DNA from: Betaproteobacteria bacterium
Lineage (GTDB): Bacteria; Bdellovibrionota_B; Oligoflexia; Silvanigrellales; Silvanigrellaceae
Direction: 5' to 3'
NCBI GenBank assembly: GCA_016868315.1
Contig: VGHE01000009.1
Coordinates: 1 to 64,000, forward strand
DNA: 64,000 nucleotides
In this document: positions 1 through 64,000 of the stretch, in pieces
Position numbering within the stretch: the first letter of the stretch is position 1
How the letters are laid out: every line of letters begins with the position of its first letter
Translations under genes and position numbers: made by a program
The notes under the pieces: generated by a model
Seen by the model: only the letters and a program-made list of their open reading frames with translations
Database searches by the model: none
What the model was told of the DNA's origin: nothing

Positions 1-1499
1 GTATATTCAAGCACACGTTTCCCTTTGGCAGGAATAACAGTTCTCCACTCCGCTGTGCCTTTACCAAGCATTTTCTGCTCGAATGTCGTTTTTAGGATTT
101 TGGCATCACCCGGCAACCCTTCACGGTAAATCACTTGCTGCTCGCGGTCTTTGGCATTGCTAAAGACGACGCGGTTTGTAAATTCAACCACGCGCACTTC
201 TTTACGCTGCTCCCTGATGGTGGGCAGATTTTTGTACGAGAGCTGCCTCTTGCGTGCCGTGACATCGAAAGAAGTTCCCAAGCGCACACGCACCCTTTCG
301 TTCTCGGGAACGTGCCTAATTTTATCTTCACCCAAAAACTGTGAAAGCGTTGCTTTGTCGCGCTTGTAAACGCGCACAATACCTGCCGGCAGTGCCATGC
401 CCAGGCGCGATTGTTTATCGTTTTCAAAAGCAATGAACACGCCACCGGGAATCGGGTTTCCGAGCTCAACATTGTCGGTTACACCGCCTGCACCTTCTTC
501 CTCCTCACCGCCGTCTAGGTCATTCAAGTAATAACCACTCGAGGCTTCAAAGATAATCTCCTTACGAGTGGGGACATTTGCTACTTGCAGAAGCGTGAGC
601 TGCTTGGTTTGGTTTGAAGAAATTGTTGTTGCACGGGGCAGCGTATATAAATGATATTCGAAGAACGATTCACCCTGCATCTGTGGTGCAGCTGCAGACA
701 TGGGCATAGCATCGACTGCAGTCTCAGCATAATTCATCTTCGCGCGCCGATAGGCTCGAGGCTCTTCTACAGTTTGAATACTACCTGCCATGAGCTGTAG
801 TTTTGCATTGCGAAACGCCGTGCCACTTTGATTGGTGAGTGTTACAAACCCAGTCAGATTTATTTTATCTTCATTTTCGTTGAGGTCGGCGATATAATCC
901 GCTTTCCAGGTGATTCCCCCGCTCAGATAATTCAATTCCAAATCTTGCTCGCCGCTTTTACGGCTTTCAACGAGCAGGCTCAGGGTCGGCTCAGCACGGA
1001 GATTTTTCGGCACTTCCGGAAAAGAAATACGCCCCGGAACCCCTGTTTCAATCCTGTCTTTCATCTTCAGCACGACACCATTTTGTGTCGATAGAACTTC
1101 AGCTGACTCGCTGCTTTCGGAACCATTTGTAGGATGAGTCCGAGTCACGGAGACGTTTCTTCCCAGGAATTTTTCGAGCAACTTGGTTGGTGAAAGAAGG
1201 TCGAATTCGAGATTTTGTTCGAGAACCAACAAATCATCGGGGGCGTTCACGTTACGCAGTTGGGCTGTTTCGCTCAACATCTGTGAGCTCACATCCTGAA
1301 GCTCGAGAGCAGCAAATCCTTTATCGAATTTCACTCGGCGACGTTCACGAATCATCGAACGACCGTTGGAATAGACCGTCAGCGAGACTGCCGTTTGATC
1401 TTTCAATTGGCTACGCAGCACTTTTGTCTCTTGGGCATAGGTGGTCGAAGAGAGTGCAGCAACAAGTAAACCAACCAAGGCATGGAGATTCATCTTCAT
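1..1499 (-). CDS. DUF4139-type secreted protein, 3' end truncated by window edge
   Basis: My own translation of the minus strand from ATG at 1499 stays open to base 1: MKMNLHALVGLLVAALSSTTYAQETKVLRSQLKDQTAVSLTVYSNGRSMIRERRRVKFDKGFAALELQDVSSQML... with a signal peptide; ...LSGGITWKADYIADL... and ...LTNQSGTAFRNAKLQLMAG... resemble the DUF4139 pattern. Absent from the ORF track because the stop is outside the window. Confidence 0.8.
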   Translation of the reverse strand, partial: MKMNLHALVGLLVAALSSTTYAQETKVLRSQLKDQTAVSLTVYSNGRSMIRERRRVKFDKGFAALELQDVSSQMLSETAQLRNVNAPDDLLVLEQNLEFDLLSPTKLLEKFLGRNVSVTRTHPTNGSESSESAEVLSTQNGVVLKMKDRIETGVPGRISFPEVPKNLRAEPTLSLLVESRKSGEQDLELNYLSGGITWKADYIADLNENEDKINLTGFVTLTNQSGTAFRNAKLQLMAGSIQTVEEPRAYRRAKMNYAETAVDAMPMSAAAPQMQGESFFEYHLYTLPRATTISSNQTKQLTLLQVANVPTRKEIIFEASSGYYLNDLDGGEEEEGAGGVTDNVELGNPIPGGVFIAFENDKQSRLGMALPAGIVRVYKRDKATLSQFLGEDKIRHVPENERVRVRLGTSFDVTARKRQLSYKNLPTIREQRKEVRVVEFTNRVVFSNAKDREQQVIYREGLPGDAKILKTTFEQKMLGKGTAEWRTVIPAKGKRVLEY

Positions 1500-1560
1500 G
1501 GGAGACATCCTTATCTCGCTGAATGAAAGTTCAGCTGCCCATGTCTGAATCAGGCGTGAA

Positions 1561-3486
1561 TTAGCCAATAATCTCGAGTCTGCTCTTCACGAGAAGATAC
1601 GGATACTCGGAGAAGTAGCCCTTCACTTGAGTCATGATGTGGTCAGCGTCAGTCGCGCTGAGTTTACCGTCTTCAATGCGTGCCTTCAATTGGTTGGCAT
1701 AACCCGTCAGAATCCCCTCATCGGTGTAGTTCATCACACGCAGGAGTTCACCAACGTCTTCGCCTTTGACCTCTTCGATGTTCTCGATTTGACCCGCAGG
1801 CGAGATTTGAACAATCAACTCGTTCACCGCTCCGAACAGGTTATGATTGTTTCCGAGTGCCTCCTGATATGCACCCACGAGGAAAAAGCCAATATGGTAA
1901 GGCGTATTCGATTGGGGAACATGCAGCTCAAGCGAAGGTTTGACGTCGCGTTTATCAACGAACTTGTCGAGGCAGCCATCCGAATCACAGGTGATATCCA
2001 TGATGACACCGGTTTTACTGGTGCGCTCGTTCAAACGCGTGAGTGGCATGACTGGAAACAGTTGCTCGATACTCCAAGAATCAGGAATCGACTGGAAAAT
2101 TGAGAAGTTTGCAAGATACTTGCTCGTTCGACTCTTCGCCAATTCCTCGAATTCTTCAAGCTGTACGCCCGAGAGCGCGTGATAGTGCAGTGCCTTGTTG
2201 GCAATCTCATTCACAATCACTTCCGCCTTGGCGCGGGCTTCGAGACTCAAATATCCAAGCCCGAAAAGCGTGAACAACTCATCGCGGTATTCAATTGAGT
2301 CGTGATAGAATTCAACGTAGTTCTTGCTGTTCATCTGCATGTGAACATTCATCATGTCACGCAGCAACTTATGATCGCTATCGTCCAGAACAACATCCTG
2401 AATATCGCCACCCATCTTCTCGACTTCACGCACATCAGTGACGAGCACTGCATGGTAAGCCGCCACAGCCCGTCCGCTCTCGCTCACAATCGTGGGAGGC
2501 GGGCAATTTTCCGACTGGCACACCTCTTGAACAAGGTAAACAACGTCGTTGGCGAATTCTTGAAGTGTATAGTTCGCGCTTGCATAAAAGCTTGTTTTAG
2601 AACCGTCGTAGTCGACACCAATACCACCACCAATGTTCAGGTAGCGGAGATTGAAGCCGTTCTTGTAAATTTTCGAGAACACACGGCTTGCTTCTTTCAT
2701 AGCGTTCTTTACACGCTTGATCTCCGTAATTTGGGAGCCAATATGGTAGTGCACCATCACGAGCGAGTTCTTCAGACCCGCCTCCTCAATGAGCCACAGG
2801 GCTTCCATCATCTCAACTGAGCTCAACCCGAATTTACTTTCCGTGCCGGAGGATTTCTCCCAGAGGCCGGATCCCTTCGAATAAAGCTTTGCGCGCAAAC
2901 CGATGTCGACGCAGAAACCCACTTGCTTTGCATACTCAATAATGAATTTGAGTTCGTCGGTGCCTTCAATGACGAGAATAATATTTTTACCCATGCGTTT
3001 CGCAGAGAACGCCATCTCAATATAGTGGGAGTCTTTGAAGCCGTTGCAAACCATGAGCGCTTCCGGGTGAAGATCATAGCTCAACGCCGCAAACAACTCA
3101 GCCTTGGTACCCACTTCGAGGCCGTAAGCATGCTTCCGACCACTCCGTACCAACGCATCAATAAATTCTTTTCTTTGGTTAACTTTAAAGGGGAACACAC
3201 AACGCAGGTCGCCTGCGTATTTGTATTCTTCCATGGCAGATCGAAAGGCCGTGTGCAGACGTGTTAATTGCGTATCGAGGATCTGGGGGAAACGCAGAAT
3301 GAGCGGAGTTTGAATGCGACGCTCGGATGCATGCTCAAGGATGCGTGTCAGGTCGAGCGAAACATCCTCGCTTCCAAACGGATGGACCTGCACAGTACCT
3401 CGGCTCGAAACTCCAAAATAACCTGAACTCCATCCATCAATCCCGTACTTCTGGAAAGCGTCCTGGATGTTTTGGGTCATAGCCAT
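1561..3486 (-). CDS. speA: Biosynthetic arginine decarboxylase
   Basis: ORF 1561..3564 with start moved to ATG 3486 (MAMTQNIQDAFQKYGIDGW) preceded by GGAG. Conserved SpeA segments: FPFKVNQRKEFIDALVRSGRKHAYGLEVGTKAEL, LMVCNGFKDSHYIE, HYHIGSQI, YLNIGGGIGVDYDGS. Confidence 0.95.
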   Translation of the reverse strand: MAMTQNIQDAFQKYGIDGWSSGYFGVSSRGTVQVHPFGSEDVSLDLTRILEHASERRIQTPLILRFPQILDTQLTRLHTAFRSAMEEYKYAGDLRCVFPFKVNQRKEFIDALVRSGRKHAYGLEVGTKAELFAALSYDLHPEALMVCNGFKDSHYIEMAFSAKRMGKNIILVIEGTDELKFIIEYAKQVGFCVDIGLRAKLYSKGSGLWEKSSGTESKFGLSSVEMMEALWLIEEAGLKNSLVMVHYHIGSQITEIKRVKNAMKEASRVFSKIYKNGFNLRYLNIGGGIGVDYDGSKTSFYASANYTLQEFANDVVYLVQEVCQSENCPPPTIVSESGRAVAAYHAVLVTDVREVEKMGGDIQDVVLDDSDHKLLRDMMNVHMQMNSKNYVEFYHDSIEYRDELFTLFGLGYLSLEARAKAEVIVNEIANKALHYHALSGVQLEEFEELAKSRTSKYLANFSIFQSIPDSWSIEQLFPVMPLTRLNERTSKTGVIMDITCDSDGCLDKFVDKRDVKPSLELHVPQSNTPYHIGFFLVGAYQEALGNNHNLFGAVNELIVQISPAGQIENIEEVKGEDVGELLRVMNYTDEGILTGYANQLKARIEDGKLSATDADHIMTQVKGYFSEYPYLLVKSRLEIIG

Positions 3487-3658
3487 GCGATTCTCCTTGT
3501 TTTCCCGCCCGGTTCTCGCCCCGGGGATCCTCGCGCGTCTTATCCCAAGCACCCGCGCAGTCAAGGAAAATCCCCGTCAAGCCATGCATTCCTGGGGCAA
3601 TTTTTCGCCGCCCGCCCCCCTCCTCGCCGTTTATGATGGTCTTCAGAGGAGGATGGCT

Positions 3659-4153
3659 ATGTCGATCCTGAGAAATCAGCGTTACGCCCAGTTCGAGCAC
3701 GGAACCGCACGCGATGCTTTCCGTGGCCTCCCCTTGCAACAATTTCCGTGGGTTCTCGAGACCGTCGAGCACCGCTCTGCGCAGTCCGACCTACTTTGGG
3801 TTGTCGAAATTGCATGCCTTGAGGCGACCCCCAGCGGATTTGGAACCAAGCTCAACTTTGCTTTGCGGGGAACAGCTCGTCTTTCGCGCTCCTCTTTGGG
3901 CACGCACCTGTTCGACGGACAAAACCAATCACGCGTCAGTCGGCTTTTTTCTGAGAACCTGTTCGCGGTAGAAGACAGCTACCAATTTCAGAGCGAAGGC
4001 CAGTTGGAAGAACTCCAAAAACTCGCCAAAGAACTTTTAAAGAAATTTCAGTCTCAACTGGACTCGACTTGGACAGTTGAGAAGATCCGAAGCCAATTGC
4101 GAACGCATCTTCGGCAATCCTCACCCGGCGGATTTGGCGAGCGCGCCTTCTGA
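3659..4153 (+). CDS. Hypothetical protein (~164 aa)
   Basis: In-frame part of ORF 3467..4153; ATG 3659 has an AGGAGG 6 nt upstream. No family recognised. Confidence 0.65.
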   Translation: MSILRNQRYAQFEHGTARDAFRGLPLQQFPWVLETVEHRSAQSDLLWVVEIACLEATPSGFGTKLNFALRGTARLSRSSLGTHLFDGQNQSRVSRLFSENLFAVEDSYQFQSEGQLEELQKLAKELLKKFQSQLDSTWTVEKIRSQLRTHLRQSSPGGFGERAF

Positions 4154-4172
4154 AGAAAATGTGGAGCTGTTT

Positions 4173-5447
4173 TTAGGCTCCCTTGCGCCGATTCAAGTCA
4201 TTTTCAAGGGATGCATTGTCTTTACTTTTTTCGGCATCACTGCCCTGAGTTGTTCGAAGTGATTCGGCAGCACTTCGTCCTGCTCCAACCTGAATAATCT
4301 TGCCCTTGGCCTCTTTATCGTAGGCCAGAACTTGGGGCGTAGCGGGTTTGTTCTGATACTTTTTCACGCTGTCGACGACCAACCCCACAAAGGGTTTGAA
4401 CAGCAACGGGTCGTAGTCATCATTTGATTCAATCATTATTTTCAAAGCCTGCCCGGGTTCGAATGCTTCCTTGTAAACGCGCTTCATAAGCAGTGCGCTG
4501 TAAACATCGGCAATCATACAAATGCGGCTATAGATATGAATACCACTTTCCGGCTCGGTTTCGAGCCGGCCTTTACGCCCCTCCGGATAGCCACGCCCAG
4601 TGAATTTTTCGTGGTGTTCGTAAGCAACACGAATTGCAAGGTCGCTTATGGGTGCTCCCTGCTTCACAGAATCCACAAGCTCATTGCGACCAAAAGTCGT
4701 ATGCTGCTTTATGACGTCAAACTCTTCGGGTGTTAGCTTGCCAGGCTTGTTGAGAATTTCACTCGGAACACAGGTTTTTCCCGTATCATGAAAGAGACCG
4801 CATTCGGCGACGTGCATAACCTCTTTCTCGGACATCGGACGGTCGACCATTTCCTGCGAGATAATCGCACAGAGCAAAGCAACGGTTGCGCTGTGATCAT
4901 ACAACGTTGGATCGCAAGCGATCATTTTACTCAAAGTGTAAAGAGCCGCTTGCGAATCCAAAACCGAGGAGACGATTTGCGAGGCACTCGCGCGCACGCG
5001 AGAAACAACTTCTTCGTCGATTCCGCCCTTCACCACCATCTGGCTTGAACTACTCAATTGGCCATAGACGTCGAGCGTTTTCCTATCCATGTGTGGCACA
5101 TACGCAAGCAGTCGATTGAGTTTTTTAGAACGAACTTGGTTGATGACCGCTTCAAATTTGGGACGGTCGGCTCGCCAAATGCAAACACGAAAGCTGCCTT
5201 TGGGCTTCAGGCAGGCAGACCAGATTTCATCGAGGAGCTCTTTGGAAAATTCCTTGGGTTTGATGAACTCAACCAACCATCCTTCAATCGATACGAAGAG
5301 TGAAAAGTCGATTTTCTGCACTTCGAACAAAAAATGAAACTGTTCAAGGCTGATGTTCACGAGCTTCTGTGAAAGCTCGTTGGTCAGGGGCACTACAACA
5401 CATCGATTGCGCGTTTCCTCGCGGATCGGCGGCGCCTTGAGATTCAT
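4173..5447 (-). CDS. HD-GYP domain protein (putative c-di-GMP phosphodiesterase)
   Basis: GLFHDTGKTCVPSEILNKPGKLTPEEFDVIKQHTTFGRNELV ... AYEHHEKFTGRGYPEGRKG carries the HD, HH and GYP elements. ATG 5447 preceded by GGAGGGAG; the track start (5513) is a TTG. Confidence 0.88.
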   Translation of the reverse strand: MNLKAPPIREETRNRCVVVPLTNELSQKLVNISLEQFHFLFEVQKIDFSLFVSIEGWLVEFIKPKEFSKELLDEIWSACLKPKGSFRVCIWRADRPKFEAVINQVRSKKLNRLLAYVPHMDRKTLDVYGQLSSSSQMVVKGGIDEEVVSRVRASASQIVSSVLDSQAALYTLSKMIACDPTLYDHSATVALLCAIISQEMVDRPMSEKEVMHVAECGLFHDTGKTCVPSEILNKPGKLTPEEFDVIKQHTTFGRNELVDSVKQGAPISDLAIRVAYEHHEKFTGRGYPEGRKGRLETEPESGIHIYSRICMIADVYSALLMKRVYKEAFEPGQALKIMIESNDDYDPLLFKPFVGLVVDSVKKYQNKPATPQVLAYDKEAKGKIIQVGAGRSAAESLRTTQGSDAEKSKDNASLENDLNRRKGA

Positions 5448-5522
5448 CCCGGACTCCCTCCGCGCCTCCGCTGTTCGGCGAGGAGCCAGAGAACCTGAGC
5501 CACTTTTATTCAAGATTCCAAT

Positions 5523-8018
5523 TTAATGAACAATTCTGACAGCAAGCTGCGATCTAGCTCCCTGCTCAAGCTCCACCTGCAAAAGCCGACCGTTGACCCT
5601 CTTGCCGTCTCGGTCGCGACCCACGCGAATGATTTCTTGGGCAACTCGGTTTTCGACTTCTTGCTCAAGCAACCTGCGTAGCGGTCGGGCACCATACATC
5701 GGATCGAAACCATGCTCGCACAGCCAGTCGCGTGCTCCATTGGAAACCTCCAGAGCAAGTCCCTGTTTCTCCAGCCGCACTGCCAAACTTTTTAATTGCG
5801 CATCGAGAATCATCTGGATTGAGGCTCGAGAGAATTTCTGGAAGACAATAATTTCATCGAGACGATTCAAGAATTCAGGTTTGAAGGATTTCTTGAGTTC
5901 ATCCTTCACAAGTCTTTCAACCTCATCATGACTCAACTCGCGCGCATCAGAGTTCAACCCCACGGCCCGCTTGTTTGAAACGATATGCTCGGAGCCAATG
6001 TTACTTGTGAAAATGATCAGGGTGTTTTCAAAATTCACCACCTGCCCCTCTGCGTCCGTGAGGCGACCGTCATCGAGAAGCTGTAGAAAAAGATTAAATG
6101 TTTCCGGATGTGCTTTCTCGATCTCATCGAATAACAACACGCAATAGGGCTGTCGTTTAACTCTCTCTGTAAGTTGGCCGCCCTCACCATAGCCAACGTA
6201 ACCTGGGGGCGAACCAATCAGCTTGGAGGTCTCATGACGCTCCATAAATTCACTCATATCGAAGCGAATAAGCCGCAATTCATCGTTGACCACAAACTCT
6301 GCCAGCGCCTTCGCAAGCTCAGTTTTACCAACCCCTGTTGGACCTAGGAAAAGGAAGGAGCCAATCGGCGCTCTGCGCTCGCGCAGTCCAACGCGGTTCC
6401 TGCGCAAGGCATTGGCAACAGCGCGCACAGCGTGTGGCTGACCAATCACACGCTTCTCGAGCTCAGTTTCAATGTTCGCCAGCTTGGTAAGATCCTCGGC
6501 CTGCAAACGTAACACTGGGATACCCGTGCTGCGCGAAACAAGTTCAGCGATGTCTTCTGGATGGACAATGCGATCTTCCGGGCGAATGGTAGCTTCCCAG
6601 TTTTTTCGCAGCTCCGAGATCCTGTTTTCCAGAGCAACAACGTCCATCTGAATTTCTGCCACACTCTGAAAATCCTGCCGATTAAACGCTTCGGTACGAT
6701 CCTCCTGCTTCTGCTGCTTTTCCTGCTCGAGTTTCTGAATTTCGGGCGGCAGACTCACAACACGGATCCGCTTGAGCGCTCCTGCTTCATCGATCAGGTC
6801 AATGGCTTTGTCGGGAAGACTGCGTCCAGTGATATACCGATGCGACAAATCGACAGCAGCAGCAAGCGCATCAGGACCATACTTAATATGGTGATGACGC
6901 TCATAACGCGCAGCAATAGCCTGCAGCATAAGTTTTGCATTCTCGAGCGACGGCTCTTCGACACGCACCGGCTGGAAGCGCCGCTCAAGCGCAGGATCTG
7001 ACTCAATGTATTGCTTATACTCTTTGAAGGTCGTCGCACCGATACATTGTAGTTGGCCACGCGCAAGAGCGGTTTTGAGAATGTTACTCGCATCAAGTGC
7101 CCCTGAAGTCCGACCAGCACCAACCACCGTATGAATTTCATCGATGAACAGAATGACCTCGCCTTCGAGAGCAATGATCTCTTCTTTGATTTGCTTAAGG
7201 CGTTCCTCAAATTCGCCATGCATTTTTGTTCCGGCGACCAACTCACCCATTTCGAGTGTTAAAACCCGTTTGCCGAGTAGATGCTCAGGAACTTCCTGGG
7301 CGAGCATACGCTGCACCAATCCCTCAACGATCACCGTTTTGCCAACTCCAGGCTCACCAATGAGAACCGGATTGTTCTTCTTTCGGCGAGAAAGGATCTG
7401 AATAACGCGGTCGATTTCTGCATCGCGCGCTGAGACTGGATCGAGTTCTCCACGCCGAGCCATTGCAGTGAGGTCTTTGGTGAATTGACTCAAGACACTT
7501 TGCCGCGATTCATCATCACGGTTTGCTATGGTCTGGCTTCCGCGGACACTGAGCAACGCCCGGCGCGTGTCTTCGTACGTGAGACCAACGCTGTGCAGCA
7601 GCTCACGCAGCGCGCCCTGGCGTTGATCGAAAAAGCCAAGAAACAAAGCTCCCGATGAAATGAACGCATCAGCGAAGTTTTTGCGCTCAGCATCAGCTTT
7701 CTCAAAAAGAAAATTGACCTCCTGAGTCCCATAGAGGTTCATGGAGTCGGCCTTTGCGCCCGGGGCAGGATCGGGTCTGCGCTGCAACTTATTGATGCGC
7801 TCATAAAGACCGTTGACGAGTCCGGTCTTCACCTTCACCTCATCAAGCTGCATCTCCTGTGCAACCTTCAGAACAATGGAATCCTTCTGCTCAACCAAAG
7901 CAAAAAGGATAAAGTCGGGCGTGAGTAAACGCGATTGAGCATTGACCGCCTCGGTGATTGCGGCCTGGAAAACTTCATTGACCTTGTGTGTGGAGCTCTT
8001 CAAAAAATGCTGTGGCAT
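5523..8018 (-). CDS. ClpA/ClpC-family AAA+ unfoldase ATPase subunit
   Basis: 831 aa; Clp N-terminal region, two Walker A sites ([28 protein letters not shown]), middle coiled segment ([28 protein letters not shown]), [15 protein letters not shown]; candidate ClpP-contact loop 'AVGLNSD'. Confidence 0.93.
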
Positions 8019-8081
8019 GACTCCCCCCTCGGTGCAAGTGTGCAGCGCTTGGGAGTCAACTTGAGACGGAACACTCGATTG

Positions 8082-8753
8082 TCAAGGGGCAGCGGATGGC
8101 TGCTGGAGAGCAACCTGCTTAGCGCCTCTGCGCAGAGAAACTTCCTGCAGCAGCATATCAATCAACATGAGAGCAATGCCTACGTTGATTGCCACGTCGG
8201 CCCAATTGAAGACCGGAAAGGAGTATTCCCAGCCAAAAATCTTCCAGTGAAAATGGAGAAAGTCGATAACGTACTTGAGCAGCACGCGGTCGATAAAATT
8301 CCCGGCCGCTCCAGATAAAACGAGAACCAACGAGGTACGGGCTAGACGCTGACCGGGATGCGAGCTCCTGAAAAGGTAGAGAATCATGCCGGAAACAAAC
8401 ACGGTAACAGTATAAAAGAGCCACAAACGAATGTGTTCGGGCGTATTTGCAAACGAGCCCCAGGCAGCGCCGGGGTTACGCACGTAGGTGAGGTGGAAAT
8501 CGACCCAGTTGGCGCTCATGGTACTGCGCTCCATTCCCTTTTCGGTGGCAAGCGAGGGTGATACGCCCCAGGTCATGACCCGGTATGAATCTCCCCGGTA
8601 GCTGCGCAGGTCGGTTTCATGGGACCAGGTCATGTATTGACGTTGGGCATGATATTTTGTGGTCTGGTCGAGCCCAACCATGGCCAGGAAGAGCAAGATA
8701 TAGCCGAACATGATAAGACGACCGGTGCGCTGCGGCTGAAGTTTAGATTCCAT
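8082..8753 (-). CDS. lspA: Lipoprotein signal peptidase (signal peptidase II)
   Basis: DQTTKY, VRNPGAAWG, GAAGNFIDRVLLKYVIDFLHF, FNWADVAINVG: LspA catalytic Asp motifs. Start moved to ATG 8753 (MESKLQPQRTGRLIMFGYILLFLAMVGLDQTTKY). Confidence 0.9.
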   Translation of the reverse strand: MESKLQPQRTGRLIMFGYILLFLAMVGLDQTTKYHAQRQYMTWSHETDLRSYRGDSYRVMTWGVSPSLATEKGMERSTMSANWVDFHLTYVRNPGAAWGSFANTPEHIRLWLFYTVTVFVSGMILYLFRSSHPGQRLARTSLVLVLSGAAGNFIDRVLLKYVIDFLHFHWKIFGWEYSFPVFNWADVAINVGIALMLIDMLLQEVSLRRGAKQVALQQPSAAP

Positions 8754-8800
8754 TCGGATTCCTTCATTAGGGTCGAGACCACGACGAGGAGTATGAAAGC

Positions 8801-10993
8801 ATGACTGCCCCCGAAAAGGCAATTGAATCCAGGGACGTTCGGCTGACTCCCGATGAAATCGCCAAACTGAAAGGCATCTGTGCTCGCACCCTGAGCGCTC
8901 AACCTCAATTGGCACATTGGCTCAAAAACATCGAAGTGGCTCCCGGTGTGGAGTTGCCGTTTCTTCCCATCCGGTGCTTCAGGCTCTTAAATGTTTCTCG
9001 ATTTCTCGAGCCCGAGGAAAATTCAAAACCGGAGTGGATTGCTGAATTCTTGTCGAGCGGCAGCACCCAGGCACAACGCGCACGCCACCGCATGTCAAAT
9101 GAAGGTCTGGAGAGCTATCGCCAAAGCGCCCTGCAAGGCTGGCAGAACGCTTGCAAACGCCTCGGAATACCTCCGCAGACGCCCGTCTTGAGTCTTGTTC
9201 CACCGGGCGAAAGCATCCCCGACAGTTCTCTCTCTATGATGCTCTCGTTTTGGCGTGACGCGGGCGTTCCGGTTCACTTTGTTGATCTCACGTCTTCTCC
9301 ACAAATGCTCGAATCATGTTTCAAGCAACTTCAACAACGCACAGGCAGGCTCCCAGAGTTTATTCTTTTTGGAACTTCACTGCACCATTTGCAGGTCTTG
9401 CAATGGCAACAAAATGTTCGTCCGGGGCAGCCCTTTTTGGATGCCGTACGGGTCTGGTGCTTCGATACAGGAGGAACAAAAGGCCGCACACAATCAACGC
9501 ATCAAGCAGAGCTCCACTCAGGTCTGAGGAGTTGGTTTCCGAGGCACACGCAGGTCGGCTTTTTATCTGAGTACGGGATGTGTGAACTGGCTTCTCAGGC
9601 CTACTCGCTGCAATCGCCCCATTCTGATTCGTTCGCATGCAGCCCCCAACTCAGAGCCGTTGCGGTCGCCCCGAAGATGAATTGCATTTTAGCGCATGAA
9701 CACAACGGCTTTCTTGGGTTCATCGATTTTGCGAACACGGATTCCTGGCCCTGCTTAATTAGCGAAGATTTGGGAATGACTCTATCGCAGCCTGAGTTCA
9801 GTTTCCGGTTGTCTGGACGAGCTCCCGATGCAACGCTCAAAGGCTGTAGTCTTAACGTTCGCGACACCTATCGATTTGATTTGGAGAGTCCCCCATCTGC
9901 TTCCATCGGGGAATACACAGAGGTGCTTCTGCAGGGCTCGCATGCACAGCCCCAAGCGCGCGCCATGCTCTCGGCCGAGAAACTTTTGCAATCACTCCCT
10001 GCAGGCCACTGGCCTGCACCTGCACTGAATGATCTGCGCGCAAGCCTGAGTGGTTGGGACACCGACCAAGCTGCAATCGCTTCATCTCCAAAGAAACTCA
10101 CTGACGAGCATATTGCTATCGTCACCTCTGCAAACATACCCATCACCTGGCTTTTTCCTGCCGTGCATGCGTGGCTCATGAACGCGCGTGATGTGACACT
10201 CTACCTTCCATCACTGCGCCCAGATGACCCTCTGACCGCGCTTGTGCGGAAACAAATTGTAGACTTGGCAGAGGCCTTCAACCAACAGACGGCTATTGAT
10301 TTCATCCAAGTGCGCAACCACCGCCTATTTCAGGAGAATTCGAACAAAAACAACTCAACCCAACGGATCCTTGTTTTCGGAAGCGATGAAACCATACGTA
10401 CGCTCAGCAGTGCATGCGCGCGGCTGGCACGCCCCCCGCATTTTATTCCTCTGGGACATTTCCAAAATGCACTCAAGCTCACCGAAACAAGTCATCCCGG
10501 AGAGTGCGCAGAGCTCTGTTCACTCTGGCTGGGACGCGGCTGCCTCACGCCGCTGCAGCTTGAAGCTCCTCGTGCTTGGACAAGCAATTTTTCTCGAACA
10601 TTCGCCGCAGAGCTTTTCTCAAGACTTATTGAAACGAGAAAAAAACGTATTGAAGCAGCTGAGAGCTGTGGTGTTGATGCCATGCAAGCGTTCTCACACC
10701 AACACAATCTTGCAGAGCTTTACGCCCTCGTGGCATCACACTCACTTGATCTCGATGTAAAGCACTGCAGCTTGACCGGAACCGTGGTCGTAAACGCAAC
10801 GCAATGTGCAACACTGCCCCCGACAGTTGTCTCAAAGCTCACTGACTTTTCTGGCTGCGGTTGGATAAACTTGGTCAACGACGGACAACTCACACCGCTG
10901 CCAGAGCACAATCCGTGTCCTGGACTGTGCGAGCCACATCAGGGAATGTCTTGGTACAATTGGTTTTTCAGAACCATGCCCAGCGGCGCATGA
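8801..10993 (+). CDS. Fusion protein: N-terminal LuxE-like acyl-protein synthetase domain + C-terminal LuxC-like acyl-CoA reductase domain
   Basis: 730 aa. N-half: FILFGTSLHHL, WCFDTGGTKGRTQS, GFLSEYGMCELASQAY (LuxE-like pattern). C-half: SANIPITWLFPAVHAWLMNARDVTLYLPSLRPDDP, ILVFGSDETI, LCSLWLGRGCLTPLQLEAP with a candidate catalytic Cys (LuxC-like). Family assignment by motif recognition. Confidence 0.72.
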   Translation: MTAPEKAIESRDVRLTPDEIAKLKGICARTLSAQPQLAHWLKNIEVAPGVELPFLPIRCFRLLNVSRFLEPEENSKPEWIAEFLSSGSTQAQRARHRMSNEGLESYRQSALQGWQNACKRLGIPPQTPVLSLVPPGESIPDSSLSMMLSFWRDAGVPVHFVDLTSSPQMLESCFKQLQQRTGRLPEFILFGTSLHHLQVLQWQQNVRPGQPFLDAVRVWCFDTGGTKGRTQSTHQAELHSGLRSWFPRHTQVGFLSEYGMCELASQAYSLQSPHSDSFACSPQLRAVAVAPKMNCILAHEHNGFLGFIDFANTDSWPCLISEDLGMTLSQPEFSFRLSGRAPDATLKGCSLNVRDTYRFDLESPPSASIGEYTEVLLQGSHAQPQARAMLSAEKLLQSLPAGHWPAPALNDLRASLSGWDTDQAAIASSPKKLTDEHIAIVTSANIPITWLFPAVHAWLMNARDVTLYLPSLRPDDPLTALVRKQIVDLAEAFNQQTAIDFIQVRNHRLFQENSNKNNSTQRILVFGSDETIRTLSSACARLARPPHFIPLGHFQNALKLTETSHPGECAELCSLWLGRGCLTPLQLEAPRAWTSNFSRTFAAELFSRLIETRKKRIEAAESCGVDAMQAFSHQHNLAELYALVASHSLDLDVKHCSLTGTVVVNATQCATLPPTVVSKLTDFSGCGWINLVNDGQLTPLPEHNPCPGLCEPHQGMSWYNWFFRTMPSGA

Positions 10994-12236
10994 GAGAATT
11001 GGGCTTAGGAAGTGTGAATCCCTCTCTATGCCGCAGCTCACCGTAAAGCTTACGCCACAGGCTGTACTTCAACACATTGCTTGCGAACAGACGCTCCGGA
11101 GCCAATTCGCTCTCATTCACAGCTTCCGAGCAACTCTTGATGAAAAAAGTCGTTCTTCGGAAACTTTCGTCAAGCCCGATTTTCTTGATTTGATTATGCA
11201 TGGCAAAGAGAAGAAAGCACTTCCAAAACGATGACCGCAGATTTTCATTGTCAGGAAGAGCACTGATCGAGCGCACTTGAATGAATTGATTTTGCCCTTG
11301 GAAGTCAGCACGCAACATGTAGGTCTCAGTTCCACAGGCATGGGAAAACTCGAGCACATCAACCAACGTGGGCTGCGTATCCTCGGTTACACTGCGGTGC
11401 TGCACAGGGGCATGTGTTGAATCTGAACAGCTCACGAGAACACGATACTCTTCATCGCAGTCGCTCAAGTGCTTCAACGAAAAACCAGCCTCAGTGATAT
11501 CGCCTCTTGAGAGTGACGTGTGTGCATAGAACAACCAATCAGCCAAAGGGCGAAGCTCTTGCTCTTCGCCACCATCGATGAACTCACAGCCCACAATATA
11601 GCGGTGTCCTGCCTCCTCGCGTCGAACATAAGCAATTCGAGCATAGGCTCTGCAATTTCCAAAAACAGGCAGGACGATATCGAACCAATAGCGCTGTTTT
11701 TCCATAAACGGCAGCGGGTGGCGATCAATCAAAAGACGCATGCCACCCTGAGACACATCGGTCATTTTAGCGAAAACGGTTTCTCCGAGGCGAAGCTCAT
11801 CTGCAACATAAACGAGTGGTGCCACGGCCTCGTTCATTTGAATGCGAGACAAGCGCCGCTTGACGTGGGCGGGACGCACGACTTCTGCAGATCGGCTCAG
11901 AGCAATTCCAAGGCGCACAAAATCCACAGAGCCCCCGCGCTCGACGCGAGTGTTGGCCACTGTGCCGCGGGCGCTGAACTTAGAACCATGAAAATCACAC
12001 AGCAGATCGACTGACTCACCAATTGAAAACAACGGCAAATCGGGCTTGAGCTCAAGCCTCAGCCCCAGACCAAAGGGGCTGTAATCTGTACAAACAGCCT
12101 CGAGCGTTTTGTGCCCGAGGGTTAGAGCCACACGATATGCCTCAGGAACGTTCACTTGGAAGCGAGCATCACGCCGTAGTTCGGCTACTGAGGAAGTTTT
12201 TTCACCCCCCTGCCCAAAAGACGACGTCGATTCCAT
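10968..12236 (-). CDS. Tandem PilZ domain protein with uncharacterised C-terminal region
   Basis: Two RxxxR...DxSxxG units: RRDAR...DYSPFG and RRLSR...DVSQGG. ATG 12236 preceded by GGAGGG. Confidence 0.82.
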   Translation of the reverse strand: MESTSSFGQGGEKTSSVAELRRDARFQVNVPEAYRVALTLGHKTLEAVCTDYSPFGLGLRLELKPDLPLFSIGESVDLLCDFHGSKFSARGTVANTRVERGGSVDFVRLGIALSRSAEVVRPAHVKRRLSRIQMNEAVAPLVYVADELRLGETVFAKMTDVSQGGMRLLIDRHPLPFMEKQRYWFDIVLPVFGNCRAYARIAYVRREEAGHRYIVGCEFIDGGEEQELRPLADWLFYAHTSLSRGDITEAGFSLKHLSDCDEEYRVLVSCSDSTHAPVQHRSVTEDTQPTLVDVLEFSHACGTETYMLRADFQGQNQFIQVRSISALPDNENLRSSFWKCFLLFAMHNQIKKIGLDESFRRTTFFIKSCSEAVNESELAPERLFASNVLKYSLWRKLYGELRHREGFTLPKPNSLMRRWAWF

Positions 12237-12311
12237 GATGCCCTCCACACTTGTGCCACAGATCGAGTAAAACATGTGTTGGGAGAAAACTCACTGCGAA
12301 GGAGATGACAC

Positions 12312-12962
12312 ATGAAGACCACATTGTTTCTAATTGCGGGGTCACTGGCTGTTTTGGGGTGCGCCTCGAAGAAGTACGGCGATGAGAAAATTCAGACAAA
12401 GCTTGAAACCTCAGACAAAAAGACCTCAGAGAAAATGGGATTCGACAAAGACAGAAACCTGATGATTCAAGACAAAACCTCTGCAACCGACGAACTCATG
12501 ACCCAAACTCACGTCAACGAATCTCTCCAGGCCAAGCTCCAATTTGAATATCAGCAACTCAAGCGCTGCCGTACAGAGCTCTCGGACGTACGCCTGGGTG
12601 GAACGGGCGAAATGGCACCAATTCCGGAGATTGACGGAATCAAAGATGATCCCAACTACAAAGAGAGTGTGGGTATCGATGAATCGGGAGATTTGGTTTT
12701 CGTACGTCAGGAGAAATTCGAAGATCGCATCAAAAGCGAGAAAAACGCAGAGAAGAGCTACCGCCGCCTCACCAAGGTCATCAGCACCAACCGCGAGCAA
12801 TGCGAGCTGCGCATGCGCAAGGCACGTGTTGAGGCCGGATTGCCCGCTGAGCGCACTCCAGCCATCACGCGCTACGAAGGTGGCCAGGTTGTTATCGTTC
12901 AGCCCGCTGAACGGAACCTTGATGACGCGTTCAGATTTGCAAATGACGCCAAGCAGAAGTAA
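12312..12962 (+). CDS. Putative lipoprotein (216 aa)
   Basis: MKTTLFLIAGSLAVLGCASKK lipobox (LGC); GAAGGAG SD upstream. Confidence 0.8.
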   Translation: MKTTLFLIAGSLAVLGCASKKYGDEKIQTKLETSDKKTSEKMGFDKDRNLMIQDKTSATDELMTQTHVNESLQAKLQFEYQQLKRCRTELSDVRLGGTGEMAPIPEIDGIKDDPNYKESVGIDESGDLVFVRQEKFEDRIKSEKNAEKSYRRLTKVISTNREQCELRMRKARVEAGLPAERTPAITRYEGGQVVIVQPAERNLDDAFRFANDAKQK

Positions 12963-12974
12963 TCCTTTGTCCCT

Positions 12975-15900
12975 ATGACGGGACGAATCAGAGAAGACCA
13001 AGCTCACTGGAGCAAATTGATCTTTCACAGCTGGATTGGCCCACTTTTACGAGTGGGCCATTTGCGTCCCATCACGCTCGATGACCTCCACCCGCAACCA
13101 CCACTTGAAGACTGCCTCGAAACCACCTCGCCCCTCTTCCGCGCGGCCTACCGCGGCAAGGTGCTGGCAGCACTACTGGCTGCTTTCCGCCCCCGATTTG
13201 TGCGCATCTTTTGGTTTTTGAGCACTTTGACCGCCTTGGGGTTATTGCGACCACTGCTTCTGCGTGAACTCATCCAACGCTTCAGTCCGGGCGAAGGAGT
13301 GCAGGCACAAAGCTTTTTGGCCTGGATAGAAACTCCGTTGGGCATGGCCTGCTTTGCTGTCAGTTGTTTTGTGCTGCTTGGCTTTGTTCGTTCGCATTTC
13401 CTGCGCCACTGTTTCAAGCTCACCTGGTCTATGCCAGGTTTGTTAAGGCATGAAGTTTATCAACGCCTGCTCCATCTCAAGTCAGCTCAACGCAATCAGC
13501 TCACAGCAGGCGAATACGTTAACCTGGCCACACGTGACTGTGACTCGACCTCCATGCTGCCCTTTCTGCTCGAACCACTGCTCTACCCGGTCACGATCGC
13601 TTTGTATTGCATCATGCTCGTCTCGTTTTTAGGTCCCTGGGCACTGTTAGCTGTCGTTGCTCTCGCTGCAGTTGTGCCTTTGGGACGCCGCCTGGAGCGA
13701 CGCATGAGTGATCTTGCGTCACGGGTGCGTGAGCACTCACGCATTCGACTCGGAATTCTCAGCGAAATTCTGACAGGAATCCGGATCATCAAGTTTCATG
13801 CATGGGAGGAGCGCTTCTCCAAAAAAGTACTCGTTGTGCGTGGCAAAGAGGTTGCTCTGATGCGCGAGCGAGCGCGCGTGGCTGCCCGCCACAGCGCACT
13901 CACAGCACTTCTGCCTATTCTGACGGGTGCAACGGTTGTCACTTTGGTGTCGTGGTTTACAGGAGTGCCCTCAACCGCCGACGTTTTTGCATCGTTTAGC
14001 GTGATTACTGCACTCGTCGGAATTTTCAGTGAAATTCCGGATCATCTGCAAAGCGCCACAGAAATCCGGGTGAGTCTCGACCGCATAGGGCGTTTTCTTG
14101 GTGAAGGAAGCAACACTTCAGAAGAGCCCCTGCTACCCAACACAAATTCCACGCAGTTAAACCTGCGCAACGCGACATTTATTCGCCCGGTTGCAGCCAA
14201 TACGCAGAGCCAAAGCCCTGCATTGCTGGGTATCAACTTGAGCCTCGACAAAGGAAACTGTGTGGCGGTTGTCGGCAGCATTGGGGCGGGAAAATCCACT
14301 CTACTGAGCGCATTATTGAGTGAGCTCACACTCACTGCGGGGGATGCACAACTCCCCCATCCCGTTTGTTTTGCGCCACAAATTCCTTGGAATCAAAACG
14401 CTTCCGTCAAAGACAACATCGTCTTTCAGCTCCCTTTTGATTCAGAGCTTTTCAGTCGTGTTGTGCATGGAGCAGCGCTCCAAGATGACCTCGACAGATG
14501 GCCTGCAGGCCTCGAGACCGAAGTTGGCGAGCGTGGAATCAACCTATCGGGTGGCCAGAAGCAACGCCTTGCCTTGGCGCGCACAGCCTATGCGAGTCTC
14601 CAGCAAGGTGTGGAAACGATAATTTGGGATGACCCATTCAGTGCACTCGATGAATCCGTTGCAAGTCACGTTTTTCAGACACTCCTCCAGAAAGAGCTAA
14701 TGGGACGCACGCGGATATTCTGCACGCACCGCATCGATTTTGCTTTGCGCGCAGACTGGGTTGTTGTGATGGAGGCGGGAAGGATTGTTGAACAAGGCGA
14801 ACCTGCTCAACTGTTGCAGCTTCAGGGCTCGTTTGCACGCTTGCACGGACTGCACATAAAAACACGTGGCGAGGAGCTCGTTGCGCACTCCTCAAGTGCC
14901 GAGTTGGCTCCAAACTCTGAAACTTCTACGCGCAGTGTTTCGGGCAAGCTCACAACCGACGAGCAAATCACTCTCCCCGTGTTCAATAAAATAGCCCTCA
15001 AAATTTATTCTAAGGCACTCGCCCCAGCACTTGGACTCCTTGGCGTTGGGTTTGTGTTCCTTCTCCCCCGCCTAACCGACATCGCATCGAACCTCTGGCT
15101 CGGGCATTGGACGTCGCACCCGTCCCAGGTTGCCATCACGACTGCCGTGGTCGTTTTCGCGCTTCTAACCTTTGTGACTGTTGTGGCCGAGCGCACGCGC
15201 TCAGTGGTACTCTTCGATGGTGGAGTTAAGGCGGGAACACGTTTATTTGAGAATTTACTCTCTGGCGTGATGCATGCCCCGATGCGCTTTTTCGATACTT
15301 CGCCCCAGGGAAGAATTCTCAACCGGTTCACCTCTGACACCAGCGCAGTCGACAACTCCATGCCTTCCTCGGTAGGCCAATTCCTGACCTCGCTCATTGG
15401 GATTTTCGCCTCCCTGCTTCCGGTGATTTGGAGTCAGCCGCCCACATTGATTCTCTTCCTTCCTGCGCTTGTTCTCTACGTTTGGCTATTTAAATGGGTA
15501 CGCAAAGCGCAGTTGCGCCTTAATGCACTCTCTCAGGTGGTGCGCAGCCCCTGGATGTCGCTCACAGCTGAAACACTCCCTGGGCTTTCCGTCGTGCAAT
15601 CACTCCAAGCTCAGCCACGCTTTCTTTCCCACTACACGAAGCTCATCAATCGTCACATCGCAACGGGTTTCTACACCATTGCAACCAACCTCTGGTTCGC
15701 CTTTCGTCTTGAGATGCTGGGAGTAGCGCTGGTGGGTGGATTTGTTTTACTGCTCGCTCTTAACCCAGGGCAGACTTCCCCCATGTTAACCGCCGTCGGA
15801 CTCACCTTCAGCCTTCAAATGATTGGTATTCTTGGGGGCGTTGCACGGAGCCTGCGGATGCTGGAGAACAATTTGGTCTCGGTGGATCGGGTGTTGGAAT

Positions 15901-16634
15901 ATGCGCAGCTCGCTCCCGAAAAAGAAGAGCAGGTTGCTCAAACACCTGCACGTTGGCCAACGCGAGGCGAAATACGGTTCAACAACCTGACCGCTGCGTA
16001 TGCAGAGCATCTGAGTCCCGTATTGCGGAACATCTCGAGAACTATTCCTGCGCAAAAGAAGGTCGGTATTGTGGGGCGAACAGGAAGCGGCAAGAGCAGC
16101 TTGTTTCTTGCCATCACCCGCATCATACCGGTGCCGCTCAATATGATTTTTATTGATGAAGTGGACATTGCAACAGTTCCGCTGAAGGAGCTGCGCCGTG
16201 CGATTGCTATCATTCCTCAAGACCCTGTGCTTTTTTCTGGTTCCCTAAGAGAGAATCTCGATCCGTTTTCACTCTACCCCGATGCAGACATCGGAACCGC
16301 TCTGAAGCGAGCGCATCTGCTCCACCTCTGTCCTTCCGCCACTGCTGCTGCAGACTTTAAAATAGAAGAAAACGGCCGGAATTTAAGTGTGGGCGAAAGG
16401 CAATTGGTTTGTCTTGCGCGTGCATTGCTTGCAAAATGCCGGATTCTTCTCATCGATGAGGCAACAGCCAATGTCGATGTGCGAACCGATGCTCTGATTC
16501 AACAAACCCTGCGCGAAGAGTTTGCCGACTGCACCCAATTGGTCATCGCACACCGCACGAACACATTGGTAGATTGCGACTTTCTCATCCGACTCGACCA
16601 CGGGCAAATTCAAACGAGTGAGCGCCTTAACTGA
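12975..16634 (+). CDS. Full-length (TMD-NBD-TMD-NBD) ABC transporter, ABCC/MRP-like
   Basis: 1219 aa; NBD1 GSIGAGKSTLLSALL / LSGGQKQRLALART / IIWDDPFSALD; NBD2 GRTGSGKSSLFLAI / LSVGERQLVCLARALL / ILLIDEATANVD; ABCC-like GIRIIKFHAWEERF and SGSLRENLDPF. Confidence 0.9.
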   Translation: MTGRIREDQAHWSKLIFHSWIGPLLRVGHLRPITLDDLHPQPPLEDCLETTSPLFRAAYRGKVLAALLAAFRPRFVRIFWFLSTLTALGLLRPLLLRELIQRFSPGEGVQAQSFLAWIETPLGMACFAVSCFVLLGFVRSHFLRHCFKLTWSMPGLLRHEVYQRLLHLKSAQRNQLTAGEYVNLATRDCDSTSMLPFLLEPLLYPVTIALYCIMLVSFLGPWALLAVVALAAVVPLGRRLERRMSDLASRVREHSRIRLGILSEILTGIRIIKFHAWEERFSKKVLVVRGKEVALMRERARVAARHSALTALLPILTGATVVTLVSWFTGVPSTADVFASFSVITALVGIFSEIPDHLQSATEIRVSLDRIGRFLGEGSNTSEEPLLPNTNSTQLNLRNATFIRPVAANTQSQSPALLGINLSLDKGNCVAVVGSIGAGKSTLLSALLSELTLTAGDAQLPHPVCFAPQIPWNQNASVKDNIVFQLPFDSELFSRVVHGAALQDDLDRWPAGLETEVGERGINLSGGQKQRLALARTAYASLQQGVETIIWDDPFSALDESVASHVFQTLLQKELMGRTRIFCTHRIDFALRADWVVVMEAGRIVEQGEPAQLLQLQGSFARLHGLHIKTRGEELVAHSSSAELAPNSETSTRSVSGKLTTDEQITLPVFNKIALKIYSKALAPALGLLGVGFVFLLPRLTDIASNLWLGHWTSHPSQVAITTAVVVFALLTFVTVVAERTRSVVLFDGGVKAGTRLFENLLSGVMHAPMRFFDTSPQGRILNRFTSDTSAVDNSMPSSVGQFLTSLIGIFASLLPVIWSQPPTLILFLPALVLYVWLFKWVRKAQLRLNALSQVVRSPWMSLTAETLPGLSVVQSLQAQPRFLSHYTKLINRHIATGFYTIATNLWFAFRLEMLGVALVGGFVLLLALNPGQTSPMLTAVGLTFSLQMIGILGGVARSLRMLENNLVSVDRVLEYAQLAPEKEEQVAQTPARWPTRGEIRFNNLTAAYAEHLSPVLRNISRTIPAQKKVGIVGRTGSGKSSLFLAITRIIPVPLNMIFIDEVDIATVPLKELRRAIAIIPQDPVLFSGSLRENLDPFSLYPDADIGTALKRAHLLHLCPSATAAADFKIEENGRNLSVGERQLVCLARALLAKCRILLIDEATANVDVRTDALIQQTLREEFADCTQLVIAHRTNTLVDCDFLIRLDHGQIQTSERLN

Positions 16635-16647
16635 AACTGCTCAGCGT

Positions 16648-17016
16648 TCAATTGAAGTCAGTGCTGGTTTTCAAATACTGCAGAACTCGCGCTTTATCGG
16701 TGTTCGTCCACTGCGTGGTCGGAGACTGCGGCATAACCTTACTGCTGTCTGTTGATTCAATACGCGTAATAATCTTCTGACGATTTGCTCTCACTGAAGT
16801 AAACGTTGCGGTGTTGAAAGGGTCCTGTGCGGAATGGCAGCCTGTACAATGGGTAGTAAACAATGCTTTGTACGTTGCATCGAATTCAGCACCCGGCGTT
16901 GCACTCGGTTCGCCCGTGCCAGAAGAAGACTTTTCATCCCCACAGGCCCACAACAGCCCTCCGGCAATCAGCAATACTCCTGCCCAGATGCTTTTTTTCA
17001 TAATTTTGTTAAGCAT
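16648..17016 (-). CDS. Single-heme cytochrome c-like lipoprotein
   Basis: Lipobox GLLWAC, then TTHCTGCHS (CxxCH) with a downstream Met (KVMPQ); AGGAGG SD 5 nt before ATG 17016. Confidence 0.8.
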   Translation of the reverse strand: MLNKIMKKSIWAGVLLIAGGLLWACGDEKSSSGTGEPSATPGAEFDATYKALFTTHCTGCHSAQDPFNTATFTSVRANRQKIITRIESTDSSKVMPQSPTTQWTNTDKARVLQYLKTSTDFN

Positions 17017-17066
17017 TCAATCCTCCTCTGAGCCTGGATAAGTTCCCGGCCAACTTATAGAGCATA

Positions 17067-18203
17067 TCATGTGTAGGGAAGATGCGGTTCCCATTCGCGG
17101 AACTGATCGTCAATCAAACCTTTCTCTTGCTCGAGAAACCGACGCACAGGTGCAATGAATTCATCATCGGCAAGAAAGTGCATACTGTAGGTCAATTGAG
17201 GAATAAAACCTCGCGGAATCTTGTGTTCGCCCTGGGCACCTGCCTCATACACCTTGAGTTTGTTGACGATGCAATACTCGATAGCCTGGTAGTAACACAG
17301 TTCGAAATGCAAAAAGCGCACCTCACGCAGGCAGCCCCAATAGCGGCCGAACATCTTTTCGCCTTTTTTGAAATTAATTGCGGCGGCGATGGGTGAACAA
17401 TCGAGGTGTGCGACAAAGAGAACAACTCTGTCTGCCATAGTTTTTATGAGAGTGCGGAAAAACTCCCGACTCAAGCAGGGTATAGAACCCCATCGTTCAT
17501 TGGTGTCGAGATAAAGGCGAGCCATCAAGTCGGCATCTTCCTCGGTCAATTGATTGCCCGTGCGAGTTTCGATGGTCAGACCCGAGGTCGCCAGAAGTTG
17601 ACGTCTTTCAAGTTGGATTTGTCGCCTACGTTTCGATTTTAGGGTCGAGAGAAATTGGTCGAAGTTTGCATACCCGTTATTGAACCAGTGGTACTGGAAT
17701 CCATGCCGCAGCATGAACTCTTTTTGTGCGAATGAACTGAGGTGCTCTTTTTGCAAGAAAAGCACGTGCACCGAAGAGCAGCCAATTCTTTTCGCGATTG
17801 AGATCAGTTCATCGGCAACAAGAGTTTCCATCGCAGAGCGATTGGCTGCCGGATGCACCAAGACTCGAGGCCCCGTAGCGGGTGTGTAGGGCACCGCGGC
17901 CACGAGCTTCGGATAGTATTCCTGACCTGCACGCGCATAAGCCTGGTTCCAGGCATGGTCAAACACAAACTCACCATACCCATGCGATTTAACGTAACAA
18001 AACGTTGCAGCGCACAGCCGAGCTTGAGAGTCTCTGACGATGACGTAGAAAGGCAGCCAACCCATGTCGGGCCCTGCGCAGCCTGTAACCTCAAGAGCAT
18101 GCAAATGCTCGTAGTCGGCAAATGGATAATCTGGGCAGGTTAAGGCATTCCACTCGGCCGCAGAAATGCCTTCTAGGGTTTGCCGAACCTCGAGTGAAAA
18201 CAT
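17067..18203 (-). CDS. FemAB-like / GNAT-type N-acyltransferase (peptidogalycan biosynthesis protein family)
   Basis: RIGCSSVHVLFL, LRHGFQYHWFNNGYANFDQFLSTLKSKRRRQIQLERR, MFGRYWGCLREVRFLHFELCYYQAIEYCI, YEAGAQGEHKIPRGF are typical of this family. Start at ATG 18203; the track start (TTG 18233) lies inside a hairpin. Confidence 0.85.
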   Translation of the reverse strand: MFSLEVRQTLEGISAAEWNALTCPDYPFADYEHLHALEVTGCAGPDMGWLPFYVIVRDSQARLCAATFCYVKSHGYGEFVFDHAWNQAYARAGQEYYPKLVAAVPYTPATGPRVLVHPAANRSAMETLVADELISIAKRIGCSSVHVLFLQKEHLSSFAQKEFMLRHGFQYHWFNNGYANFDQFLSTLKSKRRRQIQLERRQLLATSGLTIETRTGNQLTEEDADLMARLYLDTNERWGSIPCLSREFFRTLIKTMADRVVLFVAHLDCSPIAAAINFKKGEKMFGRYWGCLREVRFLHFELCYYQAIEYCIVNKLKVYEAGAQGEHKIPRGFIPQLTYSMHFLADDEFIAPVRRFLEQEKGLIDDQFREWEPHLPYT

Positions 18204-18244
18204 AAAAAGCAAAAGCCTCCTCTGATCTTTCAAACAGAAGAGGC
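18204..18244 (-). terminator. Terminator-like hairpin + T-rich tract directly before ATG 18203
   Basis: Minus strand GCCTCTTCTG-tttgaaagat-CAGAGGAGGC-TTTTGCTTTTT-ATG; 10-bp arms with one mismatch. The 3' arm contains AGAGGAGG. Confidence 0.65.
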
Positions 18245-18294
18245 ATCAACTTGCAAGGCTTCCTAGCGTTTGCAGGCGAGGTTTAATCAAACCA

Positions 18295-19281
18295 TCACTT
18301 CACTTCAACCGCGCTACCACGGGTGAATTCCCAGCGTCCTGAAGCAACATTGAGACCACCCACGCGAACAAAATAGTTGCCGGGAGTCACTCCGCTCAGA
18401 GCCACCTGTTTCTTGTTGGTAGAGAAGGAAAAGGTAATACTGCCAAAGTTTTGCTCGCCAGCGAATTCCAGACGGTAATGAGCCGCTTCGCCGTCGGCAC
18501 TCCACTGCAACGTATCTGTAGCTGCGATGGAGGCACCAACCTGCATACCGATGTTGAGCTTCGGAGCTGGGCTAATCGCAATTTCATTTGATTCTGTTTT
18601 GCCTGACACACGCCAGTAGACCTTACCTGCGGGAGGGTTTGGAATACGCAGCTGCCCTGCAGCGTTGGTGGTACCGGTCATGTACATAACCGAAAAATCC
18701 TGCATGCGAGAGACTTCAATCGCCGTGCCTGCAGGGGCGGAAACGAGCGGCCCTCCACCTTTTTCATTGTAGGCGTAAGTCGCAGAGGCCGAGGGCGCGG
18801 GAGCAGAAACCAGCTCCTCTTCTTCACCTTCTTCTTCCTCATCGAACTCTTCTTCTTTATCAACATCTGCAAACTCAGTGTCAGTTGCACCCACAGCTTT
18901 AGAGGCTTCGTCTTTCTTCTCGCCTGCTTGGCCAGCAGCATCCGGTGCCGGAGTCGTTGCAATCGTCGGTGTTTCGGTCGAAATCGCGCTATCTCCGAAC
19001 ACGAAATAATAGACACTCGACACAACGATTGTGGCCGATACACCTAGGATGAGGCCCATCATTATCTTGCGGCGCTTGTCATCGCCACCCATGCCACCAT
19101 CGCGGAAAATCTGGCTCACAGCGTTCGTGCCGCCACCAAATCCGCTCGAAAATTCTCCACCCGTTCCTTGTGCCGATTGAGACTTGGGCGCACCTCCGGC
19201 AGAACCTCCGAAGGTACCGTTGGCAGAGCCGAAGCCGGTGTCGAACTGGGAGCTGTTATTCTGTTCATCTTTACGTGCCAT
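18295..19281 (-). CDS. Hypothetical single-TM protein with Gly/Ser-rich N-terminus and acidic region
   Basis: MARKDEQNNSSQFDTGFGSANG...; TM MMGLILGVSATIVVSSVYYFVFG; acidic EEEFDEEEEGEEEEL; C-terminal beta-rich region. Confidence 0.78.
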   Translation of the reverse strand: MARKDEQNNSSQFDTGFGSANGTFGGSAGGAPKSQSAQGTGGEFSSGFGGGTNAVSQIFRDGGMGGDDKRRKIMMGLILGVSATIVVSSVYYFVFGDSAISTETPTIATTPAPDAAGQAGEKKDEASKAVGATDTEFADVDKEEEFDEEEEGEEEELVSAPAPSASATYAYNEKGGGPLVSAPAGTAIEVSRMQDFSVMYMTGTTNAAGQLRIPNPPAGKVYWRVSGKTESNEIAISPAPKLNIGMQVGASIAATDTLQWSADGEAAHYRLEFAGEQNFGSITFSFSTNKKQVALSGVTPGNYFVRVGGLNVASGRWEFTRGSAVEVK

Positions 19282-19471
19282 GACCTAGAACCTCTTCGGT
19301 GCGTGAGTCGTCTCTAGAACTACGTTTCACACGGTTCATCGGCGGATGGTGAGGCGAGTTTAATCCGTTTGTCGATGGTTTGACGAACCGGCAAAAAGCA
19401 CCCACTTCAGCCCTACAATGTGCCTCCGGCTGTGCCAGAGACACATGCTCTTTCGGTGGCTCAAAATAATT

Positions 19472-21214
19472 TCAAGAAAACTGTTTACTGAGAAGGAGTT
19501 CTATTGTGCTACGTGGCTTCAGAACAAGCCCGTGCTTGGCGAATTTATGAACGAGAGAGTCATATTGAGCCAAAATCTGCTGCACAGCTCCGCGGTAGCC
19601 CATCTCGGCAAGCTCCGTACGAATGCGATAGCGCATCGGGTTGCCGGCCATCGCCTCCATCACCTCATCGGTGGGGCGGAAAACCACAAAATCGACATCA
19701 GGATTCACATCCATGCTGTGCTTGAGCATCGATGAAAAACGAGTTTGCACAAGGCTCTTGATTGCCTGAACTGCGGTGAAATAACCGCCATGTCGCATCA
19801 CTGCGCCAGGGAAATTACTCGTGTAGGCAACCATTGGGTCAATCATCAGAATAAGCCCCGCGCCTTTGCGGATGGCCGTGTTGAAATCCGAAGAACTGGT
19901 CAACTGCCCGTCAGCAAACCAGTGCCCATTCACCCGCTCAGGAAGATAGAACGGCGGCAGTGCAGTGCTTGCACGAATGGCTTGGCTGATTTTGATATTC
20001 CGCCAAGGCTCCTCGCCAAAGACAACATGTTCTCCGGTGTCTTGGTCGGTTGCACTGATATAAAGTTCTTTGGAAAGCGCACTGATGTTGTCAGGAATTC
20101 CAAGACGCGAGAGTTGCCTTTCAATAAAGGCCTTGAGGCGCTCACCACGGAAGAAGCCTACGGGCACGAGACGTTGCAGTCGCACAACCACTTCACCTGG
20201 ATCAAGTGTCGAGAGCATCCGCAGCACGCCCACAATCCGGCTCACGATTTCCCCACCAGCCAAATCGAAAATAACATTCAGAGACAACGGGTCGAGTTTG
20301 CCATGACGCTTATAAAGTTGCTTGAGAATATCGTGCGAATGTGTTCCAGCTGCCAAAAACGATGCCAAAATGGCACCTGATGACACCCCACAAAAAATAT
20401 CGAACTGGTTGCATGCACTTCCGTCCATGGCATCGTCGAGCGCATTGGTGACGCCAATCGCGTAAATGTAACCTTCAAGCCCGCCGCCAGAAATACACAG
20501 ACTTTTTTTTTGCTGCGACATGCGGAACTCGTAGAGCTGACGAATTGCAAACAAAAAAAGCTGCGCTGAACTTGCCGGATCGGTGATCACGCCGCGCACA
20601 TTCGCAAGACCCAAATTAAAAGAGCGCGTCTGGTTGTCTTCGCTGGAAGGCAAAACAACAAGGATGCGTCGGGTTGGATAGTGATAGCCGCGTGGCGAAA
20701 AACTTGTGAGCGCACTGCGAAAGTCTTCAAAGAGTGGTGGCTTGTTCGAGCCATTGTTTGGCTCGTTCTGTTGAACGCTGTGCAAAACCTCTGCGGACGA
20801 TGAAGACTGGTCGCCATTATCGAGGGAACTTTCCCCAGCTAACTTCTGCGCTGCATCTGAAGCACGACGCTTCGAGGTTTTTTGATGCACACCAGGAATT
20901 TTAGGAAGTTGAACGCGCTCATCGAGAATAATCAAATCGGGTTCGAGGTGTGCAATGTTGTGAGCGACTTGAAAAATATCAGAGCAGAAGAAGATAGTGG
21001 CCGGCGCCTGCATCTCATGACCGGCGATAAACGACGGCAAGCGCCTTGCGAGTGCTTTGCTGAGAACGAAAGCTTCGCCCTGCCCTTGGAGCCCCGGCTC
21101 TGGTTGGATGCCCACACGACGAAAGTCGGCCGACAACTGAGCGAGCACGGCCTGGGTGCCCAAATAGACAACCCGAAATCCTCGCGCACGTTGATCGTTC
21201 TGTTCAGCCGTCAT
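19472..21214 (-). CDS. Patatin-like phospholipase with N-terminal extension
   Basis: SGGGLEGYIYAIGVTNALDDA (oxyanion Gly-rich), FCGVSSGAILASFLAAGT (GxSxG), WFADGQLTSS (DG catalytic Asp). ~220-aa N-terminal region of unknown function. Confidence 0.85.
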   Translation of the reverse strand: MTAEQNDQRARGFRVVYLGTQAVLAQLSADFRRVGIQPEPGLQGQGEAFVLSKALARRLPSFIAGHEMQAPATIFFCSDIFQVAHNIAHLEPDLIILDERVQLPKIPGVHQKTSKRRASDAAQKLAGESSLDNGDQSSSSAEVLHSVQQNEPNNGSNKPPLFEDFRSALTSFSPRGYHYPTRRILVVLPSSEDNQTRSFNLGLANVRGVITDPASSAQLFLFAIRQLYEFRMSQQKKSLCISGGGLEGYIYAIGVTNALDDAMDGSACNQFDIFCGVSSGAILASFLAAGTHSHDILKQLYKRHGKLDPLSLNVIFDLAGGEIVSRIVGVLRMLSTLDPGEVVVRLQRLVPVGFFRGERLKAFIERQLSRLGIPDNISALSKELYISATDQDTGEHVVFGEEPWRNIKISQAIRASTALPPFYLPERVNGHWFADGQLTSSSDFNTAIRKGAGLILMIDPMVAYTSNFPGAVMRHGGYFTAVQAIKSLVQTRFSSMLKHSMDVNPDVDFVVFRPTDEVMEAMAGNPMRYRIRTELAEMGYRGAVQQILAQYDSLVHKFAKHGLVLKPRSTIELLLSKQFS

Positions 21215-21255
21215 GGTGTGCCCCCCCGGAACTCAAAGCGAATCGAATCCAGAGT

Positions 21256-22263
21256 CTATGGATTTTCGTCCGCGCGCACAAATGTCAGATAATGTGGGTA
21301 TTCTTTCCATGCAGTCGAGAACGGAATGGGGGGTGAAGAGGCAAAAATCCCCAACGCTAAACCACCTCCACCGCCCCCCGTCAGCTTCGCTCCCAGGGCG
21401 CCGCACTTGCGCAGCTCAGCTACGCAGGCGTCGAGTTTTTGTGTTGAGACCTGCAAAGATTGCAGCGCCATGTGCGCCGCATTGAGGCTTTCGCCCAGTC
21501 CCAAGAGATCTCCTCTCTCCAGGGAAGCAATAACGCGCTCCGACAACTCACCAATCAACATAAAAGTAGATTCGACACTTTCACGCTGAGTCTCCCGCAA
21601 ATGCGCGACCTTTTGCACCATGGTGCGCGTCGGCGTGCGTTCACGGGTATCAATGAGTAACAACCAAAATCCTTTGCCGTTGCGCACAGAGCGTGAGCCC
21701 TGCTCGCGAACAAAACGAATGATTCCATCGGCCACAACCGTCGCTGCATCGAGACCGCTGGCACGACCATGAAAAAAACCATCGAGACGGTTTGCAAACA
21801 GTGAAATTTCGGCAGACGACCGCGCCTGTCCCAGTGTACGGGCAAGAGCCCTAAGCAAAGCAGCACTCAATGCGGCAGACCCACCCATTCCTGCGCCCAA
21901 CGGCAACTGCGAAAGGATTTCAATCTTCTGTGGTTCATACTTTTCGAGAAGATGTTCATTGTCTTCTTGATTAAGTAACAGACGCAAACCCAAATCGAGA
22001 GATTGAGTTAGCCGAAGCCTCTCCTCTAATGGCAACTGAACCAGCGTGTCTGCCATCGTCAGGCTCCAGACCTGCTGCCAGTGGTCGATTGCGTTCGCGG
22101 CGGCTGTTCCCTCTGGTGCCAGACGCTCACCGAATCTTACCGTTAGGGTTTGCGAACGGAGTGGCAGCGCTACGGCTGGGAAGCCCGCAACGGCAGCGTG
22201 TTCCCCAATCAAAATCGCCTTACCACAAGCAAGGCCTTCGGTTCCCGGTTCAGCGAGAAGCAT
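21256..22263 (-). CDS. mvk: Mevalonate kinase (GHMP family)
   Basis: CGKAILIGEHAAVAGFPAVALPL, LPLGAGMGGSAALSAALL, KLTGGGGGGLALG; cluster context. Confidence 0.87.
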   Translation of the reverse strand: MLLAEPGTEGLACGKAILIGEHAAVAGFPAVALPLRSQTLTVRFGERLAPEGTAAANAIDHWQQVWSLTMADTLVQLPLEERLRLTQSLDLGLRLLLNQEDNEHLLEKYEPQKIEILSQLPLGAGMGGSAALSAALLRALARTLGQARSSAEISLFANRLDGFFHGRASGLDAATVVADGIIRFVREQGSRSVRNGKGFWLLLIDTRERTPTRTMVQKVAHLRETQRESVESTFMLIGELSERVIASLERGDLLGLGESLNAAHMALQSLQVSTQKLDACVAELRKCGALGAKLTGGGGGGLALGIFASSPPIPFSTAWKEYPHYLTFVRADENP

Positions 22264-23530
22264 CGAGGTCTCCCTCCGCGAAGAAAACCGCTGCCTCTGC
22301 GAGAGGCAATTGTTTCAGAGATGAATGATAAGGCTCCTGGCGCAAGGCAGCTCGGAGGCCATGCGTTTCGCCTATTTCGATGGATTGCCCCTGGGTGTTT
22401 CCCCACAGCAACTGCGCTCCAGAGAAGCTCCCCTGCTGCGCAAGCTGAGTCAGGTAGCTTTGCATGTGCTGAGCCGCATCGGGCAGAAATAAAAAATGAG
22501 GATTGGCGCCCGCATCGAGCGTCCAAAGCATATTCGCAGCATGCGCATCCCTGTAGGTCACGAAGTGTGCAATAGCCTGAGAGGTCTTTCTGCTCATATA
22601 TTCGAGTTTGGTTGCGCCAGAGAGCATTACAGCGTGCATTTCAAAAGCATCGAGCTCGCTCAGACGCTGCACTGTGCGAAAGTCGCCTTCAGCAAGTGCG
22701 GTTCTAAATTCTTGCAGTCTACGCGGATAATGAGCCAAGCGGATATCTTGAAGGACACTCGTCTGTGCCAACACATGCCCCTCTGAACTCCCAACGGATT
22801 TTTCTGACGAATCAAGAACCAATACGCAATGCTGCATCTGTGCAAAGTTTGGATGCGTGGCAAGAGACATGGTTGCAGAGGAATCTCCACGTTCAGCCAA
22901 CTCCCAAACCACATACTGCGATGATTCGGGCGCCTGAGCAAAAACTGCTGAACGTGTCGCAGAACCACTTCCTATACGCGCCCATTCTGTCAGCCAAAAT
23001 TGAAGGTCGGCTTCGCTCAAAAACCGTTTGAGGTTCAGAAGATCGGCCACTGCTGCGGCCAACGCTGCGTACCCAGCCGCACTTGAGGCAACCCCACAGG
23101 CCGTTGGAAAATTATTCACACTCTCGACCCGAACTGCAATTTCATCGGCGAAACCATGGAGGATAGACTTAAGAAAGCCCTCCATTTTTGCAGGCATTGC
23201 AGCTTCGCTCGCATTCAGCATCAACGAAAAGTGAGGACGTTCCGCGAATGAAGGAGACTGGCCATCCTTTAACGGAACAAAACGCCCGCGAACGGTCAAC
23301 CGTGTATAAGCACGAAAGGCATTCAAGGTCAGGCTCACACTCGAGTTCATCGGAAGTTGGTGCAATCCGTTTTTCTTGCCCCAGTATTTGAGCAAAGCGA
23401 TGTTGCTCGGCGCACTGCTCCAGCCTTCATCTCCGGATTGCAGTAAAAGTTCACCGCGCTGCCGTGCGTGCAGAAGACGCTCAGATAGGGCTGCTAGCCG
23501 CGGATTCTGACGAAAAATATTTTCATTCAT
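22250..23530 (-). CDS. mvaD: Diphosphomevalonate decarboxylase
   Basis: APSNIALLKYWGKKNGLHQLPMNSSVSLTL, NNFPTACGVASSAAGYAALAAA, GSGSATRS. Confidence 0.92.
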   Translation of the reverse strand: MNENIFRQNPRLAALSERLLHARQRGELLLQSGDEGWSSAPSNIALLKYWGKKNGLHQLPMNSSVSLTLNAFRAYTRLTVRGRFVPLKDGQSPSFAERPHFSLMLNASEAAMPAKMEGFLKSILHGFADEIAVRVESVNNFPTACGVASSAAGYAALAAAVADLLNLKRFLSEADLQFWLTEWARIGSGSATRSAVFAQAPESSQYVVWELAERGDSSATMSLATHPNFAQMQHCVLVLDSSEKSVGSSEGHVLAQTSVLQDIRLAHYPRRLQEFRTALAEGDFRTVQRLSELDAFEMHAVMLSGATKLEYMSRKTSQAIAHFVTYRDAHAANMLWTLDAGANPHFLFLPDAAQHMQSYLTQLAQQGSFSGAQLLWGNTQGQSIEIGETHGLRAALRQEPYHSSLKQLPLAEAAVFFAEGDLDASR

Positions 23531-24591
23531 TGTTCTTCCTCAAATGCGAAGCTAACTTTCATTCGTGAAGCTGAAATCTGAGCTATGATTGCATCAATCT
23601 CTGACCGTGTTGCCATGACCCAAAGACAATCACCATGTCCTGCACCCATCGTCTTCCATGGAATTTCAGCGCGCTCACATGCAGCTACGAAATTCTGGAT
23701 TTCAGAGGTCTGAGGAAGCAGATCGGCTCGCAGTGCAAGGGCAGCTGCTTCGCGGCACAATTGCGCGGCGCGCAGAGAGGTCGGGTCTTGCAAAAATTGC
23801 CGCGCTAATGCTGTTTGTGCCTCAAAAAATCGTTCCGGAAGTTCTTTCCGAAGGGTGTTTTTCAAAACAGAACGGGTGTCAGAACGCACCCCCGTTTCCA
23901 CAAAGCATCCGAGCCGACGCAGCTCAGTTTGACCAATGGAGAGCGAAGAGATTTCAGGCTCAAAGCTATTCAAATTCAGAGCAGATGAATATCCCTTGTT
24001 CTTAAACTGCAGAACTCTGGCATGCGACTGCGTAGGAAAATGCAATGCTGACCACACTTGAACAGCAACATCATATCCGCTCCCACGTCCTTGAAGCCGC
24101 AGAAGTGAATCGAATAGGCGCTGCCAATATTTATCGATACCAACCTGCGCCATTCCAGACTGTGCAAAAAATTGTTCGGCCAGGGCAATGTGGAAGCAGG
24201 CCAACAACGCCGATGAACTTCCAAAACCCAAACTGGGAGAAAAACTGGCGACCACCTCGGCAGCCACTGAAACCCCAACCAGATGCGCTCGGAAGCCTGA
24301 AAGGTAACAGGCGAAATTCCGACGTTCGTCATTTGTTTCGAGAGCAAGGAATTCTTCAATTTGATTCGATTTAAGATGAATGGATCCCGATAAAAAGTCA
24401 CTCGCAAACTGGTGCGAAGCATCTTCTTCGCCAGAGGCGAAGGAAAAATCCAACGCCATGCGAAACTCAGGCAAGGTGACAACCACCGCATCACCGCCAC
24501 GCATCACGCCGTACTCACCAAAAAGCAAAGCTTTACCGGGAACAGAGATCGCCCGTAAACGGTTATGGTTCTTTTGCTGAATCGGTTCCAC
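23527..24591 (-). CDS. Phosphomevalonate kinase-like GHMP kinase
   Basis: SVPGKALLFGEYGVMRGGDAVVVTLP, PSLGFGSSSALLACFHIAL, KTMGAGHGDCLWVMA; position in mevalonate cluster. GTG start. Confidence 0.78.
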   Translation of the reverse strand: MEPIQQKNHNRLRAISVPGKALLFGEYGVMRGGDAVVVTLPEFRMALDFSFASGEEDASHQFASDFLSGSIHLKSNQIEEFLALETNDERRNFACYLSGFRAHLVGVSVAAEVVASFSPSLGFGSSSALLACFHIALAEQFFAQSGMAQVGIDKYWQRLFDSLLRLQGRGSGYDVAVQVWSALHFPTQSHARVLQFKNKGYSSALNLNSFEPEISSLSIGQTELRRLGCFVETGVRSDTRSVLKNTLRKELPERFFEAQTALARQFLQDPTSLRAAQLCREAAALALRADLLPQTSEIQNFVAACERAEIPWKTMGAGHGDCLWVMATRSEIDAIIAQISASRMKVSFAFEEEQ

Positions 24592-25906
24592 GTGCCACCG
24601 CCGTCAACGAGGGCATGTGATCATAGCGCCTCAGCATTTCGATGTTCTTCTCATGAAGCGCCATATGTCCGCGCTGAATTCCCTCGCAGGCCAAGGCGCG
24701 CAGAGCCGACAAATTCTGTGCCAAACCAACGCTCGCGATCAAACCGGAGAGTACGCCTGCTTCTGGATGGCCAAGCAAGGAGAGCGTCGACTGCACTGCA
24801 GGATGCAAACGTGTGACACCACCGACCGTGCCCACCGCCACCGGCACGGCAATCTCACCCACAAGCTGACCCTCTTCACCTTTGATCCAACGCGTCAGAG
24901 GTTTGTATTGGCCACTCATCGCTGCAAAGGCGTGAGCACCAGCTTCTACAGCGCGCCAGTCGTTCCCGGTGGCAATAACCACAGGGTCAATACCGTTCAT
25001 GATGCCCTTGTTGTGAGTCGCTGCACGATATGGATCGAGCTCGGCAAATTCCCATGCTTCAACGATCCGATCGACTGCTTCTGCACCGGTGAAGCCACCT
25101 ATTTCGAGAGTCTTGCTGTCCACCTCGCAACGCACACGCGTGATTCGGTGCACGGTTAGATTGGTGAGAATCTTCAGTCCAACGCGGCAAGGAATTGAGC
25201 TGGGCAACCAACGACCAATGTCTTCGGCGATCGTGTTGACGATGTTTGCGCCCATGGCCTCGCGCGTATCCACGTGCACATGAATGACGAAAACTCCAGG
25301 CTTGGGCAAAATACGGATCTCGACTCCTACTGTTCCACCGCCTCGGCTCAGCAAGCGAGGATGACACGCATTGGCCCGGTCGATGAGCTCAGCCCGAACG
25401 GATTCAAACCAACCAGGAACCCGCGCGGCATCTTCACTCTGGACTGTGAACTGGATTTGGCTGGTTGCAATCGATTTGGTGGGAGAGGTGAAAAAACCTC
25501 CGCGCGAGCGCGCGAGCTTCGCGCCATGACTCGCTGCAGCAACAACACTCGATTCTTCCACGGCCATTGGAATGAGATACTCACGACCGTCGATGAGAAA
25601 GTTTGTAGCCACTCCGAGCGGGAGGGCGAATGCACCGATGCAGTTTTCGATAAAGGTATCGGCGAGATCTTGAGAAAGATTCTCGGCACTAAAGAGCGCC
25701 CCTGCAGCATCTCGGGATAGAAAACCTCTTTCGACAAGCGCAGTAAGCCGCGCCTTAACGCTCATCTGTGCAAATCCAGAGATGCGACTCGACCGCGCAG
25801 CGGGGGCGTTTTTGACCTCTTCCCGCAATCCGCTTTCTACTCCATGCGCCAATACACAGGCGGACGTTTCGTTCGAAGCAACAATATTCAAATCGGAAGT
25901 TGTCAT
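24563..25906 (-). CDS. mvaA: Hydroxymethylglutaryl-CoA reductase, degradative-type (class II)
   Basis: FIENCIGAFALPLGVATNFLIDGREYLIPMAVEESSVVAAASHGAKLAR, GANIVNTIAE, NKGIMNGIDPVVIATGNDWRAVEAGAHAFAA. Confidence 0.93.
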   Translation of the reverse strand: MTTSDLNIVASNETSACVLAHGVESGLREEVKNAPAARSSRISGFAQMSVKARLTALVERGFLSRDAAGALFSAENLSQDLADTFIENCIGAFALPLGVATNFLIDGREYLIPMAVEESSVVAAASHGAKLARSRGGFFTSPTKSIATSQIQFTVQSEDAARVPGWFESVRAELIDRANACHPRLLSRGGGTVGVEIRILPKPGVFVIHVHVDTREAMGANIVNTIAEDIGRWLPSSIPCRVGLKILTNLTVHRITRVRCEVDSKTLEIGGFTGAEAVDRIVEAWEFAELDPYRAATHNKGIMNGIDPVVIATGNDWRAVEAGAHAFAAMSGQYKPLTRWIKGEEGQLVGEIAVPVAVGTVGGVTRLHPAVQSTLSLLGHPEAGVLSGLIASVGLAQNLSALRALACEGIQRGHMALHEKNIEMLRRYDHMPSLTAVARGTDSAKEP

Positions 25907-26997
25907 TGTTGACCCCTGAGTCTGAGACGAGAGGAGAGCTCATCGATTTTCTGAGCACCCGAACAGTACATTGCGATGCGCAGAGAACGAGTGAAGAATT
26001 GCATTTCTTGTTCGAGAGAATCTTCAGGCGATATGCCGTCGGAGGGATTCACCACCGCCCTAAAAAACGGAAGTCCGATACCGCACATCTGTGCTCCCAA
26101 GGCCAGTAGAACTGCGGCCTGCGCACCATCACGGATGCCACCGGTGGCCACCACCGCGCGCTCGGGTGCGACACCAAAAACCTTTGCCACCGGAACGCAT
26201 TCACGCACGGAATCAAGCGTAGACAAACCCCAGTTGCGAAAAAGTTCACCAAGGCGGTGTGTCAGCACATCACCCCGCTTGCCCTCAATAACACTCCAGC
26301 TTGTTCCGCCATTGCCACCCACATCAACTGCGGCAACACCGACCGAGAACAGACGCCGCGCGGTTTCAGCGGTCATACCAGAGCCAACTTCCTTGACAAT
26401 CACAGGTACGGGAAGGCGCTTCACCAGTTGCTCAATGTGAGGAAGCAAGCGGTCAAAGTTGCGTTCGCCTTCGGGCTGTATCTGCTCCTGCAAAGCATTC
26501 AAGTGAACCGCACATGCGTTGAGTTCGAGCTGCTCGGTCATGCGCACAACGGCATCAACTGCAACTCCGTAATTAAAGCTCACTGCACCTATATTGCCCA
26601 TGAGAAAAACACGCGGCGCGACTTTGCGCACATCGAACAGACGCCTGCTCGCAGGATCGCTAAGCATCAATTTCTGGGATCCCAACCCCATGGGAATATT
26701 CCAGCGCTCAGCAAGCAATGCGAGCGTTTCATTGATGCGTTGTCCCTCGCGCACACCTCCGGTCATGCCGGTGATCAGAAATGGCCACGAAAAAGTTCGA
26801 CCGAGAAACGGACGTCGGGTGTCGAGTGAATCTGGAGAGAACTCAGGCAGCGCTTCGGGCGCAAGAAAAAACTCAGTTCCTGCAACCGCACGCGACTCAA
26901 CATTCTGAGTCCGGCAGATATCGATGTGATGTTGCTTGCGCTCCGCAGCACGGTCGGGGGTGTCTTTGATGGCGGCCGACTCAAACGGATGCATCAC
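25903..26997 (-). CDS. fni: Isopentenyl-diphosphate delta-isomerase, type 2 (FMN-dependent)
   Basis: FSWPFLITGMTGG, MGLGSQKLML, HLNALQEQIQPEGERNF, VIVKEVGSGMTAETARRL, VDVGGNGGTSW, VVATGGIRDGAQAAVLLALGA. GTG 26997 or ATG 26994 start. Confidence 0.92.
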   Translation of the reverse strand: MMHPFESAAIKDTPDRAAERKQHHIDICRTQNVESRAVAGTEFFLAPEALPEFSPDSLDTRRPFLGRTFSWPFLITGMTGGVREGQRINETLALLAERWNIPMGLGSQKLMLSDPASRRLFDVRKVAPRVFLMGNIGAVSFNYGVAVDAVVRMTEQLELNACAVHLNALQEQIQPEGERNFDRLLPHIEQLVKRLPVPVIVKEVGSGMTAETARRLFSVGVAAVDVGGNGGTSWSVIEGKRGDVLTHRLGELFRNWGLSTLDSVRECVPVAKVFGVAPERAVVATGGIRDGAQAAVLLALGAQMCGIGLPFFRAVVNPSDGISPEDSLEQEMQFFTRSLRIAMYCSGAQKIDELSSRLRLRGQQ

Positions 26998-27201
26998 CTT
27001 CAGTTCTCCAGCAAAAGTATCTCTTGGTTATTGATAAACCACCGCAAGGTCAACCAATTCTTGGGCAACTTGATAGCACTTAGGGGGGCTTGAAGGGGCG
27101 GCCGGGGTGCGTCAAAGCAATGCCTCACCTCAACGACGCAATTTGCCAGCACATTGGCTAAAATCGAGCAGAACATCCTGCGTCAGGAAAGGGCTTTTTA
27201 A

Positions 27202-28737
27202 ATGAAAAAATCCAATCATCATGGCAGCCTCACTCCAGCACTGGCGACCATCTGCGCGGCCGCAGTTTTGGGGCTGTCTGCCTGCAAGGATGCACCCACC
27301 GAGACCGACCCCTCTCAAGAACAGGTGTACGGACCACGCATAGGAACAGTTTTGCGCCTGGCAGGTGAACTTGGAGTCAAAGAGCGCCACTTGATGGCTG
27401 CTGGCTACGTGGGCGGCTATTTTGGACTCACCGATGGGCAGAAACACCAGGCCTGGCTGGGTGAGTCTGCGCGCAGTTCTTCACTTGGGCTCGATTTACG
27501 CCGTGCAGCGGAGCTTCAATCGCTCAACTTTCGAGGGCAAATGGACATCCTAGCCAAAGACATTCAGCTGCGCGCTGAGCGTCAACAGCCTCTCAATGAT
27601 TTCGACTGGTTAACTCTCATCGCACAGGCCGTTGTGGGTGATTTTGAGCCCGACCCCAACATTTCCGCAATGCAGATCCGCATGGTTCTCATGGAACTCA
27701 TTGAAGCGCATAATTCGGGTTTCAGCGCGTCACTCAACGATAAAGAGGTTTATACTCTCCGTCCCGCGGGAGACGACGAGCGAATTGATCTCCGCCTGCT
27801 CGACCCCGGTCAACTCCGTCTCCTCAACGGCTCGCGGTTTCAAAGTGACGGTCTGGCGGACATGGTGGTTGAAGGCAATGTAAAAGCGCGCGTCGGTGGA
27901 CTGCGCGCACCAGGCAAAATGCCTAAACTTGTGCTTCGCCTCTGCCCCTCCACCGCATTGCGTTGCTTCGAAGCGATGAGAAAAACGAGCACGCTCGGAG
28001 CTCACTTCCTCTCCTACCGCACCATGAACGGCAACCGTGAAACAATCCAATTCCACGACCACAAGCAAGAATTGGTTTGGAATGACGAAGTCCAGAAAGA
28101 CACCATCACGCTCATGATTGCAGGAATGACAGGCATCACCCGAGAAACGTTGCGTCCAGATCTGTTCGACTGGGAAGACTACGTCGCTCTGCGTAGCTTC
28201 GTGCGCCGCGCGGCAGGACGCGTGACCGAAGGACTCAACAACGACAATCCAATTGCAGCACAACGTGATTTTATCCGCACGCAAATAGCCGAAACTCTCG
28301 GTGTCATCGACGAGAACGCGCAGCGGCCTAATTTCGCGCTCGGTGCCACATGGGATTCAGCGCTGTTCCGGGAACTTCTTAACAGCGAGCTGCTGCCAAA
28401 GCAGCTCAGCCAAGTCAAAATCGAGCAGCCTCTGCACGGGCAAAGTCTTGCCGGAACCGTGATTGAAGGCGTTGTGTATCCCGACGCGGAAAGTGGGCAA
28501 ATTCAAATTTACCAAGATGCGTCTGAGCCCAATGCCGATGGTTCCACTTGGGATCTTGTCCTTAAGCGTGATCTCGATCCGCGCCAAAGACGCTTCGATT
28601 TCACCCATGAAATCCGCCGCAGCGGATTGAACGGCAACCAGATGCGCGCTCTTAAAGTGGTCAATCGTAAATCCGACGGAACCCTACTCGGCGCTCGCAT
28701 CATTCGACTGCGTATGGAAGGCATTGCACGCCCCTGA
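27202..28737 (+). CDS. Putative lipoprotein (511 aa), function unknown
   Basis: MKKSNHHGSLTPALATICAAAVLGLSACKD (lipobox LSAC); AGGAAAGG upstream. Confidence 0.82.
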   Translation: MKKSNHHGSLTPALATICAAAVLGLSACKDAPTETDPSQEQVYGPRIGTVLRLAGELGVKERHLMAAGYVGGYFGLTDGQKHQAWLGESARSSSLGLDLRRAAELQSLNFRGQMDILAKDIQLRAERQQPLNDFDWLTLIAQAVVGDFEPDPNISAMQIRMVLMELIEAHNSGFSASLNDKEVYTLRPAGDDERIDLRLLDPGQLRLLNGSRFQSDGLADMVVEGNVKARVGGLRAPGKMPKLVLRLCPSTALRCFEAMRKTSTLGAHFLSYRTMNGNRETIQFHDHKQELVWNDEVQKDTITLMIAGMTGITRETLRPDLFDWEDYVALRSFVRRAAGRVTEGLNNDNPIAAQRDFIRTQIAETLGVIDENAQRPNFALGATWDSALFRELLNSELLPKQLSQVKIEQPLHGQSLAGTVIEGVVYPDAESGQIQIYQDASEPNADGSTWDLVLKRDLDPRQRRFDFTHEIRRSGLNGNQMRALKVVNRKSDGTLLGARIIRLRMEGIARP

Positions 28738-28895
28738 TTCAAGGAATTTCAGGAAATTCCGATATCACCTTCAGCGGGATTTTGACTCCCGGCGGTTTTT
28801 GGGCTGGCCATTCAGTCAAAATCATCCGAGACTGAAAGAGAACCGTAGGGTTGTAGCGACCCTACTTGAGTTCGCTTGAAGAGGAGGACAGCTGG

Positions 28896-29516
28896 TTGGA
28901 CGGCTCAAACTCATCACCGAGCAACATTTGGACCACGGATTTGAGTCCACAGGCGTTTTTCAGGGACAAAGTTCTGGACGCACAGAGCCGCCAGGGTATC
29001 CAATTGTCCGAAAACGTCGAGTTCTACATTGTCAACCTGTTGTGCGACTACCTCCGGGTCGACGACTCTCGGATGAGCGATGAGTGTCTGGCACTGATTC
29101 TCAAAAAGGCTCTCGAAAGCTCGCCCGGCGAACAAATCTTTTTATACAAAAAGCTCGCAGACACAGCGCTCTATTTCTCTGGTTTTTTCCAGGAGTACTT
29201 CAACCGCAAATGCTTCGATATCAAGTACTACGTGATGATGGGGGAAGGAGCATACGAGCAGCTCGCCAACCTCACCAAAAAAAGAACGGCCTCTGATGCC
29301 GCGCTGAGCAAAATGTACGGTGAAATGGCTTCGAGTTTTGGCACCGCTGTGGACATCATTACCGACGTTTCTGAGAACACCACTGGCTTCGAAAGCCACC
29401 GCAGCACCTTGTCTCTCTACGATGCATGGCTCTCAACAAGCAGCAAGAAACTCGCCCGCGATCTGAACAAGCGCGGAATCAATCCCATCCGCGTTTCGAA
29501 GAAGGCGGTTCAATGA
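28896..29516 (+). CDS. Hypothetical protein, probable TTG start
   Basis: Inside ORF 28866..29516; GAGGAGG at 28881-28887 sits 8 nt before in-frame TTG 28896. Stop overlaps next gene's start (ATGA). Confidence 0.7.
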   Translation: MDGSNSSPSNIWTTDLSPQAFFRDKVLDAQSRQGIQLSENVEFYIVNLLCDYLRVDDSRMSDECLALILKKALESSPGEQIFLYKKLADTALYFSGFFQEYFNRKCFDIKYYVMMGEGAYEQLANLTKKRTASDAALSKMYGEMASSFGTAVDIITDVSENTTGFESHRSTLSLYDAWLSTSSKKLARDLNKRGINPIRVSKKAVQ

Positions 29517-30145
29517 GTGACAGCAACTTTGAGCTTGTCATCCGTTCAACCTGGGCATTCCTGGAAAACTTCTATCAACAAAATTCACAAATCAACGTGC
29601 TCGATTTTGTTTGCCTTGCCGATCATCCCAATGCTCGTGTCCTGATCGATGAAGTGAGTGAGCAAGAGACTGTTTTTTTCTCCATCGAATTACCGCGTGT
29701 ACTCAAAACTACACTGACATCGAACAGTGTAATTGAAATGCAGGCTTTATCCGTGATTGGCGAGGAGGTCAGTCATTTCTTTCACCTCGTGGATGCCGCG
29801 CAGCGGGAGCGCGCTGTGAGTGTTCTTCAACTCGAAGCATTGGCCGAGATCGATCGCTTTCTTTTATTTCTGCACTGGAACACTTTCCACCCCCAGTTAT
29901 GCCTGACAAAAAACTTTCAAAACTGCTCCCAGGTCTGCGACACTCTTTTCGAGCAGCGTGAATTTAAGAGCAGCGATCCGGAAATGTATCGCGACGCCGA
30001 AGCTCTCGCACTGCATCACCTGCGCAGGGCATTCTCACATTGCTGGACACACAGGCATATTGATACGAGCCGTTTTGATCCGAACGTGCAGTCTTACCTT
30101 TCAGATCTCGTTTTGAATGGTCGTTCTGCTCTCCTCTCTGCCTGA
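29513..30145 (+). CDS. Hypothetical protein (210 aa)
   Basis: MSDSNFELVIRSTWAFLENFYQQNSQINVLDFVCLADHPN...; ATGA overlap with upstream gene; the track start 29426 lies inside that gene. Confidence 0.75.
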   Translation: MSDSNFELVIRSTWAFLENFYQQNSQINVLDFVCLADHPNARVLIDEVSEQETVFFSIELPRVLKTTLTSNSVIEMQALSVIGEEVSHFFHLVDAAQRERAVSVLQLEALAEIDRFLLFLHWNTFHPQLCLTKNFQNCSQVCDTLFEQREFKSSDPEMYRDAEALALHHLRRAFSHCWTHRHIDTSRFDPNVQSYLSDLVLNGRSALLSA

Positions 30146-30165
30146 AAAACGGAGTTGAACCAAAA

Positions 30166-30191
30166 AAAGGCGACTCAGCTGAGTCACCTTT
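30166..30191. terminator. Candidate bidirectional terminator between convergent genes
   Basis: AAAGGcGACTCAG|CTGAGTCaCCTTT: 14-bp perfect palindrome (30172-30185) extended by GG/CC and AAA/TTT, between stops at 30145 (+) and 30220 (-). Confidence 0.7.
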
Positions 30192-30219
30192 CATACGACC
30201 ACTGCGCAATACTCAACGC

Positions 30220-30462
30220 TCAGCACACATGTTTGCGCGCTTCAGTTGCATCAATCGATTCAAAGAATGGATCATCAATGGCTCGAGTCTGATGCACCCA
30301 CTTGAACCACTGCACGCTCTGCTCGATGAGCCAAAAATGACTTGCGATACAACTTGCAGGTATATTTGCCTGGCAAAAATCCAATGCTTCCTGCTCGCTC
30401 GCAGCTGGATTGCGCTGAACCCAACTGCGAAAGGCCTCCTTGAAGTGATTCTTGTCAAACAT
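30220..30462 (-). CDS. Small hypothetical protein (80 aa)
   Basis: MFDKNHFKEAFRSWVQRNPAASEQEALDFCQANIPASCIASHFWLIEQSVQWFKWVHQ...; GGAGAAGGAGAG upstream of ATG 30462. Confidence 0.65.
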   Translation of the reverse strand: MFDKNHFKEAFRSWVQRNPAASEQEALDFCQANIPASCIASHFWLIEQSVQWFKWVHQTRAIDDPFFESIDATEARKHVC

Positions 30463-30594
30463 GTCTCTCTCCTTCTCCACATGACACTCGGTTTCTCGGA
30501 AAGATTTGCCCAATGTTGAGAGGAATTTGCGACCAGCCTCAAAGCCCGCTAACCTAACACGGCTGACTTTCAGAACCTCTTTGAGGAACTTTTA

Positions 30595-31317
30595 ATGAAC
30601 ACAAAAATCACAGCCATGCTTTGCACCAATGACTCTCTTTTTGAACTCTCTGGCACAGTTGCAGCGAAGATTCGCCCTGCTGTTTTTGAGTTTCTCAAAA
30701 GCAAAGAATACCCATGGCAGCTTCTTGGAAAGACGCTCGCCGATTTCGTGGAACAACAGATTGCTGCAGTTCCCGCGAGTGAACGCCTCAAGGGAAACAT
30801 TTCACCTCAGGCTTTTCTTGAAAAAAAAGAACAAATCGTTGTTGAGGCGGGTGCAACAATTGAGGCCGGAGCTTACGTCGCGGGACCGACCTACATCGAA
30901 GCCGGGGCAACCGTGCGTCATGGGGCTTACGTCCGCGGCCAGGTCTATGTGTCCACGGGGGCGGTTGTGGGACACACAAGCGAACTCAAAGGAGCTCTTC
31001 TTTTGCCCGATTCCAAGGCCGCCCATTTCGCCTACGTGGGCGACACGATTTTAGGGCAAGATTGCAATCTTGGAGCAGGAACCAAATGCGCAAACCTCCG
31101 CCTCGATCACGGCCAGGTGCCGGTTCAAGTCGGAGACGCACGTGTACCCAGTGGACTCAAGAAATTTGGCGCAATTTTCGGCAATCGCTCCCAAACAGGA
31201 TGCAATGCAGTGACCAACCCGGGCACAATTCTTCTGCCGGGTGCAGTCCTGCTCCCCAACTCAACGGGGCAAGGCACGATTTCCCCACGTAAGGCTTTTA
31301 CGCGGCGGATCCCATAA
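30595..31317 (+). CDS. Left-handed beta-helix (hexapeptide repeat) protein, GlmU C-terminal-like
   Basis: VVEAGATIEAGAYVAGPTYIEAGATVRHGAYVRGQVYVSTGAVVGHTSELKGALLLPDSKAAHFAYVGDTILGQDCNLGAGTKCANLRLD. Confidence 0.85.
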   Translation: MNTKITAMLCTNDSLFELSGTVAAKIRPAVFEFLKSKEYPWQLLGKTLADFVEQQIAAVPASERLKGNISPQAFLEKKEQIVVEAGATIEAGAYVAGPTYIEAGATVRHGAYVRGQVYVSTGAVVGHTSELKGALLLPDSKAAHFAYVGDTILGQDCNLGAGTKCANLRLDHGQVPVQVGDARVPSGLKKFGAIFGNRSQTGCNAVTNPGTILLPGAVLLPNSTGQGTISPRKAFTRRIP

Positions 31318-31774
31318 TGCTCTCATGAACCCGCTCTAAACGCAGACAACAGCGTTCTTCTACAGTCGTGCTGCGGGTTGTGTTTGAGTCCATTGTAATA
31401 TCAATGCGTTCGCTTGAAACAAGGTCAAAGTGAAACCGAATGACTGTGCCATTCGGGCGCTGCCCTTCAAAGCTGAAAACCCGCCCTGCCGGATGCTCAG
31501 AGAGCATGGGTGAATCCACCGCATGAAGTGCGTGAAGCTGCTCACGCCCATCAAAATACTGAATCTCAAGGTGCTCTGAGTGGTCTTGGGAGAGAACGAA
31601 ATACACGTTCATCATTTGCCCTTCCGACTCGGCGGTTGTTACTTCAAGTCGGAGCCCATAGCATACGCCCGGTATCATCTCCTTGCCCGAAAAGCTGCAG
31701 CGCAGTTCTGTGCCATCCCTCATTTCTCCAGTGCCGCGAAAATCACCGAGTGCGGGAGCAAATGCTCGTATCAT
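31298..31774 (-). CDS. Hypothetical protein
   Basis: ATG 31774 preceded by CAGGAGG with 5-nt spacing; track start 31807 is GTG without SD. Confidence 0.65.
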   Translation of the reverse strand: MIRAFAPALGDFRGTGEMRDGTELRCSFSGKEMIPGVCYGLRLEVTTAESEGQMMNVYFVLSQDHSEHLEIQYFDGREQLHALHAVDSPMLSEHPAGRVFSFEGQRPNGTVIRFHFDLVSSERIDITMDSNTTRSTTVEERCCLRLERVHESIMGSAA

Positions 31775-31879
31775 GGGAGCCTCCTGAGTCACGCCGAAAA
31801 GCAGCACAACTGCCTCTCAAGGGCATGGTTCGGCAGAGTTGATTCAGACTTAAGGAGCAATTGAAGAAGATCAATTTTT

Positions 31880-34804
31880 TTAATAATTACTCAGTAATTT
31901 CCGGATTGTAAAAAAGGACAACAACACTCTATCCCTGCCGCGGTTTTCATACCGTTTGGGGATGTCCTGCTCCAATTTTAGGTAAGACGAGGGATCTTCA
32001 GACCATTGTGCGGCAAATTCCGCTCCTAACTCTAATAATCGGGAATGATGAGCGATTTCACGTAAGCTCTTAAGCATCAATGCTCTCGCCTCTGCGATTT
32101 TGCGCTTCTGCATAAGAACCCAGATTCTGTCGGCCATCACAAATCCCATTTCGTGAGGTGTGCTGGCGAGCTGTTCTGTGACTTTACTGCTTGCCTCGAC
32201 CCCCGCAACATAGCCTAACAGCCGGTAACCACGCCCCAGCATGATCCAATATTGAATCTCCTGCTTGAGCTCAGGAAAGCGCTTGCGTGCGTCCTCGAGA
32301 GCGAGAACGACCGTCTTCATGAGCTCTTTGTCGTTCAGACCCGAAGCAACCTTCACCCCAAGGAAAAGCCATTCTACATAAAGGAAGGGGAACTCTCGCA
32401 AACGCTGTGTTGCATACAAGAAGCGCTTGCCCTGAATCTCTTTGTTAAGTTCCTCTGCTTTTGGATCGACGTTCTCAAAAACCAATCCAATCTGCTCAGA
32501 GATCATCGCAGCAGCACCTTGATAGTCTCCCGCCTGTGCAGCCAGGTGCCCCTCAATGATTCTGGCAAGCGGGGAAAAGCTTTTTTCACCGAAGAGAGGG
32601 GCAAGGCGCGCACGCGTCTGACGAGGTTCATTCATGTTTGCTTGGGCTATAACGTGAAAGACCCAGGCCATTAAACTGAATTCGGAATCTGTTTCTGGCT
32701 CCTCGCCCTGAACCATCAGCACCGGCAGCTCGTAGTAGCGGAGCAACAGATTCAAAAGCGACGGAAGCATATACGAACCAATATCAATTCCGAATTGGCC
32801 AGGCGCCAGGCGCATCTCAAAAGTCTTTTTGCGATTCCCAGTCAGGGTCTTAAGGTATTCAATTCTGAGTTTGTGCGGCACTGACATCAGTATCTTTGCA
32901 AAATGCCCAGACAACTGCAGGTTCCATTCAGAGGTCATGAACGGACCTTTGTCGATCATTTCATCTGTAAATTGAGTGAAACTTTCCAAAGTCGGATTTG
33001 AAAGTTGATTGCTTATCTCGAGCAAATTGACCCATTCACGCCACTCTGCAAGCTTTTCTGTGAGGCGCGGACGCAACAGGTCTATCGTTTCCCTCAGTTC
33101 CTGCGTGTTGCCTGACAACAGCATGCCGCGCGCAGCATGCAGACAAATCTCGACGTCACTCGTTTTGGCAGGATCGGAACAAGCCTGACTAAAAAGAATT
33201 GTTGCCTTGCTCAGTGCACCGACCTGTAAATAGTAACGAGCAGTTATTTCGCGGATGGCGTTCTTTTCGATGGGGTCTGTCGCAGCGTAAGTCTCTGGGA
33301 GCTGCCGGAGTAGATTTTGAACGCGGCGCGGCTGCACGCGATCGAGCGCTATGCTTGCATCAAAAAGTGGAGTCAGTGCTTTAACGTCCATTGCATAGCG
33401 ACTTGTTGGGCGCGTGAGTGCGAAATAGGTCTCTGACTTTTTCTCTTCAGCAGATTTTTGGGCAGGCGCATCAGCGTCTTTGCGGTCGAGTTCATCGGCT
33501 GCTTCAGCCTCCGCGGCTTCCATCTCTTTATCTTCATCCGCGCTCTGCAACGCTTTGGCCGATTTTGTATTTGCGGCAGAGGATGTCGCTGAAGGGGTGA
33601 TATTGTCCGGCTGTTTTGGAGCAACACTTTCGGCTGCTGTAATATTCTTCTCAGTGACCCGTCCGAACTGCTTGAGTCCAACCAAAGTCACACCAATCAC
33701 AACCGAGGCAACCAGGGTTCCAAGAACGATGCGCGCGTCTTTAGGTAACTGACGAAAAGACAGACGCGCCGGGTTCGTATTTGTGGGGCTAGCGACTTGA
33801 GACTGCGGCTGCTCCGCGCCTCCACCTTTAGGCTCGCCCTGTGCAGCTTTTGCGGCCGGAGACGCCTTCTTCCCGCCACCTGCTGGCTTGTCTTTCGCAG
33901 CCGCATCCTGAGCCTTCGCAGTACCACCTACTTTTGTCTTTTCTGACGTACCGACCTTCGTTGTTTCTGAATTATTTGTTGCTTTTTTGGGCTCAGGCTT
34001 TGCAATTGTTGCCGAACCTTGAGCCAGCAGATCGGAAACCCGTGGGGATTCCGGCTGCTCAATTTGGCTCTGCACAGCCAAAGGTCGAACCGCTGTCGCA
34101 ATAGTTGCCTCAAGTCCAGTGTTCGACGGAGGATTCGGGAAGGCTTCTGTCCGTTGCGCGGCCGCAAGTTCAATTTCAGTTTTCGTCTCGGGCAATATTA
34201 TTGTTTTGTCGGCATCGGAGCTGGCTCCATAGACCACCGTCTCGCCCAGTGCGGGCTGCAGGTCGGCCGAACTTGCGGCAACCTGCGCTCCTTTGAGCAC
34301 CTCCGCTACGAACATATCTTGAACGGCTGCACTTCCCCCACCCATCGATTCTGGCAGGGGCTCATCTACCATAACGAGAGCATCCAAGCCCTCGGGGACT
34401 GCAACCGGTGCGACCAGCGCACTCTCCTGCGCCGCTGAGTCACTCAAACTCACGCCATGATCATATTGCTGCGATCTGAAATCACCTGGATTTCCAACCT
34501 CGAGAGCGGGCAGCTCAAAGACGCCATCAAACTGCTCTGCCGACGTATCAGGTTGCCTTGTGCTCTGCTGAGATACTTGTGTTGAATCGGGGATCGGGTG
34601 ATTTTCTGGAGCCCCTGGAGTCGCCCTTGGAGCAGAAGGGTCAGAGGCGGGCGCTTCGCTAAAATCGAGTTCGAAGCTCGCGTCTTGAGAGTCCTGTGGG
34701 CTTGCGGAACCATTGCTTGCGCCTGCTCCCGGTTGTCCCACACCTTTGTCGGGGGGATCGGGCAGACGCCACGCCTGGTTGTTTTTGTTCCACATCAAAC
34801 TCAT
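31880..34804 (-). CDS. Large single-TM protein: long disordered N-terminus, helical-repeat-like C-terminus
   Basis: Pro/Ser/Ala-rich ~370 aa, TM IVLGTLVASVVIGVTLVGLKQF, then Glu/Ala-rich linker and ~480 aa alpha-helical region. Start ambiguous (34822/34804). Confidence 0.78.
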   Translation of the reverse strand: MSLMWNKNNQAWRLPDPPDKGVGQPGAGASNGSASPQDSQDASFELDFSEAPASDPSAPRATPGAPENHPIPDSTQVSQQSTRQPDTSAEQFDGVFELPALEVGNPGDFRSQQYDHGVSLSDSAAQESALVAPVAVPEGLDALVMVDEPLPESMGGGSAAVQDMFVAEVLKGAQVAASSADLQPALGETVVYGASSDADKTIILPETKTEIELAAAQRTEAFPNPPSNTGLEATIATAVRPLAVQSQIEQPESPRVSDLLAQGSATIAKPEPKKATNNSETTKVGTSEKTKVGGTAKAQDAAAKDKPAGGGKKASPAAKAAQGEPKGGGAEQPQSQVASPTNTNPARLSFRQLPKDARIVLGTLVASVVIGVTLVGLKQFGRVTEKNITAAESVAPKQPDNITPSATSSAANTKSAKALQSADEDKEMEAAEAEAADELDRKDADAPAQKSAEEKKSETYFALTRPTSRYAMDVKALTPLFDASIALDRVQPRRVQNLLRQLPETYAATDPIEKNAIREITARYYLQVGALSKATILFSQACSDPAKTSDVEICLHAARGMLLSGNTQELRETIDLLRPRLTEKLAEWREWVNLLEISNQLSNPTLESFTQFTDEMIDKGPFMTSEWNLQLSGHFAKILMSVPHKLRIEYLKTLTGNRKKTFEMRLAPGQFGIDIGSYMLPSLLNLLLRYYELPVLMVQGEEPETDSEFSLMAWVFHVIAQANMNEPRQTRARLAPLFGEKSFSPLARIIEGHLAAQAGDYQGAAAMISEQIGLVFENVDPKAEELNKEIQGKRFLYATQRLREFPFLYVEWLFLGVKVASGLNDKELMKTVVLALEDARKRFPELKQEIQYWIMLGRGYRLLGYVAGVEASSKVTEQLASTPHEMGFVMADRIWVLMQKRKIAEARALMLKSLREIAHHSRLLELGAEFAAQWSEDPSSYLKLEQDIPKRYENRGRDRVLLSFFTIRKLLSNY

Positions 34805-34876
34805 TCCGAAGGTGACCCTCAATCACATTTGCTCATGGGGGGATCGGAAGATCTTTTAAGAACAGTCGGGAAATAT

Positions 34877-36166
34877 TTACCGCGTCGCTCGTCCAACGTA
34901 CATGCGCCGCACCTCGAGCAACTGCTCTGCAGGGGATTCGCTTTCCAAAGCGACGCGCAGTTCGGCCATGAAGTCGTGCAAAAATTGCAGGCTATGGAGA
35001 GTCAGCAATCGATAAACACTCAACTCTTGAGCTACGAACAAGTGGCGCAAATAGGCTCTTGAGTAGGTTCGACAGGTCGGGCACCGGCACTGAGGGTCGA
35101 GCGGAGTGTCTCCGAAGCGATGAACTGCATTTTTGATATGAATTTTCCCTGTAGGATCCGCGTTCGTTCTCACAAAAACAGAACCATTGCGGGCATTGCG
35201 TGTCGGCAACACGCAATCGAACATATCAATTCCTAAAAGCACGCCATCGAACAGGTCATCGGGTGTTCCAACACCCATAAGATAGCGAGGCTTATCATGA
35301 GGTAGAAACGCGGTTGTGCCCGCGAGCACACGGCGGAGCTCTTCCTTGGGCTCACCCACGGAGAGACCACCTACCGCATACCCTTCAAAGCCGATATCAA
35401 CCAACTGGCGCGCACTCAGCACGCGCAGATCAGTGTGCATTCCACCCTGAACAATTCCGAATTGTGCACGGGTTTTCTCAGTGCGAGCGGCACGTGCGCG
35501 TTTAGCCCAGCGCATCGAACGCTCCATGCTGAGTCGTGCCACGTCATGTTCCGCCGGATAGGGAGTGCACTCATCGAGAACCATTTGAATGTCGGAATCG
35601 ATGGTGTCTTGAATCTGGACAGCATTTTCTGGAGTCAGAGTGATCTTTGAGCCATTAATGTGGTTCGCAAAAGTAACACCGTCTTCGGTCAGTTTGCGGA
35701 TCTTCGCAAGACTCATCACCTGAAATCCGCCACTGTCTGTGAGCAGCACGCCTGGCCAACGCATGAATCCATGCAAACCAGAGAAGGAGCTGAGCACTTC
35801 AAGCCCCGGTCTTAAGTAAAGGTGATAGGTATTTCCAAGAATCAGCGAAAATCCAATCGACGATACATCAGCGGACTCGAGGCTCTTGACAGCACCGGCA
35901 GTGCCAACGGGCATGAACGTCGGGGTTTCCACAACCACATCACCAAAAGTCATTTGCCCACGTCGCGGACCAACGGCAGAAAAAAGAATATTGTCAGCTT
36001 CTGAGATGACTTGACGAGAATGCAGATAGTCCTGTTCACTTTTCAACCACGAACCGCGCATCACAGGCGAATCAAAACGTTCCAGCTGCGTTCCAGCCAG
36101 CTGTTCGAACGAATGGCTCTTCTTGAGAGTGAAAGACATTTTCTTACGGCTAGGCAAATTCATCAT
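34877..36166 (-). CDS. tgt: tRNA-guanine transglycosylase
   Basis: TPTFMPVGTAGAVKSL, LGNTYHLYLRPG, LLTDSGGFQVMSL, FGIVQGGMHTDLR, CRCPTCRTYSRAYLRHLF (zinc site). Confidence 0.96.
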   Translation of the reverse strand: MMNLPSRKKMSFTLKKSHSFEQLAGTQLERFDSPVMRGSWLKSEQDYLHSRQVISEADNILFSAVGPRRGQMTFGDVVVETPTFMPVGTAGAVKSLESADVSSIGFSLILGNTYHLYLRPGLEVLSSFSGLHGFMRWPGVLLTDSGGFQVMSLAKIRKLTEDGVTFANHINGSKITLTPENAVQIQDTIDSDIQMVLDECTPYPAEHDVARLSMERSMRWAKRARAARTEKTRAQFGIVQGGMHTDLRVLSARQLVDIGFEGYAVGGLSVGEPKEELRRVLAGTTAFLPHDKPRYLMGVGTPDDLFDGVLLGIDMFDCVLPTRNARNGSVFVRTNADPTGKIHIKNAVHRFGDTPLDPQCRCPTCRTYSRAYLRHLFVAQELSVYRLLTLHSLQFLHDFMAELRVALESESPAEQLLEVRRMYVGRATR

Positions 36167-37356
36167 TTTTTTTCCGGGAAAAGAAGAAGACTTGAATCTC
36201 CGTAACTAAATAACCTGTAGCTTTCAGAGATTGCATGGCGATAGAGCTCGCTCCACTGTTCGAAGCCAATCAGTGCAGCAACAAGCATCACAAGTGTGCT
36301 CTCGGGTTGATGAAAGTTGGTGATGATGCCGTCACAGCAGAGCGGTGCGTAGAAAGATTCTCTGGATTGCGGTTTCACAAAAAGATTTGTTTCGTGCCAG
36401 ACCCCTGCTGCGGCATTGAGTTTGGGAACGATGCTGGAGCGAATCTCTCCCCAGCGCTTTTTGAATGGTTCGCGCTCTGCGTTGCTTGCTTTGGGTAGTT
36501 CTACGCCAATAACTCTCAACAGAACCGATTCCAGACAACGGAAGGATGTTGTGCCCACACAAATCACTGGGCAACCGGCATCGAGATGCTCAACAACAAG
36601 ATCCATTGTGTTTTGAGGAATCACACACAGCTCGGAGTGCATGTTGTGTTCGTCGAGTGTCTGCGCGGTTACTGGCTGAAATGTCCCCAGCCCCACATGC
36701 AGAGTCACCGGCGCCATACGGATCACCATATGTGCGCACTCAGCAAGAACTGCGGGCGTGAAATGAAGACCAGCAGTTGGAGCTGCGGCACTGCCAAGAT
36801 CCCGCGCATAGACCGTCTGATAGCGCATGCGATCAAGCGCATGGAGCGCAGGGTCAGTCACCTTCTGAGGATCGCGCTCAATATAGGGAGGCAGAGGCAT
36901 TTCCCCGTGAGACATAAGAAATTCCGACAGCGGTATCCCAGAGACATTTTTTACACGTGGGGGGTCGATACTTTGAATCTCGAAGGCTGGCTTTTTACCC
37001 TCTTCGGTAAACAATACCTCGCCCACCTTCATTTTTTTCTGGGGGCGCAGCAAACAGGAAATATCCTCTTCGGTTTTGGTAGAGAGTACGAACACTTCAG
37101 CACGACCACCTGAATTCCTGATGCAGCGCAGACGCGCCGGAAAAACCTTCGAGTCGTTCACCAAAAGCAAAATCGACGGAAACTGCGCCACTGGAAAAGC
37201 TTCGCGCAAAACCTGAGGCAATTCTGAGAAAGTGCGATCATGATGCAAGCCACGCACGCCATCCCAGTAGAGTAGACGTGCGGCATCGCGTTCAGGAAGA
37301 GGAGCCTGCGCTACAAGCTTCTCCGGATAGTCGAAATGGAAATCTTTGGTCTTCAT
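36163..37356 (-). CDS. queA: S-adenosylmethionine:tRNA ribosyltransferase-isomerase
   Basis: FHFDYPEKLVAQAPLPERDAARLL, VNDSKVFPARL, GEMPLPPYIER, YQTVYARDLGSAAAPTAGLHFT, LHVGLGTFQPV, TNFHQPESTLVMLVAALIG. Confidence 0.96.
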   Translation of the reverse strand: MKTKDFHFDYPEKLVAQAPLPERDAARLLYWDGVRGLHHDRTFSELPQVLREAFPVAQFPSILLLVNDSKVFPARLRCIRNSGGRAEVFVLSTKTEEDISCLLRPQKKMKVGEVLFTEEGKKPAFEIQSIDPPRVKNVSGIPLSEFLMSHGEMPLPPYIERDPQKVTDPALHALDRMRYQTVYARDLGSAAAPTAGLHFTPAVLAECAHMVIRMAPVTLHVGLGTFQPVTAQTLDEHNMHSELCVIPQNTMDLVVEHLDAGCPVICVGTTSFRCLESVLLRVIGVELPKASNAEREPFKKRWGEIRSSIVPKLNAAAGVWHETNLFVKPQSRESFYAPLCCDGIITNFHQPESTLVMLVAALIGFEQWSELYRHAISESYRLFSYGDSSLLLFPEKK

Positions 37357-38549
37357 TGATCGATGACAATTCTTCGCAGATGCGATCCTATGCGGGTGAC
37401 TATCTCGTAGTGGATGGTTTGTGCCCAGCCAGCAACCATCTCTGCGCTCACCGTTTCACCAGAATCGCTGCCCAAGAGGGTGGCCACTACCTGGCCTTCA
37501 TCACCCGTCACGCCGGTCACGTCAACCACGATGTGATTCATCATAACCCGTCCCAGAACCGGGGCGCGGTGCCCATTGACAAGAACATGCGCTCGCCCCG
37601 AAAGAATTCTGGGGTATCCATCGTAGTAACCAATAGGCAACACCGCAATTCGGGTTTCGCGCTCACAGCGAAAAGTACAGCCGTAGCCCACATATGCGCC
37701 TGCCGCGAGTTTCTTCACGATTTGCGAGCGACATCGCCAACTCAACACCGGCTGCAATTTAGGTAAGTTGGGGAGTACGATTTTGGCTGAGAGTCTTGTT
37801 TCCGTCGAGGGCCACAAACCATATAGACTTATGCCGACCCGCACAAAATCGCATTGTGACTGAGGGAGAACCAGGGTTGCTGCACTCGCGGCAATATGCC
37901 TTTCAAAATCTGCAGAATTCTTCCCGAGAAGCGCACTTAAAGAAGTCACTCCTGCGTCAAATTGCTTAAGCTGCTGGAGCGCATATTGCTGCTCAGTTAC
38001 ATCTTCGGTGTTGGCAAAATGGGAGAGAACCCCTTTTACTTCGAACGGACACTCGGGAGCATTTAGAAACGCAAGCTTTGTCCGCATTTCAGAAGGAAAA
38101 AAACCCTCTCTTGAGAGTCCGGTTTCTACATGCACATGCGCTTGCGCGCGCAATCCTCGCGCCTGAAGTGCAGCAACAGCGGCAACAGCGTTGTCGTCGC
38201 CGAGTGTGACTTCGACACCCTCTTCCGCAAGCTGAACAAACTCTTCGGGAGAGGTTGCGCCGATAACAAGAAGCCGCCGCCGTGGCCACTGCCTCGATTC
38301 TTCATATTTGCGAACCAAAAGAGCATCCCTGGGGGAGATCAGATGAATGATATCAACGAGAGGATGCACGACCGTGAGGGTTTCCAGGAGTCCGTGGCCG
38401 TAGGCATTTGCCTTAAGGACAATCCCAAGCTTGCGCTCGCCATGATTTGTGTCTCCCTGACCCAACACACCGCGAAACGCGGCAAGATTTGCACGCAACG
38501 CGGAACCGTCAATTTCAATCCATGAAGACTCGGCCGAGGCCTCCAGCAT
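37353..38549 (-). CDS. alr: Alanine racemase
   Basis: WIEIDGSALRANLAAFR, GIVLKANAYGHGL (PLP Lys), VRVGISLYGLWPS, VGYGCTF, VLPIGYYDGYPRIL, VLGRVMMNHIVVDVT. Confidence 0.94.
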   Translation of the reverse strand: MLEASAESSWIEIDGSALRANLAAFRGVLGQGDTNHGERKLGIVLKANAYGHGLLETLTVVHPLVDIIHLISPRDALLVRKYEESRQWPRRRLLVIGATSPEEFVQLAEEGVEVTLGDDNAVAAVAALQARGLRAQAHVHVETGLSREGFFPSEMRTKLAFLNAPECPFEVKGVLSHFANTEDVTEQQYALQQLKQFDAGVTSLSALLGKNSADFERHIAASAATLVLPQSQCDFVRVGISLYGLWPSTETRLSAKIVLPNLPKLQPVLSWRCRSQIVKKLAAGAYVGYGCTFRCERETRIAVLPIGYYDGYPRILSGRAHVLVNGHRAPVLGRVMMNHIVVDVTGVTGDEGQVVATLLGSDSGETVSAEMVAGWAQTIHYEIVTRIGSHLRRIVIDQ

Positions 38550-38766
38550 TGTCTCCCTCCATCAACTCAGCGAACTTCTCTGCCCTGCAACGCCACGCAG
38601 GCTGCTGCAAGTGTGCCAGAAATTTCCGACGCCTGGGCGAATTTCTTCCTTTTTGCAAATGTGAGTCAAAGAGACGCCAGCCCCCTTGGGATGCTACCCC
38701 ACTTCCACTAAACTGACTTGTGCACGCACGTGAAGCTCAGTCTGCGAGAGGGAGAAACGGCAAACG

Positions 38767-39489
38767 ATGACGCCTGAACGCGCCATATTAGCAACAAACT
38801 CCGCTTGTCCGAAGCGTGCAGTGGTGCTTTTAAGCGCACTTTTTGCCCTCGTTTGGCTCCCTGCGACTTTTGCCGAAAGTAAATCGAAAAAACTTCAACT
38901 CGTGGGCGCAATCGTGAGCGCACGTGGTGGTGTTGCTTTGGTCAAAAACCGAGACAACAACGAGATCAAAGCTTTTAAAACAGGTGATTCGGTTTTTAGC
39001 ATAGGCACGCTGCTCAGTGTTGACCGTCAACAGATCATTCTAGTCGACAACGACGGCCAAATGACCATGGTTTCAAACAAGCTGGGCGGTATTACCAGCC
39101 GCACGCAACCCAAAGTCATCGTTTCAAACGAAGACAAGCACATCGAAGATGGCTTCTCGCGTATTGGAACCAAAATTGAAGTCGATACGCGTTACCGAGA
39201 TCGCATGATTCGCGAAGAGCTCCCAAGCATTTTGATGCAGGCATCGAGCGAACCGGTTGTGGTTAACGGCGAAATCACAGGTTTCCGCATTTTCCAGTTT
39301 GACCAGAATTCCATATTCCACAAACTCGGCTTAAAAGACGGCGATATTGTTAGGGAAATAAACGGAATACCGCTCACTGATGTAACCAAAACCATTCGCT
39401 TTCTCAACGGATTGCGCGAAGAGAGCCAGCTTCAGGTCAACGTTCTGCGTAATGGAGCGCCTGTTTCTCTCGAGCTCAACGTCCGGTAA
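38767..39489 (+). CDS. GspC-like PDZ protein (type II secretion inner-membrane component-like)
   Basis: LQLVGAIVSARGGVALVKN (HR-like) and PDZ: GFRIFQFDQNSIFHKLGLKDGDIVREINGIPLTDVTKTIRFLNGLREESQLQVNVLRNGAPVSLEL. Confidence 0.75.
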   Translation: MTPERAILATNSACPKRAVVLLSALFALVWLPATFAESKSKKLQLVGAIVSARGGVALVKNRDNNEIKAFKTGDSVFSIGTLLSVDRQQIILVDNDGQMTMVSNKLGGITSRTQPKVIVSNEDKHIEDGFSRIGTKIEVDTRYRDRMIREELPSILMQASSEPVVVNGEITGFRIFQFDQNSIFHKLGLKDGDIVREINGIPLTDVTKTIRFLNGLREESQLQVNVLRNGAPVSLELNVR

Positions 39490-39519
39490 TTATTGGTTGC
39501 AAAGCCAGCAATGAAGTGG

Positions 39520-39548
39520 TTGACACTCCCCTTCTCTTCGTCTATCAC
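39520..39548 (+). promoter_or_regulatory. Candidate sigma70 promoter for rpmF
   Basis: TTGACA (39520-39525), 17-nt spacer, TATCAC (39543-39548; 4/6 to consensus). Confidence 0.5.
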
Positions 39549-39569
39549 CCGTGAGCTCAGCTAATGTCA

Positions 39570-39620
39570 GGGCGCGTCGGCGAGTCGCAACTCCTCCGGT
39601 TTAGTCCGGGCAAGACGCCC
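39570..39620 (+). promoter_or_regulatory. Structured 5' leader of rpmF
   Basis: Outer stem GGGC(gc)GTC / GACGCCC (39570-39578 with 39614-39620) enclosing GAGTcgcaACTC (39582-39593) and CCGGtttagtCCGG (39596-39609). Confidence 0.4.
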
Positions 39621-39646
39621 CCCATATTTGAATTCGAGGTTGTATC

Positions 39647-39853
39647 ATGGCAGTGCCAAAGAAACGTGTTTCTAAGTCCATTCGCAACATGCGCCGCGCT
39701 CACGACGCACTCACAGCTCTGAACTTGTCGAAGTGCTCGAACTGCGGCGCGCCTCGCCTTCCGCATTCCGTTTGCGAAAGCTGCGGATTCTACAAAGGCC
39801 GTTTCGTGGCTCAGCGCTATTTGAAAACCGACCTGGTCGCAGCTCTCCGCTAA
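39647..39853 (+). CDS. rpmF: 50S ribosomal protein L32
   Basis: [52 protein letters not shown]; two CxxC pairs. Confidence 0.96.
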
Positions 39854-39879
39854 GCGGACATCCTGACGAACCTATCAAG

Positions 39880-39907
39880 AGCTCGGTCATTGCTGACCGA
39901 GCTTTTT
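39880..39907 (+). terminator. Rho-independent terminator downstream of rpmF
   Basis: AGCTCGGTCA-ttgc-TGACCGAGCT-TTTT: 10-bp perfect stem plus T-run. Confidence 0.9.
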
Positions 39908-39959
39908 GTGTTTGAATCGTCCCGAAAGCCATAATTCCAGCCGAACGGAGCAGCATGCC

Positions 39960-41225
39960 ATGAGTTCAACTCCCGCCCGACTGTCGCAAAACTCTCCCTT
40001 TGCTGGGTGGTTTGGGCAGATGCATGCCGCAGAAAATAACCGCAGCTTCGGCGGTGTAACTCTCCCGGCGGAGCTCATTTACCTCGACCACGCCGCAGCA
40101 ACTCCGGTCGACAAGCGCGTGCTTGAGACCATGTTGCCCTGGGTGACAAATATTTACGGGAACCCAGCCAATCGCCTTCATCCCATGGGAGAATTGGCAG
40201 AGCATGGCTTGGCTCAGGCAAGACTCGATGTTGCCGCATGTGTCGGCGTGGAATTCGATGAAGTCACATTCTGCTCGAGCGCCACAGAGGCAAACAACTT
40301 ATTGTTACGAGGATTGATTCAACACCCGCTTCGGAAGCGAAACAAAATCCTCATTTCCGCCTCCGAACATTCTTCCATCCGCACAACGGCAGAGGCGCTT
40401 GCAGGAGCAGGTGTAAGCATTGAAGTCCTTGAAGTTGACGCTCAAGGGCAAATCAATCTTCTGGAAGCGGAGCAAGTTATTGATGAGAACACGCTCGCTG
40501 TTTGCGTGATGGATGTAAACAACGAAACAGGAATCATACAAAAGTCACTTCCTGCTGTTGCTCAAATGGCACACTCAAAAGGGGCGCTTGTACACGTAGA
40601 TGCCGTGCAAGGTTTTGCGCGGGGCAACTTTCATTCAACAACAACCCCCTTTGACACAGCGACACTGTCGGGTGCCAAGATCTATTCCGGCCGTGGTGCC
40701 GCTGCGCTGATTGTTCGCAAGCGTCATCCCCGTATTCGCCTTGCACCGCAGCTTACAGGAGGCGGACATGAGGCTGGTTTGCGATCAGGAACTCCCAATC
40801 TTGCCGCCGTTGCCGGCCTCGCTGCGGGAATGAAACTGCAGTTACAGGAGCGCAACGAACGACTCCATTACCTCTCCCATCTGCAGTCGATTTTTTGTTC
40901 TGCATTGTATGGACAAATCGATGCTAATATTGCCGGTCAAAACAGCGCACGCGTTCCGGGAATACTGATGCTCACAATCCCGCGTGTGAATGCCATGAAG
41001 TTGATTGAGAACGCTCGCATACTCTGCGTCAGTTCAGGGAGTGCCTGCAAAACACTCCAGGCCACCACAAGCCATGTGCTCCAGGCTATGGGCTTCGAGG
41101 AAGAAGAAGCACTTTCGAGCTTCAGGGTGTCGCTGGGTCTGAGCAACACTGAAGCAGAAATGAAGAAAGCGGCCGATCTGATTGCAGCAACTGCGCTCGA
41201 CCTGCGTCGCACTTCCGCAGTCTAA
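39960..41225 (+). CDS. Cysteine desulfurase family protein (NifS/IscS-like)
   Basis: YLDHAAATPVDKRVLETMLPW, SSATEANNLLLRG, VHVDAVQGF, LSGAKIYSGRGAAALIV (PLP Lys), GGGHEAGLRSGTPN, CVSSGSACKT (catalytic Cys). ATG 39960 chosen; track start lies in the terminator. Confidence 0.9.
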   Translation: MSSTPARLSQNSPFAGWFGQMHAAENNRSFGGVTLPAELIYLDHAAATPVDKRVLETMLPWVTNIYGNPANRLHPMGELAEHGLAQARLDVAACVGVEFDEVTFCSSATEANNLLLRGLIQHPLRKRNKILISASEHSSIRTTAEALAGAGVSIEVLEVDAQGQINLLEAEQVIDENTLAVCVMDVNNETGIIQKSLPAVAQMAHSKGALVHVDAVQGFARGNFHSTTTPFDTATLSGAKIYSGRGAAALIVRKRHPRIRLAPQLTGGGHEAGLRSGTPNLAAVAGLAAGMKLQLQERNERLHYLSHLQSIFCSALYGQIDANIAGQNSARVPGILMLTIPRVNAMKLIENARILCVSSGSACKTLQATTSHVLQAMGFEEEEALSSFRVSLGLSNTEAEMKKAADLIAATALDLRRTSAV

Positions 41226-41354
41226 GCGCGGCGAAAAACTGACTCACAACATCTCCCCCTTCCCGATGAACGATGTATCCGCCCCGCGCGCGTGATACAA
41301 TTGCTCTGAAATTGTCTGCGCCTTTGCCATAGAAAACATCTCGAAGGGTGAACA

Positions 41355-42707
41355 ATGTACGATCTTGAGGTTCTCATTGTTGGTGGTGGCTGTCATGGCG
41401 TCGGACTCCTGCATGACCTGGCCTCGCGGAGAATTCCCAACGTCCATCTCGTCGAGGAAAAAACTCTCTCGAGCGGAACATCAAGCCGCTCAACAAAGCT
41501 AGTGCATGGTGGCCTGCGCTATCTTGAGCACCTCAAACAATGGCCCCTTGTATCGGAAGCCCTCTCGGAAAGAGCCATTCTTCTCAGAATTCTCAAAGGG
41601 CTCGTGCAGCCTCTGCCTTTTGTTTTGCCCGCCTTCAAAGGCGACAGGCCTGCCTGGATGTTACAGGCAGGGCTCTTCATCTACGACAGCCTTGCAGGAG
41701 ACGGTGGGCTACCACGCTCGCGCCGTCTTTCGACCGAAGAAATCTTCGAAGCTGCACCCTATCTCAACCGACAGAGAATTCTCGGACAAACAAGCGCGGC
41801 GTTTCTTTATTATGATGCTCAGATGCTCGACGATGTTATCGTTCGGGTGGCAGCTGAAGCTGCAGTCAAACTTGGCGCGAGCTATGAGGAAAACGCATCA
41901 GTTGTTGGCGTTGAGCCGCTGCATCAGCACGATGGATTCAAGGTCAGAATCAAATCCGCGCAAGGAGAACGAGTGATCACGGCACGCACTGTCGTGAATG
42001 CGGCAGGTGCATGGAATAACGCAAATCTCATTCGCTGGGGAATTACACCAAAAATCCGATGTCTTCTGAATCAGGGAAGCCATCTTATTTTTAAGAACAG
42101 CGCTGTTCCCCAGATACAACCCGAAGACGCTGCCGCTTCACTTTTGCAAAACAAAGACGGACGAGTCGTCTTCTTCATCCCCTGGAATGGAGAATGGCTG
42201 CTGGGCACAACTGAATCTCTTCTGCCTGCTCAAGCCCCTCGTGGACTCAAGCCCTCTGCGGAGGAGATCTCCTATTTGCTCGACGCGGCACGCCTGAACC
42301 TCGACATTGACGCAAGTGAACAAAATATCAAAGAAACCTTCGCAGGTGTGCGCACCATGCCTATCAACGACAAATCCAAATCCTTTTCAATCGCAACCCT
42401 CAAGTCAGAATGGTCTGAGAACCCGTTCGCTTCTCCCGCCTACATGCAGAGCACCGAGGGTTTAAACATCTCTGCACTTTCACGCGAAACAATTATTGAT
42501 GAAACCCGCCCCGGTCTGTTCTCCATTTACGGCGGAAAATACACAACCTATAGAGCCGAATGCGAGAAGCTCGGATCGCAGTTAACACGATTGCTCAAGC
42601 GGGGTGGACAATCAACAACCCGCACCTCAGACGCCTGGTTCCTTGCCGAGCTGCTTGAAGAGATGCCCGACATCTTTACCTCATCGCCATCGACGCGAGC
42701 GATTTGA
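41355..42707 (+). CDS. FAD-dependent glycerol-3-phosphate dehydrogenase (GlpD-like)
   Basis: DLEVLIVGGGCHGVGLLHDLASR, SSGTSSRSTKLVHGGLRYLEHL, TVVNAAGAWNN, GEWLLGTTES, LFSIYGGKYTTYR. No glpFKR genes nearby. Confidence 0.85.
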   Translation: MYDLEVLIVGGGCHGVGLLHDLASRRIPNVHLVEEKTLSSGTSSRSTKLVHGGLRYLEHLKQWPLVSEALSERAILLRILKGLVQPLPFVLPAFKGDRPAWMLQAGLFIYDSLAGDGGLPRSRRLSTEEIFEAAPYLNRQRILGQTSAAFLYYDAQMLDDVIVRVAAEAAVKLGASYEENASVVGVEPLHQHDGFKVRIKSAQGERVITARTVVNAAGAWNNANLIRWGITPKIRCLLNQGSHLIFKNSAVPQIQPEDAAASLLQNKDGRVVFFIPWNGEWLLGTTESLLPAQAPRGLKPSAEEISYLLDAARLNLDIDASEQNIKETFAGVRTMPINDKSKSFSIATLKSEWSENPFASPAYMQSTEGLNISALSRETIIDETRPGLFSIYGGKYTTYRAECEKLGSQLTRLLKRGGQSTTRTSDAWFLAELLEEMPDIFTSSPSTRAI

Positions 42708-43625
42708 ATGATACCTACATCTGAAAAAAACAGCGGGGCTGTTTATGCGATTGCAGCATATTCAGCGTGGGGGTTTGTTCCACTGTTTTGGGCACAGCTG
42801 CGCATGTTTTCTCCGGTTCAGATTCTTGCGCATCGAATACTTTGGTCGCTTCTCTTTTTTGTCTTTATATTTATTCTCAGAAACAATCTAAAATCCTGGA
42901 TCACCGAGCTAAGAAATGGAACAACACTGAAGCGCAGTCTGCCAAGCTCGCTTGCGATTGGTGTGAACTGGGGATTGTATATTTATGCAGTCAATTCCGG
43001 ACATGCCCTGGAGTCAAGTCTCGGATATTTTATTAACCCCATCTTCAACATTTTAATCGGCGCAGTTTTTTTCAAAGAGAAACTCAATCGTTTGCAGTGG
43101 ACTGCATTTGCCACGGCATTCACAGGAGTAGCCTGGCTGACGTTTGTTAACGGTCGTATACCCTGGGTGGCTTTGTCGCTGGCGGCCACCTTTAGTGCCT
43201 ACGGTGTGATACGCAAAAAAACATCCATAAAGGGCACCACCGGTACAGCAACCGAGAGCCTTATTCTGATTCCTCTCTCTTTAGTGATTTTGTCTTCGGG
43301 TGCACTTGCTCCCGTTTCAATCGGAAATCTATCTGATCCACTCATTCCTGCGCTCTTGTTGATTCTTGGAGGCGCAGTCACTGCCCTGCCTCTGGTATGG
43401 TTTTCGGAGGCTGCTCAACGCATGCCACTCAGCACGCTGGGCTTCTTCCAATACATTTCACCAACATTTCAGTTTCTGATTGCTGTGTTCGTTTTCAAAG
43501 AGGATTTCAACGCCAGTCTTTTCTCAGCGTTCCTGATCATATGGGTTGGTCTGGCAATTTTTATTTATGATTCGGCACGCAGCCATTTTCAGGGGCGGAT
43601 GGAACCTTCCAACGTTTCGACTTGA
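42708..43625 (+). CDS. rarD: EamA-family transporter, RarD-like
   Basis: YAIAAYSAWGFVPLFW, AHRILWSL, NWGLYIYAVNSGHALESSLGYFINPIFNILIGAVFFKEKLNRLQW; starts immediately after the glpD-like stop. Confidence 0.9.
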   Translation: MIPTSEKNSGAVYAIAAYSAWGFVPLFWAQLRMFSPVQILAHRILWSLLFFVFIFILRNNLKSWITELRNGTTLKRSLPSSLAIGVNWGLYIYAVNSGHALESSLGYFINPIFNILIGAVFFKEKLNRLQWTAFATAFTGVAWLTFVNGRIPWVALSLAATFSAYGVIRKKTSIKGTTGTATESLILIPLSLVILSSGALAPVSIGNLSDPLIPALLLILGGAVTALPLVWFSEAAQRMPLSTLGFFQYISPTFQFLIAVFVFKEDFNASLFSAFLIIWVGLAIFIYDSARSHFQGRMEPSNVST

Positions 43626-44140
43626 TGCCGCAAAGCATCAATTTCCCGCGACAGTACGTTCAGTTCACGAAACGACTCAATTGTTTTCCACAGACTGCTG
43701 ACAGCGGCTGACACATTCATCTGCACCAAACGTGGATGCTCATTGGATGTAAAAAGAAATTGAACAGGCAGTGCGTTGTCGAAGAACTGGTCTATCCGTT
43801 CAAGCCACTGCACAGCCTGCAGATCCATAGACTGCGCGCCTGTGTTTTCACCCGAGTTTTGCACGAGCAAAAGGATACCCAAAAACTGGGGCAAGGGCAT
43901 GCGACGCTCAAGTTCACCCAAAAGCTTTTGCAATTCACGTTGCGCAGTTTTCAGTGACAACGGCAAAACCATCACCACCGGTGTGCCCATCCGATGCAAC
44001 GAGGCCAGTACGCTCATCCACTCTTCGTTTTCAATCATCCGCACGCCCGGCACATCGCGTACGGCATGTTCGATCAGATCTTGCTCGGCCAAAGGACGAG
44101 CTTCAAACTCTTCTGATCGCACCAAAACACACATGGACAT
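43589..44140 (-). CDS. Hypothetical protein (183 aa)
   Basis: Overlaps the rarD 3' end by 37 bp; close to the upstream minus-strand gene (44153). Confidence 0.65.
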   Translation of the reverse strand: MSMCVLVRSEEFEARPLAEQDLIEHAVRDVPGVRMIENEEWMSVLASLHRMGTPVVMVLPLSLKTAQRELQKLLGELERRMPLPQFLGILLLVQNSGENTGAQSMDLQAVQWLERIDQFFDNALPVQFLFTSNEHPRLVQMNVSAAVSSLWKTIESFRELNVLSREIDALRHQVETLEGSIRP

Positions 44141-44152
44141 CAGCGACCCTCT

Positions 44153-46030
44153 TCAACTTTCCCCGTCCCGGCTCTTTGCATAGTCAAGAACAAACCTGAT
44201 CGAAGGATTGTCACTGACCCCATACTTCTTCAGGTTAATGAACAACTCACCAATTTCTTTGCTCGCATTTTTGCTGCCACGGAGGAGAATTTCTTTCGAG
44301 GCATCAAGAACAAATCTTTCAACAATGAGCTCCAACTCTCCAGGTCTGGCCTGCTCCTGAAACTCACTCAACAGAGGAACAAACTCTCGCCAGTCACCCT
44401 GCATCTCAGCCCACCGGGCACGCGCGCAAAGAAGAGTGTCGCTCACACCCTTGCCACAAAGATTCGATTGATTTGTTGACTTTTTATTTCCGCGCAATTG
44501 TGCATCGAGCACACCGTTGAAATAAAGGGTCAGCAACCAATCGCCCGCTGCATTTTTCTTTCCCGACAAACGTGCAAGAGCAGGTGCCATTGTGGGATAG
44601 CTCTGACGAAAGCTTCGCAGTAAAGCTTCATCTGGAGCGCCGAGAGTCACATACTCGAGGCGCGCCTGAGCAGCATCCTCAAGTGCAGGTGCAACAGTTA
44701 ACTGAGGACTCAGTCTTAATCCCGAAAAACACTTTTCAAAATCACCACTGAGCTCGGGTAACTTCTGCTTATTGGCGCTGACCCGCTGGAGGAGAAAGAG
44801 AAGTGCTTCTGAGGCCGCCCCAGAGTCGATGAGCTGACAAAGAAAGCCCGACTTAGATTGCAATCCCAGTGCCTTTTCTAAAGTTCCACTCCACTGTGGC
44901 GTTTTTTTAGGCTGACGCTGTGAGTGTTGTGTGAGCTCGCGCATTGCCGCAACAATCTCACGATCAGTTGAAGTTAAACTCGAGAATATTTCGGGCAAGC
45001 GCTCAAGTGCAGCTGTCACGATTGCGTTTTTGGACGCAGCCTGCGGATATTCAAGGATTGTAATGAGTGATAAAACAGTTGCTCGTGCGAGAAGAAGTCC
45101 ATGCAGCATCCGCTCAGAAGGTTCTGAGCCTGGGATCACCCGAATCAAGCGTTCGAGAACAACACCCACCTCTTCCAAAGCTGCTGCGACGTGCTCTTCT
45201 TTCTTTTTGCCCTGTGCGCTCAGAATTTCCCGGCGAACCTGGACAACCCGCGAGAGCTCATAGGCCACCACAGCAAGGCCACGTTGCCTGGATTCGGGAG
45301 AGAGCAAGAGCAACAGCTGCTTCCACTCCGGAATCTTGTCGAGTTCGGCATGCGAGAGATGCACAAGTGCAAGTGAAGCTGTGAGCTCTGGCGACGGCAG
45401 ATGCCCTTCTGGATAAAGCGATCTATCCTTTTGAATTTTAATCAGTGATAGAGCGTGTCTCTTCGGATCGCGCAGTATCTTGGATTCAAGCACATCCTGA
45501 TAAGTGCGCAGCGCATCTGGCGTTGCACTCAACAGTTTCGCATGCAGCGCATTCGCTGCTCCGAGCAGGGGTTTTCCAGGCCGCAAACTTTTCAATCCAG
45601 CAACGAATATCGCAAATCCAATTAATCCCACACCAAAGAGTGCCAGCAGCTCACGCCATGCGCGTTGTAGAAATTTACCAGACTCCTTGCCAGAGCCATT
45701 CTCGAGTCGTGTGAGGTTGTCGCCCGGCTCAACCTTCGCCCCTTCAGCAGCACCTTTTTTATCCCCAGGCCAAAGTACGGGATGAGCCGATGGTGCGGGT
45801 GCTTGACGTGCAAGGATACCCTCGAGTTCACCCTCACCCGCAAAATCGGTGAACCACTCCATCACGAGAAGGGGAGAGTCGCCCTCGGGGGTAATCCATT
45901 GAACGGAATGTAAAATACCGGGGTTTTCTCTGAGATAACTGATCACTTCAGCTGTCTTAAACGGGCCGACAGCCTCGTTGTCCGTAACAATAAAATGTTT
46001 CAATTCAGACAATTGCAAAAACAGCTCCAA
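44153..46030 (-). CDS. Hypothetical protein; N-terminal GYF_2-like segment, one TM, helical C-terminus
   Basis: EAVGPFKTAEVISYLRENPG...VQWITPEGDSP (GYF_2-like), TM LLALFGVGLIGFAIFVAGLKSL. Confidence 0.7.
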   Translation of the reverse strand: MELFLQLSELKHFIVTDNEAVGPFKTAEVISYLRENPGILHSVQWITPEGDSPLLVMEWFTDFAGEGELEGILARQAPAPSAHPVLWPGDKKGAAEGAKVEPGDNLTRLENGSGKESGKFLQRAWRELLALFGVGLIGFAIFVAGLKSLRPGKPLLGAANALHAKLLSATPDALRTYQDVLESKILRDPKRHALSLIKIQKDRSLYPEGHLPSPELTASLALVHLSHAELDKIPEWKQLLLLLSPESRQRGLAVVAYELSRVVQVRREILSAQGKKKEEHVAAALEEVGVVLERLIRVIPGSEPSERMLHGLLLARATVLSLITILEYPQAASKNAIVTAALERLPEIFSSLTSTDREIVAAMRELTQHSQRQPKKTPQWSGTLEKALGLQSKSGFLCQLIDSGAASEALLFLLQRVSANKQKLPELSGDFEKCFSGLRLSPQLTVAPALEDAAQARLEYVTLGAPDEALLRSFRQSYPTMAPALARLSGKKNAAGDWLLTLYFNGVLDAQLRGNKKSTNQSNLCGKGVSDTLLCARARWAEMQGDWREFVPLLSEFQEQARPGELELIVERFVLDASKEILLRGSKNASKEIGELFINLKKYGVSDNPSIRFVLDYAKSRDGES

Positions 46031-46164
46031 ACGCCAACAAGGCTTCCCGACATTTTGGCCTGCCTCCTAGAAAGGCACAACGTCGAAAATGGCACAGACC
46101 ACTAGGGAAAGATTGCACGATGCGGTAAAATCGCGTCGCGGATATGTTTTTGTGGGGGAATGCC

Positions 46165-47442
46165 ATGTCGAACCCATCAAGCCCAAAATCGAAGCGCGAA
46201 CTGTTGCCACCAAACCTTGTTGCCTTTCTTGCCGGTATCGTATTGGCATTGGCTATCGGGATGATCTTCCGCAAATGGATTGACCGCATGGATTCACAAG
46301 CGACAGCCATGCGCGCTCTGAATCCTGAATCCAACACGGACCCGGGCAAAGGCGCAGATCTTATGCGCTTGAATAATAAATCAGCCCTCCCCTCCGCTTC
46401 TGTCGATGCTACCCAAACGCAAACAGCAAACAAAAAAGAATCTGTGGCTCCTGTGGCCGCTTCGGAACCACTGAAGCCAGAATCCGCTGCCGTGCTTTTT
46501 CAAGAAGAGACAATCACAGAAAATGCCGCTGGTGAGGTCGACTACACAACGTGGCGCCGACAGTTCAGAAGCTTTGAGGAGCTTTTGATGGAACGTGGCA
46601 CGAAAAATCTGAGCGTCACAATGACCCCCCGCTATCGTCACCAAGCGAAGGGGCTGGCAATCACCCGTGGCCAGTTCTTGGATGTTGTCTCGAAAAAAGT
46701 TCCTGCGAATCTTCCCACGCGTCCTGCGAATGTTGGAATGGTTCTGCACGCTCTTTCACCGGTTGACTTCGAGCTTCAGCAGTTTACGCGTTCTGCCCGC
46801 GATTCTATTGCCCAAATCGAGCCGCTCTGCCGCCCAGGCGCGTCGCAGTTAAAACTTGAAGGCGTTGAGAGACTCACAGTACTAATCAGCAACACGCCTC
46901 AGTATTACAAGTGCCTCAATGACTTCTTCGATAAAAATCCGGAATTCATCAACATCCAGGAACTCACCTTCGTTGGATTTACCCGCGGCTCGACTTTCTT
47001 TGCGAGTTTGTCTGCTCAGAAGAAACTCATTTCGTTGCAAATGTGGAACCCCGACTGGCTCCTAGACAACACCGTTGGGCTCGAGGAAACCGGAAGCGAG
47101 CAGCCAAGAGCGTGCCGCGCGCTGCGTCTCGCGAACGTCACTCGCGCACTGGGGCAACCTTCCGACGTCAGAATGCAAATCCCCGCATCGTTCCGGCCAC
47201 TCGTTGGTTCATACAGCGATCCTGTGAATCCTACTCCGCCAAAGCCCTTTGTGATCGGCAATTTCGCACTCGTTCCTTCACACATGCCAAGAGGCACCCT
47301 CGTTGCCACTGCATTCACGAGTCCCGGTCAAGAGCGAACCAAAAGTGCAACAGTAAAGCCACCGGGAGTCGGCAAGACCAAAGCGCTTGTGCTCGCAACA
47401 CAAGGGAAGAAACTCCAGTTCATGAGCGTGAGCAGAGAATGA
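46165..47442 (+). CDS. Hypothetical single-TM protein
   Basis: MSNPSSPKSKRELLPPNLVAFLAGIVLALAIGMIFRKW; GGGGGA upstream of ATG 46165. Confidence 0.72.
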   Translation: MSNPSSPKSKRELLPPNLVAFLAGIVLALAIGMIFRKWIDRMDSQATAMRALNPESNTDPGKGADLMRLNNKSALPSASVDATQTQTANKKESVAPVAASEPLKPESAAVLFQEETITENAAGEVDYTTWRRQFRSFEELLMERGTKNLSVTMTPRYRHQAKGLAITRGQFLDVVSKKVPANLPTRPANVGMVLHALSPVDFELQQFTRSARDSIAQIEPLCRPGASQLKLEGVERLTVLISNTPQYYKCLNDFFDKNPEFINIQELTFVGFTRGSTFFASLSAQKKLISLQMWNPDWLLDNTVGLEETGSEQPRACRALRLANVTRALGQPSDVRMQIPASFRPLVGSYSDPVNPTPPKPFVIGNFALVPSHMPRGTLVATAFTSPGQERTKSATVKPPGVGKTKALVLATQGKKLQFMSVSRE

Positions 47443-47449
47443 AACGCGC

Positions 47450-49018
47450 ATGAGCACAGCCGTCTACCGTCGCAACGATGAAGAAAATCACGATACAGCG
47501 TCTTGGCTAACACGCCTTGCTCTCTTGTATCTCGGAGCTCCTGTTTTTCTCTTCATAACACACTGGCTAAATCTGGGAGCTGCGCTTTTCTTCTCCGGTA
47601 TATTGTTGCTTGGTGTGTGGCAGGTCTGGAATTTTCACGCGCGCCCAACTGCTCTCTCGCTCTCACAGCTCATTTCGCAATGCGCCGAGAAACATGCCGT
47701 CGTGTTCACTGTGTTTCTGGTGTGGATGGCTCTCTCCGGAGTCGGTGGCATTGGACACCAGAACACCGACTACGCCGCAAGCAACGCTCTGCTCAAAGAT
47801 CTCATCGACAACCCATGGCCTCTGCAACTGCGAGACAACGTGCCGCTCGTCTACTACGTTTGCTACTACCTGCCTGCAGCTCTCATTGGCAAATGGCTTG
47901 GTTGGAACGCAGCATGGGTGTTCATCTTCGTTTGGAGCTATTTCGGCCTCATGCTTCTCTGGAGCGTGCTGTCTGTGGCACTCGGACTCGAGAGTCTACC
48001 GCGCGTGCGCAAATTGTGCGCAGCGTTGATATTCGTCTTCCTCGGAGGATGGGACGTCGTTGGAGCGCTTCTCAATTATCCGATCGACGTTCTTATTCCG
48101 GGAACCCACATTGAATGGTGGGCAAAGATCGGCCAGTTTTCGAGCCACACCACCTTACTTTTTTGGGTACCCCAGCATGTGCTTGCGCCTTGGCTTGCGA
48201 CCGCGTTTTTATTGCTCGCTTTGAAGCGACAACTCGGAATCGAATCTATTCTTCTGATCGCAGCTTTCTCGTTTCTATGGAGTCCGATGGCAAGCCTAGG
48301 GCTGCTGCCTTTTCTTGCTGTGCTGTTCGGCTTTATTTTCGAGAATAATCGCAGCACTGCGTTCATAAACAGCACAAACTTTTTTGTTGCACCGGCGTTT
48401 GCATTGCTGGGACTACTTTACTACGGCTCAAATGCTTTCCGCTTTGCCACTGGATGGCAGTGGGGAGAACAAGATTTTCTCCGCAATTACAGTCTCATCT
48501 TTTTGCTTGAACTCATTCCCTTGGCTGCTCCGTTTTTGTTTCAGCACCTGAAGCAAAAGGTCTTTCTCAACGAAATCTCCCTGCCACCGCCCCTGCTCCT
48601 CAGCTCAGCTGAAAAAGCTTTCGGCTGGGCTGCCATTATAACCTTGTGCATCTTACCTTTTTACCGCGTCGGTCTCATGAATGACCTCTGCATGCGCGCC
48701 TCGGTGCCAGCCATCCTCATTTTGGGAAGTTATTCTCTGCGGGTACTCAGAACAGAGTTTACCTTCCAAACCCTGCAGCGCAGTGCCGTGGCAGTTTGTT
48801 TGTTGATTGGAGCAGGCTCGGCAGCAAGCGAAATTCACCGGTCGCTGAGTCTCTACAGTGCCCGCATTCCGCCACGCGATGCTGTCTCGTCGCTGCTCAA
48901 CACTCCGAAAAACTCTGTTATTGAACAACGTGCTGGCGACCCAGCTGCGTTTTTCTGGCATTGGCTCGGGCCTATCCGGTCGACCCCAAACAGAAACTCA
49001 ACTAACCAATCAAATTGA
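47450..49018 (+). CDS. Polytopic membrane protein of unknown function
   Basis: 522 aa with many hydrophobic helices; NTDYAASNALLKDLIDNPWPLQLRDNVPLVYYVCYYLPAALIGKWLG. Confidence 0.78.
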   Translation: MSTAVYRRNDEENHDTASWLTRLALLYLGAPVFLFITHWLNLGAALFFSGILLLGVWQVWNFHARPTALSLSQLISQCAEKHAVVFTVFLVWMALSGVGGIGHQNTDYAASNALLKDLIDNPWPLQLRDNVPLVYYVCYYLPAALIGKWLGWNAAWVFIFVWSYFGLMLLWSVLSVALGLESLPRVRKLCAALIFVFLGGWDVVGALLNYPIDVLIPGTHIEWWAKIGQFSSHTTLLFWVPQHVLAPWLATAFLLLALKRQLGIESILLIAAFSFLWSPMASLGLLPFLAVLFGFIFENNRSTAFINSTNFFVAPAFALLGLLYYGSNAFRFATGWQWGEQDFLRNYSLIFLLELIPLAAPFLFQHLKQKVFLNEISLPPPLLLSSAEKAFGWAAIITLCILPFYRVGLMNDLCMRASVPAILILGSYSLRVLRTEFTFQTLQRSAVAVCLLIGAGSAASEIHRSLSLYSARIPPRDAVSSLLNTPKNSVIEQRAGDPAAFFWHWLGPIRSTPNRNSTNQSN

Positions 49019-51622
49019 ATGATCGCGCCAGCGTTCTACGTGCAGGAACGAAGACAGATGTGCAAGCTGACCAAAACTGACCGTCAGACCGGCTCCCTCG
49101 GCGGTCGTGTAATAGCGTGAACGCAGGAACGCATCTGCAATGCGTCCCCCAAAGACCTGACTCAACTGCCCTTGAACGTTCACCTGACCTCGAAAAAACG
49201 CCGAGCGGTGCAATTTCAATGAAAGCGACAAAAGCTCGTCGCGCTTAAACATGCCCGACTCCTGAGTCAGCTGCAAAGCGGCACCCATCTGGATGCTGTA
49301 GAGCTCAACTTCAGGCTCAACCAGAGCTGCAATCCAGCTCAGTGTCTCGGGTGTTTTTGGATCTGAGGTATTCAGCTCAACCCATCCGCCCTCACGCTTC
49401 CAGGTCAGAAGATTCAACTCTTCAAAAATCTCCAACGCTGCGGAGACGAGCGAACCAGTGGAGGTCGACTCTGGCCAGAAGACCTCCTCCTCCCAGAGTT
49501 GACGCACGCCTTCGAGCTGACCTTCGAGAGCTACAACAGAAACTCCAGACTGCTTTCTTTCTCCCAACAAACAAGTCTGAACGAGAAGCTGTGCCACAAT
49601 GCCGGGAATAGCAATCAAGTGAAAAATGGTTCCGCGATACCACCACAGATTGAGTTGTGCTGTTTCTGCTTTCTGCACCGGTGCATCAGCAGCGGTAGCC
49701 ATGAGAGGCTGAAGGAAGCCCCAACGCACAGCGCTCGTTAACAGGTCGTCTGGGCGATTCTTTGCCTCATGTGCAGTATTTGAGAATTCTGACGCGTTTG
49801 AGATAATTTCAACTTCCTCAACGAATCCATTTCCATTGGATTCTCCCGCCGAAATCGACCATCCAAGCAACGAACCCAAACGACCAACGATACGCCTTAA
49901 AAGAGCAACTCGCTGCAGGCAAACCGTGCGAGTCAATACAACATTGCCCGAATGCGAGAGAACGACAGAGGCCAACAAAGCCGTGTCGGATGCAGTCGCA
50001 CAAGAGTTTATCCCTTGGTTCACACGCCGAGCCAGATCACGCACAATCGCCTGGATGCGCGAATCGCGCAGATCAAAATCAGGACGCAAATCTGACAAAT
50101 TTTCAGGCAGAGGCTCTTTATCGAGCGCGCCACCTGTGGCTTCCGAGAACATCTGCATCTTTCTCACGGACTCTGTCCAGAAATCGCCGAACCGTATAGG
50201 TGTACCAAACGCAACCTCAACTCGACCATACGTGCTGAACAGAAATCGCAAAGACTTTATTAACTGCCAGAAGGACTCTTTCTCTTTCTTGGCACCGCTC
50301 AATTCACGCGCGTAAGCATTATCTTCCATCACCTTGTCGTACGAAATAAAAACAGGGCAGAGAAAGGTGTTTTCAGCTCTGCGCTTGACGATACTCTGCA
50401 CGGACATACTCGTGAGACCGGTTTTTGGGGGTAGCAATTTGCCGATACGCGAGCGCCCACCCTCATGAAAGAACTCAACCGAATGCCCATTGGTCAATAG
50501 AAAGTCCACATAACTGGAAAACACGGCACTGTAGAGCTTATTGCCTGCAAATGAACGACGCAGAAAAAACGCTCCACCGCGGCGGAGCACTGGCCCTGCG
50601 GGGAAGAAACTGAGGTTAACTCCAGCCGCAATGTGGGGGGCTGCAAGCCCTTTTTTCTTCATCAAATAGGAGAGCAACATGTAGTCGAGATGGCTTCGGT
50701 GACAGGGCATCCACAAAACCTGCCCAGTTTTGGTCTCCTGTGCAACGGAGTCGAGATTGCGTACACGCACTCCTTGAAAAATACGTGTCCATACAAAATC
50801 AAGAACTGTCTCGAAGGCTCGGATGGTGTTGTAGTTGTATTTGGAGGCAATCTCCTTCAAATAATGCACTGCCTTGCGCATTTGTTTTTTGGCGCCTTCT
50901 CCCTGCCCGATGATTCGTTTAACTTCCTGGCTTGAGAGAATACGCTGACTGGCTGTGGCCAAATCATAAATAACAGGCCCACACACAGCAGTGCGTTCGC
51001 GCTGAAATTCAATCAGAAGCGAACGCCGAATGCGACGCCCAGCGACCATTTCCTCACCGGCAGGAACTGTAGATAGTTCAACAGGATTGCTGAAGTGAAC
51101 GCGCAGCTGCCCTGCGTGCAGGAGCAACATAAAATATTTTTGAAGAACGTTCTCCATGCCCTCATCAGGAAACAGCGAGCGCAGAAGAATATTGCGCTCA
51201 TTTCTGTCAGGAACACGGCTCCAAAACACCTGAACCGGAAGTAACGTCAGCTGCCCCCGCTTGACTCGATGATCTGATTTCAACAGTTCAGAAACCGCAG
51301 GGCTCAGAAAATCCTTACGGCTGCGCGGAATAAAACTGATATTGCGTGTGCGCATCGAAAGCAGCGCAGCTTTGCGGAAGCGATTGGGGCGTGCTTCGAC
51401 CCAAATGCGAGGTAACCCCATCATCTTGAGGGCTTTGTTGACAGCAAGGAGATCAAGGATGGACATGCGCGGCAGCACATAAACCACATCTTTCCCTTCT
51501 GTCACCCTTTTAATCCACTCATCGGGTTTCTCCGTGGGCGTGAGTTGCAAACGAAAGAGAACCCGGATGGGTGTGAGAAGGAAAAGCCACTGCGAAAAAT
51601 GCAAGCCGAGCAGACGAAACAT
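49010..51622 (-). CDS. plsB: Glycerol-3-phosphate 1-O-acyltransferase
   Basis: PCHRSHLDYMLLSYLM (HxxxxD), GPVLRRGGAFFLRRSFAGNKLYSAVF, SVEFFHEGGRSRIGKLLPPKTGLTSM, CPVFISYDKVMEDNAYARELSGAKKEKES. Confidence 0.93.
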   Translation of the reverse strand: MFRLLGLHFSQWLFLLTPIRVLFRLQLTPTEKPDEWIKRVTEGKDVVYVLPRMSILDLLAVNKALKMMGLPRIWVEARPNRFRKAALLSMRTRNISFIPRSRKDFLSPAVSELLKSDHRVKRGQLTLLPVQVFWSRVPDRNERNILLRSLFPDEGMENVLQKYFMLLLHAGQLRVHFSNPVELSTVPAGEEMVAGRRIRRSLLIEFQRERTAVCGPVIYDLATASQRILSSQEVKRIIGQGEGAKKQMRKAVHYLKEIASKYNYNTIRAFETVLDFVWTRIFQGVRVRNLDSVAQETKTGQVLWMPCHRSHLDYMLLSYLMKKKGLAAPHIAAGVNLSFFPAGPVLRRGGAFFLRRSFAGNKLYSAVFSSYVDFLLTNGHSVEFFHEGGRSRIGKLLPPKTGLTSMSVQSIVKRRAENTFLCPVFISYDKVMEDNAYARELSGAKKEKESFWQLIKSLRFLFSTYGRVEVAFGTPIRFGDFWTESVRKMQMFSEATGGALDKEPLPENLSDLRPDFDLRDSRIQAIVRDLARRVNQGINSCATASDTALLASVVLSHSGNVVLTRTVCLQRVALLRRIVGRLGSLLGWSISAGESNGNGFVEEVEIISNASEFSNTAHEAKNRPDDLLTSAVRWGFLQPLMATAADAPVQKAETAQLNLWWYRGTIFHLIAIPGIVAQLLVQTCLLGERKQSGVSVVALEGQLEGVRQLWEEEVFWPESTSTGSLVSAALEIFEELNLLTWKREGGWVELNTSDPKTPETLSWIAALVEPEVELYSIQMGAALQLTQESGMFKRDELLSLSLKLHRSAFFRGQVNVQGQLSQVFGGRIADAFLRSRYYTTAEGAGLTVSFGQLAHLSSFLHVERWRDHSI

Positions 51623-51641
51623 TTTGTCACCTTAGTGTTGT

Positions 51642-52574
51642 TTACTTGGAATGCACAAAATCAAGAAGTTGTTCGAGATGATCCGGATTGCGACTCAGAA
51701 GAATATTATCAATCAAACGCGTTCTAACCCCATCTTCGCCAGTCACAAATGCAGCCACAGCTAACACTGCCTCTGATTCAACTTGCACAGAACAGAGCCC
51801 AAGAGTCTTGGCATCCCGCAGCTCACAATACTGCAGCTCGAAGGAGGCGTCCGAAGCCAGACTGGTGCGGCACAACTCCAAAAGCTTTTGACTCGAGTGC
51901 TCACCCTGCAGATATTGTCCAGCAACTGCCTTGAGGGCAGCTGGGATGCGCAACGCTGCCTGGCGTGCAGTAGCATCGAGAAACTTATTGCGGCTACTGA
52001 GAGCGAATCCATGCGAATCACGCACGGTCGGCACACCCACAAGGCGAGTTGGGTGCGCGGTATCCTGAACCATGCGCTGCAAAATCGAATATTGCTGAAA
52101 ATCCTTCAAACCGAAATAAGCTCTATCGGCGCGAGCAAGATTCAAAAGCAGCATCACAACCGTGCACACTCCGGCAAAGTGCCCGGGGCGATAGGCACCA
52201 CAAAGAACTTCATCCATCCCGGTCACGTTGACCTGAGTTGCGAAACCTTGCGGATACATTTGATCAGCGGAGGGAGCGAAAACAATCTGCGCGCCTGCCT
52301 GCTCACAAAGCGTCAAATCAGCCTCGAGCGTACGAGGGTACTTTGCAAGATCCTCGTTGGCACCAAACTGTTTGGGATTCACAAAGATGGAAACAACCGT
52401 AATCGCATTTTCTTTGGAACTGCGGCGCACAAGCGCGGCATGCCCCTCATGCAGAGCACCCATGGTCGGCACAAAACCGACACTGCAGCGCACCTCTGCG
52501 TCGACAAGGGTTTGAGCCAAAGAATCCAACATTGACCTGAACTGATCGCGGCTGCGCGCAACAAGAATCCCCAC
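51642..52574 (-). CDS. panC: Pantothenate synthetase (pantoate-beta-alanine ligase)
   Basis: VGFVPTMGALHEGHAALVRRS, SIFVNPKQFGANEDLAKYPRTLEADL, AYFGLKDFQQYSILQRMVQD, ALSSRNKFL. Confidence 0.95.
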   Translation of the reverse strand: MGILVARSRDQFRSMLDSLAQTLVDAEVRCSVGFVPTMGALHEGHAALVRRSSKENAITVVSIFVNPKQFGANEDLAKYPRTLEADLTLCEQAGAQIVFAPSADQMYPQGFATQVNVTGMDEVLCGAYRPGHFAGVCTVVMLLLNLARADRAYFGLKDFQQYSILQRMVQDTAHPTRLVGVPTVRDSHGFALSSRNKFLDATARQAALRIPAALKAVAGQYLQGEHSSQKLLELCRTSLASDASFELQYCELRDAKTLGLCSVQVESEAVLAVAAFVTGEDGVRTRLIDNILLSRNPDHLEQLLDFVHSK

Positions 52575-52577
52575 CTC

Positions 52578-53294
52578 TCAGCCTCCCAAATATGCTTTCT
52601 GAAGCGCCTCGTCTTTGAGGAGCTCGCTCGCCTGCCCTTGCTGCACAATCTCACCCACCTCAAGAACGTAGGCACGGTGGGCAATCTTGAGCGCCATGCG
52701 CGCATTTTGCTCAGCCAGCAGAATTGTCATTCCCTCTTTCCTGTTGAGCTCCAAAATCTTCTGGAAGATCTGCTGCACCAGCAGAGGAGCGATACCAAGA
52801 CTCGGCTCATCGAGAAGCAGAAGTGCGGGTTTGGCCATCAGGGCTCGGCCGATGGCAAGCATCTGCTGCTCACCACCCGACAGAGTGTGCGCATCCTGCT
52901 TGAGCCGCTCTTTCAAACGCGGAAACAGCTCAAAAATACTGTCCAACTCCTGATTGATTTCTGTGGCTGAAGCCTTTCGCGAAAACGCGCCGAGCATCAG
53001 ATTCTCTCGGACAGACAGGTCTGGAAAAACCAGGCGCCCTTCAGGCGACTGCACCAAACCCATGCGAACAATAAGATGACTCGGAAGGGTATGAATGTCT
53101 TTACCTTTAAATTGAATGCGACCTGAGGCCATTTTCACCAGACTAGACAGCGAGCGCATCGTGGTCGTTTTGCCCGCGCCATTTGAACCAACGAAGGTGA
53201 CAATCTCACCCTCATTCACTTCAAAACTGATTTCGCGGAGCGCCTCAATGGCTCCATAGCGGACGGTCAGATTCTCAACTTTCAGGAGACTCAT
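52578..53294 (-). CDS. livF: Branched-chain amino acid ABC transporter ATP-binding protein
   Basis: VGSNGAGKTTTMRSLSSL, PEGRLVFPDLSVRENL, LSGGEQQMLAIGRALMAKPALLLLDEPSLGIAPLLV. Confidence 0.94.
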   Translation of the reverse strand: MSLLKVENLTVRYGAIEALREISFEVNEGEIVTFVGSNGAGKTTTMRSLSSLVKMASGRIQFKGKDIHTLPSHLIVRMGLVQSPEGRLVFPDLSVRENLMLGAFSRKASATEINQELDSIFELFPRLKERLKQDAHTLSGGEQQMLAIGRALMAKPALLLLDEPSLGIAPLLVQQIFQKILELNRKEGMTILLAEQNARMALKIAHRAYVLEVGEIVQQGQASELLKDEALQKAYLGG

Positions 53295-54133
53295 GAGTGA
53301 CTCCCTTGTCCCGAAGCGGCGGCGGTTCCCTCGCCCGTGGTTTCCTCGGCTCCCAGATACGCTTCAATCACTTTGGGATTCTTTTGAATTTCGAGAGGAC
53401 TGCCAACAGCAATCACCTCACCGTGGTCAAGAACAGTGATATTCGCGCAGAGATTCATGACAAATTTCATGTCATGTTCAATAAGAAGAACACCCAGACC
53501 ATGAACATCACAAATACTGCGGACGAGTTTGGCGAGCTCATCTTTTTCGGTGGGGTTCATGCCCGCGGCAGGTTCATCGAGCAGAAGAACCTTCGGATTG
53601 GTCATCATGGCTCGCGCGATTTCCAACTTTCGCTGCAATCCGTAGGGAAGTGAAGTGGCCTCCCAATTTTCATAACTTGACAGACCAACAAATTCGAGAA
53701 GCTTGCGGGCAGACTCAAGTAATTTCTTTTCCTTGAGCGCTACCGCGGGAAGTGCAAAAAGGCTCGCGACACTTTGTCCGCGCCGCTGCCAACTCGCCGC
53801 AGCGATAACGTTTTCGAGCACCGTAAGCCCTGCGAACAATCGAATGTTCTGGAAGGTTCGTGCTACTCCCGAACGGGCAATCACATGCGCACCGCGCCCG
53901 GTAAGTTCAGTTTCCTGCAGATAAACCGTGCCCTGGTTGGGTTTATAAACACCTGTCATAAGGTTGAACACTGTGGTTTTGCCGGCACCGTTGGGACCAA
54001 TGAGTCCAACGATTTGCCGCGCAGGAACACGCAGAGAGAAATTCTGCACAGCCACGAGCCCACCGAAACGGATAGTGAGATTCTCAACCTTCAACAAAAA
54101 CTCTGAAGAGCCGTGATTAGAAGTTGAATTCAT
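53291..54133 (-). CDS. livG: Branched-chain amino acid ABC transporter ATP-binding protein
   Basis: IGPNGAGKTTVFNLMTGVYKPNQG, VARTFQNIRLF, LLDEPAAGMNPTEKDEL, LLIEHDMKFVMNLC. Confidence 0.94.
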   Translation of the reverse strand: MNSTSNHGSSEFLLKVENLTIRFGGLVAVQNFSLRVPARQIVGLIGPNGAGKTTVFNLMTGVYKPNQGTVYLQETELTGRGAHVIARSGVARTFQNIRLFAGLTVLENVIAAASWQRRGQSVASLFALPAVALKEKKLLESARKLLEFVGLSSYENWEATSLPYGLQRKLEIARAMMTNPKVLLLDEPAAGMNPTEKDELAKLVRSICDVHGLGVLLIEHDMKFVMNLCANITVLDHGEVIAVGSPLEIQKNPKVIEAYLGAEETTGEGTAAASGQGSHS

Positions 54134-55032
54134 CGCGTTCCTCCGCGCTGCTGAGCCGCCTTGGGCATGAAGCGCATGAACAGTGACTGCAGTCCCTTCG
54201 GACTGAAAAGCATCACAAAGATCACAATGAGAGCAAAATAGATCATACGTTGCTCACGCAGAGTGTCATTGTGGCGAAGCGCTTCGGGAACAACAACGAG
54301 AATCAAAGCGCCAAGAACGCTTCCAGACAAGCTCGTCATACCGCCAATCACAACTGCCAAAACAATAATCACGCTGCGCGAGAAGTCGGCTTCATCCGGG
54401 CTTATAAATTGTACCGCATGAACGTAAAGAGCTCCGGCGATTCCAGCAATCGCAGAACCAATCACAAATGCTGAGAGCTTGGCCGAATAGGTACTAATAC
54501 CTAAGCTCCGCGCTGCGATTTCATCGTCACGTGTCGCCTGGATGGCCATGCCCAGTCCTGTTCGGCGAAAGCGAGCCAAAGCCCACCACACCAAAGCGAG
54601 AGTCACAAAAACCCATGGCAGTGAGCTCAATTTAGGAATATTACCAAATCCGCGTGTTCCACCAACCGCATCAATATTCTTCAACGCAGTTCCAAGAATT
54701 TCGGCAAAACCAAGAGTCGCCATGGCCAGATAGTCACCCTGCAAACGCAGACACGGCACGGCCACTAGAAAGCCTGCAGCCAAAGCAGAGAGAGCCCCAA
54801 CCACGAGTGAAAGCAGCATCAATAAAGTGGGATCGGTGAGCCCAAGCGCAGGCGCCGCATAGACCGTAAAGGCTGCTGCCGAGTATCCACCCACAGCATA
54901 GAACGCGGCATGCCCAAGTGACAGCAAACCCGCTCCACCCAATATCAACTGCAGACCCAGTGCTTGAATGGCCGTGATACCGAAAAAAATGAGCGGCAAT
55001 ATTGAGTATTGGAGAAACTCTTGCACCGTCAT
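54130..55032 (-). CDS. livM: Branched-chain amino acid ABC transporter permease
   Basis: AGLLSLGHAAFYAVGGYSAA, CLRLQGDYLAMATLGFAEI, RDDEIAARSLGI, VVIGGMTSLSGSVLGAL. Confidence 0.93.
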   Translation of the reverse strand: MTVQEFLQYSILPLIFFGITAIQALGLQLILGGAGLLSLGHAAFYAVGGYSAAAFTVYAAPALGLTDPTLLMLLSLVVGALSALAAGFLVAVPCLRLQGDYLAMATLGFAEILGTALKNIDAVGGTRGFGNIPKLSSLPWVFVTLALVWWALARFRRTGLGMAIQATRDDEIAARSLGISTYSAKLSAFVIGSAIAGIAGALYVHAVQFISPDEADFSRSVIIVLAVVIGGMTSLSGSVLGALILVVVPEALRHNDTLREQRMIYFALIVIFVMLFSPKGLQSLFMRFMPKAAQQRGGTR

Positions 55033-55976
55033 ACCTTCACCATCCGAGCCTTGCCGAGAAGTCCTTGCGGACGCAGCAATAGAACAAGGATAAGAATGAA
55101 GAAGGCAGCTCCATCTTTGTAGGTCGACAAATCGTAGCCCACCAGCAGACGCTCAGCGATACCCAGCACAAGGCCGCCTAAAAGAGCGCCCGGAATAACA
55201 CCAATTCCTCCCAAGACGGCAGCGGCAAAGGCTTTTAGGCCACTGGAAATTCCCATGTACGGTGTGACTTGATTGTCGGCCATGCCTTGCAACAGACCTG
55301 CCACAACAGCCAAAGCCGCACCAATGAAAAACGTGAGTGAAATAGTGCGATCAAAGGGTACACCCACGAGGCGAGCTGCGTTCGGTTGCAGAGCCAGTGC
55401 GCGGATACCCTGGCCGGGACGGGTTTTTCTCAGGAAAAGCTCAAGCCCCAGTGTCACAGCGATTGCGACCACAAAAATCAGCAAATCGCGATGCCGCACA
55501 ACAATTTGTCCCCAATCAAAAAGACCTTCCGGAAGCTGCGGAAGTGTAACCTGATCGACGGGAGGAAAGAGGGATTTGATAAAACCGAAGACGGTGCCGT
55601 CGGGCAAGGTTGCCGGATAGCTTTGTGGATTAGAGCCAAGAATCGCTTGCACAAGATTTTGAAGAAGCAGGCTCAACCCAACCGCGGTAATCAGAGGTGC
55701 GAGCTTGCCCGCACCACGCAATGGCTTGTAGCAGAAACGCTCCATTGCAACCGCAAAGAACCCAACACAACACATGCCCACAACCAACGCCAGATGCCAG
55801 GGAAGGCCGAGCGAGATGGCATACATCACAAAATATGCGCCCACCATGAACAACTCGCCATGCGCAAAGTTCACCAGCTGGAGCACACCGAAAACCATAG
55901 AATAGCCGAGCGCGATGAGTGCATAAACACTCCCAACAGCAAGGCCATCAAAGATGTACTGAATGAGATCAAACAC
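55029..55976 (-). CDS. livH: Branched-chain amino acid ABC transporter permease
   Basis: FDLIQYIFDGLAVGSVYALIALGYSMVFGVLQLVNFAHGELFMVGAY, AFAAAVLGGIGVIPGALLGGLVLG. GTG 55976 suggested as start (track start 56021). Confidence 0.92.
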   Translation of the reverse strand: MFDLIQYIFDGLAVGSVYALIALGYSMVFGVLQLVNFAHGELFMVGAYFVMYAISLGLPWHLALVVGMCCVGFFAVAMERFCYKPLRGAGKLAPLITAVGLSLLLQNLVQAILGSNPQSYPATLPDGTVFGFIKSLFPPVDQVTLPQLPEGLFDWGQIVVRHRDLLIFVVAIAVTLGLELFLRKTRPGQGIRALALQPNAARLVGVPFDRTISLTFFIGAALAVVAGLLQGMADNQVTPYMGISSGLKAFAAAVLGGIGVIPGALLGGLVLGIAERLLVGYDLSTYKDGAAFFILILVLLLRPQGLLGKARMVKV

Positions 55977-56069
55977 CGACAGACACTCCCTGTCCGAATC
56001 AACAAGACAAGGGGAAGGCACCCCACCGAGATAGCCCTCCCCTGCATTTCAGTCACGCGCAGAAAAATA

Positions 56070-57224
56070 TCATGGATACACGCGAGTAAGGAATTTGAAT
56101 TCCTTTTCTGTTGTGGTCACGATCACGGCTGGCTTCACCGCGTTGCGGTTTTGATCCAGGGTAATGGTTCCTGTGATTCCGTCGAAGTTCTTCATGGAAG
56201 CGATTGCATCACGAATCTTCTTGGGATCGTTCGAGCCTGCTTTCTTGATAGCTGCACGCATGAAGAATCCAGCATCGTAGCCAAGAGCCGCCATAGCTCC
56301 TGGGTTTTCTTTGTTGCGGGTCTTGTATTCGCGCACAAATTCCTGAACCCGAGGGTCAGTGTCGTCGGAAGCGAAATGGCTGGACACAAAATGACCAGCA
56401 GCAGCAGCGCCAGCAATCTTGAACAAGTCAGGGCTATCCCAACCGTCGGTGCCGAGGAACTTGGTGTTGAGCTTGAGCTCTTTAGCTTGGCGCAAAATTG
56501 CGCCTACTTGAGTGTAGTATCCAGGAATGAAGACCACGTCAGGTGTAGCTTTACGGATCTTCATGAGCTGGGTTTTGAAGTCGCGGTCTTTCTGCGAGTA
56601 GGAAATGACGAGTTCATCTTTGATAGAACCGCCTGCAGTCGCAAAGGCTTGCTTGAAAGAATCGCGCAGACCACGGCTGTAGTCAGAGTCAGAGTCAACC
56701 AGAATGGCTGCTGTCTTCGCTTTAAGGTTGCTGACAGCGAACTTCGCCATCACTGCACCTTGAAAACTATCAACAAAACAGATGCGCGAAATAAATTCTT
56801 TGCCCATCGTGATAGTGTCATTGGTCGAAGCATGGGTTACCAGAGGAATTTTGGCTGACTGAGCTGCAGCCGAGGCCGCGATGGTATTTGAGCTAGCCAC
56901 TTCACCAATGATGACCGCAACCTTGTCGGAGGCAATCAGTTTGTTGACCGCAGCCGCAGAGCCGGCAGGCGTGCCTTGGGTGTCTTCCACCTGCATTTTG
57001 AGCTGAGGACTATCTTTGCCAGCCTTATCGAGTGCCAGCTTCAAGCCATTGAGCGATTCTTGCCCAAAGGTCGCTTTGTCTCCCGTCAGGGGGAGAATCA
57101 CACCGACTTTGACTTCGGTCACGGCGGCATGGGAAAGCGTCGAAACGCCGAGGCCCAATGAGCAAAGACCTACAGAAAGAGCAGCCAGAACAACACGACG
57201 CGTGGGTCTGTTTTGCGTGGTCAT
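56070..57224 (-). CDS. livK: Branched-chain amino acid ABC transporter substrate-binding protein
   Basis: VKVGVILPLTGDKATFGQESLNGLKLALDKAG, VIIGEVASSNTIAASAAAQ, PLVTHASTND; signal peptide; adjacent to livHMGF. Confidence 0.92.
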   Translation of the reverse strand: MTTQNRPTRRVVLAALSVGLCSLGLGVSTLSHAAVTEVKVGVILPLTGDKATFGQESLNGLKLALDKAGKDSPQLKMQVEDTQGTPAGSAAAVNKLIASDKVAVIIGEVASSNTIAASAAAQSAKIPLVTHASTNDTITMGKEFISRICFVDSFQGAVMAKFAVSNLKAKTAAILVDSDSDYSRGLRDSFKQAFATAGGSIKDELVISYSQKDRDFKTQLMKIRKATPDVVFIPGYYTQVGAILRQAKELKLNTKFLGTDGWDSPDLFKIAGAAAAGHFVSSHFASDDTDPRVQEFVREYKTRNKENPGAMAALGYDAGFFMRAAIKKAGSNDPKKIRDAIASMKNFDGITGTITLDQNRNAVKPAVIVTTTEKEFKFLTRVYP

Positions 57225-57364
57225 CGAAACTCCTGTGTCTCCGCTTCCGGCATGGGAAGGGAGAGGCGCTAAGGTTTATGAACATGAAGGCTCATCTGGT
57301 ATGTCATTTAGGTCAGGAAAATTCAAGGGTCTCGCCCTGAGACTGCCACCTGGAGGGGCAACTC

Positions 57365-59224
57365 ATGCGTATTTGTATCGCCCAGACTCGTGTTCGCGCC
57401 GCTGCACTCGAGCAAAACTTTGCAGCCATGAAGGCTGCCATTGCCAAAGCACGCGCCGATGGAGCCGACCTCATCGTTTTCCCTGAGATGGCTCTGCCGG
57501 GTTATTTTCTCGGTGATGCATGGGAGCGTCCACACTTCCTGAAGGCCTGTCAGGAATACGCGCAACAACTCGCAGCACTCAGCAACGACGTGGCCATTCT
57601 GTTTGGAAGTGTCGGTGTCGACCCGACTGCACGCAATGAAGACGGCCGAATTCGAAAGTACAATGCGGCATTCGTGGCGCAGAGCGGACGTTTCCTCATG
57701 AACGAAAAACTGCAACTGCCCTTTTGGCCCAAAGCGTTGCTGCCAAATTACCGCGAATTTGACGACACCCGACACTTCCACGACCTGCGTAAGTTGGCTC
57801 TTGAACGCGGCGTTGCTCCTGAGCAACTCCTCAATCCTGCCATGATTCGCCTGCGCAACGGAACCACGGTGAGACTCGGAATTGGATTGTGTGAAGATGC
57901 GTGGGATGAAGATTACGCATTCAAACCCTACAGCGCGCTTTGCAGTGCTCAGCACAAGCCCGATCTGCTCATCAACCTGAGTTGCTCACCGTTCACTTTG
58001 GGTAAACAATCCAGACGAAAAAAACTCTTCTGTAGCATGTCCACCAAGGCGGGCTTACCGGTTGTCTACGTTAATGCTGTGGGGAGCCAGAACGTAGGCA
58101 AGACCATTTTCAGCTTCGACGGCCAAAGTGGGATCTATTTAGGGCAGGACTTTTTCCCAACTGCCGAACCTTTCGCAGAATGTTCTGAAACAATTGATCC
58201 TGCTGAAATAACCTCGAACAAAACTCCAATACGAATGAGCGAGGCACCAAGCGAGCGCATTCAAGAAATTCAAATTGCGCTTGAGAAAGGCTTGAGTTTT
58301 GTGCGCGAAGAATGGCAGCTCAGGAAAGTTGTCGTCGGTGTCAGCGGTGGAATCGATTCAGCACTCTCAGCTGTTTTACATGCACGCGTTTTTGGCGCCG
58401 AGAACGTCACCTGCGTGAATCTTCCCTCTCAATACAATTCACAATTAACCATAAATGCAGCACACCAACTGGCCAAAAATCTGAATTGCGCCTACGCATC
58501 ATTGAGCATCGAGGAATCAGTGAAGTTAACCCTCCGACAGCTTGAAGACGCACGCCAACAAGGGGTTGAGATACCAGCAACTCTGAACCCTCTTGTGGCT
58601 GAGAATATTCAGGCGCGCGATCGTGGCTCACGGCTTGTTGCAAGCGTGTCTTCAGCTTTGGGTGCCGTTTTTCCCTGCAACGCAAACAAATCTGAAATGA
58701 CCGTGGGCTACTCAACGTTGTACGGAGATCACGCGGGGTACCTCGCACCACTCGGTGACCTGTGGAAGGGAGATGTTTACGCGCTGGCAGCGCATTACAA
58801 TTCAACAATTTATGGGAAAGAAATAATCCCGCAGGACACATTGAACGTGAAGCCGAGTGCGGAACTTTCACCGCAACAGGACATCACCAAAGGCCTGGGC
58901 GACCCACTGCACTATCCTTACCACGATGAGCTTTTCCGCCTCTGGGTCGAGGAGTGGAACAGACACGATTGCGAAAGCGTTATCGACGCTTGGATGAAGG
59001 GAACTCTCGCTGCTTGGCTCAGCCCAGAGGCCGCTTTTTACCTCTCACAAAACTTCAAAACCCAAGAGGCGTTCGAGGCTGATGTGCGGAGATGGTGGAG
59101 TGCCTACGTGGGAATGGGAGCCTTCAAAAGAGTGCAGGCTCCTCCAGTTCTAGCTCTCACACGACGAGCCTTCGGCTTTGACCACCGCGAGGCTGTCGGA
59201 CTTCACTTAGCGCGGGGGAAATAG
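57365..59224 (+). CDS. nadE: Glutamine-dependent NAD+ synthetase
   Basis: Nitrilase domain: FPEMALPGYF, NEKLQLPFWPKALLPNYREFDDTRHF, GIGLCEDAWD; synthetase: VVGVSGGIDSALSAVLHARVFG, NKSEMTVGYSTLYGDHAGYLAPLGDLWKGDVY. Confidence 0.95.
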   Translation: MRICIAQTRVRAAALEQNFAAMKAAIAKARADGADLIVFPEMALPGYFLGDAWERPHFLKACQEYAQQLAALSNDVAILFGSVGVDPTARNEDGRIRKYNAAFVAQSGRFLMNEKLQLPFWPKALLPNYREFDDTRHFHDLRKLALERGVAPEQLLNPAMIRLRNGTTVRLGIGLCEDAWDEDYAFKPYSALCSAQHKPDLLINLSCSPFTLGKQSRRKKLFCSMSTKAGLPVVYVNAVGSQNVGKTIFSFDGQSGIYLGQDFFPTAEPFAECSETIDPAEITSNKTPIRMSEAPSERIQEIQIALEKGLSFVREEWQLRKVVVGVSGGIDSALSAVLHARVFGAENVTCVNLPSQYNSQLTINAAHQLAKNLNCAYASLSIEESVKLTLRQLEDARQQGVEIPATLNPLVAENIQARDRGSRLVASVSSALGAVFPCNANKSEMTVGYSTLYGDHAGYLAPLGDLWKGDVYALAAHYNSTIYGKEIIPQDTLNVKPSAELSPQQDITKGLGDPLHYPYHDELFRLWVEEWNRHDCESVIDAWMKGTLAAWLSPEAAFYLSQNFKTQEAFEADVRRWWSAYVGMGAFKRVQAPPVLALTRRAFGFDHREAVGLHLARGK

Positions 59225-59478
59225 CGTTTCAAAAGGTCATTCTCCCGTTGCCAAACTCGGCTGCCGCGCGTCACGGTAGCAATACCAACGCGCAGCTGCT
59301 CGGAAATTTCGCGCTGTGGAGTTCCGCGCGCAAGGCCATCTAAAATACCCAAGCGCTGCACGAGTGCATCGATCTCTGCGGGTGTCAGAAGAGATTTCAA
59401 CAGCTGCATCAAATCATCTTCTCTAGCGTTTTTGAGAAAACCCGTGAGTTCGCTGATGCGCGGATCGACTGTTTCCAT
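59203..59478 (-). CDS. TrpR-like transcriptional repressor
   Basis: LLTPAEIDALVQRLGILDGLARGTPQREISEQLRVGIATVTRGSRVW, helix-turn-helix closely resembling E. coli TrpR (GIATITRGS). ATG 59478 with AGAGGA SD preferred over TTG 59496. Confidence 0.85.
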   Translation of the reverse strand: METVDPRISELTGFLKNAREDDLMQLLKSLLTPAEIDALVQRLGILDGLARGTPQREISEQLRVGIATVTRGSRVWQRENDLLKRYFPRAK

Positions 59479-59551
59479 GAAATCCTCTTCGGTCAAGGTT
59501 GCGTTTTTGGCCGGCGCGACAATGCCAGTGGGATGTTCAAACGGACAAGCA

Positions 59552-59575
59552 AATGTCCCTCAAACCAGGGACATT
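59552..59575. repeat. Perfect inverted repeat (9-bp arms, 6-bp spacer)
   Basis: AATGTCCCT-caaacc-AGGGACATT between the TPR gene stop and the trpR-like gene. Terminator or operator. Confidence 0.6.
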
Positions 59576-60452
59576 AACTCGCTTGAGGCGGGTTTTTATT
59601 GGAATTTTCGGAATCTTCCGAATCAAAGCTGCGGTTCATCCGGACACCAGAGGCCGCCCGCGTCACATAGGAGACCGTATCCACGTGGGTGAGGATGTTC
59701 TTTAGGAAATGACGCCGTGCCCGAACAACACTTCCATTGCGGGAAATGTCAAAGTTCAGCAGCGGCACGTGTGAGTCATTCTGACCGAAAATTTTAAGAC
59801 GCAAAAAATCCACGCGTGGATCTTGGTCGAATTCAATGACTGCAACCTTCAGTTCGTCCCATGCATAGACGCGCTCACGAAAGCGGGTGCACACAGAGAG
59901 ACCACGCAGACCCACGAGAATACGTTTAATGCCGGTCATCTGTATCGCGAGCAGCGCTACGCACGGCAGGAGCACCAGAAACACAAAAGAGAGTGCCATG
60001 GTGATCACTTCATTCGGATTGGTGAAACGCACTTGAGCGCTTGTCAGAAGAAAAACAACGCAGCCCACGAGTCCGGCGATCGAAACCCACAACTGACTTC
60101 CCGGAAATGCATAGTACCAGCGCCCTTCCGAGGTCAGCTCGCTAAACAAGATGGCCTCTCGCTCTTCGTTAGCGCGTTGCTCAATTTCCTGCACAACCTC
60201 TTCGGAGGGATTAGGCAATTGTGAGAGTTTAAGCAGCGTTTGATACGACTCCTCAAAGCGTCCCCAAGAATCCAGAATTCTGGCCTTGAGCCGAAGCGCT
60301 TCAGGATTACGCGGCGCTAGGTCGAGCAAATCCTCTAGGATTTGTAGTGACCCTGTTCCGTCGCCTGCAGCATAGAGCTTTTGTGCTTCATTTACGTGCT
60401 TCATACACGGCGTATCGGCAGGCAGAAAGACAGTCTGAGCCCCCTCAGACAT
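59574..60452 (-). CDS. TPR-containing membrane protein
   Basis: AQKLYAAGDGTGSLQILEDLLDLAPRNPEALRLKARILDSWGRFEES (TPR-like), two TMs (LWVSIAGLVGCVVFLLTS; VITMALSFVFLVLLPCVALLAI). Start uncertain (60452 or 60404). Confidence 0.75.
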   Translation of the reverse strand: MSEGAQTVFLPADTPCMKHVNEAQKLYAAGDGTGSLQILEDLLDLAPRNPEALRLKARILDSWGRFEESYQTLLKLSQLPNPSEEVVQEIEQRANEEREAILFSELTSEGRWYYAFPGSQLWVSIAGLVGCVVFLLTSAQVRFTNPNEVITMALSFVFLVLLPCVALLAIQMTGIKRILVGLRGLSVCTRFRERVYAWDELKVAVIEFDQDPRVDFLRLKIFGQNDSHVPLLNFDISRNGSVVRARRHFLKNILTHVDTVSYVTRAASGVRMNRSFDSEDSENSNKNPPQAS

Positions 60453-60509
60453 GAAAATGCCGCCGAGCCAAACGGCTGGCGGCAATTCATAAGCGGGGCG
60501 AGGTGGGGC

Positions 60510-60956
60510 TTAGCCCTGAGCGACAACCCAAATCTTAAATTCTGCAGACACTTCTGGGTGAAGTTTGACAGAACCGCGATAAACGCCAACACGCTTGATG
60601 TCGTCGAGGATGGAAATAGAACGGCGGTCGAATTCAAAGCCTTCCGACTTGAAAGCGTCTGCCAGCTCTTGAGTGGTTACAGTACCGAAAATCTTGTCTT
60701 CTTCGCCCACAGCCTTCTGAACGGTCAAGGAAACCGAGCCGATTTGGGTTGCGAGTTCTTTCGCAGTTGCGAGAGCCTTAGCTTTGCCGAGTTCAGCCAA
60801 GCGGAGCTGGTGATCCAGCTGCGACTTGTTGCGGGCATCAGCGAGAATCGCGAGCTTGCGCGGAAAAAGAAAGTTACGCGCATAGCCGGGCTTGACCTTT
60901 ACGAGGTCGCCGATGTGGCCAAGATTTGGGACGTTTTGTTGAAGTAATACTTGCAT
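60510..60956 (-). CDS. rplI: 50S ribosomal protein L9
   Basis: MQVLLQQNVPNLGHIGDLVKVKPGYARNFLFPRKLAILA. Confidence 0.97.
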   Translation of the reverse strand: MQVLLQQNVPNLGHIGDLVKVKPGYARNFLFPRKLAILADARNKSQLDHQLRLAELGKAKALATAKELATQIGSVSLTVQKAVGEEDKIFGTVTTQELADAFKSEGFEFDRRSISILDDIKRVGVYRGSVKLHPEVSAEFKIWVVAQG

Positions 60957-61004
60957 GCTTATACCCCGATCATGAATCTTCGATCCGAAAACGGAAACAA
61001 CCGC

Positions 61005-62390
61005 CTACACCGCATTTTTGTTTTTGGCAAGCCGGTTTCTAAAATCATAGGCATTGTCGAGCAATCCGACTCCCGCGAGCACCGCAACAACAAGAAACGG
61101 CCCCCCGTCGAGCGAGCTCGAGAGCAGAAGAATGGCAAAGACTGCCGCCAAGGCAACCAATGGGCGCAGACAGGCATGAACTATCAGTGCCCCCTGCAAT
61201 GCCAGCCCCACCAGAACCATGAGCGCAGCCAAAGCCCCCCACACCAGCACTGGGCCTTTGGGCTCGGCGGGGAGCCAGCTCCCGAGTTCTGCGTCCCCCT
61301 GCCAGAGCGAGGACATGTACAACAGCATTGCGAGTGCGGGCACCGCCAACCACAAAGGAACCGCAAACAAACGCGAGCGCCATCCCGGTTCAGCGGAGAG
61401 GGTGAAGCGGTAGCCAAAGATATCTGTTGTCGAAGGTGGATTTGGCTCACGTGCCAGGCGTCTGAGCCAGCCCGGTAGCATCGCTGATCCGGACTTCTTC
61501 TCCTCGGACCACGGAGCTGTATTGCCGGATTCAGATGCGCCCCGCGTAGGCTTCTTCACGTGCGCCTGAACGACCACTCCGCTGGTCAAAGCATCCAGAG
61601 GGGCTCCCCTCTTTCGCCCCATGAGAGCCTTCATGCTCTCCGCGGTCTGCTGGAAAATGAACACCATCTGATGCGGAAAAACTTCACGGTTAGCGAGCAC
61701 ATAACGGAGCACAAAGTGCATGCGTTCGGTTTGGTTGAACGCAAAATCAATAAGAACCACCGTTGCGGCCAATGAACCCAGGACAAAAACTGAAAGCGAA
61801 CCGGAGTCGGCAAAGAGAAGCCAAGCCAAGCGTTCCCAACTCTCTTGGTCGAGGAAACGCTGCATTTCATCGATTACCCGAGACTCCTTCAGCTGTCGCA
61901 GCAGAGTTTCGGCTTGTGCTGCATTAGTCGCGCCCAACCCACCCGCAATATTCGCAGTCAACCAGGCCTCGACGTTGAAGCCCTGCGGAACGCCGAGCAG
62001 ACTGCTCATCATCAAGACCACCGGCAGTGCCAAAACCAGCAAAGCCCAGAGCGCGGAGCGGTTTTTAAAACGAAACATGAGGCTGAGCCATAAAAACGGC
62101 AGACTCAATATCCCCAATGTTCCGGCCATCACAAACACCGGGAGCCGGGTTATCATGCCCAAGAAATAAATGAGCATGGATACGGCTGCCATGAGAAGAA
62201 CTGCACTGCGCAAACGCAGCACAGAGGCAACCTGCGCCACATGATAGGCCGCAAGCGGAAAGACAAAAGCCAATAGGCTAATGGCAATAAGAATGCCGGA
62301 CAACAGAAGACCCGCGGAGCGTTTCTGCTGCGCGGGCCGTTCCGGTTGAACTCCGGATGGCTGTTCATTCCAATCAGGAAAACCATTCAT
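61005..62390 (-). CDS. Polytopic membrane protein between rpsF and rplI (possibly DUF2232/YybS-like)
   Basis: 461 aa, multiple hydrophobic helices; suggested family rests mainly on position. Confidence 0.7.
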   Translation of the reverse strand: MNGFPDWNEQPSGVQPERPAQQKRSAGLLLSGILIAISLLAFVFPLAAYHVAQVASVLRLRSAVLLMAAVSMLIYFLGMITRLPVFVMAGTLGILSLPFLWLSLMFRFKNRSALWALLVLALPVVLMMSSLLGVPQGFNVEAWLTANIAGGLGATNAAQAETLLRQLKESRVIDEMQRFLDQESWERLAWLLFADSGSLSVFVLGSLAATVVLIDFAFNQTERMHFVLRYVLANREVFPHQMVFIFQQTAESMKALMGRKRGAPLDALTSGVVVQAHVKKPTRGASESGNTAPWSEEKKSGSAMLPGWLRRLAREPNPPSTTDIFGYRFTLSAEPGWRSRLFAVPLWLAVPALAMLLYMSSLWQGDAELGSWLPAEPKGPVLVWGALAALMVLVGLALQGALIVHACLRPLVALAAVFAILLLSSSLDGGPFLVVAVLAGVGLLDNAYDFRNRLAKNKNAV

Positions 62391-62434
62391 TCAGAGGTCT
62401 CTTTTGTGCTTGAGTTGACGGGAGTGAGGGATTC

Positions 62435-62860
62435 TCACTCTTCGTCACGTGGTGCGCCGCGGCGTGCGCTCATCGAATCGCCTTCAGCGCGCTCGCGAGC
62501 CTGCTCTGCTGCGCGTGTTGCGGCAGCTTCAGCTTGCTTCTGCAGTTCAACGCGGCGAGCTTCGACGTTCACCTTGTCGGAAAGCTTGATAATCAGGCTG
62601 CGCAACACGTTTTCGTCGAGCTTCAAAATACGCTCGAGTTCGCGAGCGCTATCCTGCTCGGTTGCAACATCATACACGTGGTAAATGCCGCGGGTTGCCT
62701 TGTTGATAGGATAAGCAAGCTTGCGAACACCCCAGGTGTCCTTACGGATAATTTGACCGCCATTGGTACCAATAATACCCTCCCAACGAGCCAGCATCTT
62801 GCTGAGCTCAGCTTCGGGAAGGTCCGGCTTGGCGATGATCATTGCTTCGTATTCACGCAT
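62435..62860 (-). CDS. rpsF: 30S ribosomal protein S6
   Basis: MREYEAMIIAKPDLPEAELSKMLARWEGIIGTNGGQIIRKDTWGVRKLAYPINKATRGIYHVYDV; ATG 62860 with AGAAGGAG SD; the track start 63322 is far upstream. Confidence 0.96.
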   Translation of the reverse strand: MREYEAMIIAKPDLPEAELSKMLARWEGIIGTNGGQIIRKDTWGVRKLAYPINKATRGIYHVYDVATEQDSARELERILKLDENVLRSLIIKLSDKVNVEARRVELQKQAEAAATRAAEQARERAEGDSMSARRGAPRDEE

Positions 62861-63017
62861 TATAAAAGCTCCTTCTGGATCGCTGCTGAAACACATGAGC
62901 CCCCTCATCAGCATCTGGTGTGCGGGGGCAAGGAGATTAACCAGACCGCGTCGCATAACCGCTCTTGAGCAAACATGCAAGCGTTCAGATTCATCCCCCC
63001 AGGAAAGTCCGAAGTTT

Positions 63018-63791
63018 GTGGCTCTTTTTCGCAGAAAAGCCCAGTTTGCAGGCCTGCTCCAGTACAGACTCTGGGGACGCGCCCTTGCCTTCCTGCCCTT
63101 CGTGCTCGCAATTCGAGGAGTATCTGCTGCAGAGCCTGGGAAAATTGATTCCGACACAGCAGCAGGCGCACCTCCCCCCTGCCAATGGAGCCTGCCCCTT
63201 TCCGCGACGCTTACTGGTTTTTTTGCTGCGCAAATTGAATGCAAAACAGGAATAAGCTGGGGAGTGCGCTTCGGAACGGCACTTTTAGGATTCCGACAGC
63301 CCGTTGAATACGTCAGAACCAAAGCGAGCGTGGCCTACCCACCCGAAGGTTTACAGGGACGGCCAGCTGGGCTGGCTTCATGGCAAGTCGTCCACAGTGT
63401 AAAGTACGCCTATCTCCCAGAAGGCACCGCGACGCGGATTAAAACGTCCGGAGCCGAGCTCGCCCTTGCATCACCAGCACTTCAGCAGTGGAACGCCCTG
63501 ATGGACTCAGACCTCAGCCTTGAGCTGCGCTATTGGGGTGAAACTGCGGATAAGGCACCGCGCTTTGGCCTCAGAGCTTGGCAAACACTTCCCGCACGCT
63601 GGCGCACTCTCGGGGGCTTACACGAAACCCGCAATGCTGACGCGCGCGGGCTTCAGGCTCTGTATTTCTTCACCAAGAATCCGTGGGCGGCTGAATTGGG
63701 TCTGGGGCGAATGACGGTCGAAGTCGATCGTATTTCGGCCACCTCGCTTTATCCAACTTTCGAGATCACACTGGAATTGGGAACGCCATGA
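63018..63791 (+). CDS. Hypothetical exported protein, probable GTG start
   Basis: Part of ORF 62763..63791, whose N-terminus overlaps rpsF. GTG 63018 gives VALFRRKAQFAGLLQYRLWGRALAFLPFVLAIRGVSAAEPG (signal-peptide-like); AGGAAAG upstream. ATGA overlap with next gene. Confidence 0.65.
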   Translation: MALFRRKAQFAGLLQYRLWGRALAFLPFVLAIRGVSAAEPGKIDSDTAAGAPPPCQWSLPLSATLTGFFAAQIECKTGISWGVRFGTALLGFRQPVEYVRTKASVAYPPEGLQGRPAGLASWQVVHSVKYAYLPEGTATRIKTSGAELALASPALQQWNALMDSDLSLELRYWGETADKAPRFGLRAWQTLPARWRTLGGLHETRNADARGLQALYFFTKNPWAAELGLGRMTVEVDRISATSLYPTFEITLELGTP

Positions 63792-64000
63792 AAAAGTTTC
63801 TTCGATGCGGAATACTTTCATCCATAGTTCTTCTCGGGGGCTGCGAAATCCGATCGCGAATACCTGATTTGGTACCTTCACCCAATTCAAGTCCTGCGCT
63901 CAACCAGGGGATTCCGCTGAAGGGTAATATTGTCCGCGTGGGAGCTGCGCGAGCGGAATTTATACCAGAAAGGCCGACCGCACTTTCTGGCTATGGAGGA
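63788..64000 (+). CDS. Lipoprotein, truncated by window end; N-terminus reminiscent of neutral ceramidase-like proteins
   Basis: Own translation: MKKFLRCGILSSIVLLGGCEIRSRIPDLVPSPNSSPALNQGIPLKGNIVRVGAARAEFIPERPTALSGYGG; lipobox LGGC; open to window end, not in ORF track. Confidence 0.7.
   Translation, partial: MKKFLRCGILSSIVLLGGCEIRSRIPDLVPSPNSSPALNQGIPLKGNIVRVGAARAEFIPERPTALSGYGG

Follow-up and report, generated by a model that had tools for sequence, protein, structure and literature searches.

Within the 64,000-nucleotide stretch of DNA that we analyzed (hereafter, the window), a single gene encodes a protein in which a LuxE-like half precedes a LuxC-like half (Table 1). In glowing bacteria, LuxE and LuxC are separate subunits that turn fatty acids into aldehydes. 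The frame is a genuine gene: of the 96 related genomes searched, 53 contain a homologue, sequences within the genus are 52% identical, and the matches are free of stop codons; the motifs by which it had initially been singled out (DTGGTKGRTQS, SEYGMCELASQAY, NIPITWLFPAVHAWLMNA and LWLGRGCLTPLQLEAP) are all present in the encoded protein.

Table 1. Coordinates of the fusion gene, its parts and its upstream neighbor in the window.
Feature	Position	Strand	Basis
Fused LuxE-LuxC protein, complete frame, 730 aa	8801..10993	+	ATG at 8801, stop codon ending at 10993, no internal stop
LuxE-like half (ANL/PaaK fold), residues about 50-356	8948..9868	+	hhalign, direct profile match, Foldseek
Disordered linker, residues 346-385, with Cys349 at its start	9836..9955	+	pLDDT below 50
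Cys349 codon (LKGCSLNV), putative acyl acceptor	9845..9847	+	Invariant in 27/27; aligns with residue 364 of 7xc6_E
LuxC-like half (ALDH fold), hhalign match over residues about 433-717	10097..10951	+	hhalign, Foldseek
Cys581 codon (GRGCLTP), putative catalytic, acyl-accepting residue	10541..10543	+	Invariant in 27/27; aligns with the cysteines of DQQAC and WNQLGC
lspA (signal peptidase II), divergent upstream neighbor, outside the enzyme	8082..8813	-	TIGR00077, 107.7 bits against a cut-off of 73.95

Upstream of the fusion gene lies lspA, followed by a gene for a ClpB-type ATPase, and downstream lies a gene for a PilZ-domain protein. Because lspA and the PilZ gene are both carried on the other strand, the fusion gene stands alone rather than in an operon. 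A simple scan for promoters and terminators found no more signals at the gene than in shuffled sequence. Residues 4-33 of the protein resemble an NHLP leader, scoring 19.9 bits, below the NCBIfam cut-off of 40.

Elsewhere in the window, a mevalonate-pathway cluster (21256-26997, minus strand) encodes mevalonate kinase, diphosphomevalonate decarboxylase, a 354-residue protein (23527-24591, minus strand), HMG-CoA reductase and type 2 IPP isomerase, with four of the five products exceeding their NCBIfam cut-offs. At the thresholds applied, neither Pfam nor NCBIfam recognized the 354-residue protein; its position in the cluster and a GFGSSSAL motif suggest that it may be a divergent phosphomevalonate kinase. 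A 580-residue protein (19472-21214, minus strand) has a patatin phospholipase domain spanning residues 239-446 and an N-terminal half that received no assignment. A 1219-residue single-chain ABC exporter (12975-16634, plus strand) comprises two membrane and two ATPase domains, a full-length layout that is unusual in a bacterium; its top-scoring model is the eukaryotic MRP family, at a score below that model's cut-off.

Searched alone against Pfam and NCBIfam, the window protein matched neither LuxE nor LuxC, falling below the Pfam gathering scores of both PF04443 and PF05893, and it had no Pfam match to PF00501, PF00550 or PF07993. A sequence search of the PDB with the same protein returned nothing relevant, a PF04443 search of the source genome gave no match, and a scan of genome contigs likewise failed with the single window sequence as query but succeeded with an alignment of 27 members of the fused family (alignment A1). 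The Pfam comparison was the check proposed by the original prediction and, read literally, its outcome counts against the claim of LuxE and LuxC domains. The relatives show, however, that direct domain searches are blind here because the window protein is divergent; those relatives, together with profile-profile comparison and structure prediction, speak for the two domains.

The evidence is strongest for the N-terminal half. Aligned by hhalign with a set of 15 separate LuxE proteins, of which PF04443 recognizes 12, A1 matched over residues 50-356 at an E-value of 1e-62, and an HMM built from separate LuxE proteins matched the window protein directly, at 1.5e-47 for the whole chain and 4.7e-48 for residues 1-370. 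PF04443 itself matched 12 of the 27 alignment members at E ≤ 0.1, and a same-genus homologue, a 742-residue frame in sister genome G001, passed the cut-off with 32.6 bits (against 24.9). Motifs associated with adenylation are retained as FLSSGST (residues 83-89), TGGTKGR (223-229), SEYGMCEL (256-263), SED (321-323) and GR (339-340). By these sequence comparisons, the LuxE-type assignment of the N-terminal half is firm; motif conservation and a PaaK-like predicted fold further suggest that this half would form acyl-AMP in an ATP-dependent manner.

The C-terminal half is more divergent, with a mean column identity in A1 of 0.27-0.38 compared to 0.47 for the N-terminal half. An HMM of separate LuxC proteins matched the window protein weakly (E = 0.5 for the whole chain, 0.23 for the C-terminal half alone), so that this half, in contrast to its LuxE-type partner, is assigned through relatives, profiles and fold. 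The same HMM reached E < 1e-3 in 13 of the remaining 26 fused proteins, PF05893 matched 11 of the 27 alignment members at E ≤ 0.1 (best 7.6e-8), and hhalign aligned A1 with nine separate PF05893 proteins at 4.3e-18; an unrelated ScpA-like alignment, used as a negative control, gave an E-value of 0.6 against A1. Taken together with the predicted ALDH fold, these results support a LuxC-type C-terminal half, as had been proposed.

The divergence of the C-terminal half and its weak scores on LuxC models might alternatively mean that this half lacks reductase activity and that the protein serves only as an acyl-protein thioester maker or acyltransferase. The alignment with LuxC also begins at about LuxC residue 150, leaving most of the LuxC N-terminal sequence without a counterpart in the fusion. 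Were this half inactive, however, one would expect its nucleophile to have been lost, and Cys581 is invariant in all 27 proteins, as are several glycines of this half; the ALDH fold is, moreover, predicted with good confidence. We consider an inactive C-terminal half to be very improbable, and retain the reading of an active LuxC-type reductase.

Structure prediction, also among the checks initially proposed, yielded the expected layout of an ANL/PaaK-like half joined by a disordered linker to an ALDH-like half. The AlphaFold2 model computed on A1 has a mean pLDDT of 83.7 and a pTM of 0.84, and contains a single long disordered stretch, the linker, which is also weakly conserved (mean column identity of 0.21 over residues 356-390 of A1). 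Foldseek comparison of the model with the PDB returned two sets of matches: PaaK (PaaK1) and further ANL-type acyl ligases, with a best E-value of 8.6e-9, and aldehyde dehydrogenases, starting at 9.2e-8. Neither LuxC nor LuxE structures appeared among the best 50 PDB matches, and a search of a viral fold library gave nothing below an E-value of 0.001. At the sequence level, by comparison, the A1 profile searched against all PDB sequences found 7xc6_E, a LuxE chain, first (E = 3.1e-9), followed by 7xc6_A, annotated as a 'long-chain acyl-protein thioester reductase' (E = 0.11, which taken alone is not significant); the top two matches are thus two chains of one LuxC-LuxE entry.

These alignments place two invariant cysteines at positions of known importance in the Lux system. 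Cys349 pairs with residue 364 of 7xc6_E, as counted from the alignment of A1 with the PDB sequence, and Cys364 is the acyl-transfer site of Photobacterium phosphoreum LuxE (PMC8301110). The counterpart of Cys581 is the DQQAC cysteine in 7xc6_A and the WNQLGC cysteine in PF05893 proteins. For the Lux reductase, Cys286 is given as the acylated residue (Lee and Meighen, 1997, as cited in PMC8301110); since the aligned residue of the 7xc6 chain was counted as 285, we infer that the two are the same. Cys349 lies at the junction between the ordered LuxE half and the disordered linker, a location suggesting that a mobile peptide cysteine may, by analogy, play the role of the phosphopantetheine of carboxylic acid reductases.

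The alignments and the model thus show a two-domain architecture in which both cysteines and the adenylation motifs are conserved and a flexible linker is predicted. We judge it probable that the protein is a single-chain, ATP- and NADPH-dependent acyl reductase, likely acting on fatty acids, in which a LuxE-type synthetase is fused to a LuxC-type reductase and the acyl group is relayed from cysteine to cysteine. Following homology, the N-terminal half would use ATP to convert a carboxylic acid to acyl-AMP and pass the acyl group to Cys349 at the domain boundary; the flexible linker would then carry the thioester to Cys581 in the ALDH-fold half, where NADPH would reduce the bound acyl group to an aldehyde.

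The distribution of the fusion indicates that it is a conserved arrangement. Among related genomes, homologues in the same genus, family and class are mostly stop-free frames of about 650-870 residues, generally one gene per genome, with two fused copies in Fluviispira. Because fused frames recur across many independent assemblies, a chance fusion by frameshift or misassembly was rejected. Searching genome contigs with A1 recovered 80 loci, among which full-length fusions occur only in Silvanigrellales, Oligoflexales or loosely named metagenome-assembled genomes that group with them. Going by the nearest of the named loci, the window itself comes from a member of Silvanigrellales. Loci from Verrucomicrobiota, Planctomycetota and Acidobacteriota instead carry a separate luxE with luxC downstream, often adjacent or overlapping and sometimes with an MFS gene between, and in Bacteroidota loci the luxE-like gene is likewise separate, but the flank examined showed no luxC. 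In a sample of 383 genomes, all above-cut-off LuxE matches outside the class fell in frames shorter than 510 residues, and separate LuxE proteins terminate a few residues past the cysteine equivalent to Cys349. Orthodox separate LuxE proteins of 388-404 residues with strong PF04443 matches also occur beside the fusion in five genomes of the same class (loci L118, L120, L122, L123 and L126 in G037, G030, G048, G057 and G035).

A tree of the LuxE halves, unrooted and from a 'quick' search, contains three changes between fused and separate states, with a support of 91 on the separating branch, and is consistent with one fusion followed by two breaks. One break, in Oligoflexales (L081:7779-10078), splits the gene six codons past the LuxE cysteine, through an overlapping stop codon and new ATG, into a luxE of 380 codons and a luxC of 406 codons; this split is a natural break-point of the fusion. 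At the other (L055:7803-8867), only a LuxE half remains, ending in GCSLNVEEI, and downstream sequence holds no recognizable LuxC half.

In Silvanigrellales, the fusion gene stays near lspA and clpB, the lspA neighbor cluster recurring at other fusion loci, and in Oligoflexales it adjoins scpA/scpB/rluB-like and queA-like genes, named from reading of their sequences. This placement looks like vertical inheritance beside housekeeping genes and gives no clue to a pathway. Genome-wide, a PF00296 search revealed no evident luxA or luxB, in line with the absence reported earlier for the window: the matches, on another contig, are SsuD-like and other LLM oxidoreductases rather than luciferases, and a role in bioluminescence was rejected on this basis. 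The proposal of an acyl reductase acting outside bioluminescence thus stands as to the fused LuxE-LuxC type and the lack of luxAB; its 'long-chain' specificity and its use in aldehyde, alcohol or lipid synthesis stay conjectural.

Other searches of the source genome touched on lipid metabolism. Additional PF05893 matches proved to be ordinary aldehyde dehydrogenases, and PF02913 matches are long FAD/Fe-S proteins (L113, GlcD/YdiJ-like; L114, by reading of its sequence) and not evident AGPS candidates. Searches for a wax ester synthase and a CarF-type desaturase gave no genome match, but their positive controls were silent too, leaving absence unproven. A 358-residue frame in the genome matches PF07993. 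Published lipid analyses of Fluviispira list ordinary fatty acids and three unknown lipids, with no mention of aldehydes or dimethyl acetals.

Non-luminous settings for these enzymes are already known, as LuxE and LuxC homologues occur in Aeromonas flagellin glycosylation islands (PMC7874193) and a LuxE homologue occurs in Riemerella (PMC4772473); a LuxE domain is also reported in Vibrio cholerae RfbN, in tetronate synthesis (PMC4772473). Neither paper presents enzymology for the non-luminous homologues. The Aeromonas and Vibrio cases lend some weight to the idea that the fusion performs the same two-step chemistry on another acid (a small, sugar-linked or ACP-delivered acyl group) for a cell-surface glycan or secondary metabolite. 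Since no genes for such products adjoin the fusion in Silvanigrellales or Oligoflexales, where its neighbors are housekeeping genes alone, we regard this substrate range as unlikely and continue to favor a fatty-acid reductase. What is unusual, then, is the fusion itself, and in a literature search covering few subscription journals we found no paper naming a LuxE-LuxC fusion. The fusion puts a fatty-acid reductase otherwise familiar chiefly from bioluminescence in one chain, encoded by one gene, across an environmental lineage without known luminescence, and suggests that Silvanigrellales have aldehyde-derived chemistry that has gone unreported.

Compared with the LuxC-LuxE (with LuxD) complex of luminous bacteria represented by 7xc6, the fusion draws on the same domain families and aligns at the acyl cysteines of both LuxE and LuxC, but differs in being one polypeptide, ordered E then C, with 78-118 residues separating Cys349 from the LuxC core; it has, in addition, a shortened and divergent LuxC half, and the genome search turned up no luxAB. 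With one chain, a fixed 1:1 LuxE-LuxC stoichiometry and transfer by a 'swinging cysteine' both become open to direct test on a purified protein. The separate LuxE proteins of Verrucomicrobiota, Planctomycetota and Acidobacteriota align with the full length of the fusion's LuxE half, yet those phyla use two genes on the same strand in place of one, and their LuxC proteins match PF05893 with E-values down to 8e-74, unlike the weak match of the fusion.

A second comparison is to carboxylic acid reductases (CARs), which have an A-PCP-R organization, with phosphopantetheine on the carrier domain and a reductase of the SDR type. As proposed here, the fusion would share with CARs a single chain, activation by ATP, a covalent thioester on a mobile arm and NADPH-dependent reduction to an aldehyde. 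It differs in having no match to the PCP (PF00550) or SDR-type reductase (PF07993) families, and would instead depend on a cysteine of the peptide chain and on a reductase with an ALDH fold. On a broader and rather doubtful view, the protein could be a near-core, self-contained carboxylic acid reductase of the Silvanigrellales-Oligoflexales, CAR-like by convergence, with a linker cysteine substituting for phosphopantetheine and an output feeding an aldehyde-derived lipid. A one-chain acid-to-aldehyde reductase that, in contrast to CARs, needs no phosphopantetheine could serve as a biocatalyst.
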